DNA from: Thelephora terrestris
Lineage: Eukaryota > Basidiomycota > Agaricomycetes > Thelephorales > Thelephoraceae
Reading direction: 5' to 3'
Length of the DNA: 64,000 nt
Assembly (NCBI GenBank): GCA_015956445.1
Contig: WIUZ02000009.1
Span: forward strand, 868,001-932,000
Below the pieces are notes generated by a model. That model did not search any database. It was not told where the DNA came from and worked only from the letters and a program-made list of their open reading frames with translations. Position 1 is the first letter of the stretch, and each line of letters opens with the position of its first letter. Positions 1 to 64,000 of the stretch are shown here, in pieces. The translations under genes were made by a program, and so were the position numbers.

Positions 1-720
1 ATACTGGGAGGTTTTGAAAAAGCCCCACCTAATAGGGGTCTCGCAACACCAAAATGGGGTGCGTTTCGCTGGGCGGGGGGTGTGCTTGATAGTCGAGGTG
101 ACGAGGGTACCTAAACGAAAGGGAATTTGTCAGTCTGCAAAGTGCGTTGCATGGAAGGTGCCTTAGCAGGCATGTTGGATACAGAGGGGGGGTACTTACG
201 AGCAGGAACGACCCAGACTCCAGGCGTGTGGTGCTTCGTGGTGGAGGGATCAAAGGCAAGGGAAGGAATAAGCGAAGGCCAGCAGGTGATGGGTGTTTGA
301 GTGAGGTGGCACGCAGCCGACACGGACTCCAGGATGAGAGACGAGGGAAGGGATGAGCGGGGGTCAGCAAGTGATTGGGGTTTGAGCTAAGTGACACGTA
401 GCCGAATCGGAACTCAAGTACTCGGCGTGCGTGACCGTGGACTTCGCATCGATCAGCAACTCATTCAAGCTTTCGAAAGCAACCTCCATCGACCCTCCTG
501 CCACCACCACCACCACCCCATCTCTTTTTCAACAGAGATTCCCCTCACAGGCTCAACACAAACCTCCATGATGGAGGGGGGTATGGACTTAGCAAGAAAA
601 ATGATTCCTTCGTACACCCAGGTCTTAGGTTTGCGGCGTCGGGACACTTGCTGACGAACAACTCCCTCTAGCCACGTCCAATCCGATTTCAAGATTTCCC
701 TCCTTCTCCCATCGACTCAA
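1..720. other. Stretch without a recognisable gene
   Basis: Only short, mutually overlapping open frames on both strands; none has a recognisable domain or a convincing exon pattern. The sequence is G-rich up to about 400 and C/T-rich afterwards. It may contain the decayed 5' part of the cyclin relic that follows. Confidence 0.4.
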
Positions 721-1412
721 TCTAACGCATTGCCGCGTCCTGTTTCGCCATCGCCCGCCTTATCCCAACCATTTTCTACCATCCTGCACCTCCCGATCAA
801 CCTCGACGACAACCAATCGTTCCTGCATCCTTCCGCCAGTGCTCAGGGCAATCTCGCATTCCCTCATCAGCCCTCACCTTACCTCGGAATCACCACCCCT
901 GGCGAAGAGGCCGCTATTCGGCTCAGGTCAGCCAAGGCTGAACGCCTCCAGCTTAAGTCCGCAAGCCCCTTGCTTGCGGCGTTGGTGTTCCTTTTGTCAG
1001 GTCGCCCGGTGTTGAACACGACTATGACGCGACAGCCGCCGATCTTCTGTCGATGGGTCCTTCCCCTGGAAACATCTTACACCTTTGCAACCTCGTCCTG
1101 ACCGATCGCCCACCCATCACCGCACGCGGTTCCTCCGGACACCACCTCTTCATTTCCGCCTTGAAGACAGAGCGTGAGATGTGCTCCTACTTGGAGTGGC
1201 AGCTCAACATTGAGCCCAGTGTGCTCAAGGACTTTGACTCGAGGGACTTCAAGGGTCCTGGTCCCAACCCGTCGCAATATACGCTACCCACACCCTCGTC
1301 TGGACCGTTTGCCCATCCGAAACCAAGCACAAAAAACAATCCAACGGCTATCCCATCTTTTGGCCCCGGCGCGCCTCCATCCCCACCATTGACCACCTCT
1401 TTGACGCCATAA
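720..1412 (+). pseudogene. Relic of a G1/PHO80-type cyclin gene
   Basis: Two frames carry pieces of a fungal G1/PHO80-like cyclin. The first (about 930-1010) reads SASPLLAALVF, matching the start of the cyclin box. The second (about 1085-1340) reads ARGSSGHHLFISA, then EREMCSYLEWQLNIEP, then a GPGP and proline-rich tail as in basidiomycete cyclins. Between the two second-frame motifs the family normally has about 35-40 residues containing the KxxDD...NK..W part of the box; these are missing. The change of frame, the internal deletion and the absence of a start with the N-terminal half indicate a dead host gene rather than an intron effect. Cyclin identity rests on family motifs recalled from related fungi; the exact cyclin class is not certain. 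Confidence 0.65.
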
Positions 1413-2518
1413 CAGTGTTAGATATTTCAAGTTCATTTTCGACCGTTAAAAAGACTGATACCATTGTTCCCACGTATGTTACTTCCGACATATCTTCTGA
1501 TCATAGGACACTCTTTTTCGTAGCTACCCGCTTCCATTTCTGTGTTGGTCCGCTAAGTTTTTAGCTCGCGTTTCCGTTCGCTTTACCCTCAGTGTTTGCT
1601 TTTCTTACCCACGCACTGAGATAGCTACTCGTCTACTTTAGACGAACTCCGTACGCTACCTTTGCTGGCTCACAAACGGTTGAGGAGAACTTCCTCTGAT
1701 TCTAACCCAGCCCAACAGGGACCTCCGCAGCTCCTCTGCACTCCTCCCTCGGCATTTGGGACACTCGACAGGGTCCATTGGGGTGAGCGAAGGGCGGGGA
1801 GATGTAAAGATTATCTCTAGATAATCAGTTATATATTATTGGCCCAAATAAATATTTCGATCTTTATTCCGACGGCAATAATAATTGACTGCCGGCAATT
1901 GGAATCTCCTGGACGATTATGACTGCAACCGGGGGATAAGCATTTAATTTTGATGGCATTTTTAATCGGTAAGAACATAATTATCACCATATCTAATTAT
2001 AATTCCTGTGGGATTTTTGCGACATCCCGCCATCACGCGGCTATCCTGGCTTCCCCTGGCCTCCCTCGAGCGCCTCCCTCCATCAATATTGCCCAGGGGA
2101 ATGCCCTCTCTGGGAAACCCCCTTGCCGGCATCCTCCCTTTCCTGGGTATCCGCCTGAGGGTTCGGTCACTCGGATTTCGCTTATATGCCTGGATTTAGC
2201 ATATATTCCCTTTTATTCATGCTCGAAATGTGGGACCGCAAAAATATTTCAAAATAAAATAAAATAAAAATACGAGTGTATGGGGGAGACAACATGTAGT
2301 TGATCCCGCTAAATACAACATTGAACAGATGAGAATTGAGCAATGAATGCCCGATTTTCGTCCAGGGTTTGGGCGAGCATTGCCAGCTCATCACGCCCCA
2401 TGCAGATTGATGGGGATTGTACCTTCCTTTTTAGGAATGCGCGGCTTCCCTCCTCACACCGGGTTCATCCCTGCCCGACGCGTCCCAGAGCCTGTTTCTC
2501 ACGGGGTAAAGGTTATAC
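1413..2518. other. A/T-rich spacer without a gene
   Basis: C/T-rich to about 1750, then A/T-rich (1800-2280) with repeated TAATTA/ATAATT tracts and an A-rich run near 2255-2275, then a moderately GC-rich stretch. Frames are short and unrecognised. An old transposon or repeat remnant is possible, but no terminal repeats could be paired. Confidence 0.35.
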
Positions 2519-2790
2519 ATGTCACGAACGCGTGACATAGTAGCCAAGATCTCACAAATAATTCAAGACATTGGTCTCATTCGCAGTAATAATAATACAA
2601 AGGTGACTAAAAAGAACTACAAACTTAGACAAGAACAAACGGGTCAGCATCACATGGGCAGTGCTGAGGAAGGGGGCAACGATGAGCGAAATGGTGAGGG
2701 TTGTGAACACTCTCAGGACAATAAGACCACGCCCGCGTTACCGGATCTTTCCAACATTCCTTACACCCCAACACATCATGATACAGACTA

Positions 2791-3525
2791 TCATGCATCT
2801 CCCGCTTCACGTCCGACAAGGCTGCACTCACTAAGGCGAATCCATAGCGGTCCTGGAGACCCGCCACTTCCACTTTCAACTTCATCCGAACTTGACGTGA
2901 CTTGTCGGAGGGACGACAGCGTTGACCAGAACGAGTCATCGGATTCTTGCGGTTCTTCTTCTTCTGGGATCGCTCCACCATCTGACGAACTGGGGCAGGA
3001 CTCCAGGGAGGGGATGGAGGGAGAGGAACGCCCTGATCCTGGCGGTGGCGAAGGGATGACTGGGGACTTGCAAGGGGGGTCGGTACAATAAGCTCCCCGA
3101 CATTGATGTCCGAAATATCGGAAGAGAGACGCCTGGAAAGGTCCCCAATGTTCCAAGGCAAAGTGAGAAAAGTCCTCGTTCAAGCTGTTCATGATAACGT
3201 ACATGAGATCCACACGCTTCTCCAACTTCGCAATCCTATCCTCTCTATCCCTCTCCATGACGTCCAACAAGCGAGCAGCCGCAGGGTGTTGAGCCTGCAT
3301 CTGAGGCATGGGAAGCCTGGGGTCTTCGTACCCAGCTTGCTCCCAGAACTCGGCGGGAGCGTTGTGGGCGGTGAGGAAGCTAATGGCAACCTGGTTGTCG
3401 TGAGCGATGTTGGCAGGGGAGTCGTACAGATGTTGCTCCACGTCGTAAGGAGCATCCGTCTCGAAGGACGGGGTGAAAGGGGTGGCGGCGGCATTGAGCA
3501 CGGCGTTGTTGGCAACGAAAGACAT
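2791..3525 (-). CDS. Hypothetical coiled-coil/acidic protein (244 aa)
   Basis: One open frame of 244 residues on the minus strand. The N-terminal 60 residues are polar with a PFTPSFETDAPYDVEQHLYD segment. Residues about 85-125 (ERDREDRIAKLEKRVDLMYV and following) look like a short coiled coil. The last third is low-complexity and rich in Ser, Pro, Glu and Asp (SSDGGAIPEEEEPQESDDS). No known domain is recognised. A TATA-like TATTTAAG lies about 95 bases upstream of the ATG on the same strand (near 3620), as for the two minus-strand genes at 56.7 and 60.6 kb, which have a similar coiled-coil then acidic-tail layout. More exons after the stop cannot be excluded. Function unknown. Confidence 0.5.
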   Translation of the reverse strand: MSFVANNAVLNAAATPFTPSFETDAPYDVEQHLYDSPANIAHDNQVAISFLTAHNAPAEFWEQAGYEDPRLPMPQMQAQHPAAARLLDVMERDREDRIAKLEKRVDLMYVIMNSLNEDFSHFALEHWGPFQASLFRYFGHQCRGAYCTDPPCKSPVIPSPPPGSGRSSPSIPSLESCPSSSDGGAIPEEEEPQESDDSFWSTLSSLRQVTSSSDEVESGSGGSPGPLWIRLSECSLVGREAGDA

Positions 3526-4178
3526 AGAAACAAGAGATATTTGGAGGAGGTGGTACTGGGGTTTGGTGGGAGTGGAAAAGAGACGATGAGGGAAACGATC
3601 ATTAATCCCCCTGACTTAAATACACCCTGACTCAAAGAAAACCGAAAAAGGAAAACAAAACCCATTATCCATTAACGTCCCTATTAGGGTAAACAAACCC
3701 TCAACCCCAATCGCGATCCCATCAAATCAGAGAAATCCCCATCGATCGCGGGAAATCCCCATCCGTCTTCTACTACTACCGTGAAACGAGAGAAATCCCC
3801 ACCAATCATGGAAAGTCCCCATCAGTCTTCTATTACCGCCATTGATCATGAGAAATCCCCATTGTGCTCCTAACGACTCCCTTTACTATTGTTCCCCTAT
3901 TTCATTTCGCTATCTGTCGTTCCAAAGTCTCACTCCCCTGACTCATTCACCCTGCCCTAAACTACGCACAGACCATGTTGACTCCTGTTTGGCTTGTTGT
4001 AGAATAATGACTCCTGTAGAGGATTGGGTATATAAGGAAGAGCGTTCGCTCCTTTCTTTCCCCATTCTCAATCTCTTCTGTACTCATCTACCCATAACCT
4101 GAATAAAAGTAAGCTGAGGAATTCTCCTCACGTCTTACCTCTTCTAACTCATCCCAGCAGGAATCCTCCTGCCAGTGT
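3526..4178. promoter_or_regulatory. Divergent promoter region
   Basis: Spacer between a minus-strand gene (start 3525) and a plus-strand open frame (start 4179). It contains a minus-strand TATA-like site near 3620, several near-repeats of GAGAAATCCCCAT (about 3730-3860), and a plus-strand TATATAAGG at about 4028-4036 followed by a C/T-rich leader, which is typical of fungal transcription starts. Confidence 0.45.
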
Positions 4179-4802
4179 ATGTTCAGCACCCCTAATCCTT
4201 TCCCCTCTACTAGCCCAGTCCAGCGACCAGTTGTCCCTGACGCTAGAAGATCCATCTGGGAGTATAAACTCATCAGGAGTCTTCAAGTAAACCGAACCAC
4301 CGGTTTACTTACTCATTTCCCTTACTACCGACCCTTTTCTGCCCTCGACGCCAGAGTCACTACCCCTCCCTTTCTATTAGGAGCGGATCATCAATTCCTT
4401 TGGAATTCAGACCTTACTGAGAGCGTCCTTGCGACAGTCTACTTCAGTATCAGTCCGGCTTTCTACTTCCCTTCTCCACGTGTTCACCTCACGACTAACG
4501 TCCACACCCATTCTCCTGCTATTATCGTTCTTTGGTGGGAAATCCCAACTGAATTACCTTACTCTGTTATAGAATATCTCGTTAACTTCGAACGTCTTAG
4601 CGACCAAGACTTCGAACCGTTTGTGCAGCAACTCAACCAGTTCTGCCAAGACTATCACTCACCAGTTCACCCCTATCAGACCGAGTCACCCCTCGCTCTT
4701 GATATTCCTCCTCTCCTCATCTCTACGCCCGGAACCCCCTTCAAAACCAGACCCAATACCCCTCACCCGTCCGCTAATCCTCTAGCGCCCCACAAACAGT
4801 AA
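4179..4802 (+). CDS. Hypothetical protein (207 aa)
   Basis: Uninterrupted frame of 207 residues about 145 bases downstream of a TATATAAGG box and a C/T-rich leader. The protein is rich in Pro, Ser, Thr and aromatic residues, has no signal peptide or clear membrane segment and ends in a Pro-rich tail (TPGTPFKTRPNTPHPSANP). The segment ERLSDQDFEPFVQQLNQFCQ looks helical. No family recognised. It is divergently arranged with the coiled-coil gene ending at 2791, so the two may share a control region. It may be a real lineage-specific gene or one exon of a larger one. Confidence 0.4.
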   Translation: MFSTPNPFPSTSPVQRPVVPDARRSIWEYKLIRSLQVNRTTGLLTHFPYYRPFSALDARVTTPPFLLGADHQFLWNSDLTESVLATVYFSISPAFYFPSPRVHLTTNVHTHSPAIIVLWWEIPTELPYSVIEYLVNFERLSDQDFEPFVQQLNQFCQDYHSPVHPYQTESPLALDIPPLLISTPGTPFKTRPNTPHPSANPLAPHKQ

Positions 4803-5273
4803 GCAGGCCTCCAACCCTGACAATACAGATGATATACAAATTATCTACAAATTCAAGTAGGCCAGAGTAGATATACAAACCTATGGAGTTGTTGCACAAA
4901 GTTTGCGACAGTCACTCCAGATTTGTATTACAAATCGGGTAAGTACGGTTGACCTAAAGCAGAAGGTCCTTTTCCATCTTTGGGCATAGCTCAAGAGGCA
5001 GAAAGTATATAAGTCCAGCAAGTACACCGTAGATAGGCATCCTGTCTTTTCCGTTCTGTTCTCAAGAATCTCACAAACCGTTGTCCCTTTTTTCCTCCTC
5101 CCGTCTCCCAGGTGCTGTTATTCGTCTCTCGACACTCATCGCCTGAGTGTTGCTACCGCACGGTAGCTTCCAGCCACCTCGAAGACATAGTCGATTTCTA
5201 TCACCCTCCTCAAATACTTTTCGATTAACTCACTACTACCGTACGTGCACGATTTGGTCCGCATTGCGAGATC
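4803..5273. promoter_or_regulatory. Intergenic region with TATA box for the next gene
   Basis: Contains a plus-strand AGTATATAAG at about 5005-5014, then a C/T-rich stretch (5060-5110), a standard fungal promoter layout for the gene starting near 5284. Several short repeats of ACAAAT/ATACAA lie at 4830-4940. Confidence 0.4.
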
Positions 5274-5283
5274 ATGTTGACCG

Positions 5284-5673
5284 ATGTTTATCCCGGTATA
5301 TCAGATGCAAAAAGCGTTAGGAACAGCCTTCTCAAGCCTTCTCAAGCAGAACGGCTGGAAGAAGCTTTCTAACCCTAGCGTCGCTCGTGGTGCGACTGCA
5401 GTCCCCAAGAACCCGACCGCCGTCGCGAGGATTGGCATCCGCCTTGACTACGATAACTACGTCGAGAAGGGCGTTGATAAGGTCAAGTGGCACCACTACA
5501 AGCTCCAGGTCAACGCCGGCGACACAATCCCCAATGCTTTTAAGAATTGGAGGGACAGTCAGTCGAAGGGGACACATGCTGTGATGGCGACGATTGAGAT
5601 TAGGGACGGTGCCGACAAGGACGAGATCAAGGCGGCCCTGAAGGAGGCTACTAAAGATGTCCAAGGTGTTTAA
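5284..5673 (+). CDS. Hypothetical small protein (129 aa)
   Basis: Open frame of 129 residues. The core alternates charged and hydrophobic residues as a small globular domain would (ARIGIRLDYDNYVEKGVDKV, then HAVMATIEIRDGADKDEIKA), ending in a helix and GV. Start uncertain: ATG 5284 opens this frame, but an ATG at 5274 in another frame reads well for 30 codons, so a short intron or a start at the internal Met (5308) is possible. A 10-base direct duplication (CTTCTCAAGC) lies near 5330-5346. A TATA box sits about 275 bases upstream. Family not recognised. Confidence 0.55.
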   Translation: MFIPVYQMQKALGTAFSSLLKQNGWKKLSNPSVARGATAVPKNPTAVARIGIRLDYDNYVEKGVDKVKWHHYKLQVNAGDTIPNAFKNWRDSQSKGTHAVMATIEIRDGADKDEIKAALKEATKDVQGV

Positions 5674-6655
5674 GCCCCAGAGTCCACGCCACACTGACCT
5701 GCCGTGTTGCCAGTCCAAAGATGTTCCGCTCTGTTAGCTATTCCGATATGCGCATGACTTGTATCTCAAATGTTTGAAACCATGCCCCCACTCCAAATGT
5801 TATCTCCATATTGCATGTTCTCAGTACGGTAATTCGTTAGAAACGTGTTAAGACGCGTGAAGGATCGATGTTTCTGATTCTCTCATCGTACTTATGGTCA
5901 AACTTTCTCACAACGTGTTTTAGAATCATCAATGGGTGGAACCAAATCGAGACAAAAGGACTGGCACTACCTTCGGAAGTCTTATAGGAATACAGTCGAA
6001 TAGCTCTAATTGCATAGTATCTTATTGCATAAATCCTAAAATGCATCGGATTTCGGCCAGAACAATGGTGGTACAGGGGGGCGCTTGAAAATAATGCATA
6101 GACCTTGGGATGCCTTCTGTCAGCCATTTATGCAGGTAGGCCACCTCGCTTACAACCATCCGACATCGGACCGCGTGGTCATTTTTACTAGTGGAAGAGA
6201 TAGACAATGACCGGGACCAGGTGGCAAGTTGAAACAATGCAAAAGCGACTATGCAATTGATTAAATAAATAAAATTAGCCGTTCGCCCTAAATTTCCCAA
6301 CCATAACTTAAGGGGCCCTGCCCTCAAAGCCGCTGGCACAAGGTGAAATTACACGATGAGATGTAGAATGCTGGACTTATGGTTTGTTGGTCACGCATTT
6401 GAGTTAGTCACAACACGTTACGTATTTGTCACACGCGTTGTCCCTGCATAAATTGTCTAAATGCATAGGATTTTCATGCGACCTATGTCATGCAGTTAGA
6501 GCTATTCAACTGTATCCGACATTTTTTTGTCAGAAAGAAGCTCCACTCACTTATGTCTATGGCAACGGCACGAGATCAGCGAAGGTTTGGGTTGGAAGGT
6601 GTTGGGCACGCGTGGCGTAGGCACTGAACAGCGTGAGACGATGCCAGAGCAATGC
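5674..6655. other. Spacer with inverted-repeat remnant
   Basis: No credible gene. Contains the inverted repeat described separately (5991-6047 with 6461-6515) and several ATGCAT motifs. Open frames here are shadows of the repeat. Confidence 0.4.
5991..6515. repeat. Non-autonomous element with imperfect inverted repeats
   Basis: The reverse complement of 5991-6047 matches 6461-6515 over about 55 bases with indels. The best core is TTAGAGCTATTC followed by RACTGTAT, present once in each orientation. The roughly 410 bases between the arms are A/T-rich and non-coding, which fits a MITE or the remains of one. Target duplications could not be assigned. Confidence 0.45.
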
Positions 6656-6711
6656 TACTGCGAGTTTCGAAATAGTTGGCACGCGTGGGAAGTGCCGCGT
6701 CGTGAAAAATA
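6656..6711. repeat. Left inverted repeat of transposon 1
   Basis: Matches the reverse complement of 11036-11092 with a modest number of mismatches; the shared core is TTTCGAAA then AGTTGGCAC. Related blocks occur near 11740-11790 and 15850-15910 around transposon 2. Confidence 0.6.
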
Positions 6712-6864
6712 GACGACTTCAGACAGTGACGACTTACTTCACCTTCTTCTTCAACAGCAAGACAATATCACCGGCCCACTTCTCAACGGAAATATTTCCC
6801 ACCAACAGTATAAGCGACAGTACCAGTTTGGGATCCCAGAGACTTCGTCAGACAAGATTGCGCC

Positions 6865-8044
6865 ATGAGAGGCAAGAAAATATCAGCTGATCTTAAGCGC
6901 ACCATCCTGGCCTTGGGCGACCTTCACTCTGTCTCCGAAATTGAGAGCCTGACAGGCGTAAGCCGCCGTCAAATTTACCGCATCAGAAAATATTGGGAAA
7001 CCACTGGATCCGTTGAACCTGAGCAGGCAGGGAGGAGGACTGGGAGGCATCGTTTTCTCTCGCAAAATGAAGAAGCAGTGAGTCTCTTTTTTAACTCTCA
7101 CAGAGCTGCCCTCAACGAAGTTCGGTCCTAGTACGTAGTTGAGTGTGTGCGAAGAACACCCGACGTTTACCTCGAAGATCTCAGCTCCCAAATTGCGATC
7201 AACTTAGGGGTCACAGTCTCTCGCAAGTTAGTTTGGGAAACACTCAGACGAAATGGTCTTACCCTAAAGAAGGTGACTACCATCTTTTCCCCCTTGTTAC
7301 TGAGGATGAAACTGTGGCCTAGGCATCGTGTGTTGCGGCAGAACGCTCGGCTTTCAAACGAGCTGAATATGTGCTCCGTATGTCGGGCCGGTACACGATT
7401 GATCAACTTGTTTTCACAGACGAAACTTCCTTCGACCGCCGTGTCGCGCACCGCAAGAATGCGTGGGCAAGCAAGGGACAGCGTGTGTCAACAAAAGTTT
7501 TACTCTGCAGGGGCAAGCGGTGAGTGACTAGTCAAATTACTTTTGTTTGATTGACGTTTCGTCAGTTATTCAGTTCTCCCAGCATTAACACTTGATGGGA
7601 TCATTGCCCTGGATATTGTTCAAGGCTCCTACGATGGACAGCGCTTCAAAAAATTCATTCACGATCTCCTGGACGAGATGAATGAATTTCCTGGCCCGAA
7701 GTCAGTTGTAGTGATGGACAACTGTCGGATCCACAAATCCCGAGATGTCTCGAAGATGATTTACGAACGGTAATAATCTGCCACCAGATTCTCTTACTGT
7801 CACTCACTCGGATCTATTTAGGGGCATGCGATGCGAATTTCTCCCCCCCTACTCTCCAGATTATAACCCAATTGAGTTGGCATTCTCCGCAATCAAGGCC
7901 GACTTTCGCCACTGCTTGCCCGCACTTGAGCGTAACATGACAACCAGCAATGAAAAGGAGATTCTTGTGGCAATACATGACGCAGTTTTTTCCGTCACTC
8001 CCGAAGACGCCTGTGGGTGGTTTCGAAGGTGCGGGTACAGATGA
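6865..8044 (+). pseudogene. Tc1-like DD34E transposase, one nonsense codon
   Basis: Four exons: 6865-7272, 7323-7519, 7566-7769, 7822-8044 (344 codons including stop). The N-terminus is a helix-turn-helix DNA-binding domain (LTGVSRRQIYRIRKYWETTG). The catalytic RNase-H-like fold shows the first Asp in FTDETSFDRR, the second in VVMDNCRIHKS and a Glu in YSPDYNPIELAFS; 34 residues separate the second Asp and the Glu, the DD34E spacing of the Tc1 family. Splice sites join in frame and their positions are shared with the transposase at 11848. One in-frame TAG at 7129-7131, in the linker between the DNA-binding and catalytic domains, interrupts an otherwise complete protein, so the copy is probably inactive unless read through. 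All catalytic residues are still present, so loss is recent. Confidence 0.8.
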
Positions 8045-8075
8045 GGGTTTCCATTCAAAATACGGGTACATGTAA

Positions 8076-10818
8076 CTAGTGCTTCGCCCTGTTCCTGCCC
8101 TTGATCTTCTTGATTTTCGAAGATACTTTGGTTTTGATTGCACGTGCAGTTCCATCTGTCATACCCGGGATTATCTCCACCATGCGTTCCGCAGTGAGCG
8201 AATCAACCGCAAGTTCATCAAGATGGAAGTAACTGTGCTGATTGAAGAGATTCGTATAGTTGGTGAAGTAGTGGTTACCGCGGTCGGTGGTTTCAAGCTC
8301 CACGAAGAAGTCGGAGATGGTGGGGTACTCGACACTTTGATCATCGTTGCTTGGTGACCTGTACCTCTCCTTGTCAGCAGGAGGATTAGGTGGGATGTTT
8401 GTGTAGGAGGTAGTAGTATCTGGAGAATAAAAGGGCACAGTGGAAGGACCAGGGATTGGGTACGAAGGACCTGGGGGAACGTTCAAAAATCCGCCCGCCA
8501 GATACGGGTTCCACCCGGGGAACGGATTTGGTGGATAGCCGTATGCGGAATCGGAGGCCGGAGGTCTCCGACCTTTTGCTAAGACGGTCGGTTGGCCGGT
8601 AAGATCCGTAGGGAGCATTACCCGTGGATAGTTTTTGTAAACTCTCTCAAGTACCTCCTTTGGAGGACGTCTGTAGCTCTCCCACTCACTGTGATTCTAG
8701 ATAGATGGGCGCATGTCAGAAATCGCGAACATGGGAAAATTCAACCGCGTCTCACTATCATTGTAGCCCACATGGAAAGTTCCTCCATTGAGTAGCAATG
8801 GTGGGTAGCGTTTGTCAGCAACACACATGGAGCGTCACAGCGGGCGCAACGATTCTCCTTTCGGATCTTTTCAACGATCCCCGTCTCAGAGACGTTGGTA
8901 CTGTCAGACCCCGAGTCGTTTTCGATGTCTGAGTCTGACGTTCCTGATCCAATGTTTGGGTCAGGATCTCCTCGGACTTGCTTGGCTTTCTTCCGGGGCT
9001 GAGAATGATTCATATGTCAGTTGCCATAGGACCCTGATCCAGAAAATGAATGCCTTTTTTGGACCACCGTGTTTTCGCTTTGTTGCCGGTGCTTTCCCCT
9101 TCATCTTCTTCTTACCCTTCACACTGGGGGCAAGGGGTCACTTACCCAGCGAATACATTGTGATTACATTGTGATTTTTTAGACAATGGGTCCAGCCTGT
9201 AGCCATGAGGTACATGCTGAGTTCTTTTACAAAGTACCCATCAATGTGACCACAATGTGGACAGTGGGTCCATCTTGATCACTTTTACAAAGTGCCCATC
9301 AATTCAATCACAATGTACCCTGTGGGTCCATGCAGGATACATTCCATCAAAGTGGCCACTGGGCACTTTGTGAAAGAAACCCCTGGTTTCTTTCACAATT
9401 TTGTTCACAATGTAATTTACTGGGTGCCTGAGCCACTCATTGGGAGTTATTTCAAAAAGTACCCAGAAATGCGACCATAATGTCCCCAGGGGGTTCTTCT
9501 CAATGTTTTCACAATGAACTCTCAATGTGGTTGGATTTCACAACGAACTCTCAAAGAAACCATTGAGTATCTGGTTGAATACTTTGCGGACACATTGTTG
9601 GATACTTTATGAAAGAACTCTCAATGAGTGGCTCCGGGGTATGTTGGACACATTGTAGGCAAAATTGTGAAAGAAACCAGGGGTTTCTTTCACAAAGTGC
9701 CCAGTGGCCACTTTGATGGATACTTTTACAATGTATCCTGCATGGACCCACAGGGCACATTGTGATCGAATTGATGGGCACTTTGTAAAAGTGATCAAGA
9801 TGGACCCACTGGCCACATTGTGGTCACATTGATGGGTACTTTGTAAAAGAACTCAGCATGTACCTCCTGGCCAAAGGCTGGACACATGGTTTAAAAAATC
9901 ACATTTTAATCACAATGTATCTGCTGGGTAAGTGACCCCTTGCCCCCAGTGTCATCTTCTTCGCCTTCTCCTTTCTCTTTGGCGCCTCTATCTCACCCTC
10001 ATCAGCATCCTCTGTGTCCGATACCCTCTCCACCTTATTTAAAACCTGGAGATCGATCCTCCATCCTGAAGCAAGGTCAGCATCGGCCAAGTTACTTTCC
10101 TTTTTGGCTCGGTCCCGAATTCGCTTTGCCCCAGCTTTCATCATACGCTTGTATGAGCGTTCGTCCGAGAGGGTGACCCATGCTTTTGAGCCCAGGCCGT
10201 TGCTAAACTTCCATGCAAGTTGGGGCACATGACCCTCCTTTAGGCGCATTTCCCCAGAAGCGACTTTGATGAACCTGGTCCAAGTAACGTCTTCACTGAG
10301 GAAAGTTTCGGACAACGTGTTTTTCCCAATTGGGAAAGCGAAGAGGGGAGAGAAAGGTCGGTTTACTGGTACAGTAAGTCCACAATTGTAATGGCATGCG
10401 CAAATCTGACCTTCTGTTCCTACTATCAATGGAACTTGGCTGTGCGTCACCTCCTATCAAGCGTTGCGGTCAAAATCCAGTGTCCATGAGGCTATCTGCC
10501 GGGTTGAGTGAAGCTCACCTCGTGACCCCTATTGTCACCATGTCTCGATCTCATTCCAGCTAACGTCTCTGCCACTTCTTGTGCAGTGGGCATAAAGTCG
10601 TCGTCCTCAGTTTGATTTCCTGCGGATTCAGGTGCCACGGGTTTGAAACGTTGGCCAGATCCATCCCGCTCGCTGCCGTCCGGGCCTCCTGACGATATAG
10701 GCGTTGCTGACCCTGAAATATCCCCAGGATTGCTAGAATTGTATCCTTCGGTGGTGGTTTTTTGGCTGCGTGTGCTGCGGCGGAGAGCCTGGCTCTCTAT
10801 GTTTTGTTTCTTTGACAT
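8076..10818 (-). pseudogene. Transposon 1 accessory gene with SAM-like C-terminus, split by a MITE
   Basis: Minus-strand multi-exon gene. The first exon starts at 10818 with an acidic, Ser-rich segment. The next (about 10450-9955) has a globular segment (FAFPIGKNTLSETF...TWTRFIKVA...KRMMKAGAKR) that aligns by eye with residues of the accessory protein at 13.7-14.0 kb. Then comes a basic KRKEKAKKM stretch cut by the MITE at 9122-9951 and resuming as KGKKKMKGKAPATKRK. Next are a Cys-rich piece (CARCDAPC, then MEELSMWATMI) and a Pro/Tyr-rich linker. The C-terminal 85 residues (YPTISDFFVELE to IKKIKGRNR) resemble a SAM domain. The MITE probably abolishes the full protein unless it is spliced out with its flanks. 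Convergent with the transposase. Function unknown; DNA or chromatin binding is a guess from composition only. Confidence 0.6.
9122..9951. mobile_element. 830-base palindromic MITE, CACTG ends (CACTA/EnSpm-like)
   Basis: Ends are perfect inverted repeats for at least 29 bases (CACTGGGGGCAAGGGGTCAC then TTACCCAGC). Similarity continues inward, so roughly 330-base arms (9122-9460 and 9610-9951) fold on each other, leaving a short unpaired centre. It is flanked by the direct 3-base duplication TCA (9119-9121 and 9952-9954). CACTG termini with a 3-base target duplication are the hallmark of the CACTA (EnSpm/CMC) superfamily; a KDZ-type affiliation is an alternative. There is no transposase inside; open frames within are by-products of the palindrome. 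Many short repeats (ACAATGT, GGGTCCA, TTTACAAAGT) make up the arms. Confidence 0.8.
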
Positions 10819-11035
10819 AGCGAGAAATGATCAGCGGTGACTGGGGTAGCCGAGCGCAACGAGAGATTTCCTTCGATCGCGATGAGCTCCAGGTTTAGTA
10901 CATGTATCGTTTCGGTCTATAATACTATCTGGAGTACCCTAGGTAGAGGTGGGCTTCACAGGAGCTTTGAAAATAGAAATCACGTTGTCATCGAGGCGAA
11001 ACACCCGAGCGAAATCTTCACTGTTCAAAGGTATG

Positions 11036-11092
11036 TATTTTTCACGACACGACAAAATTCACGTGTGCCAACTTTTTCGAAACCGGCAGTAA
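11036..11092. repeat. Right inverted repeat of transposon 1
   Basis: Reverse complement of the block at 6656-6711; see that entry. It lies about 220 bases upstream of the accessory gene's ATG (10818), so it probably also carries that gene's promoter. Confidence 0.6.
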
Positions 11093-11734
11093 AGAGGACG
11101 TCGTGACCAAAATTCCCGGGGCAGAATGCCCTGGGTCTTGTCGTTTTTTCATTTGCCTCCGTTGCGCAAAAAACACTAAGTTTATCGCAGCACGTGCCTA
11201 CCCCTTAGATGAGTCATCCTCCCCTTAAAGTTACTGTGCTTTGTCATCGTCACCTGTCACCGTACCCTTCCCGCACTTTGTTATCTCGGCACGGTGCCGG
11301 GAGTTCGCGATCAGCACCAACGCCCAACGGGAGGGTTACCAGCATCACCCCTCTCATTTCTCGACTCCCATTTTGCCACACCCGTCTCGCCGTTCTCGTC
11401 GACTCCTGCTGTCGTACATCGAATTTTTGTTTCCCACCCGCCTGCCTATCAGCCTTTGTATTAGGTTATCCATACACGATGTAGTGCTGGAAAAATTGCA
11501 GACTGGGGTCCCGCCCTCCCGAGCGGCACCTTCTTGCTCCACGTCCTACTGAGTTAGCGCTCGGTCCTACCTGACCCTTTTTGCTACTCGTGTCCCTCTC
11601 CTAGTAGACCGGACCTCGTATCGACATTGGATTACAGCTCAGCGCTCAGCCCCGGGCTCTGCCGCTTGTCGGCTCTATGCCTTATGTGACCTGTGACGAC
11701 TTGCAGAGAAATCGAGTTTTTGGCAGTGGCGCTT
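11093..11734. other. Spacer between two transposons
   Basis: C/T-rich, with no recognisable gene. The outer ends of both transposons probably lie here: CCCGGG-containing segments occur near 11115 and 11648 and again near 15940 beyond transposon 2, but the boundaries cannot be set by eye. Confidence 0.35.
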
Positions 11735-11847
11735 ATGGCTGTTTCAGAAAAGGTTGGCCAGATCGGTCGTATTGTAGAAAGAAAAAAAAGCGTGATCACC
11801 CCGAAAAAATATTGATCCGACACTTGTCAACTTCAGACCCCTCCATC

Positions 11848-13036
11848 ATGCGTGGTCAACGCTTCTCTGAAGACATTCGTTGGTCGGTTGTCCGCGCTCA
11901 GTACCATGGACTTGACCATACGGCAACAGCGGCGTTGACTGGGGTCAGCGAACGGCAGGTTCGACGAATTCGGGACTGCTACAAGCGGACAGGTGATGTT
12001 CGGACCGAGCACGATCAGCTGGAAGTGGAGACACGCGGGCGGATTTCTAAGTTGACTATGGAGCACCGACAGGCAAGACAAGATACTATATTGCTCACCT
12101 GTTCACTGACCGCTTTTCTGTCAAGTTCATCGAGTCTTATCTTGCTAGGAACTGTGCAACATATCTTGATGAACTCCAGGCAGAACTTCGCTCTCGGTTC
12201 GGACTTCAAGTCTCCATTTCTACTCTCTGTGTGTACCTCAAAACTATTGGCTACACATATAAAAAGGTAGGAATACAAACCCAATCTTTCTCTCGTGCTA
12301 ACCTGTTCAGATCGACAAGGCTTCCATTGAAAGAAGTGAAGATGCTCGTGCGCGGTACCGGGCTCGCATGAATACAAGATACCTTCCTGAGCAGCTCGTA
12401 TTTGTTGACGAGTCATCATCGGATCGTCGCATTCGTCGCCACTATGGACGATCACTGTTCGGTGAGCGGGCACATAAAAAATCTATCTTCCTTCGCGGAA
12501 AACGGTACCTCCAATATTTGACTTTGTGGTCTGGCGCTCAGCATTATGTATAGGTTCTCTGTGCTGCCTGCTCTATCCTTAGATGGGATCCTTGCCGTGA
12601 AAATTGTTGAAGGCTCTTTTAACACCGAGAAATTCAAAGAATTCATCGACGGTCTGCTGGACCATATGACACCATTCCCAGGGCCAAACTCTATTATCAT
12701 TATGGATAACTGCCGCATTCACCGTGCTCGATCTGTCCGGGAAATGATCGAAGAACGGTAGGTGATGTTTGTTGCCCTTCGACTCTTCATGCCACTGATA
12801 AACTGGTCAGTGGGATGATGTGCGAATTCTTACCAAGCTACTCCCCCGATTTCAACCCAATTGAGCTCGCATTTTCAAAATTCAAGGCGCATATCAGACG
12901 AAGGCAACATGTTCTTGCCTCCATGACTTGTGATGACGATGACAATTTTGATTGTGTTTTATTCCTGCATGACGCGATTTGGTCAGTCACACCAGAAGAT
13001 GCAGAGGGTTACTTCAAGCACTGTATTTACTGCTAA
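11848..13036 (+). pseudogene. Tc1-like DD34E transposase, one frameshift
   Basis: Exons 11848-12266, 12311-12504, 12554-12757, 12811-13036, with the same three intron positions and phases as the transposase at 6865. The helix-turn-helix is visible as LTGVSERQVRRIRDCYKRTG; catalytic motifs are FVDESSSDRR, IIMDNCRIHRA and YSPDFNPIELAFS, again DD34E. Exons 2-4 sum to whole codons, but exon 1 has 419 bases: the frame changes near 12075-12087, between the DNA-binding segment and RFSVKFIESYLARNC. This is consistent with a single missing base, as no GT...AG intron fits there. Otherwise complete. The sequence differs clearly from transposon 1, so the two are separate lineages of one family, not a recent duplication. 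Confidence 0.8.
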
Positions 13037-13172
13037 GCTCGCTTGCTAAATAAACATACTAATATCAACACGACCGCAACCAGTTTGGGTGATAGGAGAG
13101 GAATTTGAAAAACAGAAAAAAAAACATAGGGGAGTTACACGCAAGTTGTTTTGAACCTAACCGCCATCTGCA

Positions 13173-15768
13173 ATGCCTCCCTATTCATCCAAACATGTCA
13201 CTCCAGCAGAGATTTCTTCCCCAGGTGAAGATGAGGCCTCTGGTGAGGATGATTACCCCAACAGGCCTGAGGCAAGGGACTCGCTCGAGTGGATCCAGAC
13301 CCCACCTTCCCCCTCTTTCTCAATATCAACAACGGTATCAGAACTTGAACTCGAGCAGGGTGACGCTCTGCTGCAGGTCAAAAAGTTGAAGGCAGAGGAG
13401 GACCTTGACCACTTGCCATCTGATCCTGAAGTTAGTTCCAGTGACAGAGACAACGGACCGGTTCCAAAAAAGAGAAAGATGGATTCAATAGGTGCAAAGC
13501 CCAGAGGTAAAAAGAAAAAAGTACGAGCATTCACCCTGATATGATGTTTCCTGAAGAGTCAACAATTGGCAGGAAAAGTGGCCACGGATACAAACCGGCG
13601 CAGGTCTGGAAGCAAGGGGAAAAAAAGAACAAAATCAGGTGCGTGGAGTCGCTCCAGTAGGATTTGGGTGGATGAACCTATTTGGCAGCACGAGCAGTCA
13701 GCTATTCCGATGAGGACTCCAGCAAGGAAGAGCGTCTACAACTGGACTGTGTACTTCCAATCCAGGGCATAAACTGGCCAGTGGTGGTTCCGGTCACCAC
13801 ACCGTGGAGTTCATTTCTATTGAATGTTGCACGAGAACTCAATGTGAAGCCCGAAGAGATAAAATTGTCTTACAGGTTCTCGAGTTTCACGGCGGCCGAG
13901 AATTCTGAAGTTCTCTGCACACAGGATCATTATCGAACCATGATAACAAAGGCGAAGGACTTTTTGACTGGAAAGAAGAGAGTCCGTGGTGGTAAAGATT
14001 TTCGAGTTCACCTTGCACCTGTCTTCAAGAATCCTCTGCCAACCCCTGCTGTCGAAGCTGGTACGTCGAAAAAAGGAGCAAAAAAAGTGAGTGATGGATT
14101 TGTGATCTGTGATAGTGGTTGTGACGTGGCAAATAGAAGGGAAAATTGAAGGCTAAAGCGGTTGAGGACTCGGAGGATGAGACAGAGAAGAAGAACGAAA
14201 AAGCAAAAACAGACAAACTTTCGATTCAACTCGCACTAAAAAATGCCTGCGGTGTTAGTGGGCATGAGGTCTGCTGGATTGATGATGAAGGAAAACATAT
14301 CCAGCTCGCGGAAAAGGACCTAAGTAGTTGGGCATTGTGGATCGTGAGCAGCAGGTACTCCCCTCAAATCATTCATACTTACATCGCTATATTGACAGGG
14401 CTGGGGGAGAGCAACTGAATCAGAGTTGCCAAAAGTGCTCGTGAAGAAGTGGAAGAGAGAGCAGGCACGAAAAAAATCACTGCCAAAGAGTGCCAGCAAG
14501 GCCAGCAGATCGAGTCCCAAGCCTCGTGTGACCAACCCAAGTCCGGAACCAATCAAGCCTCCCACACCTATTGAAATTCTTACTCCCCCTACCCAGCCTG
14601 CAACAGCCGTTCACCCTCCTACATTTGCCTCACAGGACCCTAGTCAATTGCACACGCTCCACAACCCCCCAGGGGTCACCAACTATGATCCAACCGCTGT
14701 TGTGGCACAGTCTTCCGATTTTTTTCGGGACGTCCAACCATATCGACTGGTCAATCGCACACTCACAACACCCACACAACACCCGATTCCATATAACTCT
14801 GTTATGTCTGGCCCCAATTCTCAGAACTTTCCCATGTACCCACAAAATCCTCACCAGCACCACCCGTCAACCGAAACCTACCGACCTGTGGGGGGCAACC
14901 AATCTGTGTACCCAATCACGTCTACAAGCTATCCCCAACAGCCAGCTTACTATGCTGCTGTTCCAGAGCGACAGCACCCCACTCCTTGTGAGCTTCGGTA
15001 CTGAATTTTTTATCAACCCCTTGCGCTGACTTCAACAAACCAGCATATCATGAACCGGTGTACCACGAGTTCCACCGACCAGCCTACCGCCCCGAAATTC
15101 GTGACCCCTACCCCTACCGCCCCGAAATTCGTGACCCTTACCCCTACCGCACCGGAACCCATGACCCCCACCCTTATCGCACTGATTTTCGTGACCCCTA
15201 CCCCTACCGCACTGAGTTTCGTGACCCGTGGCAAACCGGCTCGTGCAACTCCTACCACACTGGCTCTTATGACACCTACCACACCAATTTCCGTGATCCT
15301 CCTCATGCTGAACCCTACCGCACTGAATATCTTGAACCCCGTCGCGCTGATTCCCGCAGATCCCTGTGGAGTGGTTCCATCGAACCCCGCCAAGCCCGTT
15401 CCCCCCAAACCCGCAATGGATCTGGTCCTACTGGCGTTCCCACTCGCCTCTCCTCAAACTCGCCTCACAACCGCCCAGGACGTGATCACCAGGAAGATGT
15501 CCCATTCCCCACCCTGCAGGATTGGTTTTCCAGCATTGACAATGATCGCACACGGAGTGGCTACCAAGATCAGTTCTCAGAATACAGTCACGCGTTTGAA
15601 CTTCGCGGATTGACCACACTTCTGGACCTGGAAGGACTGGAACCAGGTCAACTCTTTGACCAGTTCGGTCTCTCGGAGGCAGAAGCTCGTCGCCTCCTCA
15701 CATTTGCCGAGGAAGACATCCGGGCCATCCGAAGAAGTAGCACTGGCACTCCCCATAGTCATACTTAG
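13173..15768 (+). CDS. Transposon 2 accessory protein with SAM-like C-terminus
   Basis: Spliced plus-strand gene. Exon 1 (13173-13520) encodes an acidic, Ser-rich N-terminus ending in basic KKRKMDSIGAKPRGKKKK, a likely nuclear localisation signal. A globular segment follows (about 13700-14090: WPVVVPVTTPWSSFLLNVAR, then EEIKLSYRFSSF), in length and pattern like a ubiquitin/PB1-type fold. Next comes SIQLALKNACGVSGHEVCW to LAEKDLSSWALWI, then a long Pro/Gln/Tyr-rich region (intron sites GTGAGC near 14343 and 14988). A tandem repeat of YRPEIRDPYP-like units precedes a C-terminal SAM-like segment (FPTLQDWFSSID to DIRAIRR). The splice choice at 13573-13690 is uncertain. Homologous, segment by segment, to the accessory gene of transposon 1. 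Function unknown. Confidence 0.6.
15086..15245 (+). repeat. 30-base tandem repeat in accessory gene
   Basis: About five imperfect 30-base units, built on GTGACCCCTACCCCTACCGC, encode successive YR(P/T)E(I/F)RDPYP decapeptides. The first two units are nearly identical, so slippage is recent. The region continues as diverged RDP-containing units to about 15300. Confidence 0.75.
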
Positions 15769-15953
15769 CCCCGCATTCCCAAAACTTGTATCTTTGGACT
15801 GCTGTTGCATCTATGCAACGAAAATTTATTGTGCCAATTATTTTTTTATTTATTTTTATTTTTCGAGAAAACGGGCGTGGCCAACTATTTTCGAATCGGC
15901 AATAATAAAGATAGTTCTCCAAGACCCGGTACTTACGTCCCGGGAATATCAAC

Positions 15954-17907
15954 ATGGTTCGCCTTCGGTGTTCGAATATCCCCTCCCTAAGACTCCTTGC
16001 AGCTGAAGTTTCCTCCTCTCTACTCCGTCCTCGGTGTCCACTCAATCCCTCCTTCACGAGGAACCTCACCACCACCACGACCGATCGACTACCTTCTCGT
16101 CGACTCTCCAATAGGCCAGACCCAAAGTCTCTTATGATGGATCTGGAGAACGAAATCTTTAACTATACTACCGGGCGTTTCCTGTACGTCTCCTACATCT
16201 TGTCTCGTCTTTGTCCAACTCGTATTGCGACGTACTCAGCGCCAACGAAGCCCATCACCTCCGAGAGCGCAGACGCGTCTTCGACATCCCCGGACTCTTC
16301 AAAATCATTGCTAAGGCAATGAGCTGCGAGACTGAACAGATCGTCGACTTTCGAAAGCTCGGAGAGGGTGGCCTCAACCGTGTCTTTCTCATTACCCTGG
16401 ACACCGAATTTCAGCTCGTTGCGCGCATCCCGTATCCCCTCCTTGTTCCCAAGGCGTACGCTGTCGCCAGTGAAGTCGCTACTATGGACTTCCTTCGTTC
16501 CAGGGGGCTCCCTATTCCCGAGGTCTACGCGTATTCCTTTACGTCAAACAACGAGGCCGAGACGGAATACATTCTAATGGAATACGTGAAAGGCACAGAC
16601 TTGATCCAGATATGGTCCGGTCTCAAGGAGGATGAAATTATCTTCCTGATGGACCAGCTCGCGAAGGTCGAGTCTATCATGATGTCCATCTCTTTTCCCG
16701 CTGGCGGGAGCATTTACTACGCCAGTGACCTGAAGGAGCTGTCAGGAAACGAGGGCATCCTACTCGATGAGCAGGTTGAGAGCATCGCGCTCGAGAAGAA
16801 GCGATTCTGTATAGGCCCTGATGTATCGGTACCGCTGTGGTATGGGCGAAGGGAACAACTGAACGTCTTCCGAGGACCATGTACGTCGCACTTCTCTTGT
16901 CTCTTCTGCCTCTTCTGCCTCTTCTTTACCAATCGACGACCATAGATGAAGACGCCAAATCGGTGCTGGTCGCGGGAGCCAAGAAAGAGCTCGCCTATCT
17001 CGAGCAGTTCGGCGCACCGAGGGCACCTTACCAACGCTTCCGAAGGGAGTATTACAAATACGAGAAGCAGACACCGTCGGACCACGTCAAGAACCTTGGT
17101 CACTATCTCCGTCTCGCGCCTTCGCTCGTGCCAGATGATGACTCCCTCAGCGCTTTCTGCATCCGCCACCCCGACCTCACCGACAGCAATCTCAGGGTTT
17201 CGACAGATTCTGGCGGCTTGCAGATCCTTAGCGTGTTGGACTGGCAGCACGCTGCTGTCCTACCCCTCTTCCTCCACGCCGGTATGCCCGAATTCATCCA
17301 GAACGAAGAGGACGACCTCTCTCAAAAGATGGTCAAGCCTGAACTACCGGATGATTTCGACAAGCTACCGGAAGAAGACCAAGATCGGGAAAGGGAGCTC
17401 TTCCGTCGTCGTCTTGTTCACTATCATTACAACCTGAGCACAGCGACGCACAACAGGATCCATCACAAGGGTCTGGTCTATCCGTTAAACCCTTTCCGCC
17501 GCCGCATCTTCATTCATGCAACCGCTATGTGGGAGGGTGAGACGATCAAGTTGCTGTATGCGCTGATAGATTTGGTGCTTGGCTGGGAGGATATTGCGAC
17601 GGACGGCACACCATGTCCGGTCGTGTTCACAGAGAAGGAGATTGTCGCGGCGGAGGAGCTGTATCAGGCTTTGGGGAACGCAGAAAGGGGTGAGAGGTGG
17701 CTGAGGGAGAATGTCGGCTACGGGGAGGAGACCTGGGTGCTCGCCGCTCACTACGAGGCAGCCAAGGCATTCGGTCAGGAGGTGAAGCGAAGGACTTTGA
17801 AGGCATGTGCGGAGGACGAAGAGACGACGAAGGAGGCGTACGCCGTGATCGAGGCGAACTGGCCCTTGGACGATATGGACGAAGAGGAGTTAGAGGAGTA
17901 CAAGTAG
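15954..17907 (+). CDS. AIM9-like mitochondrial phosphotransferase (APH/kinase fold), 610 aa
   Basis: Exons 15954-16183, 16240-16880, 16946-17907 sum to 611 codons. The N-terminus has an Arg/Ser/Leu-rich, acid-free presequence (about 45 residues) typical of mitochondrial import, then FNYTTGRFLANEAHHLRERR as in AIM9-like proteins of fungi. The aminoglycoside-phosphotransferase/choline-kinase fold follows: nucleotide-binding LGEGGLNRVF, a VARIPYP strand carrying the position of the usual Lys, hinge ILMEYVKGTDL, catalytic loop FCIRHPDLTDSN and metal-binding VLDWQHAAVLPLF. The C-terminal 200 residues are helical and acidic, ending DDMDEEELEEYK. The substrate of this family is not established. Complete, with consensus splice sites. 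Its upstream DNA is the end of transposon 2. Confidence 0.85.
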
Positions 17908-18296
17908 GGATTCGGCCTGTATACATATTCTGCGATGTTATCATCTATCTGCTGTTGAATTCATCACCACTCAGACTCTTTCGTAATGGCTGTCAACGGA
18001 AACTTCTCTTCGACGAGAGACAAGCCGTCGACGTCGTTCTTTACTAATGTTCAGAATCGTTGATCAACGATTACGGAACAGCACCCGTCCGACGAGGTTC
18101 TTGTCCAAAAGGAGGGCCAAGCCAATCTTGTGGTCTACTCTGAGCGTACCCCGTTGGAGGGTTCTGAACTGGGGGTCATACATTTCCCACTCGGGTTTCC
18201 GAGTCGAGAGCGCGGCTCATGACGAATACGGACCTACTCATCTCGCCACCGAGAACTTCCACGCCGGATTGTATTTTTCCCCGTATGATCCACTCC
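17908..18296. other. Spacer before the tandem duplication
   Basis: Downstream of the AIM9-like gene; no recognisable gene. The left edge of the tandem duplication lies near 18298, where CATGACATACGAT begins the stretch shared with 21070. Confidence 0.4.
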
Positions 18297-18518
18297 GCAT
18301 GACATACGATCTGCGACCAACGGCCTGTTCAGTTTTCACCGCAACACCTCTCGCGTGATCGGGAGCTATTAGGTTCCGAACAGCGCACCAATACCTCCGA
18401 GGATCACTTACTTTGGCGAGCCCACTACTTGTTTTGTCCAGTTCGTCACTGAAGGTTCGTCGTACTGATTCCAAGATTTGAGCCTTTTTCGTCGGTAGGC
18501 TCCCAGGAGAATAACATC

Positions 18519-20135
18519 ATGGCTTCCGATGGATCTCTCGATATCTCGAAAGTTCGGTCCTTCTTTCCTTCACTTTGCTCTAAGACTCCCTACATCTACG
18601 CCGATAACGCGGGAGGCTCGTAATGCTGCCAGCCCATAATCGACCGGATCGTCAAACTCAAACGTCCAACTCCATGGGGACTACTCCATATCTAAGATCT
18701 CGACCGACCGGGTGAATCTGGGCAAGGAGACCGCCAAGGTCTTGTTCAACGCTGGCGGTGTTCATGAGATCGCGCTCGGGTCGAGTTCGACGATGTTGCT
18801 GGAGAACCTCGCGAGGGCGATTGAGGGGGATTTGGGTGATGAGGATGAGATCATCGTGACGGGTGAACATGAAGGTGCAGATAACTTCTTCTGTATTTTG
18901 GTGAGCAGATGAACGTCCGTCGCAGCGAATGCTGGGCCATGGAAGAAGCTTGCGAAGCGGAATGGACTGGAGCTCCGCTATTGGCACGCGACCACAATCG
19001 AGGGATCGAGCAATCCATACGCAGTGGCCCACGACGTCAACACCCTCTTACCGCTGATCACGGAGAACACGCGGATCGTGGCGATCACTGCTTGTTCAAA
19101 TATTCTCGGATCGGTGGTAGACGTCAAGTCTGTAGTCAAACAGGTGTGGAGAGATAGTGCCTGTGTCTTTTGCGATGCGAGTCACTTACCACGACGAGAT
19201 AGATTCGGGCGAAGGCTGCTGAGAAGGGTGCCAAGAAGGTTGAGATCTCGGTCGATTGTGTGGCGTACGCCCCTCATCGGAAGATGGACGTGCGAGACTG
19301 GGATGTCGACTACGCTGTATTCTCCTTCTACAAGGTGGGCCGATAATTCATCTTCGTTAGCCTTTGCAACGTTTGATAGCGTTCCTAGGTATACGGCCCG
19401 CACATTGCCGCCCTCTACACCAGATTTTCTACGCTCCCCAATCTGACCCCCCTCACGCACCACTTCCTTTCGCCACTGGTCGACAAAATATCCTACAAGC
19501 TAATGCCTGGCGGTCCAGGCTATGAGCTCCCTTACGGTGTTACTGGCGTACTCGAATACCTCCTCTCCATTTCTCCGATCTCTGGTCCAACCTCTTCGGC
19601 GTCACTAAAAGACACTGCATCGATCTACTCCGATCCAGAGACGCATACCAGGCTGGAGGCTACGTTCGCGGCGATCGCCAGGTATGAGCACACGCTCGTG
19701 AAGAGGTTGCTGGAACATTTGACCTCGGAGAAACTTGCAAAGAGGGGCGTCAGGATCGTCGGTGAAGAGACGGCGAGTGAACGACGTGAGCCAACGATCA
19801 GTTTCGTCGTTGTGAACGGTGAAACGGGGAGCGCCATCAGCGGGAAGGATATCGTCAAAGTGTTTGATGCTAAAGGCAACGTGAGTTATTCAAATTCCTT
19901 TTCCCCTTCTCGCTTGCGTCTCATTACGGGTTCCTCTTTGCAGATGGGCATCCGGTATGGCAACTTTTTCGCGTACACCTTGGTGGATTCGCTCGAACCC
20001 AAAGTTGATGTCAACGACGGTTTGGTCCGCATTTCCCTGGTTCACTATAACACGATCGAGGAGGTTGATCAACTCATCGAGGTTTTGGATGAGGCGCTCG
20101 GAGTGCAGTTGGGGAGGCAAAGGCCACATCTATAA
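18519..20135 (+). pseudogene. Dead copy of class V PLP-dependent enzyme gene
   Basis: Same five-exon layout as the intact copy at 21651-23254 and about 85-90% similar by eye. In exon 1 the codon matching Gln in NAGGSQCCQP is TAA, and about 11 bases are missing just after DRIV relative to the intact copy, shifting the frame. Later exons remain open: EHE-ANAGPWKKLAKRNG, ACSNILGSVVDV and LMPGGPGYELPYGVTG read well, so decay is recent. The promoter is also about 390 bases shorter than that of the intact copy. Confidence 0.8.
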
Positions 20136-20773
20136 CTTGTGTCTAAAGTTACACGATATGGGAGGAAAGGGTGGTGATCTCAGCCAGATTGACCGGGCAT
20201 TGCCTTGGATTGCTAAAAAGAAAAAGCAAAAAAAGGCATCCATCAGACAAGCATCCCACTCGCTGGCTGGTATCCAAGAGGGCTTGAAAAGCACCTCTTG
20301 AAGATACACAACCAAACGTCCTCGAGACGGTGCACGAAGGCACCGCCATGTTCTCTGTCAAACGAGGGGACGTGGATGTCATCGACTGGATGTGAAGAAT
20401 GCGGCATGGTTAAACATGCGAGACTCAAGTTAGAAACTATAAAATAGATCCTGTGCGGTGCGTCAGCGAGGGATAGAGAGAGCATAGACCTTATGGTGAC
20501 CGTACCTAGCTGAGTATAATCTGAAGAATCAAAAATTTACTGGCGTGGGTTTTAATGGCGTTGAGTTTAGGGCAGGGCTGGTGGTCCGTGCGCAAGTGTG
20601 TTGAAATTCAATTTTAAAAAACAGGCGCAAAAGCTGATGAAAATATTTTCCAAGAGAGGTGACAGGAACGTCGACGCGACGCGTTGTTTTGATCCCGGGG
20701 TCTTCTCTTGGCAGATTACAGCCACCACATATACTACCCGCTCTCAGACCATTCTTCATCGCTGGTCAAATAA

Positions 20774-21072
20774 ATGTCAAGAAATTTCCGCTCGAAAAGC
20801 GTCTTCGTGCTCCTCAACAAGATATCGAAGATACCGACGGTCACCGAAGGAACCGTGCTAACATCCATGCCATCTTCGACGTATCCAACGCCTCTGATCC
20901 TCCCGACAACACTCTCTCTACCACTTCCGAGACGACTCCTGAAATCCCCAGGTCTCGCCGAAACATACGAGAGAGCAAGACAGGAAATACGGAGACCGTT
21001 TCGATCCTGACCATGATTCGGTCGACGTGCGTACATCCTATCACCTTCAAAGACGAGGATGGCCCCATCCAT
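20774..21072 (+). pseudogene. Truncated 5' copy of CDH1
   Basis: Corresponds to exon 1 of the gene at 23976-25933: GKRLRAAQQDIEDTDGHRRN is matched by EKRLRAPQQDIEDTDGHRRN, followed by IHAIF and TTSETTPE. A small deletion just after the ATG shifts the frame and the C-box DRFVPNR has become DRFDPDH, so APC/C binding would be lost. The copy stops at the duplication junction with no WD40 part. Confidence 0.8.
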
Positions 21073-21604
21073 GACATACGATACGCGACCAGTGGCCTTT
21101 TAGTTTCCACCGCGACACCTCTCTCGGGTGATTGAGAGGTATGAGGTTCCGAACAGCGCATCTCCGACTCCGAGGATCACTTACTTTGGTTGAGCCCGCT
21201 ACGTTTTGTCTGGTTCATCGTACTGGTACAGCAGAAATCGCCATCATGCGCATCGTCCTTCCCCTCGATCTCGATGCATTCTCAGCATTGTGCACGATCA
21301 GTAGGAGGAGATCCATGGTAAAGATGATAGCGAGAACGACGGTGGGTTCTTTTATACCCCAATTTCACCACACGAGTAGCGAGTGCTTTCACAAGATAAC
21401 AAATCACCCTCCCGTTTGCCGATGCCGAAAATGCATAGATAGCAGAGAGATGTCACCGCGGTGGCTATGCGTTATGCAAATTTCATTAATAATAATGATA
21501 AAACATACCGGACGAGCACCGTTCCCGCCAGGACCATATGCGGTTTCGAGAATATGCGTTTTTGCCATGTGCATAATGACAGCTTCTATACCATACCAAG
21601 GGGG

Positions 21605-21612
21605 ACATATAA
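21605..21612 (+). promoter_or_regulatory. TATA-like site
   Basis: ACATATAAG about 40 bases before the ATG at 21651; TTTTATACC at about 21350 is an alternative. Unit 1 lacks both. Confidence 0.35.
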
Positions 21613-21650
21613 GCGTTTGTCGTCGGTAGAGTCCCTCGAGGAACGACAAC

Positions 21651-23254
21651 ATGCCTTCCGAAGGATCCCTCGATATCTCGAAAGTTCGATCCTTCTTTCC
21701 TTCGCTCTCCTCTGAGACTCCCTACATCTACGCCGATAACGCGGGAGGCTCGCAATGCTGCCAGCCCGTAATCGACCGTATCGTCGACTATTTGTCGAAC
21801 TCGAACGTCCAACCCCACGGGGACTATTCGATGTCCAAGATCTCTACGGATCGGGTGAACCTTGGCAAGGAGACCGCCAAGATATTGTTTAACGCTAGCA
21901 GCGGGCATGAGATCACGTTTGGGTCGAGTTCGACGATATTGCTGGAGAACCTCGCGAGGGCGGTCGAGGGGGATCTGGGCGGTGAGGATGAAATCATCGT
22001 GACGGGTGAACATGAAGGTGCATATCACCCACTCTTCGCTTTGATGAGCAGATAATAGACACCCATCGCAGCGAATGCGGGGCCATGGAGGAGGCTCGCG
22101 AAGCGGGGTGGACTAGAGGTTCGCTATTGGCACGTAACCCCAATCAAGGGTTCAAGCAATCCGTACGCGGTAGCACACGACGTCAACACCCTCTTACCGT
22201 TGATCACGAAGAACACGCGGATCGTGGCGATAACTGCTTGTTCGAATATCCTCGGATCGGTGGTTGACGTCAAGTCTGTGGTCAAACAGGTGCGGAGAGA
22301 TAGTGCCGTTTGCGATGCAAGTCACTGATCACGACGAGATAGATTCGGGCGAAGGTTGCTGAGAAGGGTGCCAAGAAGGTCGAGATCTCGGTCGACTGTG
22401 TGGCGTACGCTCCTCATCGGAAGATGGACGTGCGAGACTGGGATGTTGAATATGCCGTGTTCTCCTTCTACAAGGTGGGCTGATATTTTATCTGCGTGAG
22501 CCTTCGCAATGTTCAGTAGCGTTCCCAGGTATACGGCCCGCACATTGCCGCCCTATACACCCGATTCTCGACGCTCCCTAATCTGACCCCCCTCACGCAC
22601 CACTCCCCTTTGCCACTTGACAAGAAATCTTACAAGCTGATGCCCGGCGGTCCCGGCCATGAGCTCCCTTATGGCGTTACGGGTGTGCTTGAGTACCTCC
22701 TCTCCATTTCTCCGATCCCTGGTCCAACCTCTTCGGCGTCACTTAGTGAGCCAGGGTCGATCTATTGTGATCCGGAGACGCACACGAGGTTGGAGGCTAC
22801 GTTCGCGGCGATCGCGAAGTATGAGCATACGCTCGTGAAGAGGATGCTGGAACAGTTAACTTCGGAGAGATTTGCGAAGAGGGGTGTCAGGATCGTTGGG
22901 GAAGGGGCTGCGAGTGAACGACGCCAGCCAACGATCGCTTTCGTGGTTGTGAACGGTGAAACGGGGAACGTCATCAGCGGGAAGGACATCGTCAGAGTGT
23001 TTGATGCTAAAGGCAACGTGAGTTGCTCAAATTCCTTTCCTTCTCGTCTCACCAAAGTTCTGCAGATGGGCATCCGTTATGGCAACTTTTTCGCGTACAC
23101 CTTGGACACACTCAATCCCAGAGTTAATGTGAACAATGGCTTGGTCCGCATTTCCCTGGTTCACTATAACACAATCGAGGAGGTGGATCGACTCGTTGAA
23201 GTTTTGGATGAGGCGCTCGGAGTGCAGTTGGGGAGGCAAAGGCCACGTCTATAA
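21651..23254 (+). CDS. Class V PLP-dependent aminotransferase, cysteine desulfurase-like (464 aa)
   Basis: Exons 21651-22017, 22072-22289, 22343-22474, 22529-23017, 23066-23254 total 465 codons. The protein opens with YIYADNAGGSQCCQPVIDRI, the substrate/PLP entrance of NifS/SufS-like class V enzymes (VC1184-type cysteine desulfurase-like branch). EHE-ANAGPW carries a conserved His region, ACSNILGSVVDVKSVV and VDCVAYAPHRKMDVRDWDV follow, and FSFYKVYGPHIAALY holds the Lys expected to form the Schiff base with PLP. The C-terminal domain contains MGIRYGNFFAY and VRISLVHYNTIEEVD. Complete and in frame, unlike the tandem copy at 18519. The exact reaction is unknown; the branch contains desulfurase/lyase-like proteins of unproven substrate. 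No mitochondrial presequence, so probably cytosolic. Confidence 0.85.
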
Positions 23255-23975
23255 CTTGTGTCTATAGTTACACGATATAGGAGGAAGGGGTGGTTATCTC
23301 AGCCAGATTGACCGGGCATCGCCTTGTATTGCTAAAAAGAAAAAGTAAAAAAAAGGCATCCATCAGACAAGCGTCCCACTCGCTGGCTGGTATCCAAGAG
23401 GGCTTAAAAAGCACCTCTTGAAGATACACAACCAAACGTCCTCGAGACGGTGCACGAAGGCACCGCCGTGTTCTCTGTCAAACGAGGGGACGTGAATGTC
23501 ATCGACTGGATGTGAAGAATGCGGCATGGTTAAACATGCGAGACTCAAGTTAGAAACTATAAAATAGATCCTATACGGTGCGTAAGCGAGGGATGGAGGG
23601 AGCATAAACCTTATGGTGACCGTACCTAGCTGAGTATAATCTGAAGAATCAAAAACTTACCGACGCGTGTTTTTATGGCGTTGAGTTTAGGGCAGGGCCA
23701 ATGGTCCGTGCGCACGTGTGTGTTGAAAATCGAACCAAGATAAATATTGCGATTTTTCCGTGAATTTTACGCGTCATGTTGGAGGTGGTGAGGTTTGGAA
23801 CAATAGTAAAAGATGAAGAAAATATTTTATAGGGGCAGTGAAGTTGAGGGGTGACACGAACCTCAACGGAGTCGACGCGACGCGTTGTTTTGATCCCGAG
23901 TCTTCTCTTGGCCGATTACAGCCACCACATATGCTACCCGCCCTCTGACCATTCCTCATCGCTGGTCAAATATCC

Positions 23976-25933
23976 ATGTCCGGTCTCAAGAACTCTCCGT
24001 TCGGAAAGCGTCTTCGCGCTGCCCAACAAGATATCGAAGATACCGACGGTCACCGCAGGAACCGTCCTAAAATCCATGCCATCTTCGGCCTATCCAACGC
24101 CTCCACCCCTTCTCTCGACAGCACCCTCTCTACCACTTCCGAGACAACGCCTGAATCTCCCAGACCTCGGCGGAACAGTATGAGGGAGCGGGACAAGGAA
24201 TACGGAGATCGTTTCGTTCCGAACCGTGATTCCGGCGACATGCGTACATCCTACCACCTCAAAGACGAGGGTGGCCCATCCACCCCTTCCAAGGGCAGAT
24301 TGATTCCCACAGAGTCCGACGCCCTCAAGGGTACGTTTCTCCCTCTCTGATCTTGGCCCAACCACCCCAGTTCCGCCTTGCCGATCGAGAGCTGAGCTAA
24401 CTTTGAACCCTCTGCAGAACAAGCTAATTCCATTTTCACATCTGTACTACACTCCGAGGTTACCACTCCGGTCCATCGGGCCCCATCTCCAGTCCGAGCA
24501 TCCACATCCTCCGCACCCCCCACCACCCCCACCCGAAAACGTCTGCTTTCCTATGCTTCCCCCTCCCGGTCGAACTCTACCACACCCTCCCGAAGACTGG
24601 ATAACACAGGGGATGATGCCTACTCGATGAGTCCCGTACGAGCAGAGAGTCGACAGCTGTTAGAAAGCCCGAGACGGAAGCTACGTAGTGTCTCCAAAAC
24701 ACCGTACCGGGTGTTAGACGCACCGGAGCTCGCGGATGACTTCTACCTGAACCTTGTTGATTGGTCGAGCACTAATGTACTTGGTGTGGGTCTCGGGTCT
24801 GCTGTGTACTTATGGGCAGCTCATACCGCAGCTGTATCGAAGCTGTGCGATTTGTCGAGCAGCAACGACACAATCAGTTCTGTGGCTTGGGCCCAAAAGG
24901 TGGGCTGAGTCATCCGTGGAGCCCATTTTACTCAATTTCTGACCCACCGTTCCAATTTAGGGTTCGACACTGGCAGTTGGTACGCTAGCCGGTCGACTAC
25001 ACATTTACGATGCGCACACCCTTGTACCTCTCCGGACTTACAATCAGGCCCACAATCAACGAGTCGGCGCCATATCTTGGAACCGGTCCGTTCTGAGTTC
25101 GGGTTCTCGAGATCGGATGATCTATCATCGAGACATCCGGGAAAGGGACACAAAACCGTTCAAGAAGTGTGCAGCCCATCGACAAGAAGTTTGTGGGTTG
25201 AGGTGGTCGAATGACGATGGTGCTAATTCGTCACTGCTGGCCAGCGGAGGGAACGACAACAAGGTCTTCATATGGGATCTTCGAGGATCTGCCCGAGGGA
25301 GAGGGAGTTCACCGTATGGACCTGGAAGTGGGGCTTTGGGACATTCGAGAACGGGGTCAACGAGCTCAGGCATGAGCGCTGGGGTGGTAACGGGAGACGA
25401 TCCTGGCGAAGTACCGCTACATAGGTTTACCCAACACACGGCAGCAGTCAAGGCACTCGCTTGGGACCCCCATGTTCCAGGGATTCTGGCGACAGGGGGA
25501 GGTACGCAGGATAAACACATTAGGTTTTGGAACACAAATACGTCCCAGGGCACGCTGCTCAGTGAATTGGACACTGGGAGCCAGGTGAGATCAGCTCACC
25601 GCTTTCGCGCTTAAGGTTTAGGGTGCTTACTCAATTTAGGTTTGTAACCTTACGTGGTCGTTGACCTCGCACGAACTCGTGTCGACCCATGGGTTCTCTT
25701 CGACCACGGCCCAGAACCAGATTTGTATATGGAAATACCCGACGCTTGACATGGTCGCCTCGTTGAGCGGCCATACACATCGAGTGTTGTATCTGGCGAT
25801 GAGCCCTGATGGCGAGACGATCGTCACCGGTGCAGGAGACGAGACGCTCAGGTTCTGGAGCGCGTTTCCCAAGAAGGAGCTAGGAGATGTCAGGAAGGAA
25901 AGCGCGTTGGATTATGGGAAGCTCATCCGGTGA
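23976..25933 (+). CDS. CDH1: APC/C activator Cdh1/Fizzy-related, WD40 protein (584 aa)
   Basis: Exons 23976-24330, 24418-24900, 24962-25584, 25640-25933 sum to 585 codons. The N-terminal third is disordered and basic/Ser-rich with the C-box DRFVPNR (about residue 75) that docks on the APC/C, followed by MRTSYHL. KTPYRVLDAPELADDFYLNL is the signature just before the beta-propeller of Cdc20/Cdh1 proteins. Seven WD40 repeats follow (VLGVGLGSAVYLW, SGSRDRMIYHRDIR, LASGGNDNKVFIWDLR, ATGGGTQDKHIRFW, GAGDETLRFW). The protein ends with the Ile-Arg (IR) tail, GKLIR. It targets mitotic cyclins and other substrates for ubiquitination in late mitosis and G1. A roughly 45-residue Gly/Ser insert in a propeller loop (GRGSSPYGPGSGALGHSRTG) is longer than in yeast Hct1. 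Its first exon has been duplicated upstream at 20774. Confidence 0.93.
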
Positions 25934-27016
25934 AAATAAAATCCGGCCCGTTCCAGGATCATCGTTGCGCTGGGACGGAAACGAAACTTTGCCTCTGGAC
26001 ATTCACGCGGACCGCTGCTCATCTTTGCGCGCGAGCCTCTCGTCCCTCTCGGTGATGGAAAGTCGTTTGGGTGACGGCTGCACCTTACCGCCCGCTTGGT
26101 ACCGAGGATCCCACATGTACCTGGCATCTGTCGTTCCTTTCTCGGCCGACCCCCTTCGTTTCCGCCGGCTGCCTTCCACAACCCAATTCCGTCATTCGAT
26201 CATACCCCCCACTCTTGGCCAACAGAAACCCCGCGGTCGTAACCGACTTCGGCCACTTGCGATTCCTTGACTGATCTTGTTGTTTTTGATCTCGATCTGC
26301 GTATTGCCTGTCTCTACCCGCGTGTATGCTATGTTCTAACTTTGTCCAGCCACACACACACACACACTCCCCCTCCTCATTCCGAACGGATCATTCCTGG
26401 AATACCTGACCCCGTCGTGCATCGTCACGCGTTTCCGTCGTTCCCTCCGCGATGGTTCTATCATCGACGATTGATCCATTCATACCATCGACCGTTTACC
26501 CCACTTTCGATCGATCATGCTCTCTGTTGTGTTCATTCCCCCACTGCACGTGCAATTCTCTATGTCTACTCTCCACACGCGGTTTGTTCTCGCCGACTCC
26601 CGCACAGTACTACCATTCATTCGAAGCTACATGGCAACAACCGCCAGTTTCCCTCGCAATTCGATCTGTCTTCTTCGACATGCAGTTTTCGTGTTCATCT
26701 CCCCCCTCCTCATCAGTAACCCCCTCTCCTCCGTTGCTTCTTCCAGACCCCAACAAATCTAACCGAATCTTCGTTCTTTTTTGATCATGCCCCTGATTTC
26801 ACGTCGTTTTTTTAACCCTCTCCTCACCTTTTTGTTGAACCCCCTCAGTACACAGTTCCAGCTTGCTTTCTCTTCGAATATCTCTCTGTCTCTCTGTCTC
26901 TCTCTCTCGGATTTTGTATGAACCGTAGTTAGTCCCATTCTTCAGCTTTCTAGTGTAGTCAGTCACCCTCCCAAGCATATATATCCAAACAAAGCCATCG
27001 CTACGAACACACACAC
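25934..27016. other. Intergenic, C/T-rich, with simple repeats
   Basis: No recognisable gene. A (CA)n run lies at about 26350-26367 and a TCTCTCTGTCTC-type run at 26878-26910. Open frames reflect C/T-rich composition. TATATATA at about 26977-26984 precedes the small frame at 27017. Confidence 0.45.
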
Positions 27017-27163
27017 ATGTCCTCGTCGTCTTGTGATTTCTGTCCCGATCATCATCACTTTTCATATGAGCACACGAGTTTCCCTCCCTCATCTGAACGA
27101 ATGGAAGATTGGGGATCACCAGGATCGATGAGTGGAGGGACTTCTCGATCGACGAAGGAATAG
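27017..27163 (+). CDS. Candidate small protein (48 aa)
   Basis: ATG-to-TAG frame of 48 residues starting about 35 bases after a TATATATA box and a C/T-rich leader. The product is polar, with CDFCPDHHHFSYEH near its start and a Ser/Gly-rich end; no homology recognised. The two Cys and several His could bind metal, but this may be chance. Kept only because the promoter-like context is good. Confidence 0.2.
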   Translation: MSSSSCDFCPDHHHFSYEHTSFPPSSERMEDWGSPGSMSGGTSRSTKE

Positions 27164-30100
27164 CAACGTGTAAAGTGCGCTCCAAGGCTCGAGCGCTGAC
27201 CATCTGGACAGATGGGAAGATGAGAACCAACTGGGATCTATAGGGTGGGTCAACGTCTTCTTGAGCTGTTTTGAAGATAAGGTTGTGTTTTGGGGACCCA
27301 CCGACGAGGTCGTTCAGTGATCAGCGCGCGGGGACGCGAGTGCTCTCGCGAGTATTACACTGTGAGATTGGGAGAAGAGGTACAACGTGGTAAATACTAC
27401 GTTCGGTACCAAGGCCATCTCCGAGCCCATGAAAGATAGGGGTCAGGGTTTATTGGGGTGGAGGTCTCGATTTGTTTTAAGGACACCGTCGCGTTTAGGA
27501 CCGCTCTCAAATCGACTCCGTGTGGTGTTTTGACCGAAGGACTATACGTACGACGTGATACAGTACGTTCTAAAGCCGGTGGGTTTCTCATGCGCTTTGG
27601 GGGAAAAGTCGAAACTCCTTGAGGGTGCTGGGGGGCCTGCCTGGGGAGAGAGAGAGAGAGATCCGATCGCAGTAAGGGAATAGGGGGTTATGGGAAACCC
27701 TTTCCCTTGGGGTGAGACCCTGGCTTGGTGAAAGGTTTTTTCTCGTATGTTTTGGTGCCCTTTGGGCGTTTCGAAGAGCGATATACTGTATGTCGTTGGA
27801 AGGTCGGATATTAAATACGCGCTTTCCGTACGTGATGCCATATATATTCGACTTCGTGTGGGCAGAACGGAATCGGATGAAGGGGGTTTCGAAACGGGCG
27901 TCGGCTAGTATGAGACCGGACGTATCGCGTCGAAAGCGAAGTTGATCCTACGTTCGCGGAATGCTGAGTCCAACCTCCACGATCCATCCGAAGATCTGGG
28001 TGATCGAGAGATGCCCCACCCGTCGAACACCGGGAATACATGGACCGCGGTTTTCTTCAGTGGTCATCGGTCAAACCGGGTATGAGTCACTGATGTTTCA
28101 AGCCACCTTAAGCGTTGAGCGAAAACTACGCACAGCTCCTGCTCACCAGCATAAATGCTCGGAACAAGGGCTCAACACCACAAGCGCCGCAACTTTGGTG
28201 GGCGTCGGGCGGAGATTAACATCCCTCAGCGGCGATCGTCAGTATTAGTACGTGGCCTGCTTGAGGAGACTAGGCGGAGATTAGCTGCACCAAACCTAGA
28301 TTCTGTTCAGCGCCTGAGCTTTCATAGATGGCTCACCTGTGTTGCTGTGGAATGTCATAGCTTTACAAGTCATCGTATGGAGCCAAAATCCTTGAGAAGA
28401 ATCAGCAGTGAATTCGGCAGGCATGGGAGACCACATACATATCGATCCTACGTTTTAGATTCATCTTACATACCCTCAACGTAAGTGGTGCCAACTCTCT
28501 TCCCGCCGATGGAAGACATTCATTCGTCTTTGTCGTCCGGAAACGCTTCAGTGGATATGAAAACAACAATCGGCGGTCCCCCAAGCTCGGACTTGGCGCG
28601 CATCATCACGGCCGCCGCGAGTTAACCATTTGGAGTGTGCTGAGATAGGGATGGCTTGTAACATACCCTTTTGCGGTGTGGTCAGAAATCTGTTCGGATC
28701 TGTGCCTGGAGAATCCGTTCTGTGATTAGTGGGCCACGCCCGCGAACAGTCGCTGGCGAACGTCTCTCTGTCAAAAGATCGGGGTTTTTCCTTCCACGAG
28801 GGCTTTCTTCAGTGCTTCGGCTTCAGCAATCAACGTTCAACGCGTGATAAGTCCAGGAGAGATCCGACATCAGGCTTCGGACCGCTCATTCGAATCCGCG
28901 GCTGATTCAAAGGGGGTTCGTGTGGAAGATACCATCAAGGCAATTCAGGGAGGACAAGGTCTCTGAGACATCTTCCAAGCATTTTACATCGCCAGAGTCC
29001 CATTCCTGGTTACCTCGATCGCGATGTCGGCGATACCGTGTATCATGTCCAGGCTGTGGCATCCTTCGAACTGTGTCCTTTTCGAGTGTGCAGCTTTCCT
29101 GAGCCCGATTTTGTATGTTCAATTTGATGCGCGTTCTGCACAAAGGCACAAGCTGTGATATGAATGCGTATGAAGAATTTAGATGCCCATACTGTGGTGC
29201 GGTGCCACCCATGGCGATGACTTTTGCAAATATGAGATCCATCACAACCATCTGCGAGGGCCGTGCTTAACACCCTCGAATTGGATACCACGCTTCAACA
29301 TGAAACTCATCGATGAAGGGGGCGGATTTTTCGGATATTAATGTCTAACCCCATCGGTGTTCCAGAAGGATCCAGACTGCACTTTCTTGACTTCCAGTAC
29401 GTAGGTAGCCACGCGCGTATACGGCAGCACGGAGGATATGTGAAGGTTTGAAGTGGGGTACGAGTTTTTGGTAGGCGCAAACATAAGTGTAACGTCCACG
29501 CCAGGGGGCGGATGATGAAGTTCGCGGCTGCAGTTCAAAAAAGGGTTTTGTGACGGACGGGTCCTAAAATCAAACGGGAAAGACGAGGGTAGTTTTACGA
29601 GCAGTTGAGTAGCAATACAACGTGGTGAGCTGCTAGTACAGGGGCGCTAGATGGTAACGTGTCAGCGTCAAGGTACGACCCTGGGTCGTGTGGAAGTACG
29701 TACACAGGGGACAGGAACCAAGTGACGATTGCGTGATACATATCACGGAATGTGTTTGTAGCTGTGGGTCCCCGTAATAAGGCAAAGTGTGGGTCTGATG
29801 AACCCGGATAGCGGAATGGACAAGTCGTAAGTAATGAGATAGGGCCAGGACCTGTGAGGCGTTTCACGAAAACGAGGATGGGTAACGTCTCCATATGTCA
29901 AAATTATCAAAGCGTACGCGCAACATGTGGATTCTTACAGTCAGGTGGTACGAATTACCCCGAATCGAGGGGAAGAAATCACATGAGAAACAGTTTTATG
30001 GACTCTGTGATCATCCAGCTGAAGTAGTCATGCTGAGCGGTTGCGGTTGCGCGTGTGGAGGTATTGCCTCGAACGGGGACTGGATAAAGGATGTGCGTGG

Positions 30101-32150
30101 GAGATCCGGGGGGCTACCCGTCGTTGCCGGATACTCCATCGTGGTGTCTTGAGCTCTCGGATCCACACAATGCTCGAACATCCGGATGTTCATCATGGAT
30201 AAGTGGTAAGTTGTGGGGGGGGGTGGTCAAAGAGAAAGAGAGGCCGGGGAGAATCCGTGGACTGCCCGAGGGTCGATTTATAGTAAGTCGTAATCGCCCA
30301 AGCCGGTTCTGTCCTAGTGAGTCCTTTCCAGGACCTTTCAGTGGTGTTTTTTTTTATCGAGGCGCGCACGCGAGGAGGGACACGAGACCCATCGGATCAA
30401 AACCAAGCGGGCAGAATGCATACAGCCAAGCCCTGATGTGACACTGCCACGGCTACCAGGGGCATGCGGTGTTTGGCCAAAGTGAGAGCCGTAAAGCCGT
30501 AACCGTGGTGGGTGGGACCAGGGTCGGAATAGTAATTGATGAAAGAGCTGTAAAACTGTCGCCGCGAAAGAAAACTTGGCCACGGGCGTGCTTTTTTGCT
30601 ATCGCCTGCGATCGGTCAACTAATGAAGTGGGCGCGCATTGCGTTCAGACCCTTGTTGAAGACCTTCCGCATCGTCCTACGGGTGACGACTAACCGGAAC
30701 CCCAGAAGTTGGTTCAGGGGAACCCCATTCGTCGGGGCGGCAGTTGTGGGGGGGGGGAGGTAAGAATAGAAAACCAGATATTCATGCGCGGCGCGGTCGT
30801 ATCCGTTGCTTTGCAGAGCGAGCAGGATCATACGGTCACCGCAATTGCAGGGCGGTACTTAACAGCATCATAAGTATACCGGTTTGGGAAATCTACTGGC
30901 ATGCATTGCATATCTGCCAATGGATGTCCGATTAACTCTATTTCATCTCCAGCTTTGTTCACTCACCGGAAAAGAGTGTTGTGACATCCGGCTCCGGTAA
31001 TTCTAGGGCATCCGCTACTGTCCGGAGGACGTCTGGTGTGGCAAGTTTACGCCTGATGAGAATCCACGGCGTCCGAACTCCTGTGTGACATCCGCAGCGG
31101 ATCATGCTGTGTGAAAGGTCTAAGCAAGAGGCAGGGGTAACTCGGATACTCGTTCCTGCAACCAGAGCCAAATATCCTGGTTTCCGTGGCCTTTATGGGG
31201 GATCGATCCTCCCCTCTTTATACATGACTCAGGATACGACTTCATCATACCATATGGTAAGATCTACGCCTCAGTGAGCCAGTAACAGGCGCACATACCG
31301 TTGATAACCTCCCATGCTGTCAGGTTGCGCCTGTCACCCTCTCCAGAGCGGTCAACATCGATAGAAAACCCCGAAAAGTTCCACTAGGCGGTTAATGCTT
31401 TCGTCCCGGTGCATATAGTAGGGTGTGTTTCAACGGTCTAGGCAGCGAGCACCACGCCAGGAGGGCTGCCAATAACAGGAGAACAAGAGATGCGTAGACT
31501 GGATCCTTCCGCGTGACGGCGCGACACATTACCAGTCAGGAAGGGACCGTAAACACTGCTAAGGCCAAAGATTTGACTGAATTTCCGCCCAGGTTCGTCT
31601 CACTCGCGGCAGATACTAAATTGAATATGAATGTTGTGGCCCTGAGAAATCCACTCGGTGGATGAGGAGTCGATACGAGGTGCAGCCTGACACGAGTAGC
31701 GCAACATGAGTATGGGTTGGGTGAAACTGAGCAACCGCTCAATAGGGCGCGGAGCCTAGAAGGGATTCGATAGGCGAGGAGAAATGTACTAGGACTGGGA
31801 TTGAACGCTGCGAACGAGCGAAGAGTGAGTGAGATGGACGACGAGAAACAAGAAGGCTGGCGATCGGCACCTGGCCGAGGAAACAAGTGGGAAGCGACGC
31901 GTAAATGACAGGGGCATCTCTCTGAACGCGTCCGCCCAGTGGTGGGAATCCCCAACCTATACACGGGATTGACACGTACACGTGAAGTTTAGCTTCCATG
32001 AAAGTCCGGATAAAGCATTCTCCCAGATGTCCCAAAGTGGCCAGCCGATGACACACAGCCGAAAGCTCTTTCTCCCACCATTCCCCCCAGTTTCTCTCTC
32101 GTCTTTCCCGGTGCAGAAGTCTCCTATTCGTTCTCAGTTCAAGTGTAAAA
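27164..32150. other. 5 kb stretch with no recognisable gene
   Basis: Composition stays near 50% GC, with no TE-like terminal repeats seen. A (GA)n run lies at 27648-27662. A few short frames read somewhat like protein (28510-28626 plus, MEDIHSSLSSGNAS...; 30616-30831 minus, with SNGYDRAAHEYLVFYSYLPP; 30959-31171 minus, ending ADALELPEPDVTTLFSGE next to a GTGAGT donor), but none can be tied into a gene. It may be a decayed gene region or contain non-coding transcripts. Confidence 0.4.
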
Positions 32151-33226
32151 ATGTCCGGGGTGCGTGTTGGGATTTAAATCTCAACCGTGCCCGCCGGCCG
32201 GAGTTTCTGGGCTCTCCAGCTGACCAGATGACACTCAGGTCAAGTTCACATTTCATCAGCTCTTCGTCGTCGGTGCTGCTCGTCAGTCAGAAACTCGAAA
32301 GAATCCTGATGGAAATTGGGTTGACTGACGTATCGCGTGTGCGCGCACAGGTGTCGGCAAGTCCGCTTTGTCGGTTCAGTTCGTTGCTGGTAGGTTTGGG
32401 GACGAATATGCTCCCGACGCCGAAGGTGTGTCTACGTGCTTCACGCTTCCTTGCTGGGTGACCGGATTTTAAATGGCATACCGCCTGGAAAGTAGATCTA
32501 TGCAGAAAATACTGCCTGGTCGATGATGAGCCCGCCATTCTTGACATTCTCGACACCGCTGGCGATCAGGAAGAGTTCGTGTGAGCAAGTGATTTCGTGC
32601 TACCTATCGGCGACTTCCTATACGACACTTCCGCTCTCGCCGCCTGAACGGGTGCTGATCGTGTTTTGCAGAACCGTGATGACACCATACGGGGGCTTGG
32701 CCGACGGATTTTTACTTGTCTACTCCATAACCTCCCGGGAATCCTTTGAGGAAATCACCACATTCTATCAACATATCCTGCGATTCAAAGACAAGGGTAG
32801 TTTTTCGGCTATCCTGGTTGCCAATAAATGTGATCTGGAGTTCGAGCGCGAAGTTGGAATTCACGGTGCGTCCTTGCCTTCCCCGCATACAACCTTCTTT
32901 CGTCTGATAACGGCCAACGCCATGGCGTCTTGTTGACCGTCGTGGCCACGCAGAGGGTCGAGACCTTGCCAATCACCTGGGGTGTGGCTTCATCGAGACG
33001 TCTGCTAAACGGTCCACCAACGTAGATCAGGCGTTCAAAACCATCGTCCGCGAAATCCGCAAGCGGGACGAGGTACCGTTGTTCCCCAACTTCGGGACAA
33101 ATTCGAAGTTGATGAGCCTGTTTTGGACGGCAGACTGCACAATCCACACTTCACAGCACGAGACCTGTCGCTCCGGGTTCAGGTGACCACTCTGGCGGCT
33201 GCCGCGGCGGATGTGTCATTCTGTAA
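32151..33226 (+). CDS. Atypical Ras-family small GTPase (205 aa) with CVIL tail
   Basis: Seven exons: 32151-32159, 32239-32281, 32351-32425, 32496-32580, 32672-32865, 32954-33072, 33134-33226, totalling 206 codons. G1/P-loop VVGAARVGKS, G3 [10 protein letters not shown]4 NKCDLE and G5 ETSAK are all present, and [15 protein letters not shown] is a strong Ras signature. The C-terminus GCRGGCVIL ends in a CaaX box whose last Leu predicts geranylgeranylation, with an extra Cys nearby. Unusual points: Ala-Arg instead of Gly-Gly at Ras positions 12-13, switch I EYAPDAED with Asp where Thr35 is expected, and an extra Asp between Gly60 and Gln61. A membrane-anchored signalling GTPase is likely, but nucleotide cycling may be altered. 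The tiny first exon (three codons) is inferred from splice sites and phase. Confidence 0.75.
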
Positions 33227-34066
33227 GCTATGGCCCCACGTTGTGAGTTAGGAGGACTGCACCTTTTGCTACGACGGGTTTTCTTCCCCCTTGGAACTAA
33301 CTCCCCCCTCGTCGTTCGGCTAGCTCCACTAAACTTTCCTGCACCCAGTTGTGCCTGGTGGTTCATTTCCTCTCATTAATCGCTATTAATCGGCAATCAA
33401 GTCAAAAGCTTCCGGGGCCACGCGGCAAACCTTATCGACGGTATCAATATCCTTGGGACAGCTTGGGACGCTGATGGGGGAGTGGGGCTGAGCGCTGATC
33501 GATGATCGGCCACTGACTGCCGTGATGTCGGAGGGCGGTGGGTGAGACGAGTCCGCGGCCTTTCCTCACGACCAACGAGTTTTGTTCGTTCGGTTTCTAT
33601 CACGGTTTTCGCTCGTGTGAGCAGCCTGGCGAAGACAAACGAACCGAGTGAACTTTCGACCGAGAGATCGTGAGCGAAGCGGACAAGGTTTGGGGAGTTT
33701 TTGAGATGCGACGTACAACAAAAGAGAGGGCCGAACTTACGCATACACGTAGAGCATATATACAAGTCCCGTGGATCCTGCAATTGTGTTTGGGCGTTGG
33801 AAAGTTTCACTCTTTGCTTGATCCTCTATTGTCCTGCCCTCCCGAAGTTGCGCGGCTCGGTTAGCGCGCTGAGGTCATCGCGAGCTCCGATGAAAAGGAA
33901 ACAAATAATGTTCGACCCGTACCTCGTGCCGTTTGTACCCTCGCCCTGGGGTCGAGATCCGTTTTTCTCAATGGAAAAAGATGTGCACTATGTTGGGAAC
34001 AAGGCCGTGGGTCACCTGTCCTTGTTCTTTGCGACTAAGGCTAAGCCCTAGCGGCATGCGGGGGTT
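33227..34066. other. Intergenic
   Basis: No gene recognised. The short plus-strand frame near 33890-34051 and the minus frame 33397-33810 have no motif support. Confidence 0.35.
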
Positions 34067-34075
34067 ATAAAAGGA
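34067..34075 (+). promoter_or_regulatory. TATA box
   Basis: TTATAAAAGG about 140 bases before the ATG at 34211, followed by a strongly C/T-rich leader with CTCACCATTC-like text, a typical fungal core promoter. Confidence 0.5.
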
Positions 34076-34210
34076 TCGGGTTTGGTCTGCCACAAGGCTT
34101 AAGCACGCCCCTCCCTCCCACTCGTCGCTTTTTCTCTGAGTTTTCCAGACCTCAGTCTTCCCTTCCTCCCTTCATCCCATTCTACCCCACACTCTCCATT
34201 CAATCTCATC

Positions 34211-34490
34211 ATGAAGGCCTGGGCATCTTATCTCGACGATCACGAACTCTACCCCGCATCCGCCGCTTCGTCGGTCCCACCCCTTGATCCTTATCCATCA
34301 CCACAAAGCACGGCGTCGTTTTCGAACGCTTGGACGTCGGTCGTGAGCTGCATGAAGCTGGTGTTCATTCATTGAAAACCACTGGCCTATCGGCATCGCT
34401 CCGTGAGTCTTACCCGAGTTCCACGGTTCATTTGGGACGTGTCAATTGAAACGTTTTGCCTCGCAGCCATATGTTCCCGCCACGCTGTAA
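34211..34490 (+). CDS. Candidate small Pro/Ser-rich protein (51 aa)
   Basis: Good TATA and C/T-rich leader, and ATG preceded by TCATC. Proposed exons 34211-34342 and 34467-34490, joined by a GTGAGC...TCGCAG intron, give 52 codons; unspliced, the frame ends at 34375 with 54 residues. The product starts MKAWASYLDDHELYPASA and continues with PPLDPYPSPQS. No signal peptide or CaaX tail, so it is not a typical mating pheromone precursor. Function unknown; the exon join is the weakest part. Confidence 0.35.
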
Positions 34491-34938
34491 CATCTCCATC
34501 CATCCCTTCAGTCACGTTTCAACGGGCGTTCCGTGCCGCGCGTTATCGTCCACTCTTAGCGGTTTCAGATGCGTCACTTAAACCGATCCCTTCATCCAGT
34601 CGAAATCCGCACCTTTCTGTACCACCACCTCCATTCAACTTTCGCTTTTCTACATAGTTTGCGGGCCTGTGTTGTGTAACATCATGTACTCTCTCTCTGC
34701 CATCCCACTGTTATGTGTGTATGTACGTAGGTTTGTAAACGAAGCAAGAAGATCTACATCGTTCACTCGATTTCGCCCGGATTGACCTCACATCCTAACC
34801 CTCTGGTGGCTTTTTGGGTGTACCGTGGTCTTTCTAAATATGTATCTGGATCTCGAGTTCAGCAACGTCATCTGGGGTCGAAAATGTCAAAGTGTAGAGT
34901 GCCGGTCGCCGTGAGGTCGAAATTACAGCGCGGCGGTG
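34491..34938. other. Intergenic
   Basis: 3' region of the small gene and flank of the F-box relic; nothing recognised. Confidence 0.35.
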
Positions 34939-34939
34939 C

Positions 34940-35995
34940 TACACTTGGGGAGAAATAAAATCAAGTGGTGCAATGGTGCTCAATACGAAGCCCAGACATA
35001 TCAGTACCCTTCCCCATGGACCATGCAGCGCCACGAATAATCCACCACAACCGATCCGTTTCTTCAACCTCCCTCCCACCACCCCCAGGAAGTGCTGCAA
35101 GGTCGAAAACGTGCGTGGAATCGATGACGAACAGGGAGAAGGACTAAAAGTTAGGGAGGATGACGACCGATTCCTGAGGGATGTCCCCCAGTAGTATGGA
35201 TGCGATAACCCTATTGGCGTCGTCATCGATCCTCACTTCGACCGTTCGTAGAGTAGGCGCGGCTTCTAGGTAATTGGGCAGGTCTGAAACGTTAGGTAAC
35301 CCTTCTGACCATGCCGATAGTTTGATCGTGGTGAGGTTCGGAAAGGCGAAGTAGATCAAACGTCGGAATTCCCCTGAGAAGGCAAAAAATTCGAGATTGA
35401 CGGCGCCTTTGAAGAGAGGTGACTGCGCTCGGTTGGTCGGACGGGTCATCGGGCCTCGGAGGTCGAGATGTTGAGGGTACGGAGGAGCGGAAGTGGTCCA
35501 AAAATAAAGTGCAGAGAGTTTCAGAACGTCCGCCCGATCGTAAAGCCTGAGTTCTAGAGATCTGGTCTGCCGAGCGCGGGGAGGGAGCGGCATTATTTGT
35601 ACTGAGGGGATCGCCGCGTTTGGTGACTATGTCTAGTGCGGCCCCTTCAGTGCGTTCGAGGAACAGCTTGGACCCACAATGCGCCGCATCGAGGGTAAAG
35701 CCCTGCGCCAATGATGGCACACAATGATGGCGCTGAAACGGTCCTGCTGGGAAGCGAGGTGAATGGGAAGGAGGGAAAGAACGTTCGGCGGGATGCGGCT
35801 GACGTGAGCGAAATAATTCTTCCACTCGTGGACGGCTACGCGCGGTTGAATTGATGAACTGTGTTCAGGCGGCGGTGTCCAGCGTGCCGTTCTTACTGGG
35901 AGAACGTGCGGACACGTTTCAGCTCCTCGTTGAGGGCATAGACGAGCTGCGGAAGCGACAGACGTTTTCCGGGATAAGTACCCACATCCATGACC
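34940..35995 (-). pseudogene. Decayed F-box/LRR gene (family copy E)
   Basis: Minus-strand relic of the F-box family seen at 38.7, 42 and 51 kb. The exon 1 remnant at about 35990-35900 reads MDVGTYPGKRLSLPQLVYAL then NEELKRV, close to the other copies. The F-box part (about 35830-35640) is split between frames. A later frame (35593-35144) reads NLEFFAFSGEFRRLIYFAFP then NLTTIKL and LPNYLEAAPTLRTVEVRI, and stops soon after VVILPNF, so the C-terminal half is missing. More diverged than copies A-C, hence older. Confidence 0.75.
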
Positions 35996-36154
35996 AGGCC
36001 TAAGCTGGCGTAGGCTAGAATCCAGCCTCGAATTCAGAGGCGAGAAGGACGCGATTTAGAAGGGGACGATACCTAGGGGGCGACGCCTAAGCTGGCGCGT
36101 CACGCGTCATTATTTAAATGCAAGACGCGATCGAGAGCTCTTGCCACGATCACC

Positions 36155-36466
36155 GTGACTATGCTACGCCTCACTCCCGCTGAGGTCGAACTTATCGAAA
36201 CTATAGCGAAGGAGCAGCTCAGATACGAAAACATCATCTCAGCCCAGGCCGAATTCCTTAGAACGGACCCACCTAACTTCGAAGCAGCCATGGCGTGGCA
36301 AGTCCAGCAGTCACCGCTTGTCGCTAACCGCGGTCAACGCTGGGGACCCGCGCAAGGTGACGTTGACCAATATCTCGCGCAGTGTAAGGATATCTGCGAA
36401 TTGGTGCCACAGAGTTTTGAAGAGTTGAGTCTTTTGGAGAGCGTTCTGGGGAGGTTTACTGTCTGA
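36155..36466 (+). CDS. Hypothetical protein, N-terminal part (103 aa)
   Basis: Frame of 103 residues beginning MTMLRLTPAEVELIETIAKE; mostly helical, acidic, ending LLESVLGRFTV. Immediately downstream an overlapping frame (from about 36440) continues as LSDGLSRVKIMHGACGALM and HVQSAISKRHRELT to a GTGAGT donor near 36595, then joins the exon at 36652-36999. Whether this is one gene (with a frame change near 36455) or two is unclear. No domain recognised. Confidence 0.45.
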   Translation: MTMLRLTPAEVELIETIAKEQLRYENIISAQAEFLRTDPPNFEAAMAWQVQQSPLVANRGQRWGPAQGDVDQYLAQCKDICELVPQSFEELSLLESVLGRFTV

Positions 36467-36651
36467 CGGACTCAGCCGTGTCAAAATCATGCATGGAGCT
36501 TGCGGAGCACTCATGTGCCTCCTGCATTGCAAGATTGCGGAGCAACCTGAACACGTTCAGTCGGCGATATCGAAAAGACATCGTGAGTTAACGTGAGTAA
36601 ATCACCTGACACTGTCGAGTTGGTGTATGCCATATCTCATCCACGACCCAC

Positions 36652-36999
36652 AGGCTCCCTGCTTCTGCTGTCGCGGATGTCGATGATCGGCAGCCATCTC
36701 CCCCCGCCCCTATTCCGAGTGATCGACAATCACCTCCCCCCAAGCCAGCTGTCGAACCGAGGCGCACTACTGCCGAAGATCTCCGGTCGTTCAAGCTTCC
36801 GGAGAACTTGCACGGAAAGCGGTTCACTCTCTCGCCTGATGCGGGGGATTCTGGGACGTACGAAGTCATTGGTTACCGCAGGGAGAGAGACAACTCGGTC
36901 ACATACGAACTACTCTTCGAAGACTGTGAAGATCCTATCGAGACCACTGCAGAGGAGATGGTGGGCATGTTGGAGGGCAGTCTTTACATACCGGTTTGA
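36652..36999 (+). CDS. Hypothetical protein, C-terminal exon with small beta-rich domain
   Basis: Exon preceded by a CCCACAG acceptor. A Pro-rich linker leads to LPENLHGKRFTLSPDAGDSG and then TYEVIGYRRERDNSVTYELL with FEDCEDPIETTAEEMVGMLE, ending GSLYIPV. The alternating strand pattern resembles small chromo- or Tudor-like modules found at the C-termini of many uncharacterised Agaricomycete proteins, but no diagnostic residues are certain. Likely the last exon of the gene starting at 36155. Confidence 0.45.
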   Translation, partial: RLPASAVADVDDRQPSPPAPIPSDRQSPPPKPAVEPRRTTAEDLRSFKLPENLHGKRFTLSPDAGDSGTYEVIGYRRERDNSVTYELLFEDCEDPIETTAEEMVGMLEGSLYIPV

Positions 37000-38520
37000 T
37001 GGAAACCCGTAACATTCATCAGGAAAACTGGCATCGATATCTACGCACATACAAGCGCCACAAGCAAAGGCCAGTCCTGTATTTGCATGCACGCGTGCAT
37101 CCAAATTGGACGCGCTTGTAGCCCCTGACAGTCGCTTGGGGGCGCATCCACAAAACTCTAAGCCGAGGAACTAAAAAAGAAATAAATCTGGGGTTTCCCT
37201 GGGCCTTCTGGTCCGTCACAAGCAGTTCAAATAATTGATCCATTAATTTGCTACTAGGGGCTCATCCTAATTTCTCATAATTATATTCAATATAAGTAAT
37301 CCTCGCCCCGCTCAGCACTCGCCCTTTTCTTTGCCCCACATCATTTCAGGACCAACCATACAGACTACGTGCAAAGGTACAATAGAATACAACCGGCCAT
37401 GTAGTTTCGCCTAGACAGAAAGAGAAGTTATATTAGCGTCGGGCGCTGAACCGTTTGAACGCGAATGGACACGAACCGCTCCACCAGTCAAGACCCCTGT
37501 GACGTAGGTGGTTACACCCGGTTCTCCACTAGACATAAACGGCAAGACTCACCGTTGTGACATGGTCACTCTACGTCAGCTGCGACTGGACCACTGGTGG
37601 GTTTAGGGAGATGGCACCAGAGATGGTGGCGGATGAGACGAAAGAAAGGTCCTGCCCTCCGATCTCGAGGAGGACACTTATAAACCGGCTTGTACAAATA
37701 GTGGTCAACAACATATCTGCATGTCTCGAGTCCTTGTCTCGAGTTTTTGGCAGGTAACCTCCCGCCGAGTTCGAGCGTGAGGAAGAGGGCGATATGATGA
37801 TATCGTGTTACTCACCAGCTCCCCCAGGCATGGGATAGACCTCATTTTCGAAAGGAAGTGGAGGGGGTAGTGACGGTTTACACGTCTACGAGGCACTTGG
37901 ACAGCGCGGGCAATCTGATGCCAGTGTTTGCATCTCTGGAGGTGAAGCTTGTGTCGAGCATAATAGAGACTGTATACTCCATTACAGAACGTCCAGATGA
38001 AGTCACACTCAGGGTCCAGACCACCTACAGCAATACGCTCTCCCTCTGGTGATAGGAGAATTTTCGGAGCACGTTGCGGCGTAAGTTGGCGTTGGCGAGC
38101 CGCGTCAGCCATGTGGTGGTAAGAGATTGAGGGCTGCACGCAGCCTGCCCCCAAACATAGGGTCTGAGACAGGCCAATGTTCGCGTTCATAGCTATGGTT
38201 ATGTTCCAGTGTGGAAGGGTGTGGAGGCACTGAAGTACTGCCTACAGGTATTTACAAGCGTCGGTCTGGGCGATGCAAGCCGTTACAGGTGCCAGATCGA
38301 GCGCACAAGCGCGTGGATGACAACAACTGTTTTCCTGATGTTCGCTATGTGTGACCAAAGCCTCAGTTACATCGTGGAAGCGCACACAGGCCGGCTCCTC
38401 CTCTATCGAAGTGCGTACAAGCGTGGTTAGCTTGATGAGAGTACTGGAGTCGCTAGCTTCCGCTGTGGAAATGCATGAACAAACTAAGTAGAACGTTTGA
38501 AGTCCGGTCTCAACTTGCTT
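37000..38520. other. Intergenic
   Basis: No recognised gene. From about 38520 onwards the sequence is shared with the reverse complement of 52015-52260 (5' flank of F-box copy C). Confidence 0.4.
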
Positions 38521-41400
38521 CAAGTCGTGACAGGCAACGTTCTTTAGTGCCTGTGGGTGTCCGAAGTTGCACTGCCGAACGGTTGCAGGTACATAGACTA
38601 TATTAGAAGCGTGGTAGTACCAGTGGTAGTTGAGGACTCTTGACCCCGGGGCACGTGCTTGCGCGCTACCGCCCAAGTTAATAACTGACACTCATGACAA
38701 GGGCGAACTTGATCTTTCACGTTCTTCATCTCTCCATGGACGCTCATACTTACCCCGGGAGGGGCTTATCGCTTTCGCAGCTCATATTTGCTCTCAACAA
38801 AGAGCTGAAGCGTGTGGTACATTCTCCGATGTACGTTGCAAAAGGTCATTTATTCACCAAAGAACGGCATACTAACCGTACACATCCGCAGGTACACCTT
38901 GGAAGCGGTCTCACAACTCGACCGGGATGCTTCAATTGCACTGGCAACTATTCGCGAATGGAGGAACTCCTTCGCACACGTCAACCGCATCCCGACGGAC
39001 ATCCTTTCCCTCATCCCTACCCACCTCCCCACCCAGAAGGGCCGTTTCCACGCGGCTTCTGTGTGCCGCCATTGGCGCGGAGTCCTCCTTGAATATGGCG
39101 CACTATGGTCCCAGTTGTTCCTCAACAAAGGCGAGGAATGCGTGTCAACCCTCCTCAAACGTGCGAAAGGGTCTGCCCTAGACGTCATTCTCTACTACGA
39201 GGTTCCTGTCGACACTTTCGCACTAATTTCCCCTCGCGCTCAGCGAATCAGGCATCTCGAACTGAAATGGAGCCATTGGAAGGACATTATAGCGTTCTCT
39301 GATCTCAATTGTGGGAACCTTCCGCTCCTCCGCACCCTCGAGATCACTTCCTCCGAGACCTACACTTCGCACGGCGGACTCAACGTTGTGGTCGCTCCCT
39401 CTCTTCCCTTCTTCAGAGGTTCTATCAATTTGGAAAGTTTTACCTTCCATTCCTGGAGGGTTTCCTTCTTGAGCCATTTTATCTTTCCGAACCTCACCAC
39501 GTTCGAATTATTGTCAAGGCCCGCAGAGGAGTGTAGTGCATTGTGCCTGCTCAACTTCCTGGAAGCCTCACCCACGTTGCAAACGGTCGACATGACTATC
39601 TCCACGGGCCTCGTGCTGAGCAGTGTTCCGCAGGAAATGGTCGTCGCCCTTCCGAATGTCGAGACCTTCTCCCTGCACATACCCGGTTGCCCCGCAACAA
39701 AAGACTACGACATTGCAGCCCACATATCGTGCCCTTGTGCTAAGCACACGTCTCTGTCGCACGACGTGTATGAAAGCTACACGAATGACGAGCTGGAGGC
39801 ATTTCCCACCCCCGATTTGTTGGATACAATCATTCACCGGTATACGGAATGCCCGATTGAGGAAGTCGAGCTTAAGATAAAACGCTCCGAGGACAAGGAC
39901 ACCGACTGTTCGCTCACCTTTCGATCCTCCAACGCGACTGTAGTCGAGTTGAGCTTCAGAGTTACCAACACGGGTCTGGACGAGGCCGAGTTAAACATCC
40001 CCCGTACAGAGATGGGTTGGAGGTTTTTCTCTCAAGCCCTCACGACCATCCAGTGCCGCCCCCTACTGTCCCACGTCAAACGGCTCCACATCGAACATAG
40101 AGCCGCCGTGACGAATACCTACGAGATGCTACGTATAGCGGAGAAGGTTCCGGCACTGTTTGATTCGCTGGGACCCTTGGACAAGTTGAGGATCCGGGGC
40201 TGCGATTTACATACATTCTTTGACGCCTTCCTGGACCGCCCGATGCTTGCCAACTCGAAACCCGTTGTATTCCCCCAGGTCAAGAAGCTCGTGGTCTTAC
40301 ACCCGTTCATGGAAATTGATGAGACGGAATGCACGAAGGCGATTGTGGGACTTGCGAAGTTACAGCATTCGCTGGGGATACCCTTCGAACTTGTGAAAGT
40401 CCGTATGTGGGATCTTCCCGCAGGGATGGCGGAGGAGTTGGAGCAATGGGTCGATGTAGTGGATTGTGAAGATGAAGAAGAGTATATGTAGAATGCCCAT
40501 ATTTTGTCCCACGTAAATTATTGCTCAGCATGGATTTAGAGTTCTTACTAATGGGTGACTCTCTTGTAGATATCGCCCTACGAGGTGCTTGCAATGAAGG
40601 TGGCACAAAAAACATGGGAATCGACAGCTCGTGCTTGAACATAGAGAGGTGCTGATTCGCAAGTCTACAGCGGAAAATCATGATCACCGCTTACATCGCC
40701 CATCCTACATGCAGACTCCGCGCCGATATTCAAGTGAAAAAAACCAAACCGATCTTCGGTTGGGTTAACATCTCCCCGTTCATGTTGGCCATCTGATGCT
40801 CGTCTACCGCTGGAGAGGTAGGGGGTCGCCCAAGCGAATTGCGCAGGAGGCCCCATTCTTCTGGAACTATCCAATGGACACTGTGAAACTCACTCAAGCT
40901 TCGAGATCGGTCGTAAACTGGGTCCATAGAGTTGGAGTGTTAAGGTCTGTGGGCGAGTTGGCAGTGATATAACGTGAACTCTAGCGTGCGCAGGACCTGC
41001 ACTGCACTAGCAAATGTGGAGGGGCGTGGTCGGTCCGAAAGATGGGGCCTAGGGGTGAGGACTACTGTTCGCAGCGAGGGCGCAGGTGCAAATAGGAACT
41101 GTGAGCACCGGCAATTTGGCCATGCGAGCACCAGCAACAGCATGCATTTAGCCCTGAGAGTGACGGCAAACTGAGAGGTTGCCATGAGCCTCGGCCCTCA
41201 GTCCAACTCTTGCTCCGTGTCAGGAAGCACAAGTGCATATAGGCGTGAGCACGAGAACACGACCCTGACAAACGGAGGCTAGTAGTGACACGGAATTGGA
41301 AGCGCGTGGAACGAAGGACGCTATTTTCAAAGCGCTTGGAAGCGCTTCCGGTATCGACAGTCGGGTCCAAGCGCACCGAAGCTCGTAGAATCGTGGTTCA
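38520..41400 (+). repeat. Inverted duplication, arm 1 (F-box copy A with flanks)
   Basis: Matches the reverse complement of about 49555-52260, including 5' flank, gene and about 800 bases of 3' flank (for example 40975-41060 against 49840-49925). Proteins of the two arms are about 95% identical by eye, so the duplication is recent. Confidence 0.8.
38736..40491 (+). CDS. F-box/LRR-like protein, copy A (564 aa)
   Basis: Exons 38736-38830 and 38892-40491 total 565 codons. A short N-terminal segment (MDAHTYPGRGLSLSQLIFAL, then NKELKRV) precedes the F-box at about residues 60-100 (VNRIPTDILSLIPTHL then RFHAASVCRHWRGVLL), the Skp1-binding module of SCF ubiquitin ligases. The rest consists of irregular leucine-rich segments (RTLEITSSETY, NLTTFELLSR, FLEASPTLQTVDM, LDKLRIRGCDLH, KLVVLHPFMEID) and an acidic tail EDEEEYM. 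This architecture is a large lineage-specific family in Agaricomycetes; the LRR part probably selects substrates, which are unknown. The upstream in-frame ATG at 38812 lies in the exon 1/intron region; the start at 38736 is preferred because exon 1 is conserved in all copies. Confidence 0.82.
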
Positions 41401-41903
41401 GCCATCTTTTTCTCACCAACTCGTCCTGCAAGCACAGGATTTGGAAGAGGCAGATAACGCTTATGCTTAGCATAAGCTCTGAAGGCCTCAGAACTCCCTC
41501 AATGACGCATGACGCGAGGCCTTGTCGGAGCGCATCTATGAAAAGGGTCTTAGTGGAAGCGCGTGGAATTGGTTGTAATCTATCGAATCGCGTGGGTCAT
41601 ACACAACCGCGCATAAAATCTTGAACCTGATGCTGCCGATGAGTTATTTTGTCGTGAGTCTCGAGGTTCATTTCAAATGTCCTCTCGATCATCTTGCGTC
41701 GTCCCACCGTCCTTTAAAGATCTTTCACAAACCTCCGGTCTTTGCTTTCCTCGTTGAGGAATCAAGTTGAGCAAGGGTTGATTGCCTGGCGAGTGTAGGA
41801 CAAGATGCGGTCACAACCGACAAGAGATTGAGCGCCAACTCGCCACACTCAAGCAAGCCCCGTGTACGCGTCAGCCTGACCTCCAACATTCTCCGTCTCT
41901 CCC
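40492..41903. other. 3' flank of copy A and promoter of copy B
   Basis: Up to about 41400 it is the conserved 3' module also found at 50250-49555 and 53000-52280; it has no open frame conserved between copies. It contains a GGAAGCGCTTCC palindrome near 41340. The remainder is the 5' flank of copy B. Confidence 0.5.
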
Positions 41904-43656
41904 ATGAATACACATAATTACCCCGGAAGAGGCCTGTCGATCCCGCAGCTCCTCTTTGCCCTCAATGAAGAATTGAAGCGTGTGGCATATTCTCCAACGT
42001 ACGCTGCAAAATGTCATCGAAGAATGATATGCTGATCACCTCTGCAGCTTCACTTTGGAGGCAGTCTCTCAACTCGACCGTGACGCTTCAACCGCGTTGG
42101 CAACAATCCGCGAGTGGAAGAACTCTTTCGCTCACGTCAACCTCATCCCGTCGGATATCCTCTCCCTCATCCCTACCCACCTCACTTCTCAAAAGGACCG
42201 TTTCCATGCCGCTTCTGTGTGTCGTCATTGGCGTGGAGTCCTCCTCAAGCACGGCGCGCTATGGTCACAGTTGTTTCTCAGAAAAGGCGAGGACTACGTG
42301 TCAACCCTCCTCAAACGCGCAAAAGGATCCGCACTGGACGTATTCACCCATCGCGATGGTCCCATCGGCACTTTACCACTGATTTCCCCGCGCGCTCAGC
42401 AAATCAGGGGCCTCGTATTCTCCGAACACCGATGGCGGGACGTCATAACGTTCTCTGAACTCAACTCCGGGAGCTTTCCGCGCCTCCGCACCCTCGAAAT
42501 CTCCCACCCCCCGGTCTTCGATCCAATCGGTCAACCCAACGTTGTGAGCTCTCCCCCACGCCCCTTCTTCAGAGATTCTGTCAATCTGGAACGATTCGTC
42601 TTCTGTTCCTGGGAGCTTGCCTTATTGAGCCATTTTACCTTTCCGAACCTCACCATGTTCAAGCTATCGGCAGACTCGACAGGGGATTGCAGTGCCTCGC
42701 ACCTACTCAACTTTCTAAAAGCTTCGCCCATGTTAAAAACCGTCGAAATCGATCTCACTAAATTAATCGAACTAGGGGGTGCCCTGGAGGAAACCGTCGT
42801 CGTACTTCCCAATGTCGAGACCTTCTCCCTGCACGTAGCCGAGGACCACATGACCCAGGTCTACAGTATTGCAGCCCACATATCGTGTCCTTCCGCCAAG
42901 AACACGTCGCTCACGCGCAAGATAGATGACTACGAAATGAATGCCGGCCTGGGGATATTCCCTGACCCTGTTTCGTGGAACACAATCGTTCGCCAGTATA
43001 TGTCAAGCCCAATCGAGGAAGCCACACTCAAGGTAAAAGGCACTGGAGACGAAGATGTCGAAAGCTGCCTCACCTTCCGGTCCTCCGACGCGACTGCCCT
43101 CAGATTGGGTTTCGAAATTGGCGCAACGGATGCACCCGAGGACGAGTTGTTCCTGCCCCGCGCCGAGATGGGTTGGGAGATCTTCTCTCAAGCCCTCGAG
43201 ACCACCAAGGATCACCCCCTGCTTTCCCACGTCAAACGGCTCCACATCGAATACAGAGCTGCCATCTTGGATACCGACAAGATGGTATCGATAGCGGAGG
43301 AGATTCAGGAACTGTTCAACTCGTTGGGACCCTTGGACGAGTTCACCATTCGCGGCTGCGATTTACATCTATTCCTTGACCCCTTCCTTGATGATCCAGT
43401 GCTTGGGCCGCATAGTCCGTTTATATTTCCACATACCAAAGTGCTCACTATCTCTCACCCGTTGATGGATAACGAGAGGGAGTGCATGAATGCGATCCCG
43501 AAACTCGCAAAATTACAACACGAGCTGGGGATACCGTTCAAACTTGTGACAGTCCGTATATTCCGTTTTCCTGTGGGAATGGCGACGGAGTTGGGGCGGT
43601 GGGTCGATGTTGTGGACTGCCGTAGGGAGTGGTTCCCGAAAGAAGACGATGAGTAA
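41904..43656 (+). CDS. F-box/LRR-like protein, copy B (567 aa)
   Basis: Exons 41904-41998 and 42048-43656 total 568 codons. Exon 1 MNTHNYPGRGLSIPQLLFAL then NEELKRV, F-box VNLIPSDILSLIPTHL then RFHAASVCRHWRGVLL, followed by LRR-like segments (RTLEISHPP, NLTMFKLSAD, FLKASPMLKTVEI, LDEFTIRGCDLHLF) and an acidic end. Same intron position and phase as copies A and C but clearly diverged (roughly 60% by eye), so it is an older paralogue. It lacks the conserved 3' module. Confidence 0.82.
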
Positions 43657-44162
43657 ACGGTTCATCTTCGGTACCCATATCGCTGGTTCCCCCGTACGTC
43701 ACGTCCTCATGGCCGACCACCCTGTTCATTACCTGTCCAGAACTGAATACACCGTGCTGTTCACATACGCGAAAGAATGCGAGTAGACTTGTGTATGGTG
43801 TGAATCAAGTGAACCGCACCTGATCACTTTCGTTGCCCGCAGGGCTCGTATCTGATGCGGCCAGAAGGCCTGGATATCTGCTCACTTAGGCCAATAGCTG
43901 TTCTGCACGTCAGGATTGCTTCGAACCCTTTCTCCAGAAAGCGTGTGCCGATCGTTCTGTGGCTACTACCCGCCGCGTTTTTCATTCACTGGCCCAGATT
44001 GGGGACCCCGGACAGCAGAGAGATAGATCGCGTTGCTACAGGGCAGATGGGTGAGGTGTGTTGTACCTATATGTACAAGATCAAGCCATTTTCAGTGCGC
44101 CATCACAGCAACAACCCTCCTCACCCCCCCAAAACCGGGGCCTCAAAATCACACCGCGCCCA
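43657..44162. other. Intergenic between convergent genes
   Basis: About 500 bases between the stop of copy B (plus) and the stop of the MCD4 gene (minus); nothing else recognised. Confidence 0.5.
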
Positions 44163-47100
44163 TCAATCATCTTTCCGGACTGCCACCCGACGCCGCCTAC
44201 GATACTCCACCAACGTCCCGGCCATCAACCCCTCTCCCAACGCACAAACTCCCGCAGACCACACGACCAACAGCGAAGTGATACAAAAGAAACTGATCGA
44301 TTGCCCAATCTCCAGCCACGACCCAATGTCCGTAACTCGGAAAAAGAAAGTGACGGTCATGACTGTACCAAAAAAAAGATTAGTTGAGATCCACCGTGGG
44401 GAATGGTGGTGGGGGCTACTTACCATCTGTGAGAGTGAGCGCGATTAGGAACAGCGAGAACGGTGGTAGGCGAAGCCTGGCGTTCAACGTTGCGAACACG
44501 GACGCTAGAATAACGAACGGCGCGACGATTTTGAACATCTGTTCAAGACCCGATGTCTCCTCTCAGTACTGACACAAACCGTGTTGAGTTCAGATGAAGA
44601 CTCACCAACAGCGCCGCCATAGAAAACGGACTGAATATCGGAATCAGTCTATAAACTGGATCCAGATAGAAAGATCTACAAGTCCGACCGGGGCGCGAGT
44701 CAATAAACGCGTGTAAACCCCCCGAAAAAGGATCCAAACAATCAACTCACGAGATCGAAGCCACATTTCCCGTCCCAAAAAACGCGACTTGAACGAAAAA
44801 CAGGAAGAACAACGCGATCCGCAGGTCGTCCGCCTGAAGTTGATACCCGGCAGCGTTCTCCTTGGTCTTCTTTCCAGCAACCGCTTTTCCTTTTGCTCCT
44901 TGCCCTTGGCTTGTTGGAGAGGGAGAGGCCCGTATCGCAGCCTCGACTTCAACCCACACAACCAGCAACGCCGAATACGAAACAAAAAACAGGCCTTCGA
45001 CGCTGATAGAAAGTATCACGAAACAAGCCGAGAACGCGAGGAAGTACGAGAGGATCTTCGAATACGGATCTCTGAATTTGGGCGGGTGTACGAATGGGAA
45101 CAACGAGGCGGATACTGTCAAACGTGGGGGTGAAAAGCGTGTTGGTAGGTAACACGAAGGAGGAAAGAGTGGGGGTGTTTTCTCACCAAGAGCGACCCAT
45201 CCGAGGACTTGGTTCGCAAGCGGTAACCCTCGTTTCGATCGCAGGTTGTACACGGAACTCGCAGTGACGAGCATCGTAAGAACCAACAATACGATCTGCC
45301 AACGATCTTTCAGCAATACGAGGCGGAGGACCGCGAAGATCTTACCTGTACCACAAAATGGCGATGGATACCTCTTTTGACCTTCCCCCCAGATCCAAGT
45401 TTGAGACCGGTCAAAATCCCACCGCCGAGCATGAAAACGCCTCCGAGCATGCTGAAATCACCCAACCATGTCAAAAATACATTCATCGTGAATCGCATGT
45501 GCCTCACATCAGACCCAAATGCTCCGACTGGTTAACATCCAACACCGGAAAAACAGCAGTGGTCACACAGAGCACGATCCACATCGAGCACATCGCAGGA
45601 CGCTCTTTCAGAACATGTTCCGGCCAGCTCCAGTCCGGCCAGATGAATCCCATGGCTAGGAACCCGATACTCCAGACAATCCTGTGAGTGTATCCGATCT
45701 GTTCATTGAGGTCAGCCAAGGATCGTTCTGTAAATGCGGTGGCACATACAACCATAGCCTGCAAAGCTGCGATGACCAGGACCGCTTGCAGTAAGAGCTT
45801 CACGCTCCCCCGCAGTTTCCCAGAGCGGTATAACTCATGTAACGGTCCAGAAGACGCAACCAGCGTCTCTCTCCAGAAGTAACAAGGAAACACGGCGTAG
45901 ATATAAAACGTCGCGGGGTACTTCTGAATCGCGAACAAGGTCCAGGAAACGCCAAGCGCGACCAAAGCCGCACCCGAGATCGTACTATCGAACGATTTTG
46001 GCTGGTTTGGGAACAGAATCGCGGTGGCACCGTAGGCGGTCCATCCTAGATACGCGATGACCACCATGACCCGGATGAGCGTCTGGTCGTACCTAAAATC
46101 CTCGAGGAAAACCGATCTGGATGGATGGAAATGAGAAGGGAACATACGTCTGGAGGTACCGTAGCCCATCTAAGGACTTTTGGATCAGTCGAGCGGACGC
46201 CTCCCGCGCTTTGTACCATTCCTCGACTGCAATGAGCAATTCGATGTCCGTTACGTCGCTTTCCCCTGGATTTTTTTCGTGAGAAAACGGCCCGAAAGCA
46301 CGATAGAACAACATGTTTTTCTTCTTCAAGACTAGGGAAAGAGAATTCAGCAAGGTCGTCTCCGACTTTGAGAGGCCTCCCTCACAATGTTTTCGTCTGA
46401 AATGCTCAAGCACAACCTACAACGTCCATCAGTCACATTCATAATCAAGGACCCCAATCAATGGGAAAAGGACGCGACAAACCTTCGCGTTCACAAGAGC
46501 AAGCTTCGCCTTCGACCTACCCCCATCCCCACCCTCCAAAAATCCAGGTCTGGTAGGATCGACATCTGGCAACACTCCGACGGAATTGATCGGCCAATTG
46601 ATACCAACGAGGGAAGCCATCAAAGCCGCAACATCGGCCTGCTCAACGTCCCTCCGGTAGATATCGCTCAAATCCCATGGGAGGGAGTATTCATCGTGAG
46701 AAGATTGGCTGAAATCGGGGAGTGGGCCTCTGATACCTTTGCCCCAGGCGATAAGGGGAGTCCGAGTGTTGTCGGGGTCTGCGGGACTGGGACATCAGAC
46801 GGTTTGGGGGAGGATCGAGTTTGCGTGTGCCGGGATTCTGACGTACCGCCATCACCGTGATTCCCGATCTTTGACATTCCGTGGTCAGCCGTGAAGACGA
46901 AAACGGTTTCATCGTCCCCATAGAACTGCGAAAAGAGATGTTCTGTTCGATTGACGATCTCGTCTACAACTTTGATGTTTTCCATGTACTCCTAACGACG
47001 TGTGTCCTGTCAGCCGAGTGAGGATTAAACGGGAAAGGTCCTCACCCGCGAATGCGGTCGGTATGAGTGGCCTGTGACGTCCAAACCCAGCAGATGTAGA

Positions 47101-48007
47101 AAGAAAACGGTCTTCTCACGCCGTAGTTGCAGGTCTAATCCCTGATCCGAGGTCGCGTTTTGAAAAAGCGTTTCCAAGCGTTCCAAGACCCAGATGTCTA
47201 GAGCAGATGCCTCTAGAAACCAGATCAACCCCAGTCGCATCTCGATCCAGGCTCGCTCCGATTCGTACCTTTCGTAAAGTCTTCATCGTTTTCATCGTAG
47301 GACCACGTATGGATTCTACCTGGTATAGCGCCGTGGGCGAATATGGGAAGGATATCTGGAGATCCGAACGAGAACGTCGTGCTTGATTGGTTGAATACGG
47401 AATCAAAGTCCACCGGATTCGTTTTCCATCCCTGAAGATGAACTCAATCAGTCCCACCCTCGGGCGGTGGCACAAGAAAGAATCACCTTTGTGACAGCAG
47501 ACACATCCTCGTACATCCCACCTGATGCACGATATAAAGAACGGTGAGCCGAATCCGGTGGTAAACAGGCGCGAAAAGACAAAACGCACCAATTAGCGCA
47601 ACGTGCCCAGGCCTGCTCTCTGTAGGTACATGCGTATGGGACACTCCAAACGCTCCGCGTCCCCGAACGATAGACCTCAAATATGGCGCAATTGGTTCCG
47701 TGGAGTTGTGATACGCGGGAAAGGCATTATACGACAACACCGAATCCGCTCTCAAGCCGTCAGCTAACCTTGCATATACACATCGATTAGCCTTCTTCCT
47801 CTACCAACTTGCGAAGTAATAGGTCTCAAGTCTCTTACCAACGATTAAAACAAGTCTCTTGGCCAAAGAAACCCCGGCGTTAAACGGTTGCATCCCATGA
47901 ACGACGGGGCTCTTAAAGTAGCAGTCGAAAACGGTTCCGATATAAATTAGGTGGAAGAGCAACCCGGTGACCAGGAGTCGCGTTATTGATTTGGCTGCAG
48001 GTTCCAT
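44163..48007 (-). CDS. MCD4: GPI ethanolamine phosphate transferase 1 (Mcd4/PIG-N)
   Basis: Many-exon minus-strand gene. It starts [20 protein letters not shown], an N-terminal membrane anchor, with [10 protein letters not shown] after it. The lumenal alkaline-phosphatase-like domain shows [11 protein letters not shown] (first metal Asp), [18 protein letters not shown] (nucleophile Thr), [34 protein letters not shown] and [16 protein letters not shown] then [12 protein letters not shown]. The rest is a multi-span membrane region ([65 protein letters not shown]) ending at 44163. The enzyme adds phosphoethanolamine to the first mannose of GPI precursors in the ER membrane. An upstream in-frame ATG (48142) would add 45 residues; 48007 fits the family. 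About 13 small introns; looks intact. Confidence 0.92.
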
Positions 48008-48469
48008 CGCATCGCCGGGAGGAAAGGTTCTGTGTGGTTCGCTGGCGAGTGTGATCGTCAAGTTGGAAGCGAGGCTCGGAGAGCGGAACGGCAGTGAGTT
48101 AATTCCGAAGTCCGTTGTTGCCAAGACGGAGATCGCGGTCAAGACGAATTAAGGGAAACAATGGGTGACCTCTGTAATCAATTTTGGGTGTATGTGGTTG
48201 TTTCTATTAGTACATATACAATGAGCAACCGAGTGCGTGCGGGTATCCCTAGTAGTCCAAAAAGTTAACCAATAATTTTACATGACAGTCTACAACAATT
48301 CAAATGATGGACGGGGTGGGGAGTGGAGGGTGCGACTGTCGCCCCAGAAGACGACATGGCGACAGATGCGGCGCTCGACGTCTGGTACAGACGCGAGCTA
48401 GCGAGGAAGGAGAGAGGTTGGTCGGTGGAAAGCGAGGAACGGTAAATTGAGGTAAATTGATTCGTGCGC
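48008..48469. other. Upstream region of MCD4
   Basis: Minus-strand promoter of MCD4 and 3' region of the secreted-protein gene (both on minus). No clear TATA box. Confidence 0.4.
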
Positions 48470-49222
48470 TTAGACCTTGCCAGCGCGCTTGGACCTTCTG
48501 CTCTCGGCATAGCACAGCGCGGCTACGAAGACGAAAAAGAAGACGGGCCATGGTTGTAAACCTTGTAAACCTGTGGATTGGGCGAGTTGAGTCCACTGGT
48601 AGTGCATCTCGACGACTTCCGGAAGACCGAAGAGGCAACGGGAGTTATCGACCTCCCGTTTGGTGAGGGCAGGTTCGGGTGTGGATGAAGAGGCTTCACG
48701 AGCCTCGGTGTAGGCAGTGGCGTTCTGGAAGATAGCGAGCTGTTGCTCAGGGAGTGGTTGATTGCAGATATCGGCATAGGCTGAAACAATAAGAGTAAAC
48801 TTTTCTGCTGATTTGGATGAGACACCAGTGAACGCACCTCGTAGTCTGGGTGGGATCAAAGAGAGGAGCTCAGGAAGACGATCCTGAGAGACCTGGTCAA
48901 CCGAACATTGGATGCACGATTGAAGAATGTCGGGAAGAACTGCCGAACAGGTGCAGGATGCATCACGTTTGCAATGCTTTTGAGCATCAAGAACTGCCTG
49001 GCAGACTGTTTGGCACTGGAAGTATCCGTGGTTAGAAAAATCGGTGGGGAGACGAAGAGTCCTTGCGGTGCTTACCTGCTCTGATAGCAGGGTGCTAGAT
49101 GACTCTTGAGTCATTCCGCAAGCTGAGAGCTCGACGACGACTTTTGACGTCGGCATGGCATGCGCGGATTTACACGAAGCCCAGGTGAGGACAAGGGAGA
49201 GGATCAGGGAGTTGAGATGCAT
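48470..49222 (-). CDS. Secreted/anchored cysteine-rich protein, CFEM-like (211 aa)
   Basis: Exons (minus) 49222-49076, 49015-48838, 48780-48470 sum to 212 codons. The start MHLNSLILSLVLTWASCKSA is a signal peptide with cleavage near AHA. The middle holds CQTVCQAVLDAQKHCKRDAS followed by CTCSAVLPDILQSCIQC, a Cys pattern similar to fungal CFEM/eight-cysteine surface proteins though not a full match, then DICNQPLP. The C-terminus has a hydrophobic segment PWPVFFFVFVAALCYA followed by basic SRRSKRAGKV, so it is a membrane anchor (type I) or part of a GPI signal. A TATA-like ATTTATAC lies upstream near 49283. A longer start (49336) exists but would place the signal peptide internally. Function unknown; possibly cell-surface. 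Confidence 0.7.
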   Translation of the reverse strand: MHLNSLILSLVLTWASCKSAHAMPTSKVVVELSACGMTQESSSTLLSEQVSTARTLRLPTDFSNHGYFQCQTVCQAVLDAQKHCKRDASCTCSAVLPDILQSCIQCSVDQVSQDRLPELLSLIPPRLRGAFTGVSSKSAEKFTLIVSAYADICNQPLPEQQLAIFQNATAYTEAREASSSTPEPALTKREVDNSRCLFGLPEVVEMHYQWTQLAQSTGLQGLQPWPVFFFVFVAALCYAESRRSKRAGKV

Positions 49223-49554
49223 CCTGAGAGTGAGAGAGAGCGAGAGAGGAGGATAGTGCCATAGCTCATCTGTCTTGTCAGTATAAATCCAGGGGAGGAT
49301 AACAAAAAGCACTTTGATCGAGATGGGAGACAACAATAAGAACGGTCGCTGTTACGTGATCCTCTCTTTTGTCTTTTCGACGGTCAACGCTTCCCGCCCT
49401 CACTCTCTTTTTGTTCTTGCCCAGGCACCCGTCTTCGGTCCCGGCTTCTCTTCTGGGCCCCCCTCACTACCGCGTGGCCAGGCGTGGCCCTAAATTTCAG
49501 CATGAGCCTTTCCCCGGGATCTCCCGGCATTTCCCGACGAACTGCACAGCGACT
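49223..49554. promoter_or_regulatory. Promoter of secreted-protein gene
   Basis: Contains a minus-strand ATTTATAC TATA-like site near 49283 and a CT-repeat leader just before the start codon. The far end meets the conserved 3' module of F-box copy C. Confidence 0.4.
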
Positions 49555-52260
49555 GTTCAACTTGGGCTTGACCGCTTCAGCGACAGTGCCATGGGAGCCC
49601 CGGTTTCATCGTGGAGCGTTCCTGCAAGGGTCATCAACTACTAGCCTCCGTTGGTCAGGGTCGTGTCCTCGTGCTCGCGCCTATACGCACTTTAGTGCTT
49701 CCTGACACGGAGCAAGAGTTGGACTGAGGCTCATGGCAACTTCTCAGTTTGCCGTTAGGCCTAAATGCATGCTGTTGCTGGTGCTCAGAGTCCCTATTTG
49801 CATCTGCGCGTTGGCTTTGAACAAGAGTTCTTACCCCTAGGCCCCACCTTTCGGATCGACCACGCTCCTCGACATCTGTTAGCGCAGTGCAGGTCCTGCG
49901 CACGCTAGAGTTCACGTTATGTCCCTGACCGCTCCTCCTGCATTAACCCTCCAATTTCATAGACCCAATTCACGACCGACCTCGAAGCCTGAGTGAGTGT
50001 AGTGTCCATCCGAGAGTTCCAGAAGAACGGGTGATTTCGCCGTGCCCTTTGGGTGACCCCCCTACCTTTCGGTCGGTAGACGAGCCTCGGGCAGCTTACA
50101 TGAGCGAGGAGATTTTAACCCGACCAAAGATCGGTTTGGCTTTTTTCACTTAAACATCGGCGCGGGGTCTGCGCGTAGTACAAGAGAGCAAACCTGCATC
50201 GAGAACTCTGAATACATGCTGAGCAATAAGTTACGTGGGACAAAATATGGACATCCTACTCATATTCTTCTTCTTCCTCATCGCAATCCACTGCATCGAC
50301 CCATTGCTCCAACTCCTCCGCCATCCCCGCGGGAAGATCCCACATACGGACTTTCACAAGTTCGAAGGGTATCCCCAGCGAATGCTGTAACTTCGCAAGT
50401 CCCACAATCGCCTTCGTGCATTCCGTCTCATCAATTTCCATGAACGGGTGTAAGACCACGAGCTTCTTGACCTGTGGGAATACAACGGGTTTCGAGTTGG
50501 CAAGCATCGGGCGGTCCAGGAAGGCGTCAAAGAATGTATGTAAATCGCAGCCCCGGATCCTCAACTTGTCCAAGGGTCCTAGCGAATCAAACAGTACCGG
50601 AACCTTCTCCGCTACACGTCGCATCTCGTAGGTATTCGTCACGGCGGCTCTATGTTCGATGTGGAGTCGTTTAACGTGGGACAGTAGGGGGCGGCACTGA
50701 ATGGTCGTGAGGGCTTGAGAGAAAAACCTCCAACCCATCTCTGTACGGGGGATGTTTAACTCGGCCTCGTCCAGACCCGTGTTGGTAACTTTGAAGCTCA
50801 ACTCGACGACAGTCGCGTTGGAGGATCGGAAGGTGAGCGAGCAATCGGTGTCCTTGTCCTCAGAGAGTTTTATCTTGAGCTCGACTTCCTCGATCGGGCT
50901 TTCCGTATACCGGTGAATGATTGTATTCAACAAATCGGGGGTGGGGAATGCCTCCGGCATATCATTCGGGTAGCTTTCATACACGTCGTGCGACAGAGAC
51001 GTGTGCTTAGCACAAGGGCACAATATGTGGGCTGCAATGTCGTAGTCTTTTGTTGTGGGGCAACCGGGTATGTGCAGGGAGAAGGTCTCGACATTCGGAA
51101 GGGCGACGACCATTTCCCGCGGAACACTGCTCAGCACGAGGCCCGTGGAGATAGTCATTTCGACCATTTGCAACGTGGGTGAGGCTTCCAGGAAGTTGAG
51201 CAGGCACAATGCACTACACTCCTCTGCGGGCCTTGACAATAATCTGAACGTGGTGAGGTTCGGAAAGATGAAATGGCTCAAGAAGGAAACCCTCCAGGAA
51301 TGGAAGCGAAAAATCTCCAAATTGATAGAGCCTCTGAAGAAGGGGAGAGAGGGAGGGACCACAACGTTGCGTCCGCCGTGCGAAGTGTAGGTCTCGGAGG
51401 AAGTGATCTCGAGGGTGCGGAGGAGCGGAAGGTTCCCACAATTGAGATCAGAGAACGCTATAATGTCCTTCCAAGGGCTCCAATTCAATTCGAGATGCCT
51501 GATTTGCTGAGCGCGAGGGGAAATCAGTGCGAAAGTGTCGACAGGAACCTCGGAGTAGAGGATGATGTCTAGGGCAGACCCTTTCGCGCGTTTGAGGAGG
51601 GTTGACACGCATTCCTGGCCTTTGTTGAGGAACAACTGGGACCATAGTGCGCCATATTTAAGGAGGACTCCGCGCCAATGGCGGCACACAGAAGCCGCAT
51701 GGAAACGGCCCTTCTGGGTGGGGAGGTGGGTAGGGATGAGGGAAAGGATGTCTGCCGGGATGCGGTTGACGTGGGCGAAGGAGTTCCTCCATTCGCGAAT
51801 GGTTGCCAGTGCGATTGAAGCATCCTGGTCGAGTTGTGAGACCGCTTCCAAGGCGTACCTGCAGATGCGCACAGTTAGTATACCGGTCTTTGATGGAAAA
51901 ATGAATTTTTGTAACGTACATCGGAGAATGTGCCACACGCTTCAGCTCTTCGTTGAGAGCAAAGATAAGCTGCGAAAGCGATAAGCCCCTCCCGGGGTAA
52001 GTATGAGCGTCCATGGAGAGATGGAGAACGTGAAAGATCAAGTTCACCCTTGTGCGAGGCTGTCAGTGTCAGTAACTTGGGCGTAGCGCCCAAGCACGTG
52101 CTCCGGGGGAACTGCATCCAGAAAACTCGAGAGGAGTAGTGAGTCAAGGGTCCTCAACTTGAGTCGATCAAGGCAACACGCTTCTGTGTACCTGCAACCC
52201 GTTCGGCAGTGCAACTTTAGACACCACAGGCACTAAAGAACGTTGCCGTCCCGACTTAAA
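49555..52260 (-). repeat. Inverted duplication, arm 2 (F-box copy C with flanks)
   Basis: Reverse-complement counterpart of 38520-41400. The 3' module (50250-49555) is repeated once more in the same orientation at about 53000-52280, downstream of relic copy D, so arm 2 and relic D are also a tandem pair. Confidence 0.8.
50256..52014 (-). CDS. F-box/LRR-like protein, copy C (565 aa)
   Basis: Exons (minus) 52014-51920 and 51858-50256 total 566 codons. Almost the same protein as copy A: MDAHTYPGRGLSLSQLIFAL then NEELKRV, F-box VNRIPADILSLIPTHL then RFHAASVCRHWRGVLL, LRR-like body and an acidic tail DEEEEYE. Same intron site. Differences from copy A are mostly conservative single residues scattered along the LRR part, and both frames are intact, which suggests both genes are functional or the duplication is very young. 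Confidence 0.82.
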
Positions 52261-52279
52261 GCTTGAGGCCGGACTTGCA

Positions 52280-53000
52280 ATGTTCAACTTGGGCTCGACC
52301 GCTTCAGCCACCGACGCGACAGTAAAATCTGCCGTGGGAGCCCCGGTTTCATCATTGGGCATTCTTGCAAAGGTCATTAACCGAGCACTAGCCTCTGTTG
52401 GTCAGGGCTGTGTCCTCGTGTTTGCGCCTATGCGCATCTTAGTGTTTCCTGACACGGAGCAAAAGTTGGGCTGAGGCGCATGGCAACCTCTCGGCTGGCC
52501 GTTATTCTCAAAGCTAATTGCATGACGTTGCTGGTGCCCACCATTCCCATTTGCACCTGCGCCCTGGCTGCGAACATCAGTCATCATTCCTCCCATTTCA
52601 CGCCCTTCAACACCCACCGGTGCAGTGTAGGGCTTACGCACACCAGAGCTGATGTTATATCCCATTCAAGATTCCCTGACTCGCTCCTCCGACCTCAACC
52701 CCCGAAAGACGGGGCCTCCTGCATTATTCCCGTGGACCCAGCTCCCCAGGCTCTCCGTCGTCTTGCCAGGTGGCAGCCAGAGTCGTGGTTTTTTCGTACC
52801 CGTTGGGCGATCCCCTACCTCTCGGGTGGTAGACGAGCACCAGGTAGCTAACATGAGCGAGGGGATGTCAACCGAAGCGAAGATCAGTTTGGCTTTTTTT
52901 ACTTGGGAATCACGGTTTTCCATGCTGTGGACTCGCGAATCAGCATTTCCTGACGTTTGAGCACGAGTTATCGAACCCTAGGGTTTTTTCGTGCAACCTT
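52280..53000 (-). repeat. Third copy of the F-box 3' module
   Basis: Begins TGTTCAACTTGGGCT(C/T)GACC as at 49555 and shares CGCTTCAGC, GGGAGCCCCGGTTTCATC and TTCCTGACACGGAGCAA blocks in order. No conserved frame, so probably 3' UTR/flank copied with the gene, not a gene itself. Confidence 0.65.
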
Positions 53001-53104
53001 CATTACAGGCGCATCGTAAGGCGGTACAGAGAGTAAACCTGTATCGAGAACTCCAAATCCTCCCTGAGCAACATCGAAGTCAATTGGTACAGAATGTGGT
53101 CATT

Positions 53105-53660
53105 CTACACATCGCCTTCCTCATCGCAATCCATTGCATTGACCCACTGACTCAACTTCTCTGCCATCCCCGCAGGAATTTCCCACATGCGGACTTTAAC
53201 ATATCCAAAGGATATCCCCAGCGAATGCTGCGACTTTGCGAGTTCCACAATCGCCTTCAGGCATTCCGTCTCATCGATTTTCATCAAACGATCAATGGGT
53301 GTAGCATCTCGTCGGCATCCGACATGGCGGCTTTATTTATGATGTGGAGTCGTTTGACGCGGGACAGCAGGGGGCGGTACTGGATGGTCTTGAGGGCTTG
53401 ACCGAAAACCATCCGCCCCATCTCCGCACGAGGCATGTGTAAATCGGCCTCGTCTAGACCCGTGCTGGTGACTTTGAAGTTCAAATCAACGACGGTCGCG
53501 TCGGAGAAGCGGAAGGCGAGATACTAACAGTAGATGTCCTTGTCCTCGCAACAGTAATTCACCTCGAGTTTGACTCTCTTGATTGGATTCACCGTATACT
53601 GGTGAAGGATTGTGTTCCACAAAACAGGGGTGGTGAATACCTCCAGGTCTGCACTCACGT
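53105..53660 (-). pseudogene. Truncated F-box/LRR relic (copy D)
   Basis: Only the last quarter of the family protein remains. Frames on minus read TSTGLDEADLHMPRAEMGRM then LLSRVKRLHI, followed by MKIDETECLKAIVELAKSQH then SLGI and AGMAEKLSQWVNAMDCDEE, matching copy C residue for residue in many places. A piece holding the region equivalent to LRIRGCDLHTFFDAFLDRPM is deleted at about 53288 and everything upstream of about 53650 is missing, including the F-box. Non-functional. Confidence 0.75.
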
Positions 53661-55429
53661 TGACCTTGTTTCCACCGCGGTAGTTCATGAGTTCTGTAGG
53701 TTGGGGGGTTTCTAGAGGCCTACGAGAGGCATCTTGAAGGCGTTGTCCTCAACTAAGTAACAGCGCCATAACAGCGATAAAAGGGTGATGGATATACCGA
53801 CCCCGTACTTGAGTATTTTCCTCGAACACGCCTTCAAGCGAGCCGCGGTCTGGAGGGCTATAATCAACGAATTCGAAAGAGCAATCGTGTTGCGTGTGCC
53901 ATCATTCGATAGTATGTCTCTGGCTCTAGTCCGTATGCCACAAGACCAAGAGTGGCCTCGTAGGTTTCCGTAGAGTGAGCAGGGGTGTAAATAAGAGAGA
54001 GAGAGATGTTTGATCTACGCTTTCTTGGTACTCGAGGAGAAAAAAGAGGTCCTTGGAATAAGTTCGTTGACGAATTGATGATCTTCAGTGTCTGCGCACG
54101 CCGTATTCTTGGCGGAAATCTTGGTTGTCGGCAAGCCGAATCCTACACAATTGCAAAGAATCCAGGTGGAATTGGGAATCCCGAGTGAGCGGCAGTACTG
54201 AGTACATGGCGTGCGTCCTGTGCAGGTGACACCATACCGAATAGGAAGAGGAGGGAGGTAGCATTTCAACAAAATATTTATTTTCCAAATTTCTGACACG
54301 AAAAGCTTCGATACGTCAGTCACAGTGAAGAGTGTGTGCGGGAGAAGTCCACGCTGACAGATGTAGATTCCCAATCAACGGGTTGATTGGAAATTTCGGA
54401 TGCCGATACACATCAGCAAGATGGCAAAGAACTTATTTTTGTATGTGATTTTTCGCTTCTTTTCCTTCGCTTATCAGACACTTATTACCATATTTGGAAG
54501 TCTGACTTTTATTTATTCACGACATGGCTTCTATAAGTTTGTACTTTTCTCTTTTTTTCACCTTTTCTTACAAAAAAGCATCGAAAAAGGCACAGAAAAG
54601 ACTTTTCCCTTGTCTCTGATGCATCAGACGCTGGCGGATCAGCGAGTGGAAAATTTCCCTGTCTGTTCATTGGGTCGGAGAAAGATTTCGACGGTCTGTT
54701 ATTATTAATGTTGGGCTGCCCAGATGTTAGATTTCACCTTGATGGTCCCGAGGCAACTCACTGGCACCGCCTGAGCCAGCGTTAACCAGCTTTAACTCCA
54801 AGTTCCACCAACCGTAACACAGTATATAAACCCCTACCAGATTATCACCTATGTGCCCCTACCAGAGCCCGTTTAACCCTTCCTTCATTGCACCTGACTT
54901 TTTTGGTGTCCACTGACCTTTCCACCACCCACCTTGCCTACGGCCTCCAACAGTCTCCAGCTTGGGTGCTGTGATGATTTCGCCGTTTACCCCCTTTATT
55001 TTCATTCATTTAACGCCTCATCACCACTAAGTCAGTTGGTGCCTTGCCCTAAACACGGCGGTAAACTGTTTATTATGCAGTATGCCCTATGCTTAACGAC
55101 TCAAAGTCCAATACGTGGAACGTGCTACTAGTCAAGATACCCCAGAAGACCCGAGGTATAATACGTGAACATGTACCGGCGGACCTTCATAGAAGATCCC
55201 CCCTACCTGGCCCTCCGTTGCCCCTGGACGACTAGTAGATATTCAGGCTACCGACAACAAGGGATGTATTAATAAGCGTCGCGCGCTGACCTCTCGCAGA
55301 AGTCAACCGGCTTATTAATCTGACCCTTGGATTGGACTTATGAAAAACCATTATGCTTTATGACTCTTGGATCACGCGCAATAGACAATAAAGAAGATTC
55401 ATTGGAAGCCAACAGTACAAAAGAGTTAT
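53661..55429. other. Intergenic, 1.8 kb
   Basis: No recognised gene. Features: TAATAATAATG-like A/T-rich part at 54400-54720, a plus-strand GTATATAAACCC at about 54827 followed by a C/T-rich leader (54850-54930) without a convincing downstream frame. The last part is the 3' region of the minus-strand gene ending at 55430. Confidence 0.4.
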
Positions 55430-56694
55430 CTAATCAATATCTCTTCGGATCCTTTGTACTACTTCCAATGCCGATCTCACCAACTCCTCATTCAACCAGT
55501 TCTGCTCCCGGATCTCGTTCGGGTCTACGTCCGACAGGTCGTCATAATCTGGAAGCTCTGTGTCAGAGTTCGGTTCGCTATCAGGAACGAACTCGGCATA
55601 CGGATCGTACTCCAGAGCAGGCCATTGACGGCGACTACCCCAAGGAGTAAATACGAACTCAGGACGAGGAGTGTCCCTACGGACGACTCCTACGTTCTGA
55701 TAGAACTCGTCGCTCCCGATCTCGATAACTTCATCATCAACGGGAACCAACCTGTTCTCGTGACGAACCAACAAACGAGCGGGCGGCGACTCAGCCCGAT
55801 TGGGAATTATCGGCGACCCGGCCCGATGCAGAACTTCCTCTCCCTCTTCTTCTTCGACTCCGACCTCCGGCTCGTTACACCTCCTCTGGAGATCCCGGAC
55901 TTCTCCGGTCAACTCGGAGACACGGCGAGTAAGGCGGACCTAAAAGGAACAGGGTTAGAAGACGACAATTATCTTCGATCCCAGTCCCCGTACCTTATCG
56001 TCTTCCAATTCTCCGGTCTTCGCAACAAGACTCCGAACCAAGTCCTTCAAGGTGATCACTTCTCCCTAAAAGAAAGTTTGAGTTAGAAAGGTCAATTACT
56101 CCGGACCCAAACTTTCTTACCTTCAACCTATCAATCGCCATACCCTGCTGCTCCTGTTCATCTTCAATCTTCAAAATGCCTTCATGGCATCCAAGGAACT
56201 CCTTCTCCAACTTCTCGATCTCTTCGCGACGACCATCAACTCGCTCATTGACATGAGCTATCTCATCCATCAACATGGACCCAACGTTACCCGTATGGAT
56301 AACGCTGGCCTCCAACACTGAGTTGAAGGTCTCGTTGGTCTCAGTGACGAACTCGACACCCCTATTAAGGAGTTCGGTCGCATAAGGGTTTGTCTCGATG
56401 CGCGCCAACTTGCGCCGAGACACCCTACGAGAAGCCTGGATGAAATCCCTAAATCCTAAAGCGGAACGTCAGCAGACATGCTAAATATGTCAACCGGCAT
56501 CCCGAACCTAAGTCGGTAAAACCCTCATTAGGGTCGGCGGTGGCAGTCCGGTCCATGACGTTTCCCAAAGTGGGATAAGGGCGGGAAGCATCCCGACGAG
56601 CATGAGAGAAGTGGTCGATATTGAAGTTGTTCTCCTGGACAGGAGAGTAGGAGGAAGAACGACGAGTGGGAACACGAGTTTGAGCACGAGGCAT
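55430..56694 (-). CDS. Hypothetical coiled-coil protein with acidic tail (367 aa)
   Basis: Exons (minus) 56694-56508, 56455-56121, 56065-55994, 55939-55430 total exactly 368 codons, with consensus splice sites. The N-terminus is basic and Ser-rich (MPRAQTRVPTRRSSSYSPVQ). Residues about 65-210 form long coiled coil (ARIETNPYATELLNRGVEFV, HVNERVDGRREEIEKLEKEF, VITLKDLVRSLVAKTGELED, VRLTRRVSELTGEVRDLQRR). The last 150 residues are acidic and disordered (PNSDTELPDYDDLSDVDPNE), ending RRDID. A TATA box (TATATAAC, minus) lies about 60 bases upstream near 56753. Clearly a functional-looking gene, but no family is recognised. Layout resembles the genes at 3525 and 60638. Its first intron is nearly the same as one in the 60.6 kb gene. 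Confidence 0.7.
56456..56507 (-). other. Short intron shared with the 60.6 kb gene
   Basis: 52-base intron (minus). Its central part (GGGATGCCGGTTGACATATT, then TAGC and TGTCTGCTGAC) matches the 50-base intron at 59552-59601 at about 31 of 36 positions, while the flanking exons do not obviously align. Confidence 0.7.
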
Positions 56695-57735
56695 ATTGGT
56701 TGAATGTAACAAAGGGAGGTTTGTTGGAAGACCAGTCATCCAACCCCCTTTGGTTATATACCAAATGCCACGCCCCTTCCACGACTCAGGAGTTGAGTCA
56801 TCATTTCTATTGTTTACTGCGCATGACCCACATGACATCATATGCCCCTATCTTTAGTCATATGCTCCCCTTTTGCCATTGGCTGTTAGTCAGCCATACC
56901 CACATTCTTTCCGAACATTCTCAGGATACGTCATGCTTTGTAATTGCTCTGTAATGCTCTCAAATTGCTATTGGCCGCCACACTTTCGTTTATCAGCTGA
57001 TAATTTGTAGCATTAGTCACCACGTAACGCACAGACCATGCAGTGCTGTGCACGGACCATGTTTGTCTGTGTTTGTATCCATAGTATAGTTACATGTGAC
57101 GGTCACATCACAAATCTAAGTAGTATATATACTCGGAGTAGTTTAGCCTGTACTCCTTAGATTTGTTATCATCAGACTCTCCGTGACCTCTACTGCTGTG
57201 TGCTTAGAGCAAGAGTGCCTGAAGACCCTTGTCTCCTTCTTTCTCCTCCTCTCCACTCTAGTCTGTGAAGAGACTTCCGATATCCCTGGGTTTGCAACAG
57301 GGTTATAACTGTGTGTTTGATCCTTGTGTGCGATAGGTTTGGATAGTAAGAGTGCTATTGAACTGTAGAGGTCGCGTCGGCCTGACAGGTGCATCCAGTC
57401 CCTCCCCGCTCTCTTGACCTCCGTTCCCCTAACAGTCCAACCTCACCGGGCCAATCTATCAGAGTCCCGACAACAATCAGAAGATGCGTACACTCAGAGA
57501 CCGCCGAGTAGTCTGTATTTTTCCCCGATGTGATAAAGGTCATGCTGAAACTTGTTCGGGCGTATGTCTCACAGAAGTGTAACGGCGTGAAGCATACATG
57601 CTCGTGTTATGAAGGGAAAGGTCGTATGTGCCGTTCAAACCGAAAGAAACAAACCGAAAGAAGGTTTGTGTTTTACCTAGTTTGTGGTATAACCTGAGAG
57701 GTTCTGACAATCTTACAATCAGCGCACACAACGAC
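56695..57735. other. Upstream region of the coiled-coil gene
   Basis: Carries the minus-strand TATA box near 56753 and a plus-strand GTATATATACT at about 57125 followed by C/T-rich sequence (57230-57260), as if a divergent transcript began there, but no convincing plus-strand frame follows. Duplicated motif ACAGACCATG/ACGGACCATG at 57030-57060. Confidence 0.4.
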
Positions 57736-57738
57736 AGA

Positions 57739-58239
57739 CACTGGGGGCAGGGGCACCTGGAATCAGTGATTACATCTTGATTACATGGTGAGTTCATGTG
57801 CACTTTCCAATAATTGTAATCGCCGATTCCAGGTTGATTACATTTCAAATGTTACCTTGACATGTAATCCAACCAATGTCCACCAATTCCAATTGAAATG
57901 TTCTCAACAAAAGTTTCTGGGATGCTTTTGACCTGTTGGCAAAAATGATACTGCAATGTAATCAGCATGTTCTTCAATCGTCTGAGATGTAATCTAAATG
58001 CGCTCAAAAACATGAGATGTTTTCACAATGTACCTACTGGGCACATTCAGGAAACATTGCTTGGGAACATTTTGAGGAAATTTCAGATGGAGTTGGTGGG
58101 CACAGTTGAATTACATGTCAAGGTAACATTTGAAATGTAATCAACCTGGAATCGGTGATTACAATCATTGAAAAGTGCACATGAACTCACCATGTAATCA
58201 AGATGTAATCACCAATTCCAGGTGCCCCTGCCCCCAGTG
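57739..58239. mobile_element. 501-base palindromic MITE, CACTG ends (CACTA/EnSpm-like)
   Basis: Begins CACTGGGGGCAGGGGCACCT and ends with its exact reverse complement. The arms pair for roughly 190 bases with few mismatches (shared blocks GATTACATCTTGATTACATG, GAGTTCATGTGCACTTT, AAATGTTACCTTGACATG). The 3-base direct duplication AGA lies at 57736-57738 and 58240-58242. First bases and duplication length match the MITE at 9122-9951, but the interiors differ, so they are two families mobilised by the same or related transposases. No coding capacity. Confidence 0.85.
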
Positions 58240-58888
58240 AGACACCATCACCATTACAGAAAAAGCCAAGGCTTTCAGGTTTGCGTCCGTCCTAACTCGC
58301 AAACCTTCACTGCTCACGAACGTTCCTAGGATACAAATGGGCCGCTAGTGGCAAAACTCTCAACCCAGCCGACTCATACTGCAGCGAATGTACTTCAACC
58401 TCGTCCTGTCACATCTCTCATCGCAGTTCACATTCTAGCATTTGTCAAAAGAACAAGGATATCAGGGATTATCGAGAACCGGTCGAGCGGGGCTCGCTAC
58501 CACAGAGTTGGTAAGTCAGGACAGTGCTGGCACTGGCTGAAATTGTTGCAATCCTGCATAGTGATCCGCGGGCATATGCTCGTAGTCACTTGTATGCTCC
58601 ACCTACTTTGCGGCGGGCGCGACTTGAAAAGCGGGTTGTCAGCGTGCTGAATTTTATTCTTTTTCGAACCATCTTTTTACACCCAACTTTCGCCCACTTT
58701 CCTTATCTATACCCCTTTCTTATCTTATCATTTCCCTTATCACGACTCACACGTCATCAAAGGAACGCAGACAAGGACACTGATGATATTACACAAGGCG
58801 CGCAGCGAAGACACGAGACTACCAAACCGACGAAGTTGAATCCGCCCGGACTCTATGGACGAGGACTAAGGCGTACAAACCCTGGTCG
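58240..58888. other. Intergenic
   Basis: 3' region of the minus-strand gene ending at 58889 and spacer; open frames on plus are unsupported. Confidence 0.4.
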
Positions 58889-60638
58889 TCAAGACCTGGT
58901 CTGCCAATACTCCTCAGCACTGGCAACCTCCTCCTCCGTCCCCTCCGAGGCATTCTCGTCGACTTCCTCGTCGACCATCTCGACGACCCGAGCTTCCTCC
59001 AGACGATGAGCGACGGCCAACTGAACCTCGGAGCGAAGGCGGTTCCTTGCTGAATCGACCATAGTCTGATCCAGAGTCCTCTGGACTGACCAACCCTCCA
59101 CTCTCTCGGTCAGTTGAGCCACCAGGCGAACGGCCTCCGCTGCACGCTGGACCGACAAGAGCGTAAGGTCGGTTAAGCCGTTCACGTCGACGGACTCCAC
59201 CGGAATCAGCTCGCCGCGATCCACGCGACACTGTAGCATCGTCGCATCGGAATAGGACGGTGGATTCAATGTCTCCCCCCTGGCGGACAATGTTGGGATT
59301 ACTGGGACACATGCGGTGCGCTGGACGAAGTGCCCCACGATAAGGAACCCAACGACGAGCACGGATAGAACGTTGCCCACGCACCGGCGAGATCGACGGA
59401 GGCGGAATCGGAACAGCCACTTCGTTCTCCCCCGCGTACTCCAACTCGGGAGAACTGCTAACCGGATTCACGGCCGTCTCCTCGGACGTCTCGCGAACGA
59501 CCTCCTCCCCGCCATCAGTATGCGCAGGTGTGCGGTACGACCCATCGGAAGCTAAGAAGAGATGTCAGTGGACAAGCCAAATATGTCAACCGACATCCCA
59601 CCTATGGGAGAAGCCATCCGATCAGGTATCGACTCGTCCTCGGACTCGTCGCGGACCGCAGCCACCGAACGAGTGCGGCAGTGACACAACCGCTCACTCA
59701 TCGACTCGACCCGAGCACCCAACAACGGCAAAGCGTCGTCCAACGTATCGACCTAGGAATGGCATGAGCTCTCTTGGACAAGACCAGGAGAAGTCGCACC
59801 GACCTTGGTGTCGAGCTCATTCAGAGCCCTTCTATGACGGTTGAGCCGTCGGTCGACCTCGATCAGGTCCCATTGGATGGTGTCATCCCGTTCCTTCAAG
59901 GACTCGACCAACCGATTGTGTTCTTCGCGCATCGCCAGCATCTCGCTCTCAAACGTGACGCGAAGCGTGTCGTTCATCAGGAGCAGCGTCTTCTTCGTGT
60001 CCAACGCTTCCGAATACATCCTACGGGCATCATCCTTCGCTTCCTTCACTTCACGCTTCAGCCGCTCATTCTACAAGCCTGTCAGTGTTATCCCACAAGC
60101 GGGATGCACAGACCGACTCACCGCTTTCTGTTCTGTCCTCAAAAGGAACCAAAGACGGTGACCAACGGCTGCTGTATAGTGTTGCGAACGAGTCGCCCCC
60201 GGCCACCTTCCTTCGCCGTTTCCGAGATCGTAGATTCCCATCTTCAGAAGACCCCATAACGATGACGCCACCGGAGTCTCCCATGGCATACGCAACTCGG
60301 TGTCAAACGTGACCCCGCGCATAGACTCTTGCAACTTGTGATCGATCAAGTTGTGGTACCACAGCTCGTCGTCTATGGTCAAGTAGTTGGGAGGCTTGGC
60401 TATCGTCGCCTCCAGTTGTTGAGCATCCACTTTGGCGGCAACCGCGAAGATCTACGATGCGATGTCAGTTGTTGCCAGCAAACAGTGACACGTGACGTCG
60501 CACCTCGCGATAACTAGGGTACGCCACGTTGGCGTTCGGAAGGAAGTAACTCTTGTTCTGTACGGAGCGTGGGTCCGCAGACTCGATGGTAGCGGTGCTG
60601 TTCTCAGCACGGAAGACACGATCGGAGATCATGGGCAT
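58889..60638 (-). CDS. Hypothetical multi-exon coiled-coil protein (about 494 aa)
   Basis: Proposed exons (minus) 60638-60504, 60451-60122, 60070-59804, 59752-59602, 59551-59363, 59301-58889 sum to 495 codons. The start MPMISDRVFRAENSTATIES is preferred over ATG 60701 because the TATA-like AATAAAG lies near 60722. Residues 46-155 form a globular segment (TIDDELWYHNLIDHKLQESM). Exon 3 is a long coiled coil (NERLKREVKEAKDDARRMYS to TIQWDLIEVDRRLNRHRRAL). The C-terminus has VQRAAEAVRLVAQLTERVEG and ends acidic (EMVDEEVDENASEGTEEEVA). The last intron (59302-59362) is the least certain: without it the frame stays open in a Gly/Arg-rich reading to 58914. Function unknown; layout parallels the gene at 56694. 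Confidence 0.6.
59552..59601 (-). other. Short intron shared with the 55-56 kb gene
   Basis: 50-base intron whose core (GGGATGTCGGTTGACATATT, then TGGC and TGTCCACTGAC) nearly repeats the intron at 56456-56507. Confidence 0.7.
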
Positions 60639-61607
60639 AGTGGATGAGTAGTTGGTTGGTGGGATTGTTGATTTGGGAAGAAGGGAGGTTGATGGATCCA
60701 ATGGCCGGTTCGCACTACGCTTTATTCGACCCTCGACAGCGCTCGCGCCCTATTCGCCATTGGCTCGGCCCATCGTTTCACCGGTCCAGACTCCTCATAC
60801 ATTCGCCTTCGACATTCACGCCCCACTCGGTCTTTTGTTGTCCCGAACGGACGAGCTGACGCGTTGTCCTCTCATTGGTTCATCCTTGCATGTGACATTA
60901 TCCTTAGTCATTCCTTTCCCACATGACGTCATGACCCCTTTCTTATTCTCTCACGAACCCTGACCCATTAGTCATTCCCTTATCATTTCAATTCTATACT
61001 TCGGGCCGCTTATTGTTCGTGCTTACTCTCGGCCCTTCTTTGCTCCGAGTTATTATTAGATAGGGTTATCCATGTCCCGGCCACTCTCCTATATAGGTAC
61101 CAGTAGAGTAGCTGAGGACTCCCTATCTTTGATATCTCGGGAAGTCCTCTTCTCCTTGCAGCATCGGTGTAATTGCTGTAGGCCACTGAAGAGCTTATCG
61201 AGTAACTCCTTGAACCGTTCGCTCTCCTCTCTCACTCAGTCTTGATCCTCAACCGGTGTTTGAAGCGAGCTCGGACACAACATCGAGTTCCGCACTGCTC
61301 TTTGGATCAAGTCATCAGTTTGAGGCGCCATCCTCGGGCTCTTGTATCTGCCCTCAGAAGACGATAGGGATCTACCTGATAGAGGCTCGGCACTCCTGCT
61401 GTGAATTCGGACAACCTACCGGAGAACGCTCGTCCATCGCGTTTTGGACCACGTAGACTTTGGGTGGATATAGGGAAGTCGTTCCCCCTTTGCCCCATTG
61501 TTTCTTGTTGGTTGGAGTTGCGACTCACCAACAGCACTGGTACCTGAAGGGCGAAGAGTGGCCCTGACACGGGTCATTGCTTTCCTGCAGTGGATGCTGA
61601 CTACTAG
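60639..61607. promoter_or_regulatory. Divergent intergenic region, CRE-like palindrome and TATA
   Basis: Between the minus-strand coiled-coil gene and the plus-strand kinase. Holds a minus AATAAAG near 60722, an ATGACGTCAT CREB/ATF-type palindrome at about 60923, and a plus CTATATAGG at about 61090 followed by C/T-rich sequence. A short plus frame (61256-61456) lies between this TATA and the kinase start and may be an upstream ORF or a missed exon. Confidence 0.45.
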
Positions 61608-63074
61608 TTGACATATTCTCTAGACACTTGGTTCTGGTCTAACCTCTGTTCGGTGGAGATCACTTCAAGCGAATGCCTCTCCGAAGTCCAATCCTTGCTA
61701 AGTTGCCTATCCAAGATCGCCCTTGCTAGAAGCTTCCGGGGAAGGGAAGCACAGAAATTTATCGATTTTCTCGACAAAGTGAGTGTATTATGGCTCCCGT
61801 GACCGGTGGACAAACAACTCATCCCGCCAAATACAGGTCCTTATGCAGCTACGTCTCGACAAAAAACTCCAGCAGAGGAGCTTGCGGCTCATTCGCAAGA
61901 TCTGCGAGGCGCGCGGGATCATACCCTCATCATATGTCCTTCAGGAGGAACATATACGCGTTGGGGACATCCAATACCAAGGGGGATTTGCAGACGTGAG
62001 CGACGGGGAATACCAGGGACGCACCATAGCTATTAAACGTCTCAGGACAAACAAAGCGGACCCAGATAGGATTCTCAAGGTATTTTTAATCAACGTCAGG
62101 AGTCACCCATTGTTTAGTGTTTGATTTCAGCGGTTGTGCTGGGAGATTATTGCTTGGAAACATTTATCCCATCCGAACGTCTCGCCCCTGCTAGGGGTTT
62201 CCATCTCCACCAAATCACACCGCTTCCATATCTTTACTGAGTGGATGCACAACGGAAACATCATGCAGTATACAAGGTGCAATCCCGCAGCAAACCGTCT
62301 AAAGTTGGTGAGTCCCCTTCCCATTCTCTCGCAATTTTTCTTTTCCTCATCAAGAATCTTGAGCTTTCTGAGGTCACGTCCGGAGTGGCATATCTTCATG
62401 ACCTCGGGATCGTCCATGCAGATCTCAAAGGGGTGCATCCAACAGTCTTCCGGTGCTCTTACTCCTTATGGAAGAGCGAGGCAGGCAAACATTTTAGTCG
62501 ACGACATGGGTGCCGCTCGTGTTGCGGATTTCGGTTTGATGACCATGACCGATGTAACGACGACATTTTTATCTGAAATTGGTGGTTCATCTGGTGGGAT
62601 GGGTTGTTGGATGAGCCCAGAACTGTTGGACCTGAACAGTTTTGGTTCCAATGGTCGTCCGACCCGCGAGTCCGATTGCTATGCGCTCGGATTGGTGATA
62701 TACGAGGTAAGTTAGTTGCCTACACACGGTGGTCTCTCGCTTACACATCCTAGGTTTTGACCGGTCTGCGACCGTTCCATCACGTACATGCCGTCACGCC
62801 GATTCCAGCTATACTAAGAGGGGAACGCCCAGAAAAACCTCCTCACGCCGGAACTTTAGGCTTCTCTGACACCCTTTGGGAATTGGCGCAGTTGTGTTGG
62901 AGCGAGATGAGCTCAAGTCGACCCACTGCCCATGAACTCCATGACCACCTTTTTTCTGTCACACCCACATGGAATCCTCCTCCAGTTTATATCGCTGTCG
63001 TGACCGATTCCTCTAGTATCTTCAGTTTGGATTCATCCAGTTCTTTTTCGGCATACCTACCGGGTTCGATGTGA
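61608..63074 (+). CDS. TKL-like protein kinase (403 aa)
   Basis: Exons 61608-61778, 61837-62079, 62131-62307, 62355-62432, 62485-62706, 62754-63074 total 404 codons. An N-terminal helical segment (VQSLLSCLSKIALARSFRGR, then KKLQQRSLRLIRKICEARGI) is typical of the expanded Agaricomycete tyrosine-kinase-like proteins. Kinase motifs: glycine loop IQYQGGFADVSDGEY (loose), Lys in TIAIKRLR, Glu helix RLCWEIIAWKHLSHPNVSPL, catalytic loop IVHADLKGANILV (Ala for the usual Arg, so a non-RD type), DFGL, and SPELL in place of APE. SDCYALGLVIYEVLTGLRPF and RPTAHEL complete the C-lobe. Ends with a Ser-rich tail. Probably active; partner unknown. Confidence 0.8.
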
Positions 63075-64000
63075 GTAGTATAATACTGGCAACTCGGCGG
63101 ACATTGTTTGTTGTTGTAGCACTTTTCCTGTACTTTGTACTACGTCTTTCTTGTTGCTCAGGGTACGCCTGTCTGTGATCAAGGGATGAGAAAATTGATC
63201 GACGACTTCAATCAGCATCTTTTCACCCAAGATCTCGCTATCACAACCCTGCGTCCTCACAACACGGCAGCGACACTCAATGTACTGGCTCCCACCTCAC
63301 ATGATGTTTTGGACGCTGTCAGCCATGCACCTTTTGTAGCGACTATGGTAGATGCAAGGGCATCTGACCCTAGCCGGGCCCGGGAGTCGTGAGTGACCCT
63401 TGTTCTTGTCTACGAGCAGGTGATAGCCCTCAGAATCCCTATTGTCGTTTTGGTCGTCGTCCTCAGTGGGACGATTGGTGCTTGACTTCACACTTCCTTC
63501 CCTATCCTGAGCGGGCCTTGGCTTGGCTTTTTGTTCAACTACTTCAGCGTTGTATCTCGGGTCATCTTCTCCGTGTTCTGGTTCGGTATACGTGCTACGC
63601 TGGGCTGGAGCTGAAGCCTGAGGGACATCGGACGCTTTCCGATTTACCTGTTGCGAGGTCATCACGTGCTGTGCGATTTGTGTCAACGGCGGGCAATGTG
63701 ATCGTCGACCCCGCAGCAGACCCCAAAGATCAACGCGTGGGGTAGAGCGCTTCTATTTGTCGAAAAAGCTGGCTTATATGGTCCATAGGACAGTTAACGA
63801 TGGGGCACGTTGAAGCGCGAGACTCGGACTGCGGCATTACAGTGCTGTACGAGTCTGGGAGAATGGGCGGTGCGATGTGATAACATGATTATATAAATCT
63901 AAGGCGTCGTGTGTTCCTTTGTCAGTTTTTTCTTGAGTTTGGAGCCTGTGTGGTTGATGACTTCAATCCACGGGGCTTCTATACCCTTGGCATTTAAACA
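63075..64000. other. Downstream of the kinase; possible unresolved gene
   Basis: Both strands hold frames that read fairly like protein: plus 63135-63392 (CDQGMRKLIDDFNQHLFTQD) and minus 63686-63297 (PEHGEDDPRYNAEVVEQKAK, acidic and polar). They overlap, so at most one is real; the strand cannot be decided by eye. Beyond 63760 nothing is recognised. Confidence 0.3.

Follow-up and report, generated by a model that had tools for sequence, protein, structure and literature searches.

A conserved second gene within the terminal repeats of Tc1/mariner transposons in the fungus Thelephora terrestris

Tc1/mariner transposons are the standard example of a self-sufficient mobile element that depends on a single enzyme, and form the base of gene-delivery tools. 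Among plant transposons, the MuDR and VANDAL elements possess two convergent genes that are driven from the repeats. The elements described here have this layout in common with MuDR/VANDAL, in that the transposase gene and its companion each start near one end and are read toward the middle, but the transposase family differs (among the Pfam families, no MULE family is listed for our two transposases, and DDE_3 is assigned to both).

Tc1 itself is described as an element of about 1.3 kb with a single ORF for the transposase alone (PMC7325037), and Tc1/mariner elements in general as 1.3-2.4 kb long with a single ORF (PMC4188875). The TBE and Tec elements of ciliates, which are DD34E transposons with several ORFs, resemble the present elements in that extra genes accompany a Tc1-related transposase between the repeats, but they belong to another kingdom, and their extra proteins are described as a zinc-finger protein in TBE and a site-specific recombinase in Tec; one of the Tec genes lies on the complementary strand (PMC7325037). 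In fungi, conserved extra genes have been reported in DNA transposons that carry TET/JBP genes and in IS3EU elements with an alpha-kinase, but there the extra genes encode enzymes; an anti-silencing role has been proposed for the transposon-borne TET/JBP enzymes, and one gene product of VANDAL elements is stated to regulate the silencing of the element itself (PMC12730594). The term "mariner" is absent from the main text of PMC12730594, and in the titles, abstract openings and term counts of the accessible literature, mostly outside subscription journals and Repbase aside, we found no report of such an accessory gene in fungal Tc1/mariner elements.

Two DD34E elements and their genes

The analyzed window, a 64,000-nucleotide stretch of the T. 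terrestris genome (C60:868001-932000), contains two elements in which a transposase gene is accompanied by a large accessory gene. Their features are as follows (positions in the window, strand, description).

6656..6735, +, left terminal inverted repeat of element 1, starting with TACTGC (TA target site included)
6865..8044, +, transposase 1 (gene model; DD34E; 325 aa; Pfam DDE_3, 7.3e-29)
6865-7077, 7132-7272, 7323-7519, 7566-7769, 7822-8044, +, exons of transposase 1 (gene model)
8076..8696, -, last exon of accessory gene 1 (acceptor approximate), Pro-rich linker and helical tail (tail 8100-8333)
8756..8998, -, exon of accessory gene 1 with the C-C-H/W module (8756-8878), GT donor immediately 3' of W-x-x-x-I
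9121..9951, no strand, palindromic insert within accessory gene 1 (831 bp, long inverted arms, CACTGGGGGCAAGGGG ends)
9953..10450, -, exon of accessory gene 1 with the PB1-like domain (10037-10351)
10519..10818, -, first exon of accessory gene 1 (acidic/basic N-terminus)
11012..11091, -, right terminal inverted repeat of element 1
11734..11788, +, probable left terminal repeat of element 2 (weak; repeat search with shuffles)
11848..13036, +, transposase 2 (gene model; DD34E; 329 aa; Pfam DDE_3, 9.7e-30)
11848-12072, 12126-12266, 12311-12504, 12554-12757, 12811-13036, +, exons of transposase 2
13173..15768, +, accessory gene 2 (open six-exon model; 767 aa; PKKRK stretch at aa 98)
13173-13520, 13573-13638, 13715-14086, 14140-14343, 14399-14987, 15044-15768, +, exons of accessory gene 2
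13730..14032, +, PB1-like beta-grasp domain of accessory protein 2 (predicted model and structural comparison)
14221..14343, +, C-C-H/W module of accessory protein 2
15499..15732, +, helical tail domain at the C-terminus of accessory protein 2 (perhaps SAM- or HhH-like)
15853..15904, -, probable right terminal repeat of element 2 (weak)

As a preliminary description of this DNA had proposed, both elements have a DD34E transposase; the two genes can be spliced to open proteins (325 and 329 aa; DDE_3 E-values as listed), with 34 residues, counted by eye, between the second D and the E of the triad. The same description had noted three shared intron positions; there are actually four, of equal phases (0, 0, 2, 2), and the introns in the window gene models are 44-76 nt long, a short size in keeping with a fungal genome. 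The inverted blocks that it had reported around each element are evident for element 1 (6656-11091), which ends in ~80-nt imperfect inverted repeats, 75% complementary, both opening with TACTGC; for element 2 (~11734-15904), they are weak (11733-11788 and 15853-15905, ~70%, with a score of 27 where the highest of 12 shuffles reached 24). The core of the element 2 repeats is similar to that of element 1, and given the weakness of the pair, the outer limits of element 2 are less certain.

The two genes are convergent (+/-) in element 1, with start codons 209 and 273 bp inside their respective ends, and head-to-tail (+/+) in element 2. Accessory gene 1 is broken by the 831-bp palindromic insert, which is missing from the copies of element 1 on C12 and C19; these are 97.7-99.3% identical to it over long pieces, have the same end bases and carry other inserts. 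More distant relatives of element 1, with ~70% identity, are found on C16, C3 and C58, all of them with the accessory gene. Nested inserts are abundant in the region.

With single-gene IS630-Tc1-mariner elements, including the fungal ones, these transposons have in common the DDE_3 domain, DD34E spacing, TA target and TACAGC/TACTGC-type ends. Of the 18 elements tested for terminal inverted repeats, 12 are clear cases, and 10 of these have TA at each end. The single-gene elements have one ORF, whereas those described here, mostly 3.6-4.7 kb long, hold two genes within the repeats and thus depart from the usual description of a single ORF in 1.3-2.4 kb. The excess size and the second gene make them a Tc1/mariner variant, the single ORF being a usual rather than a catalytic feature of the superfamily.

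Co-occurrence, shared ends and selection

A search of the 40.6-Mb genome (60 contigs, one genome), in which all match counts are lower bounds, yielded at least 62 transposase matches that were grouped by hand into at least 24 loci (two pieces on C19 were treated as a single element that has been split, and C12:968907 was assigned to the copy at C12:975062). At 21 of the 24 listed loci, an accessory match lies no more than 7 kb away: both window elements, C12 (3), C8 (2), C45, C18, C23:433k, C23:621k, C16 (3), C3, C19, C58, C56, C5 (2) and C2. At the C15 locus, no accessory match was found in 9.9 kb, nor with the tail of its sister as the query; C11 retains a short accessory remnant recognized by eye (2.6 bits by profile), and C23:655k is a 500-bp fragment with no accessory match. 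Thus, most of the family members found in the genome carry a second conserved gene inside the same ends. Many copies are interrupted by inserts or stops.

The reciprocal searches with accessory fragments gave at least 22 distinct loci at E <= 0.01, and for 20 of them a DD34E transposase match lies no farther than 7 kb away (12 of 14 after removal of the eight query source loci, which are self-matches). The 7-kb flanks on either side of the 24 transposase loci make up ~1% of the genome, so that ~0.1-0.2 accessory loci would be expected there by chance (hand arithmetic). The suggestion that the element carries a conserved passenger or helper gene is thereby supported in the genome of the window, with only 2 of the 22 homologs located away from a listed transposase. 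One of these, C5:18206, is a broken accessory remnant with no transposase within the surrounding 3.4 kb, and the other, C3:251816, is a 34-aa match (E 0.005) with no listed transposase within 7 kb. Among the weaker matches, C23:432500 (E 0.027) adjoins a transposase, whereas C23:192535 (0.11) and C11:213525 (1.7) do not.

Copies produced by transposition are not independent, yet the transposases fall into eight groups in our reading of the tree, each with the accessory gene, and the deepest groups are only about one third identical. Four control DDE_3 places (C60:984136, C19:269543, C8:684589 and C1:2680426) were devoid of accessory matches over 3.5 kb each; on inspection by eye, the C60 control is pogo/CENP-B-like, those on C19 and C8 belong to another DDE family, and the one on C1 contains no recognizable transposase.

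Profile searches gave a similar separation: most true places score 35-105 bits, against a maximum of 3.8 (PB1-like), 6.7 (Cys/Trp) and 1.9 bits (tail) in reversed frames and no more than 2.9 bits in the remaining window and the four control loci. The first-round profile detected five loci that were not among its rows (L018, L019, L022, L029 and L032; best E from 3e-9 to 1e-3) as well as L028/L034, which are ~97% identical to the row L017. Rounds 2 and 3 include rows from loci that were then scored, so those scores are not independent. L024, a weak match in round 1 (0.23), was added to round 2 after by-eye reading; L027 moved from 0.013 in round 1 to 1.6e-7 in round 2. L031 (0.004) and L023 (0.09) appeared in round 2 without being rows.

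Of the 21 gene pairs, 19 are convergent, and the head-to-tail order is confined to element 2 and C18, which the transposase tree places as sister elements with a support of 0.974, so that one rearrangement could explain it. In 12 of the 18 elements tested, a repeat pair that outscores all of 12 shuffles surrounds the transposase and the accessory gene together; these elements span 3.6-4.7 kb, with one of 6.2 kb, and two elements, L022 and L029, lack TA at their aligned ends. Among the other six, element 2 is marginal, no repeat pair above the shuffles was found for L013, L025, L026 and L031 (12 shuffles each), and the pair at L028, which lacks TA, was left uncounted. The repeat search left out L009-L012, L014, L016, L020/21, L033 and L034. 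The copies on C8 and C45 delimit the mobile unit directly: 3,585 bp, 99.94% identical, containing both transposase and accessory gene, with no similarity beyond boundaries that consist of TA plus the repeat (TTACAGCGG repeats).

The dN/dS values for the accessory gene among the diverged relatives of element 1 are 0.06-0.20 where computable, compared to 0.05-0.15 for the transposase; these are rough estimates, with synonymous sites saturated or nearly so and several saturated pairs left without a value. Near-identical accessory copies give 0.22-0.56, from very few changes. In the element 1 group, to which the dN/dS estimates apply, amino-acid change is, by this measure, clearly restrained in both the accessory protein and the transposase. 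At the level of sequence, these comparisons demonstrate that the two genes share their ends and move as a unit, that the second gene has a common origin and that purifying selection has acted; they mark the second gene as a long-standing part of the transposon lineage, maintained by selection.

Domains of the accessory protein

The preliminary description had aligned the two accessory proteins segment by segment, and this holds: both genes encode, in the same order, a PB1-like segment, a Cys/Trp segment, a Pro-rich linker and a helical tail. A Pfam scan of accessory protein 2 and three exon pieces of accessory 1 gave no match above the curated cut-off, to PB1 or any other family. Sub-threshold matches of accessory pieces to PF04883 (0.0039) and PF10629 (0.038) were taken as chance. 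No accessory relatives were found in viral contigs.

The PB1-like part of the window's copy is predicted to adopt a beta-grasp fold (bbabbab; pLDDT 74, from a two-row alignment), and a PB1 or phox domain is named in 10 of the best 12 rows of the structural comparison. A single Foldseek match reached E <= 0.001 (2npt_A, 9.7e-4, TM ~0.56), and the best E in the PDB profile search was 0.15. Known PB1 domains are recognized by the OPCA motif or a conserved lysine. The accessory domain differs from those of aPKC, Par6, MEKK and NBR1 in its 5-12% identity in the best 12 structural rows and in the lack of a PB1 Pfam match.

The tail model is poor (pLDDT 57), and neither this model nor the Pfam scan nor the PDB profile search bore out the earlier "SAM-like" label. 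The profile search matched the tail to 8vd6 ("CAP REPEAT", 6.4e-5) over ~40 positions, with no single stretch passing alone. The C-C-H/W pattern is present in 13 of 13 rows, which were picked for that very likeness, and a GT splice donor immediately follows the W-x-x-x-I codon in 15 of the 16 loci inspected, the exception being C18. By profile, the PB1-like domain is at the background level (1.4-4.1 bits) in L023, L024, L027 and L031, and the tail is below detection in L029, L030 and L032; therefore, the three-block anatomy is not established for every lineage. The second gene has the appearance of a helper whose product serves protein-protein assembly.

Possible roles of the second protein

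We infer, with moderate confidence, that these elements represent a Tc1/mariner (DD34E) lineage with two genes in one repeat pair, in which the co-evolved second protein would act in the nucleus, where it would assist or regulate transposition of the element that encodes it. The PB1-like head and the helical tail might drive oligomerization, and zinc together with DNA or a partner protein may be bound by the C-C-H module; the resulting assembly could bring the transposase together with both element ends, or direct them to chromatin. Since the start of each gene usually lies a short way inside the adjacent repeat, both could be driven and controlled from the repeats. A helper or regulator that acts by assembly is favored over anti-silencing and self-limitation.

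Proteins similar to the accessory protein are probably common in Agaricomycete proteomes. It is tempting, although clearly more speculative, to extend this reading to a fungal two-component Tc1/mariner clade in which a dedicated partner, made up of a PB1-like head, a module of zinc type and a polymer-forming tail, is required for transposition or steers it; this partner would represent a so far unnamed and perhaps large family whose true home is the transposon. If the family is indeed common in fungi, many unnamed fungal proteins would thereby find a home. The persistence of a selected second gene in a deep lineage suggests that some Tc1/mariner elements rely on a partner protein, be it to assemble, to find targets or to evade silencing.

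The last of these, an accessory protein that counters host silencing of the element by chromatin or methylation, appears unlikely as the principal role. There are suggestive precedents, namely TET/JBP genes in fungal DNA transposons of 11 lineages and the alpha-kinase encoded opposite the transposase in IS3EU (PMC12730594), and protein-interaction domains would suit the recruitment or blocking of host factors, but the scanned accessory pieces contain no enzyme domain and no Pfam match above the curated cut-off.

Self-limitation, whereby an assembly-forming protein represses or titrates the transposase and keeps the copy number low, would fit the few copies found (at least 24 transposase loci in 40.6 Mb), and antisense transcription from the convergent genes could let each control the other. 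Known repressors of transposition, however, often derive from the transposase itself, and we regard this role as quite improbable.

Transposons do capture genes, so the accessory gene might be cargo of host origin, carried by chance and of benefit to the host or to nothing. Tc1 elements elsewhere are described with the transposase alone (PMC7325037), but the presence of the accessory gene across eight transposase groups with a conserved order and intron position, the selection on it in the element 1 group, and the nature of the 2 of 22 loci away from a listed transposase (one remnant and one 34-aa match) make passenger status very improbable. That two unrelated neighboring genes were grouped through an artefact of nested repeats, in a region full of nested inserts, can be practically dismissed, given that the 3,585-bp two-gene unit is found at two unrelated sites (C8 and C45) and that repeats flank both genes in 12 of the 18 elements tested.

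Palindromic and other inserts in two-gene elements

The accessory gene of element 1 (minus strand) is interrupted by a palindromic insert:

9121-9951: palindromic insert, 831 bp, within accessory gene 1; arms 223 nt, 94%

The ends of the insert read CACTGGGGGCAAGGGG and it is flanked on either side by TCA, features that we take to be CACTA-like. Related stretches are present at two loci, L011 and L013; by eye, L027 and L039 appear to contain such stretches as well.

Kilobase-size inserts split several two-gene elements (L034/L028 at C5:494.2k-502.6k, L009, L011 and L014), in most cases hitting the accessory half. L039 (C5:18206) is an orphan, a broken remnant of the accessory gene followed downstream by a palindromic-type repeat, with no transposase match in 3.4 kb.

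Repeats within the accessory protein 2 linker

15083-15340: degenerate direct repeats, spacing mostly 30 nt, in the part of accessory gene 2 that codes for the linker

These repeats encode RDPYPYRT-like units, which were not seen in accessory 1.

Sequences adjoining the elements

5991-6514: inverted pair, 26 nt each, spacing 474 nt, immediately upstream of element 1

The pair starts with TACAGTCGAATAGC, and the segment looks like a non-autonomous Tc1/mariner-type element. The neighboring multi-exon gene at 16163-17907 reads, on inspection by eye, like a phosphotransferase-type kinase.
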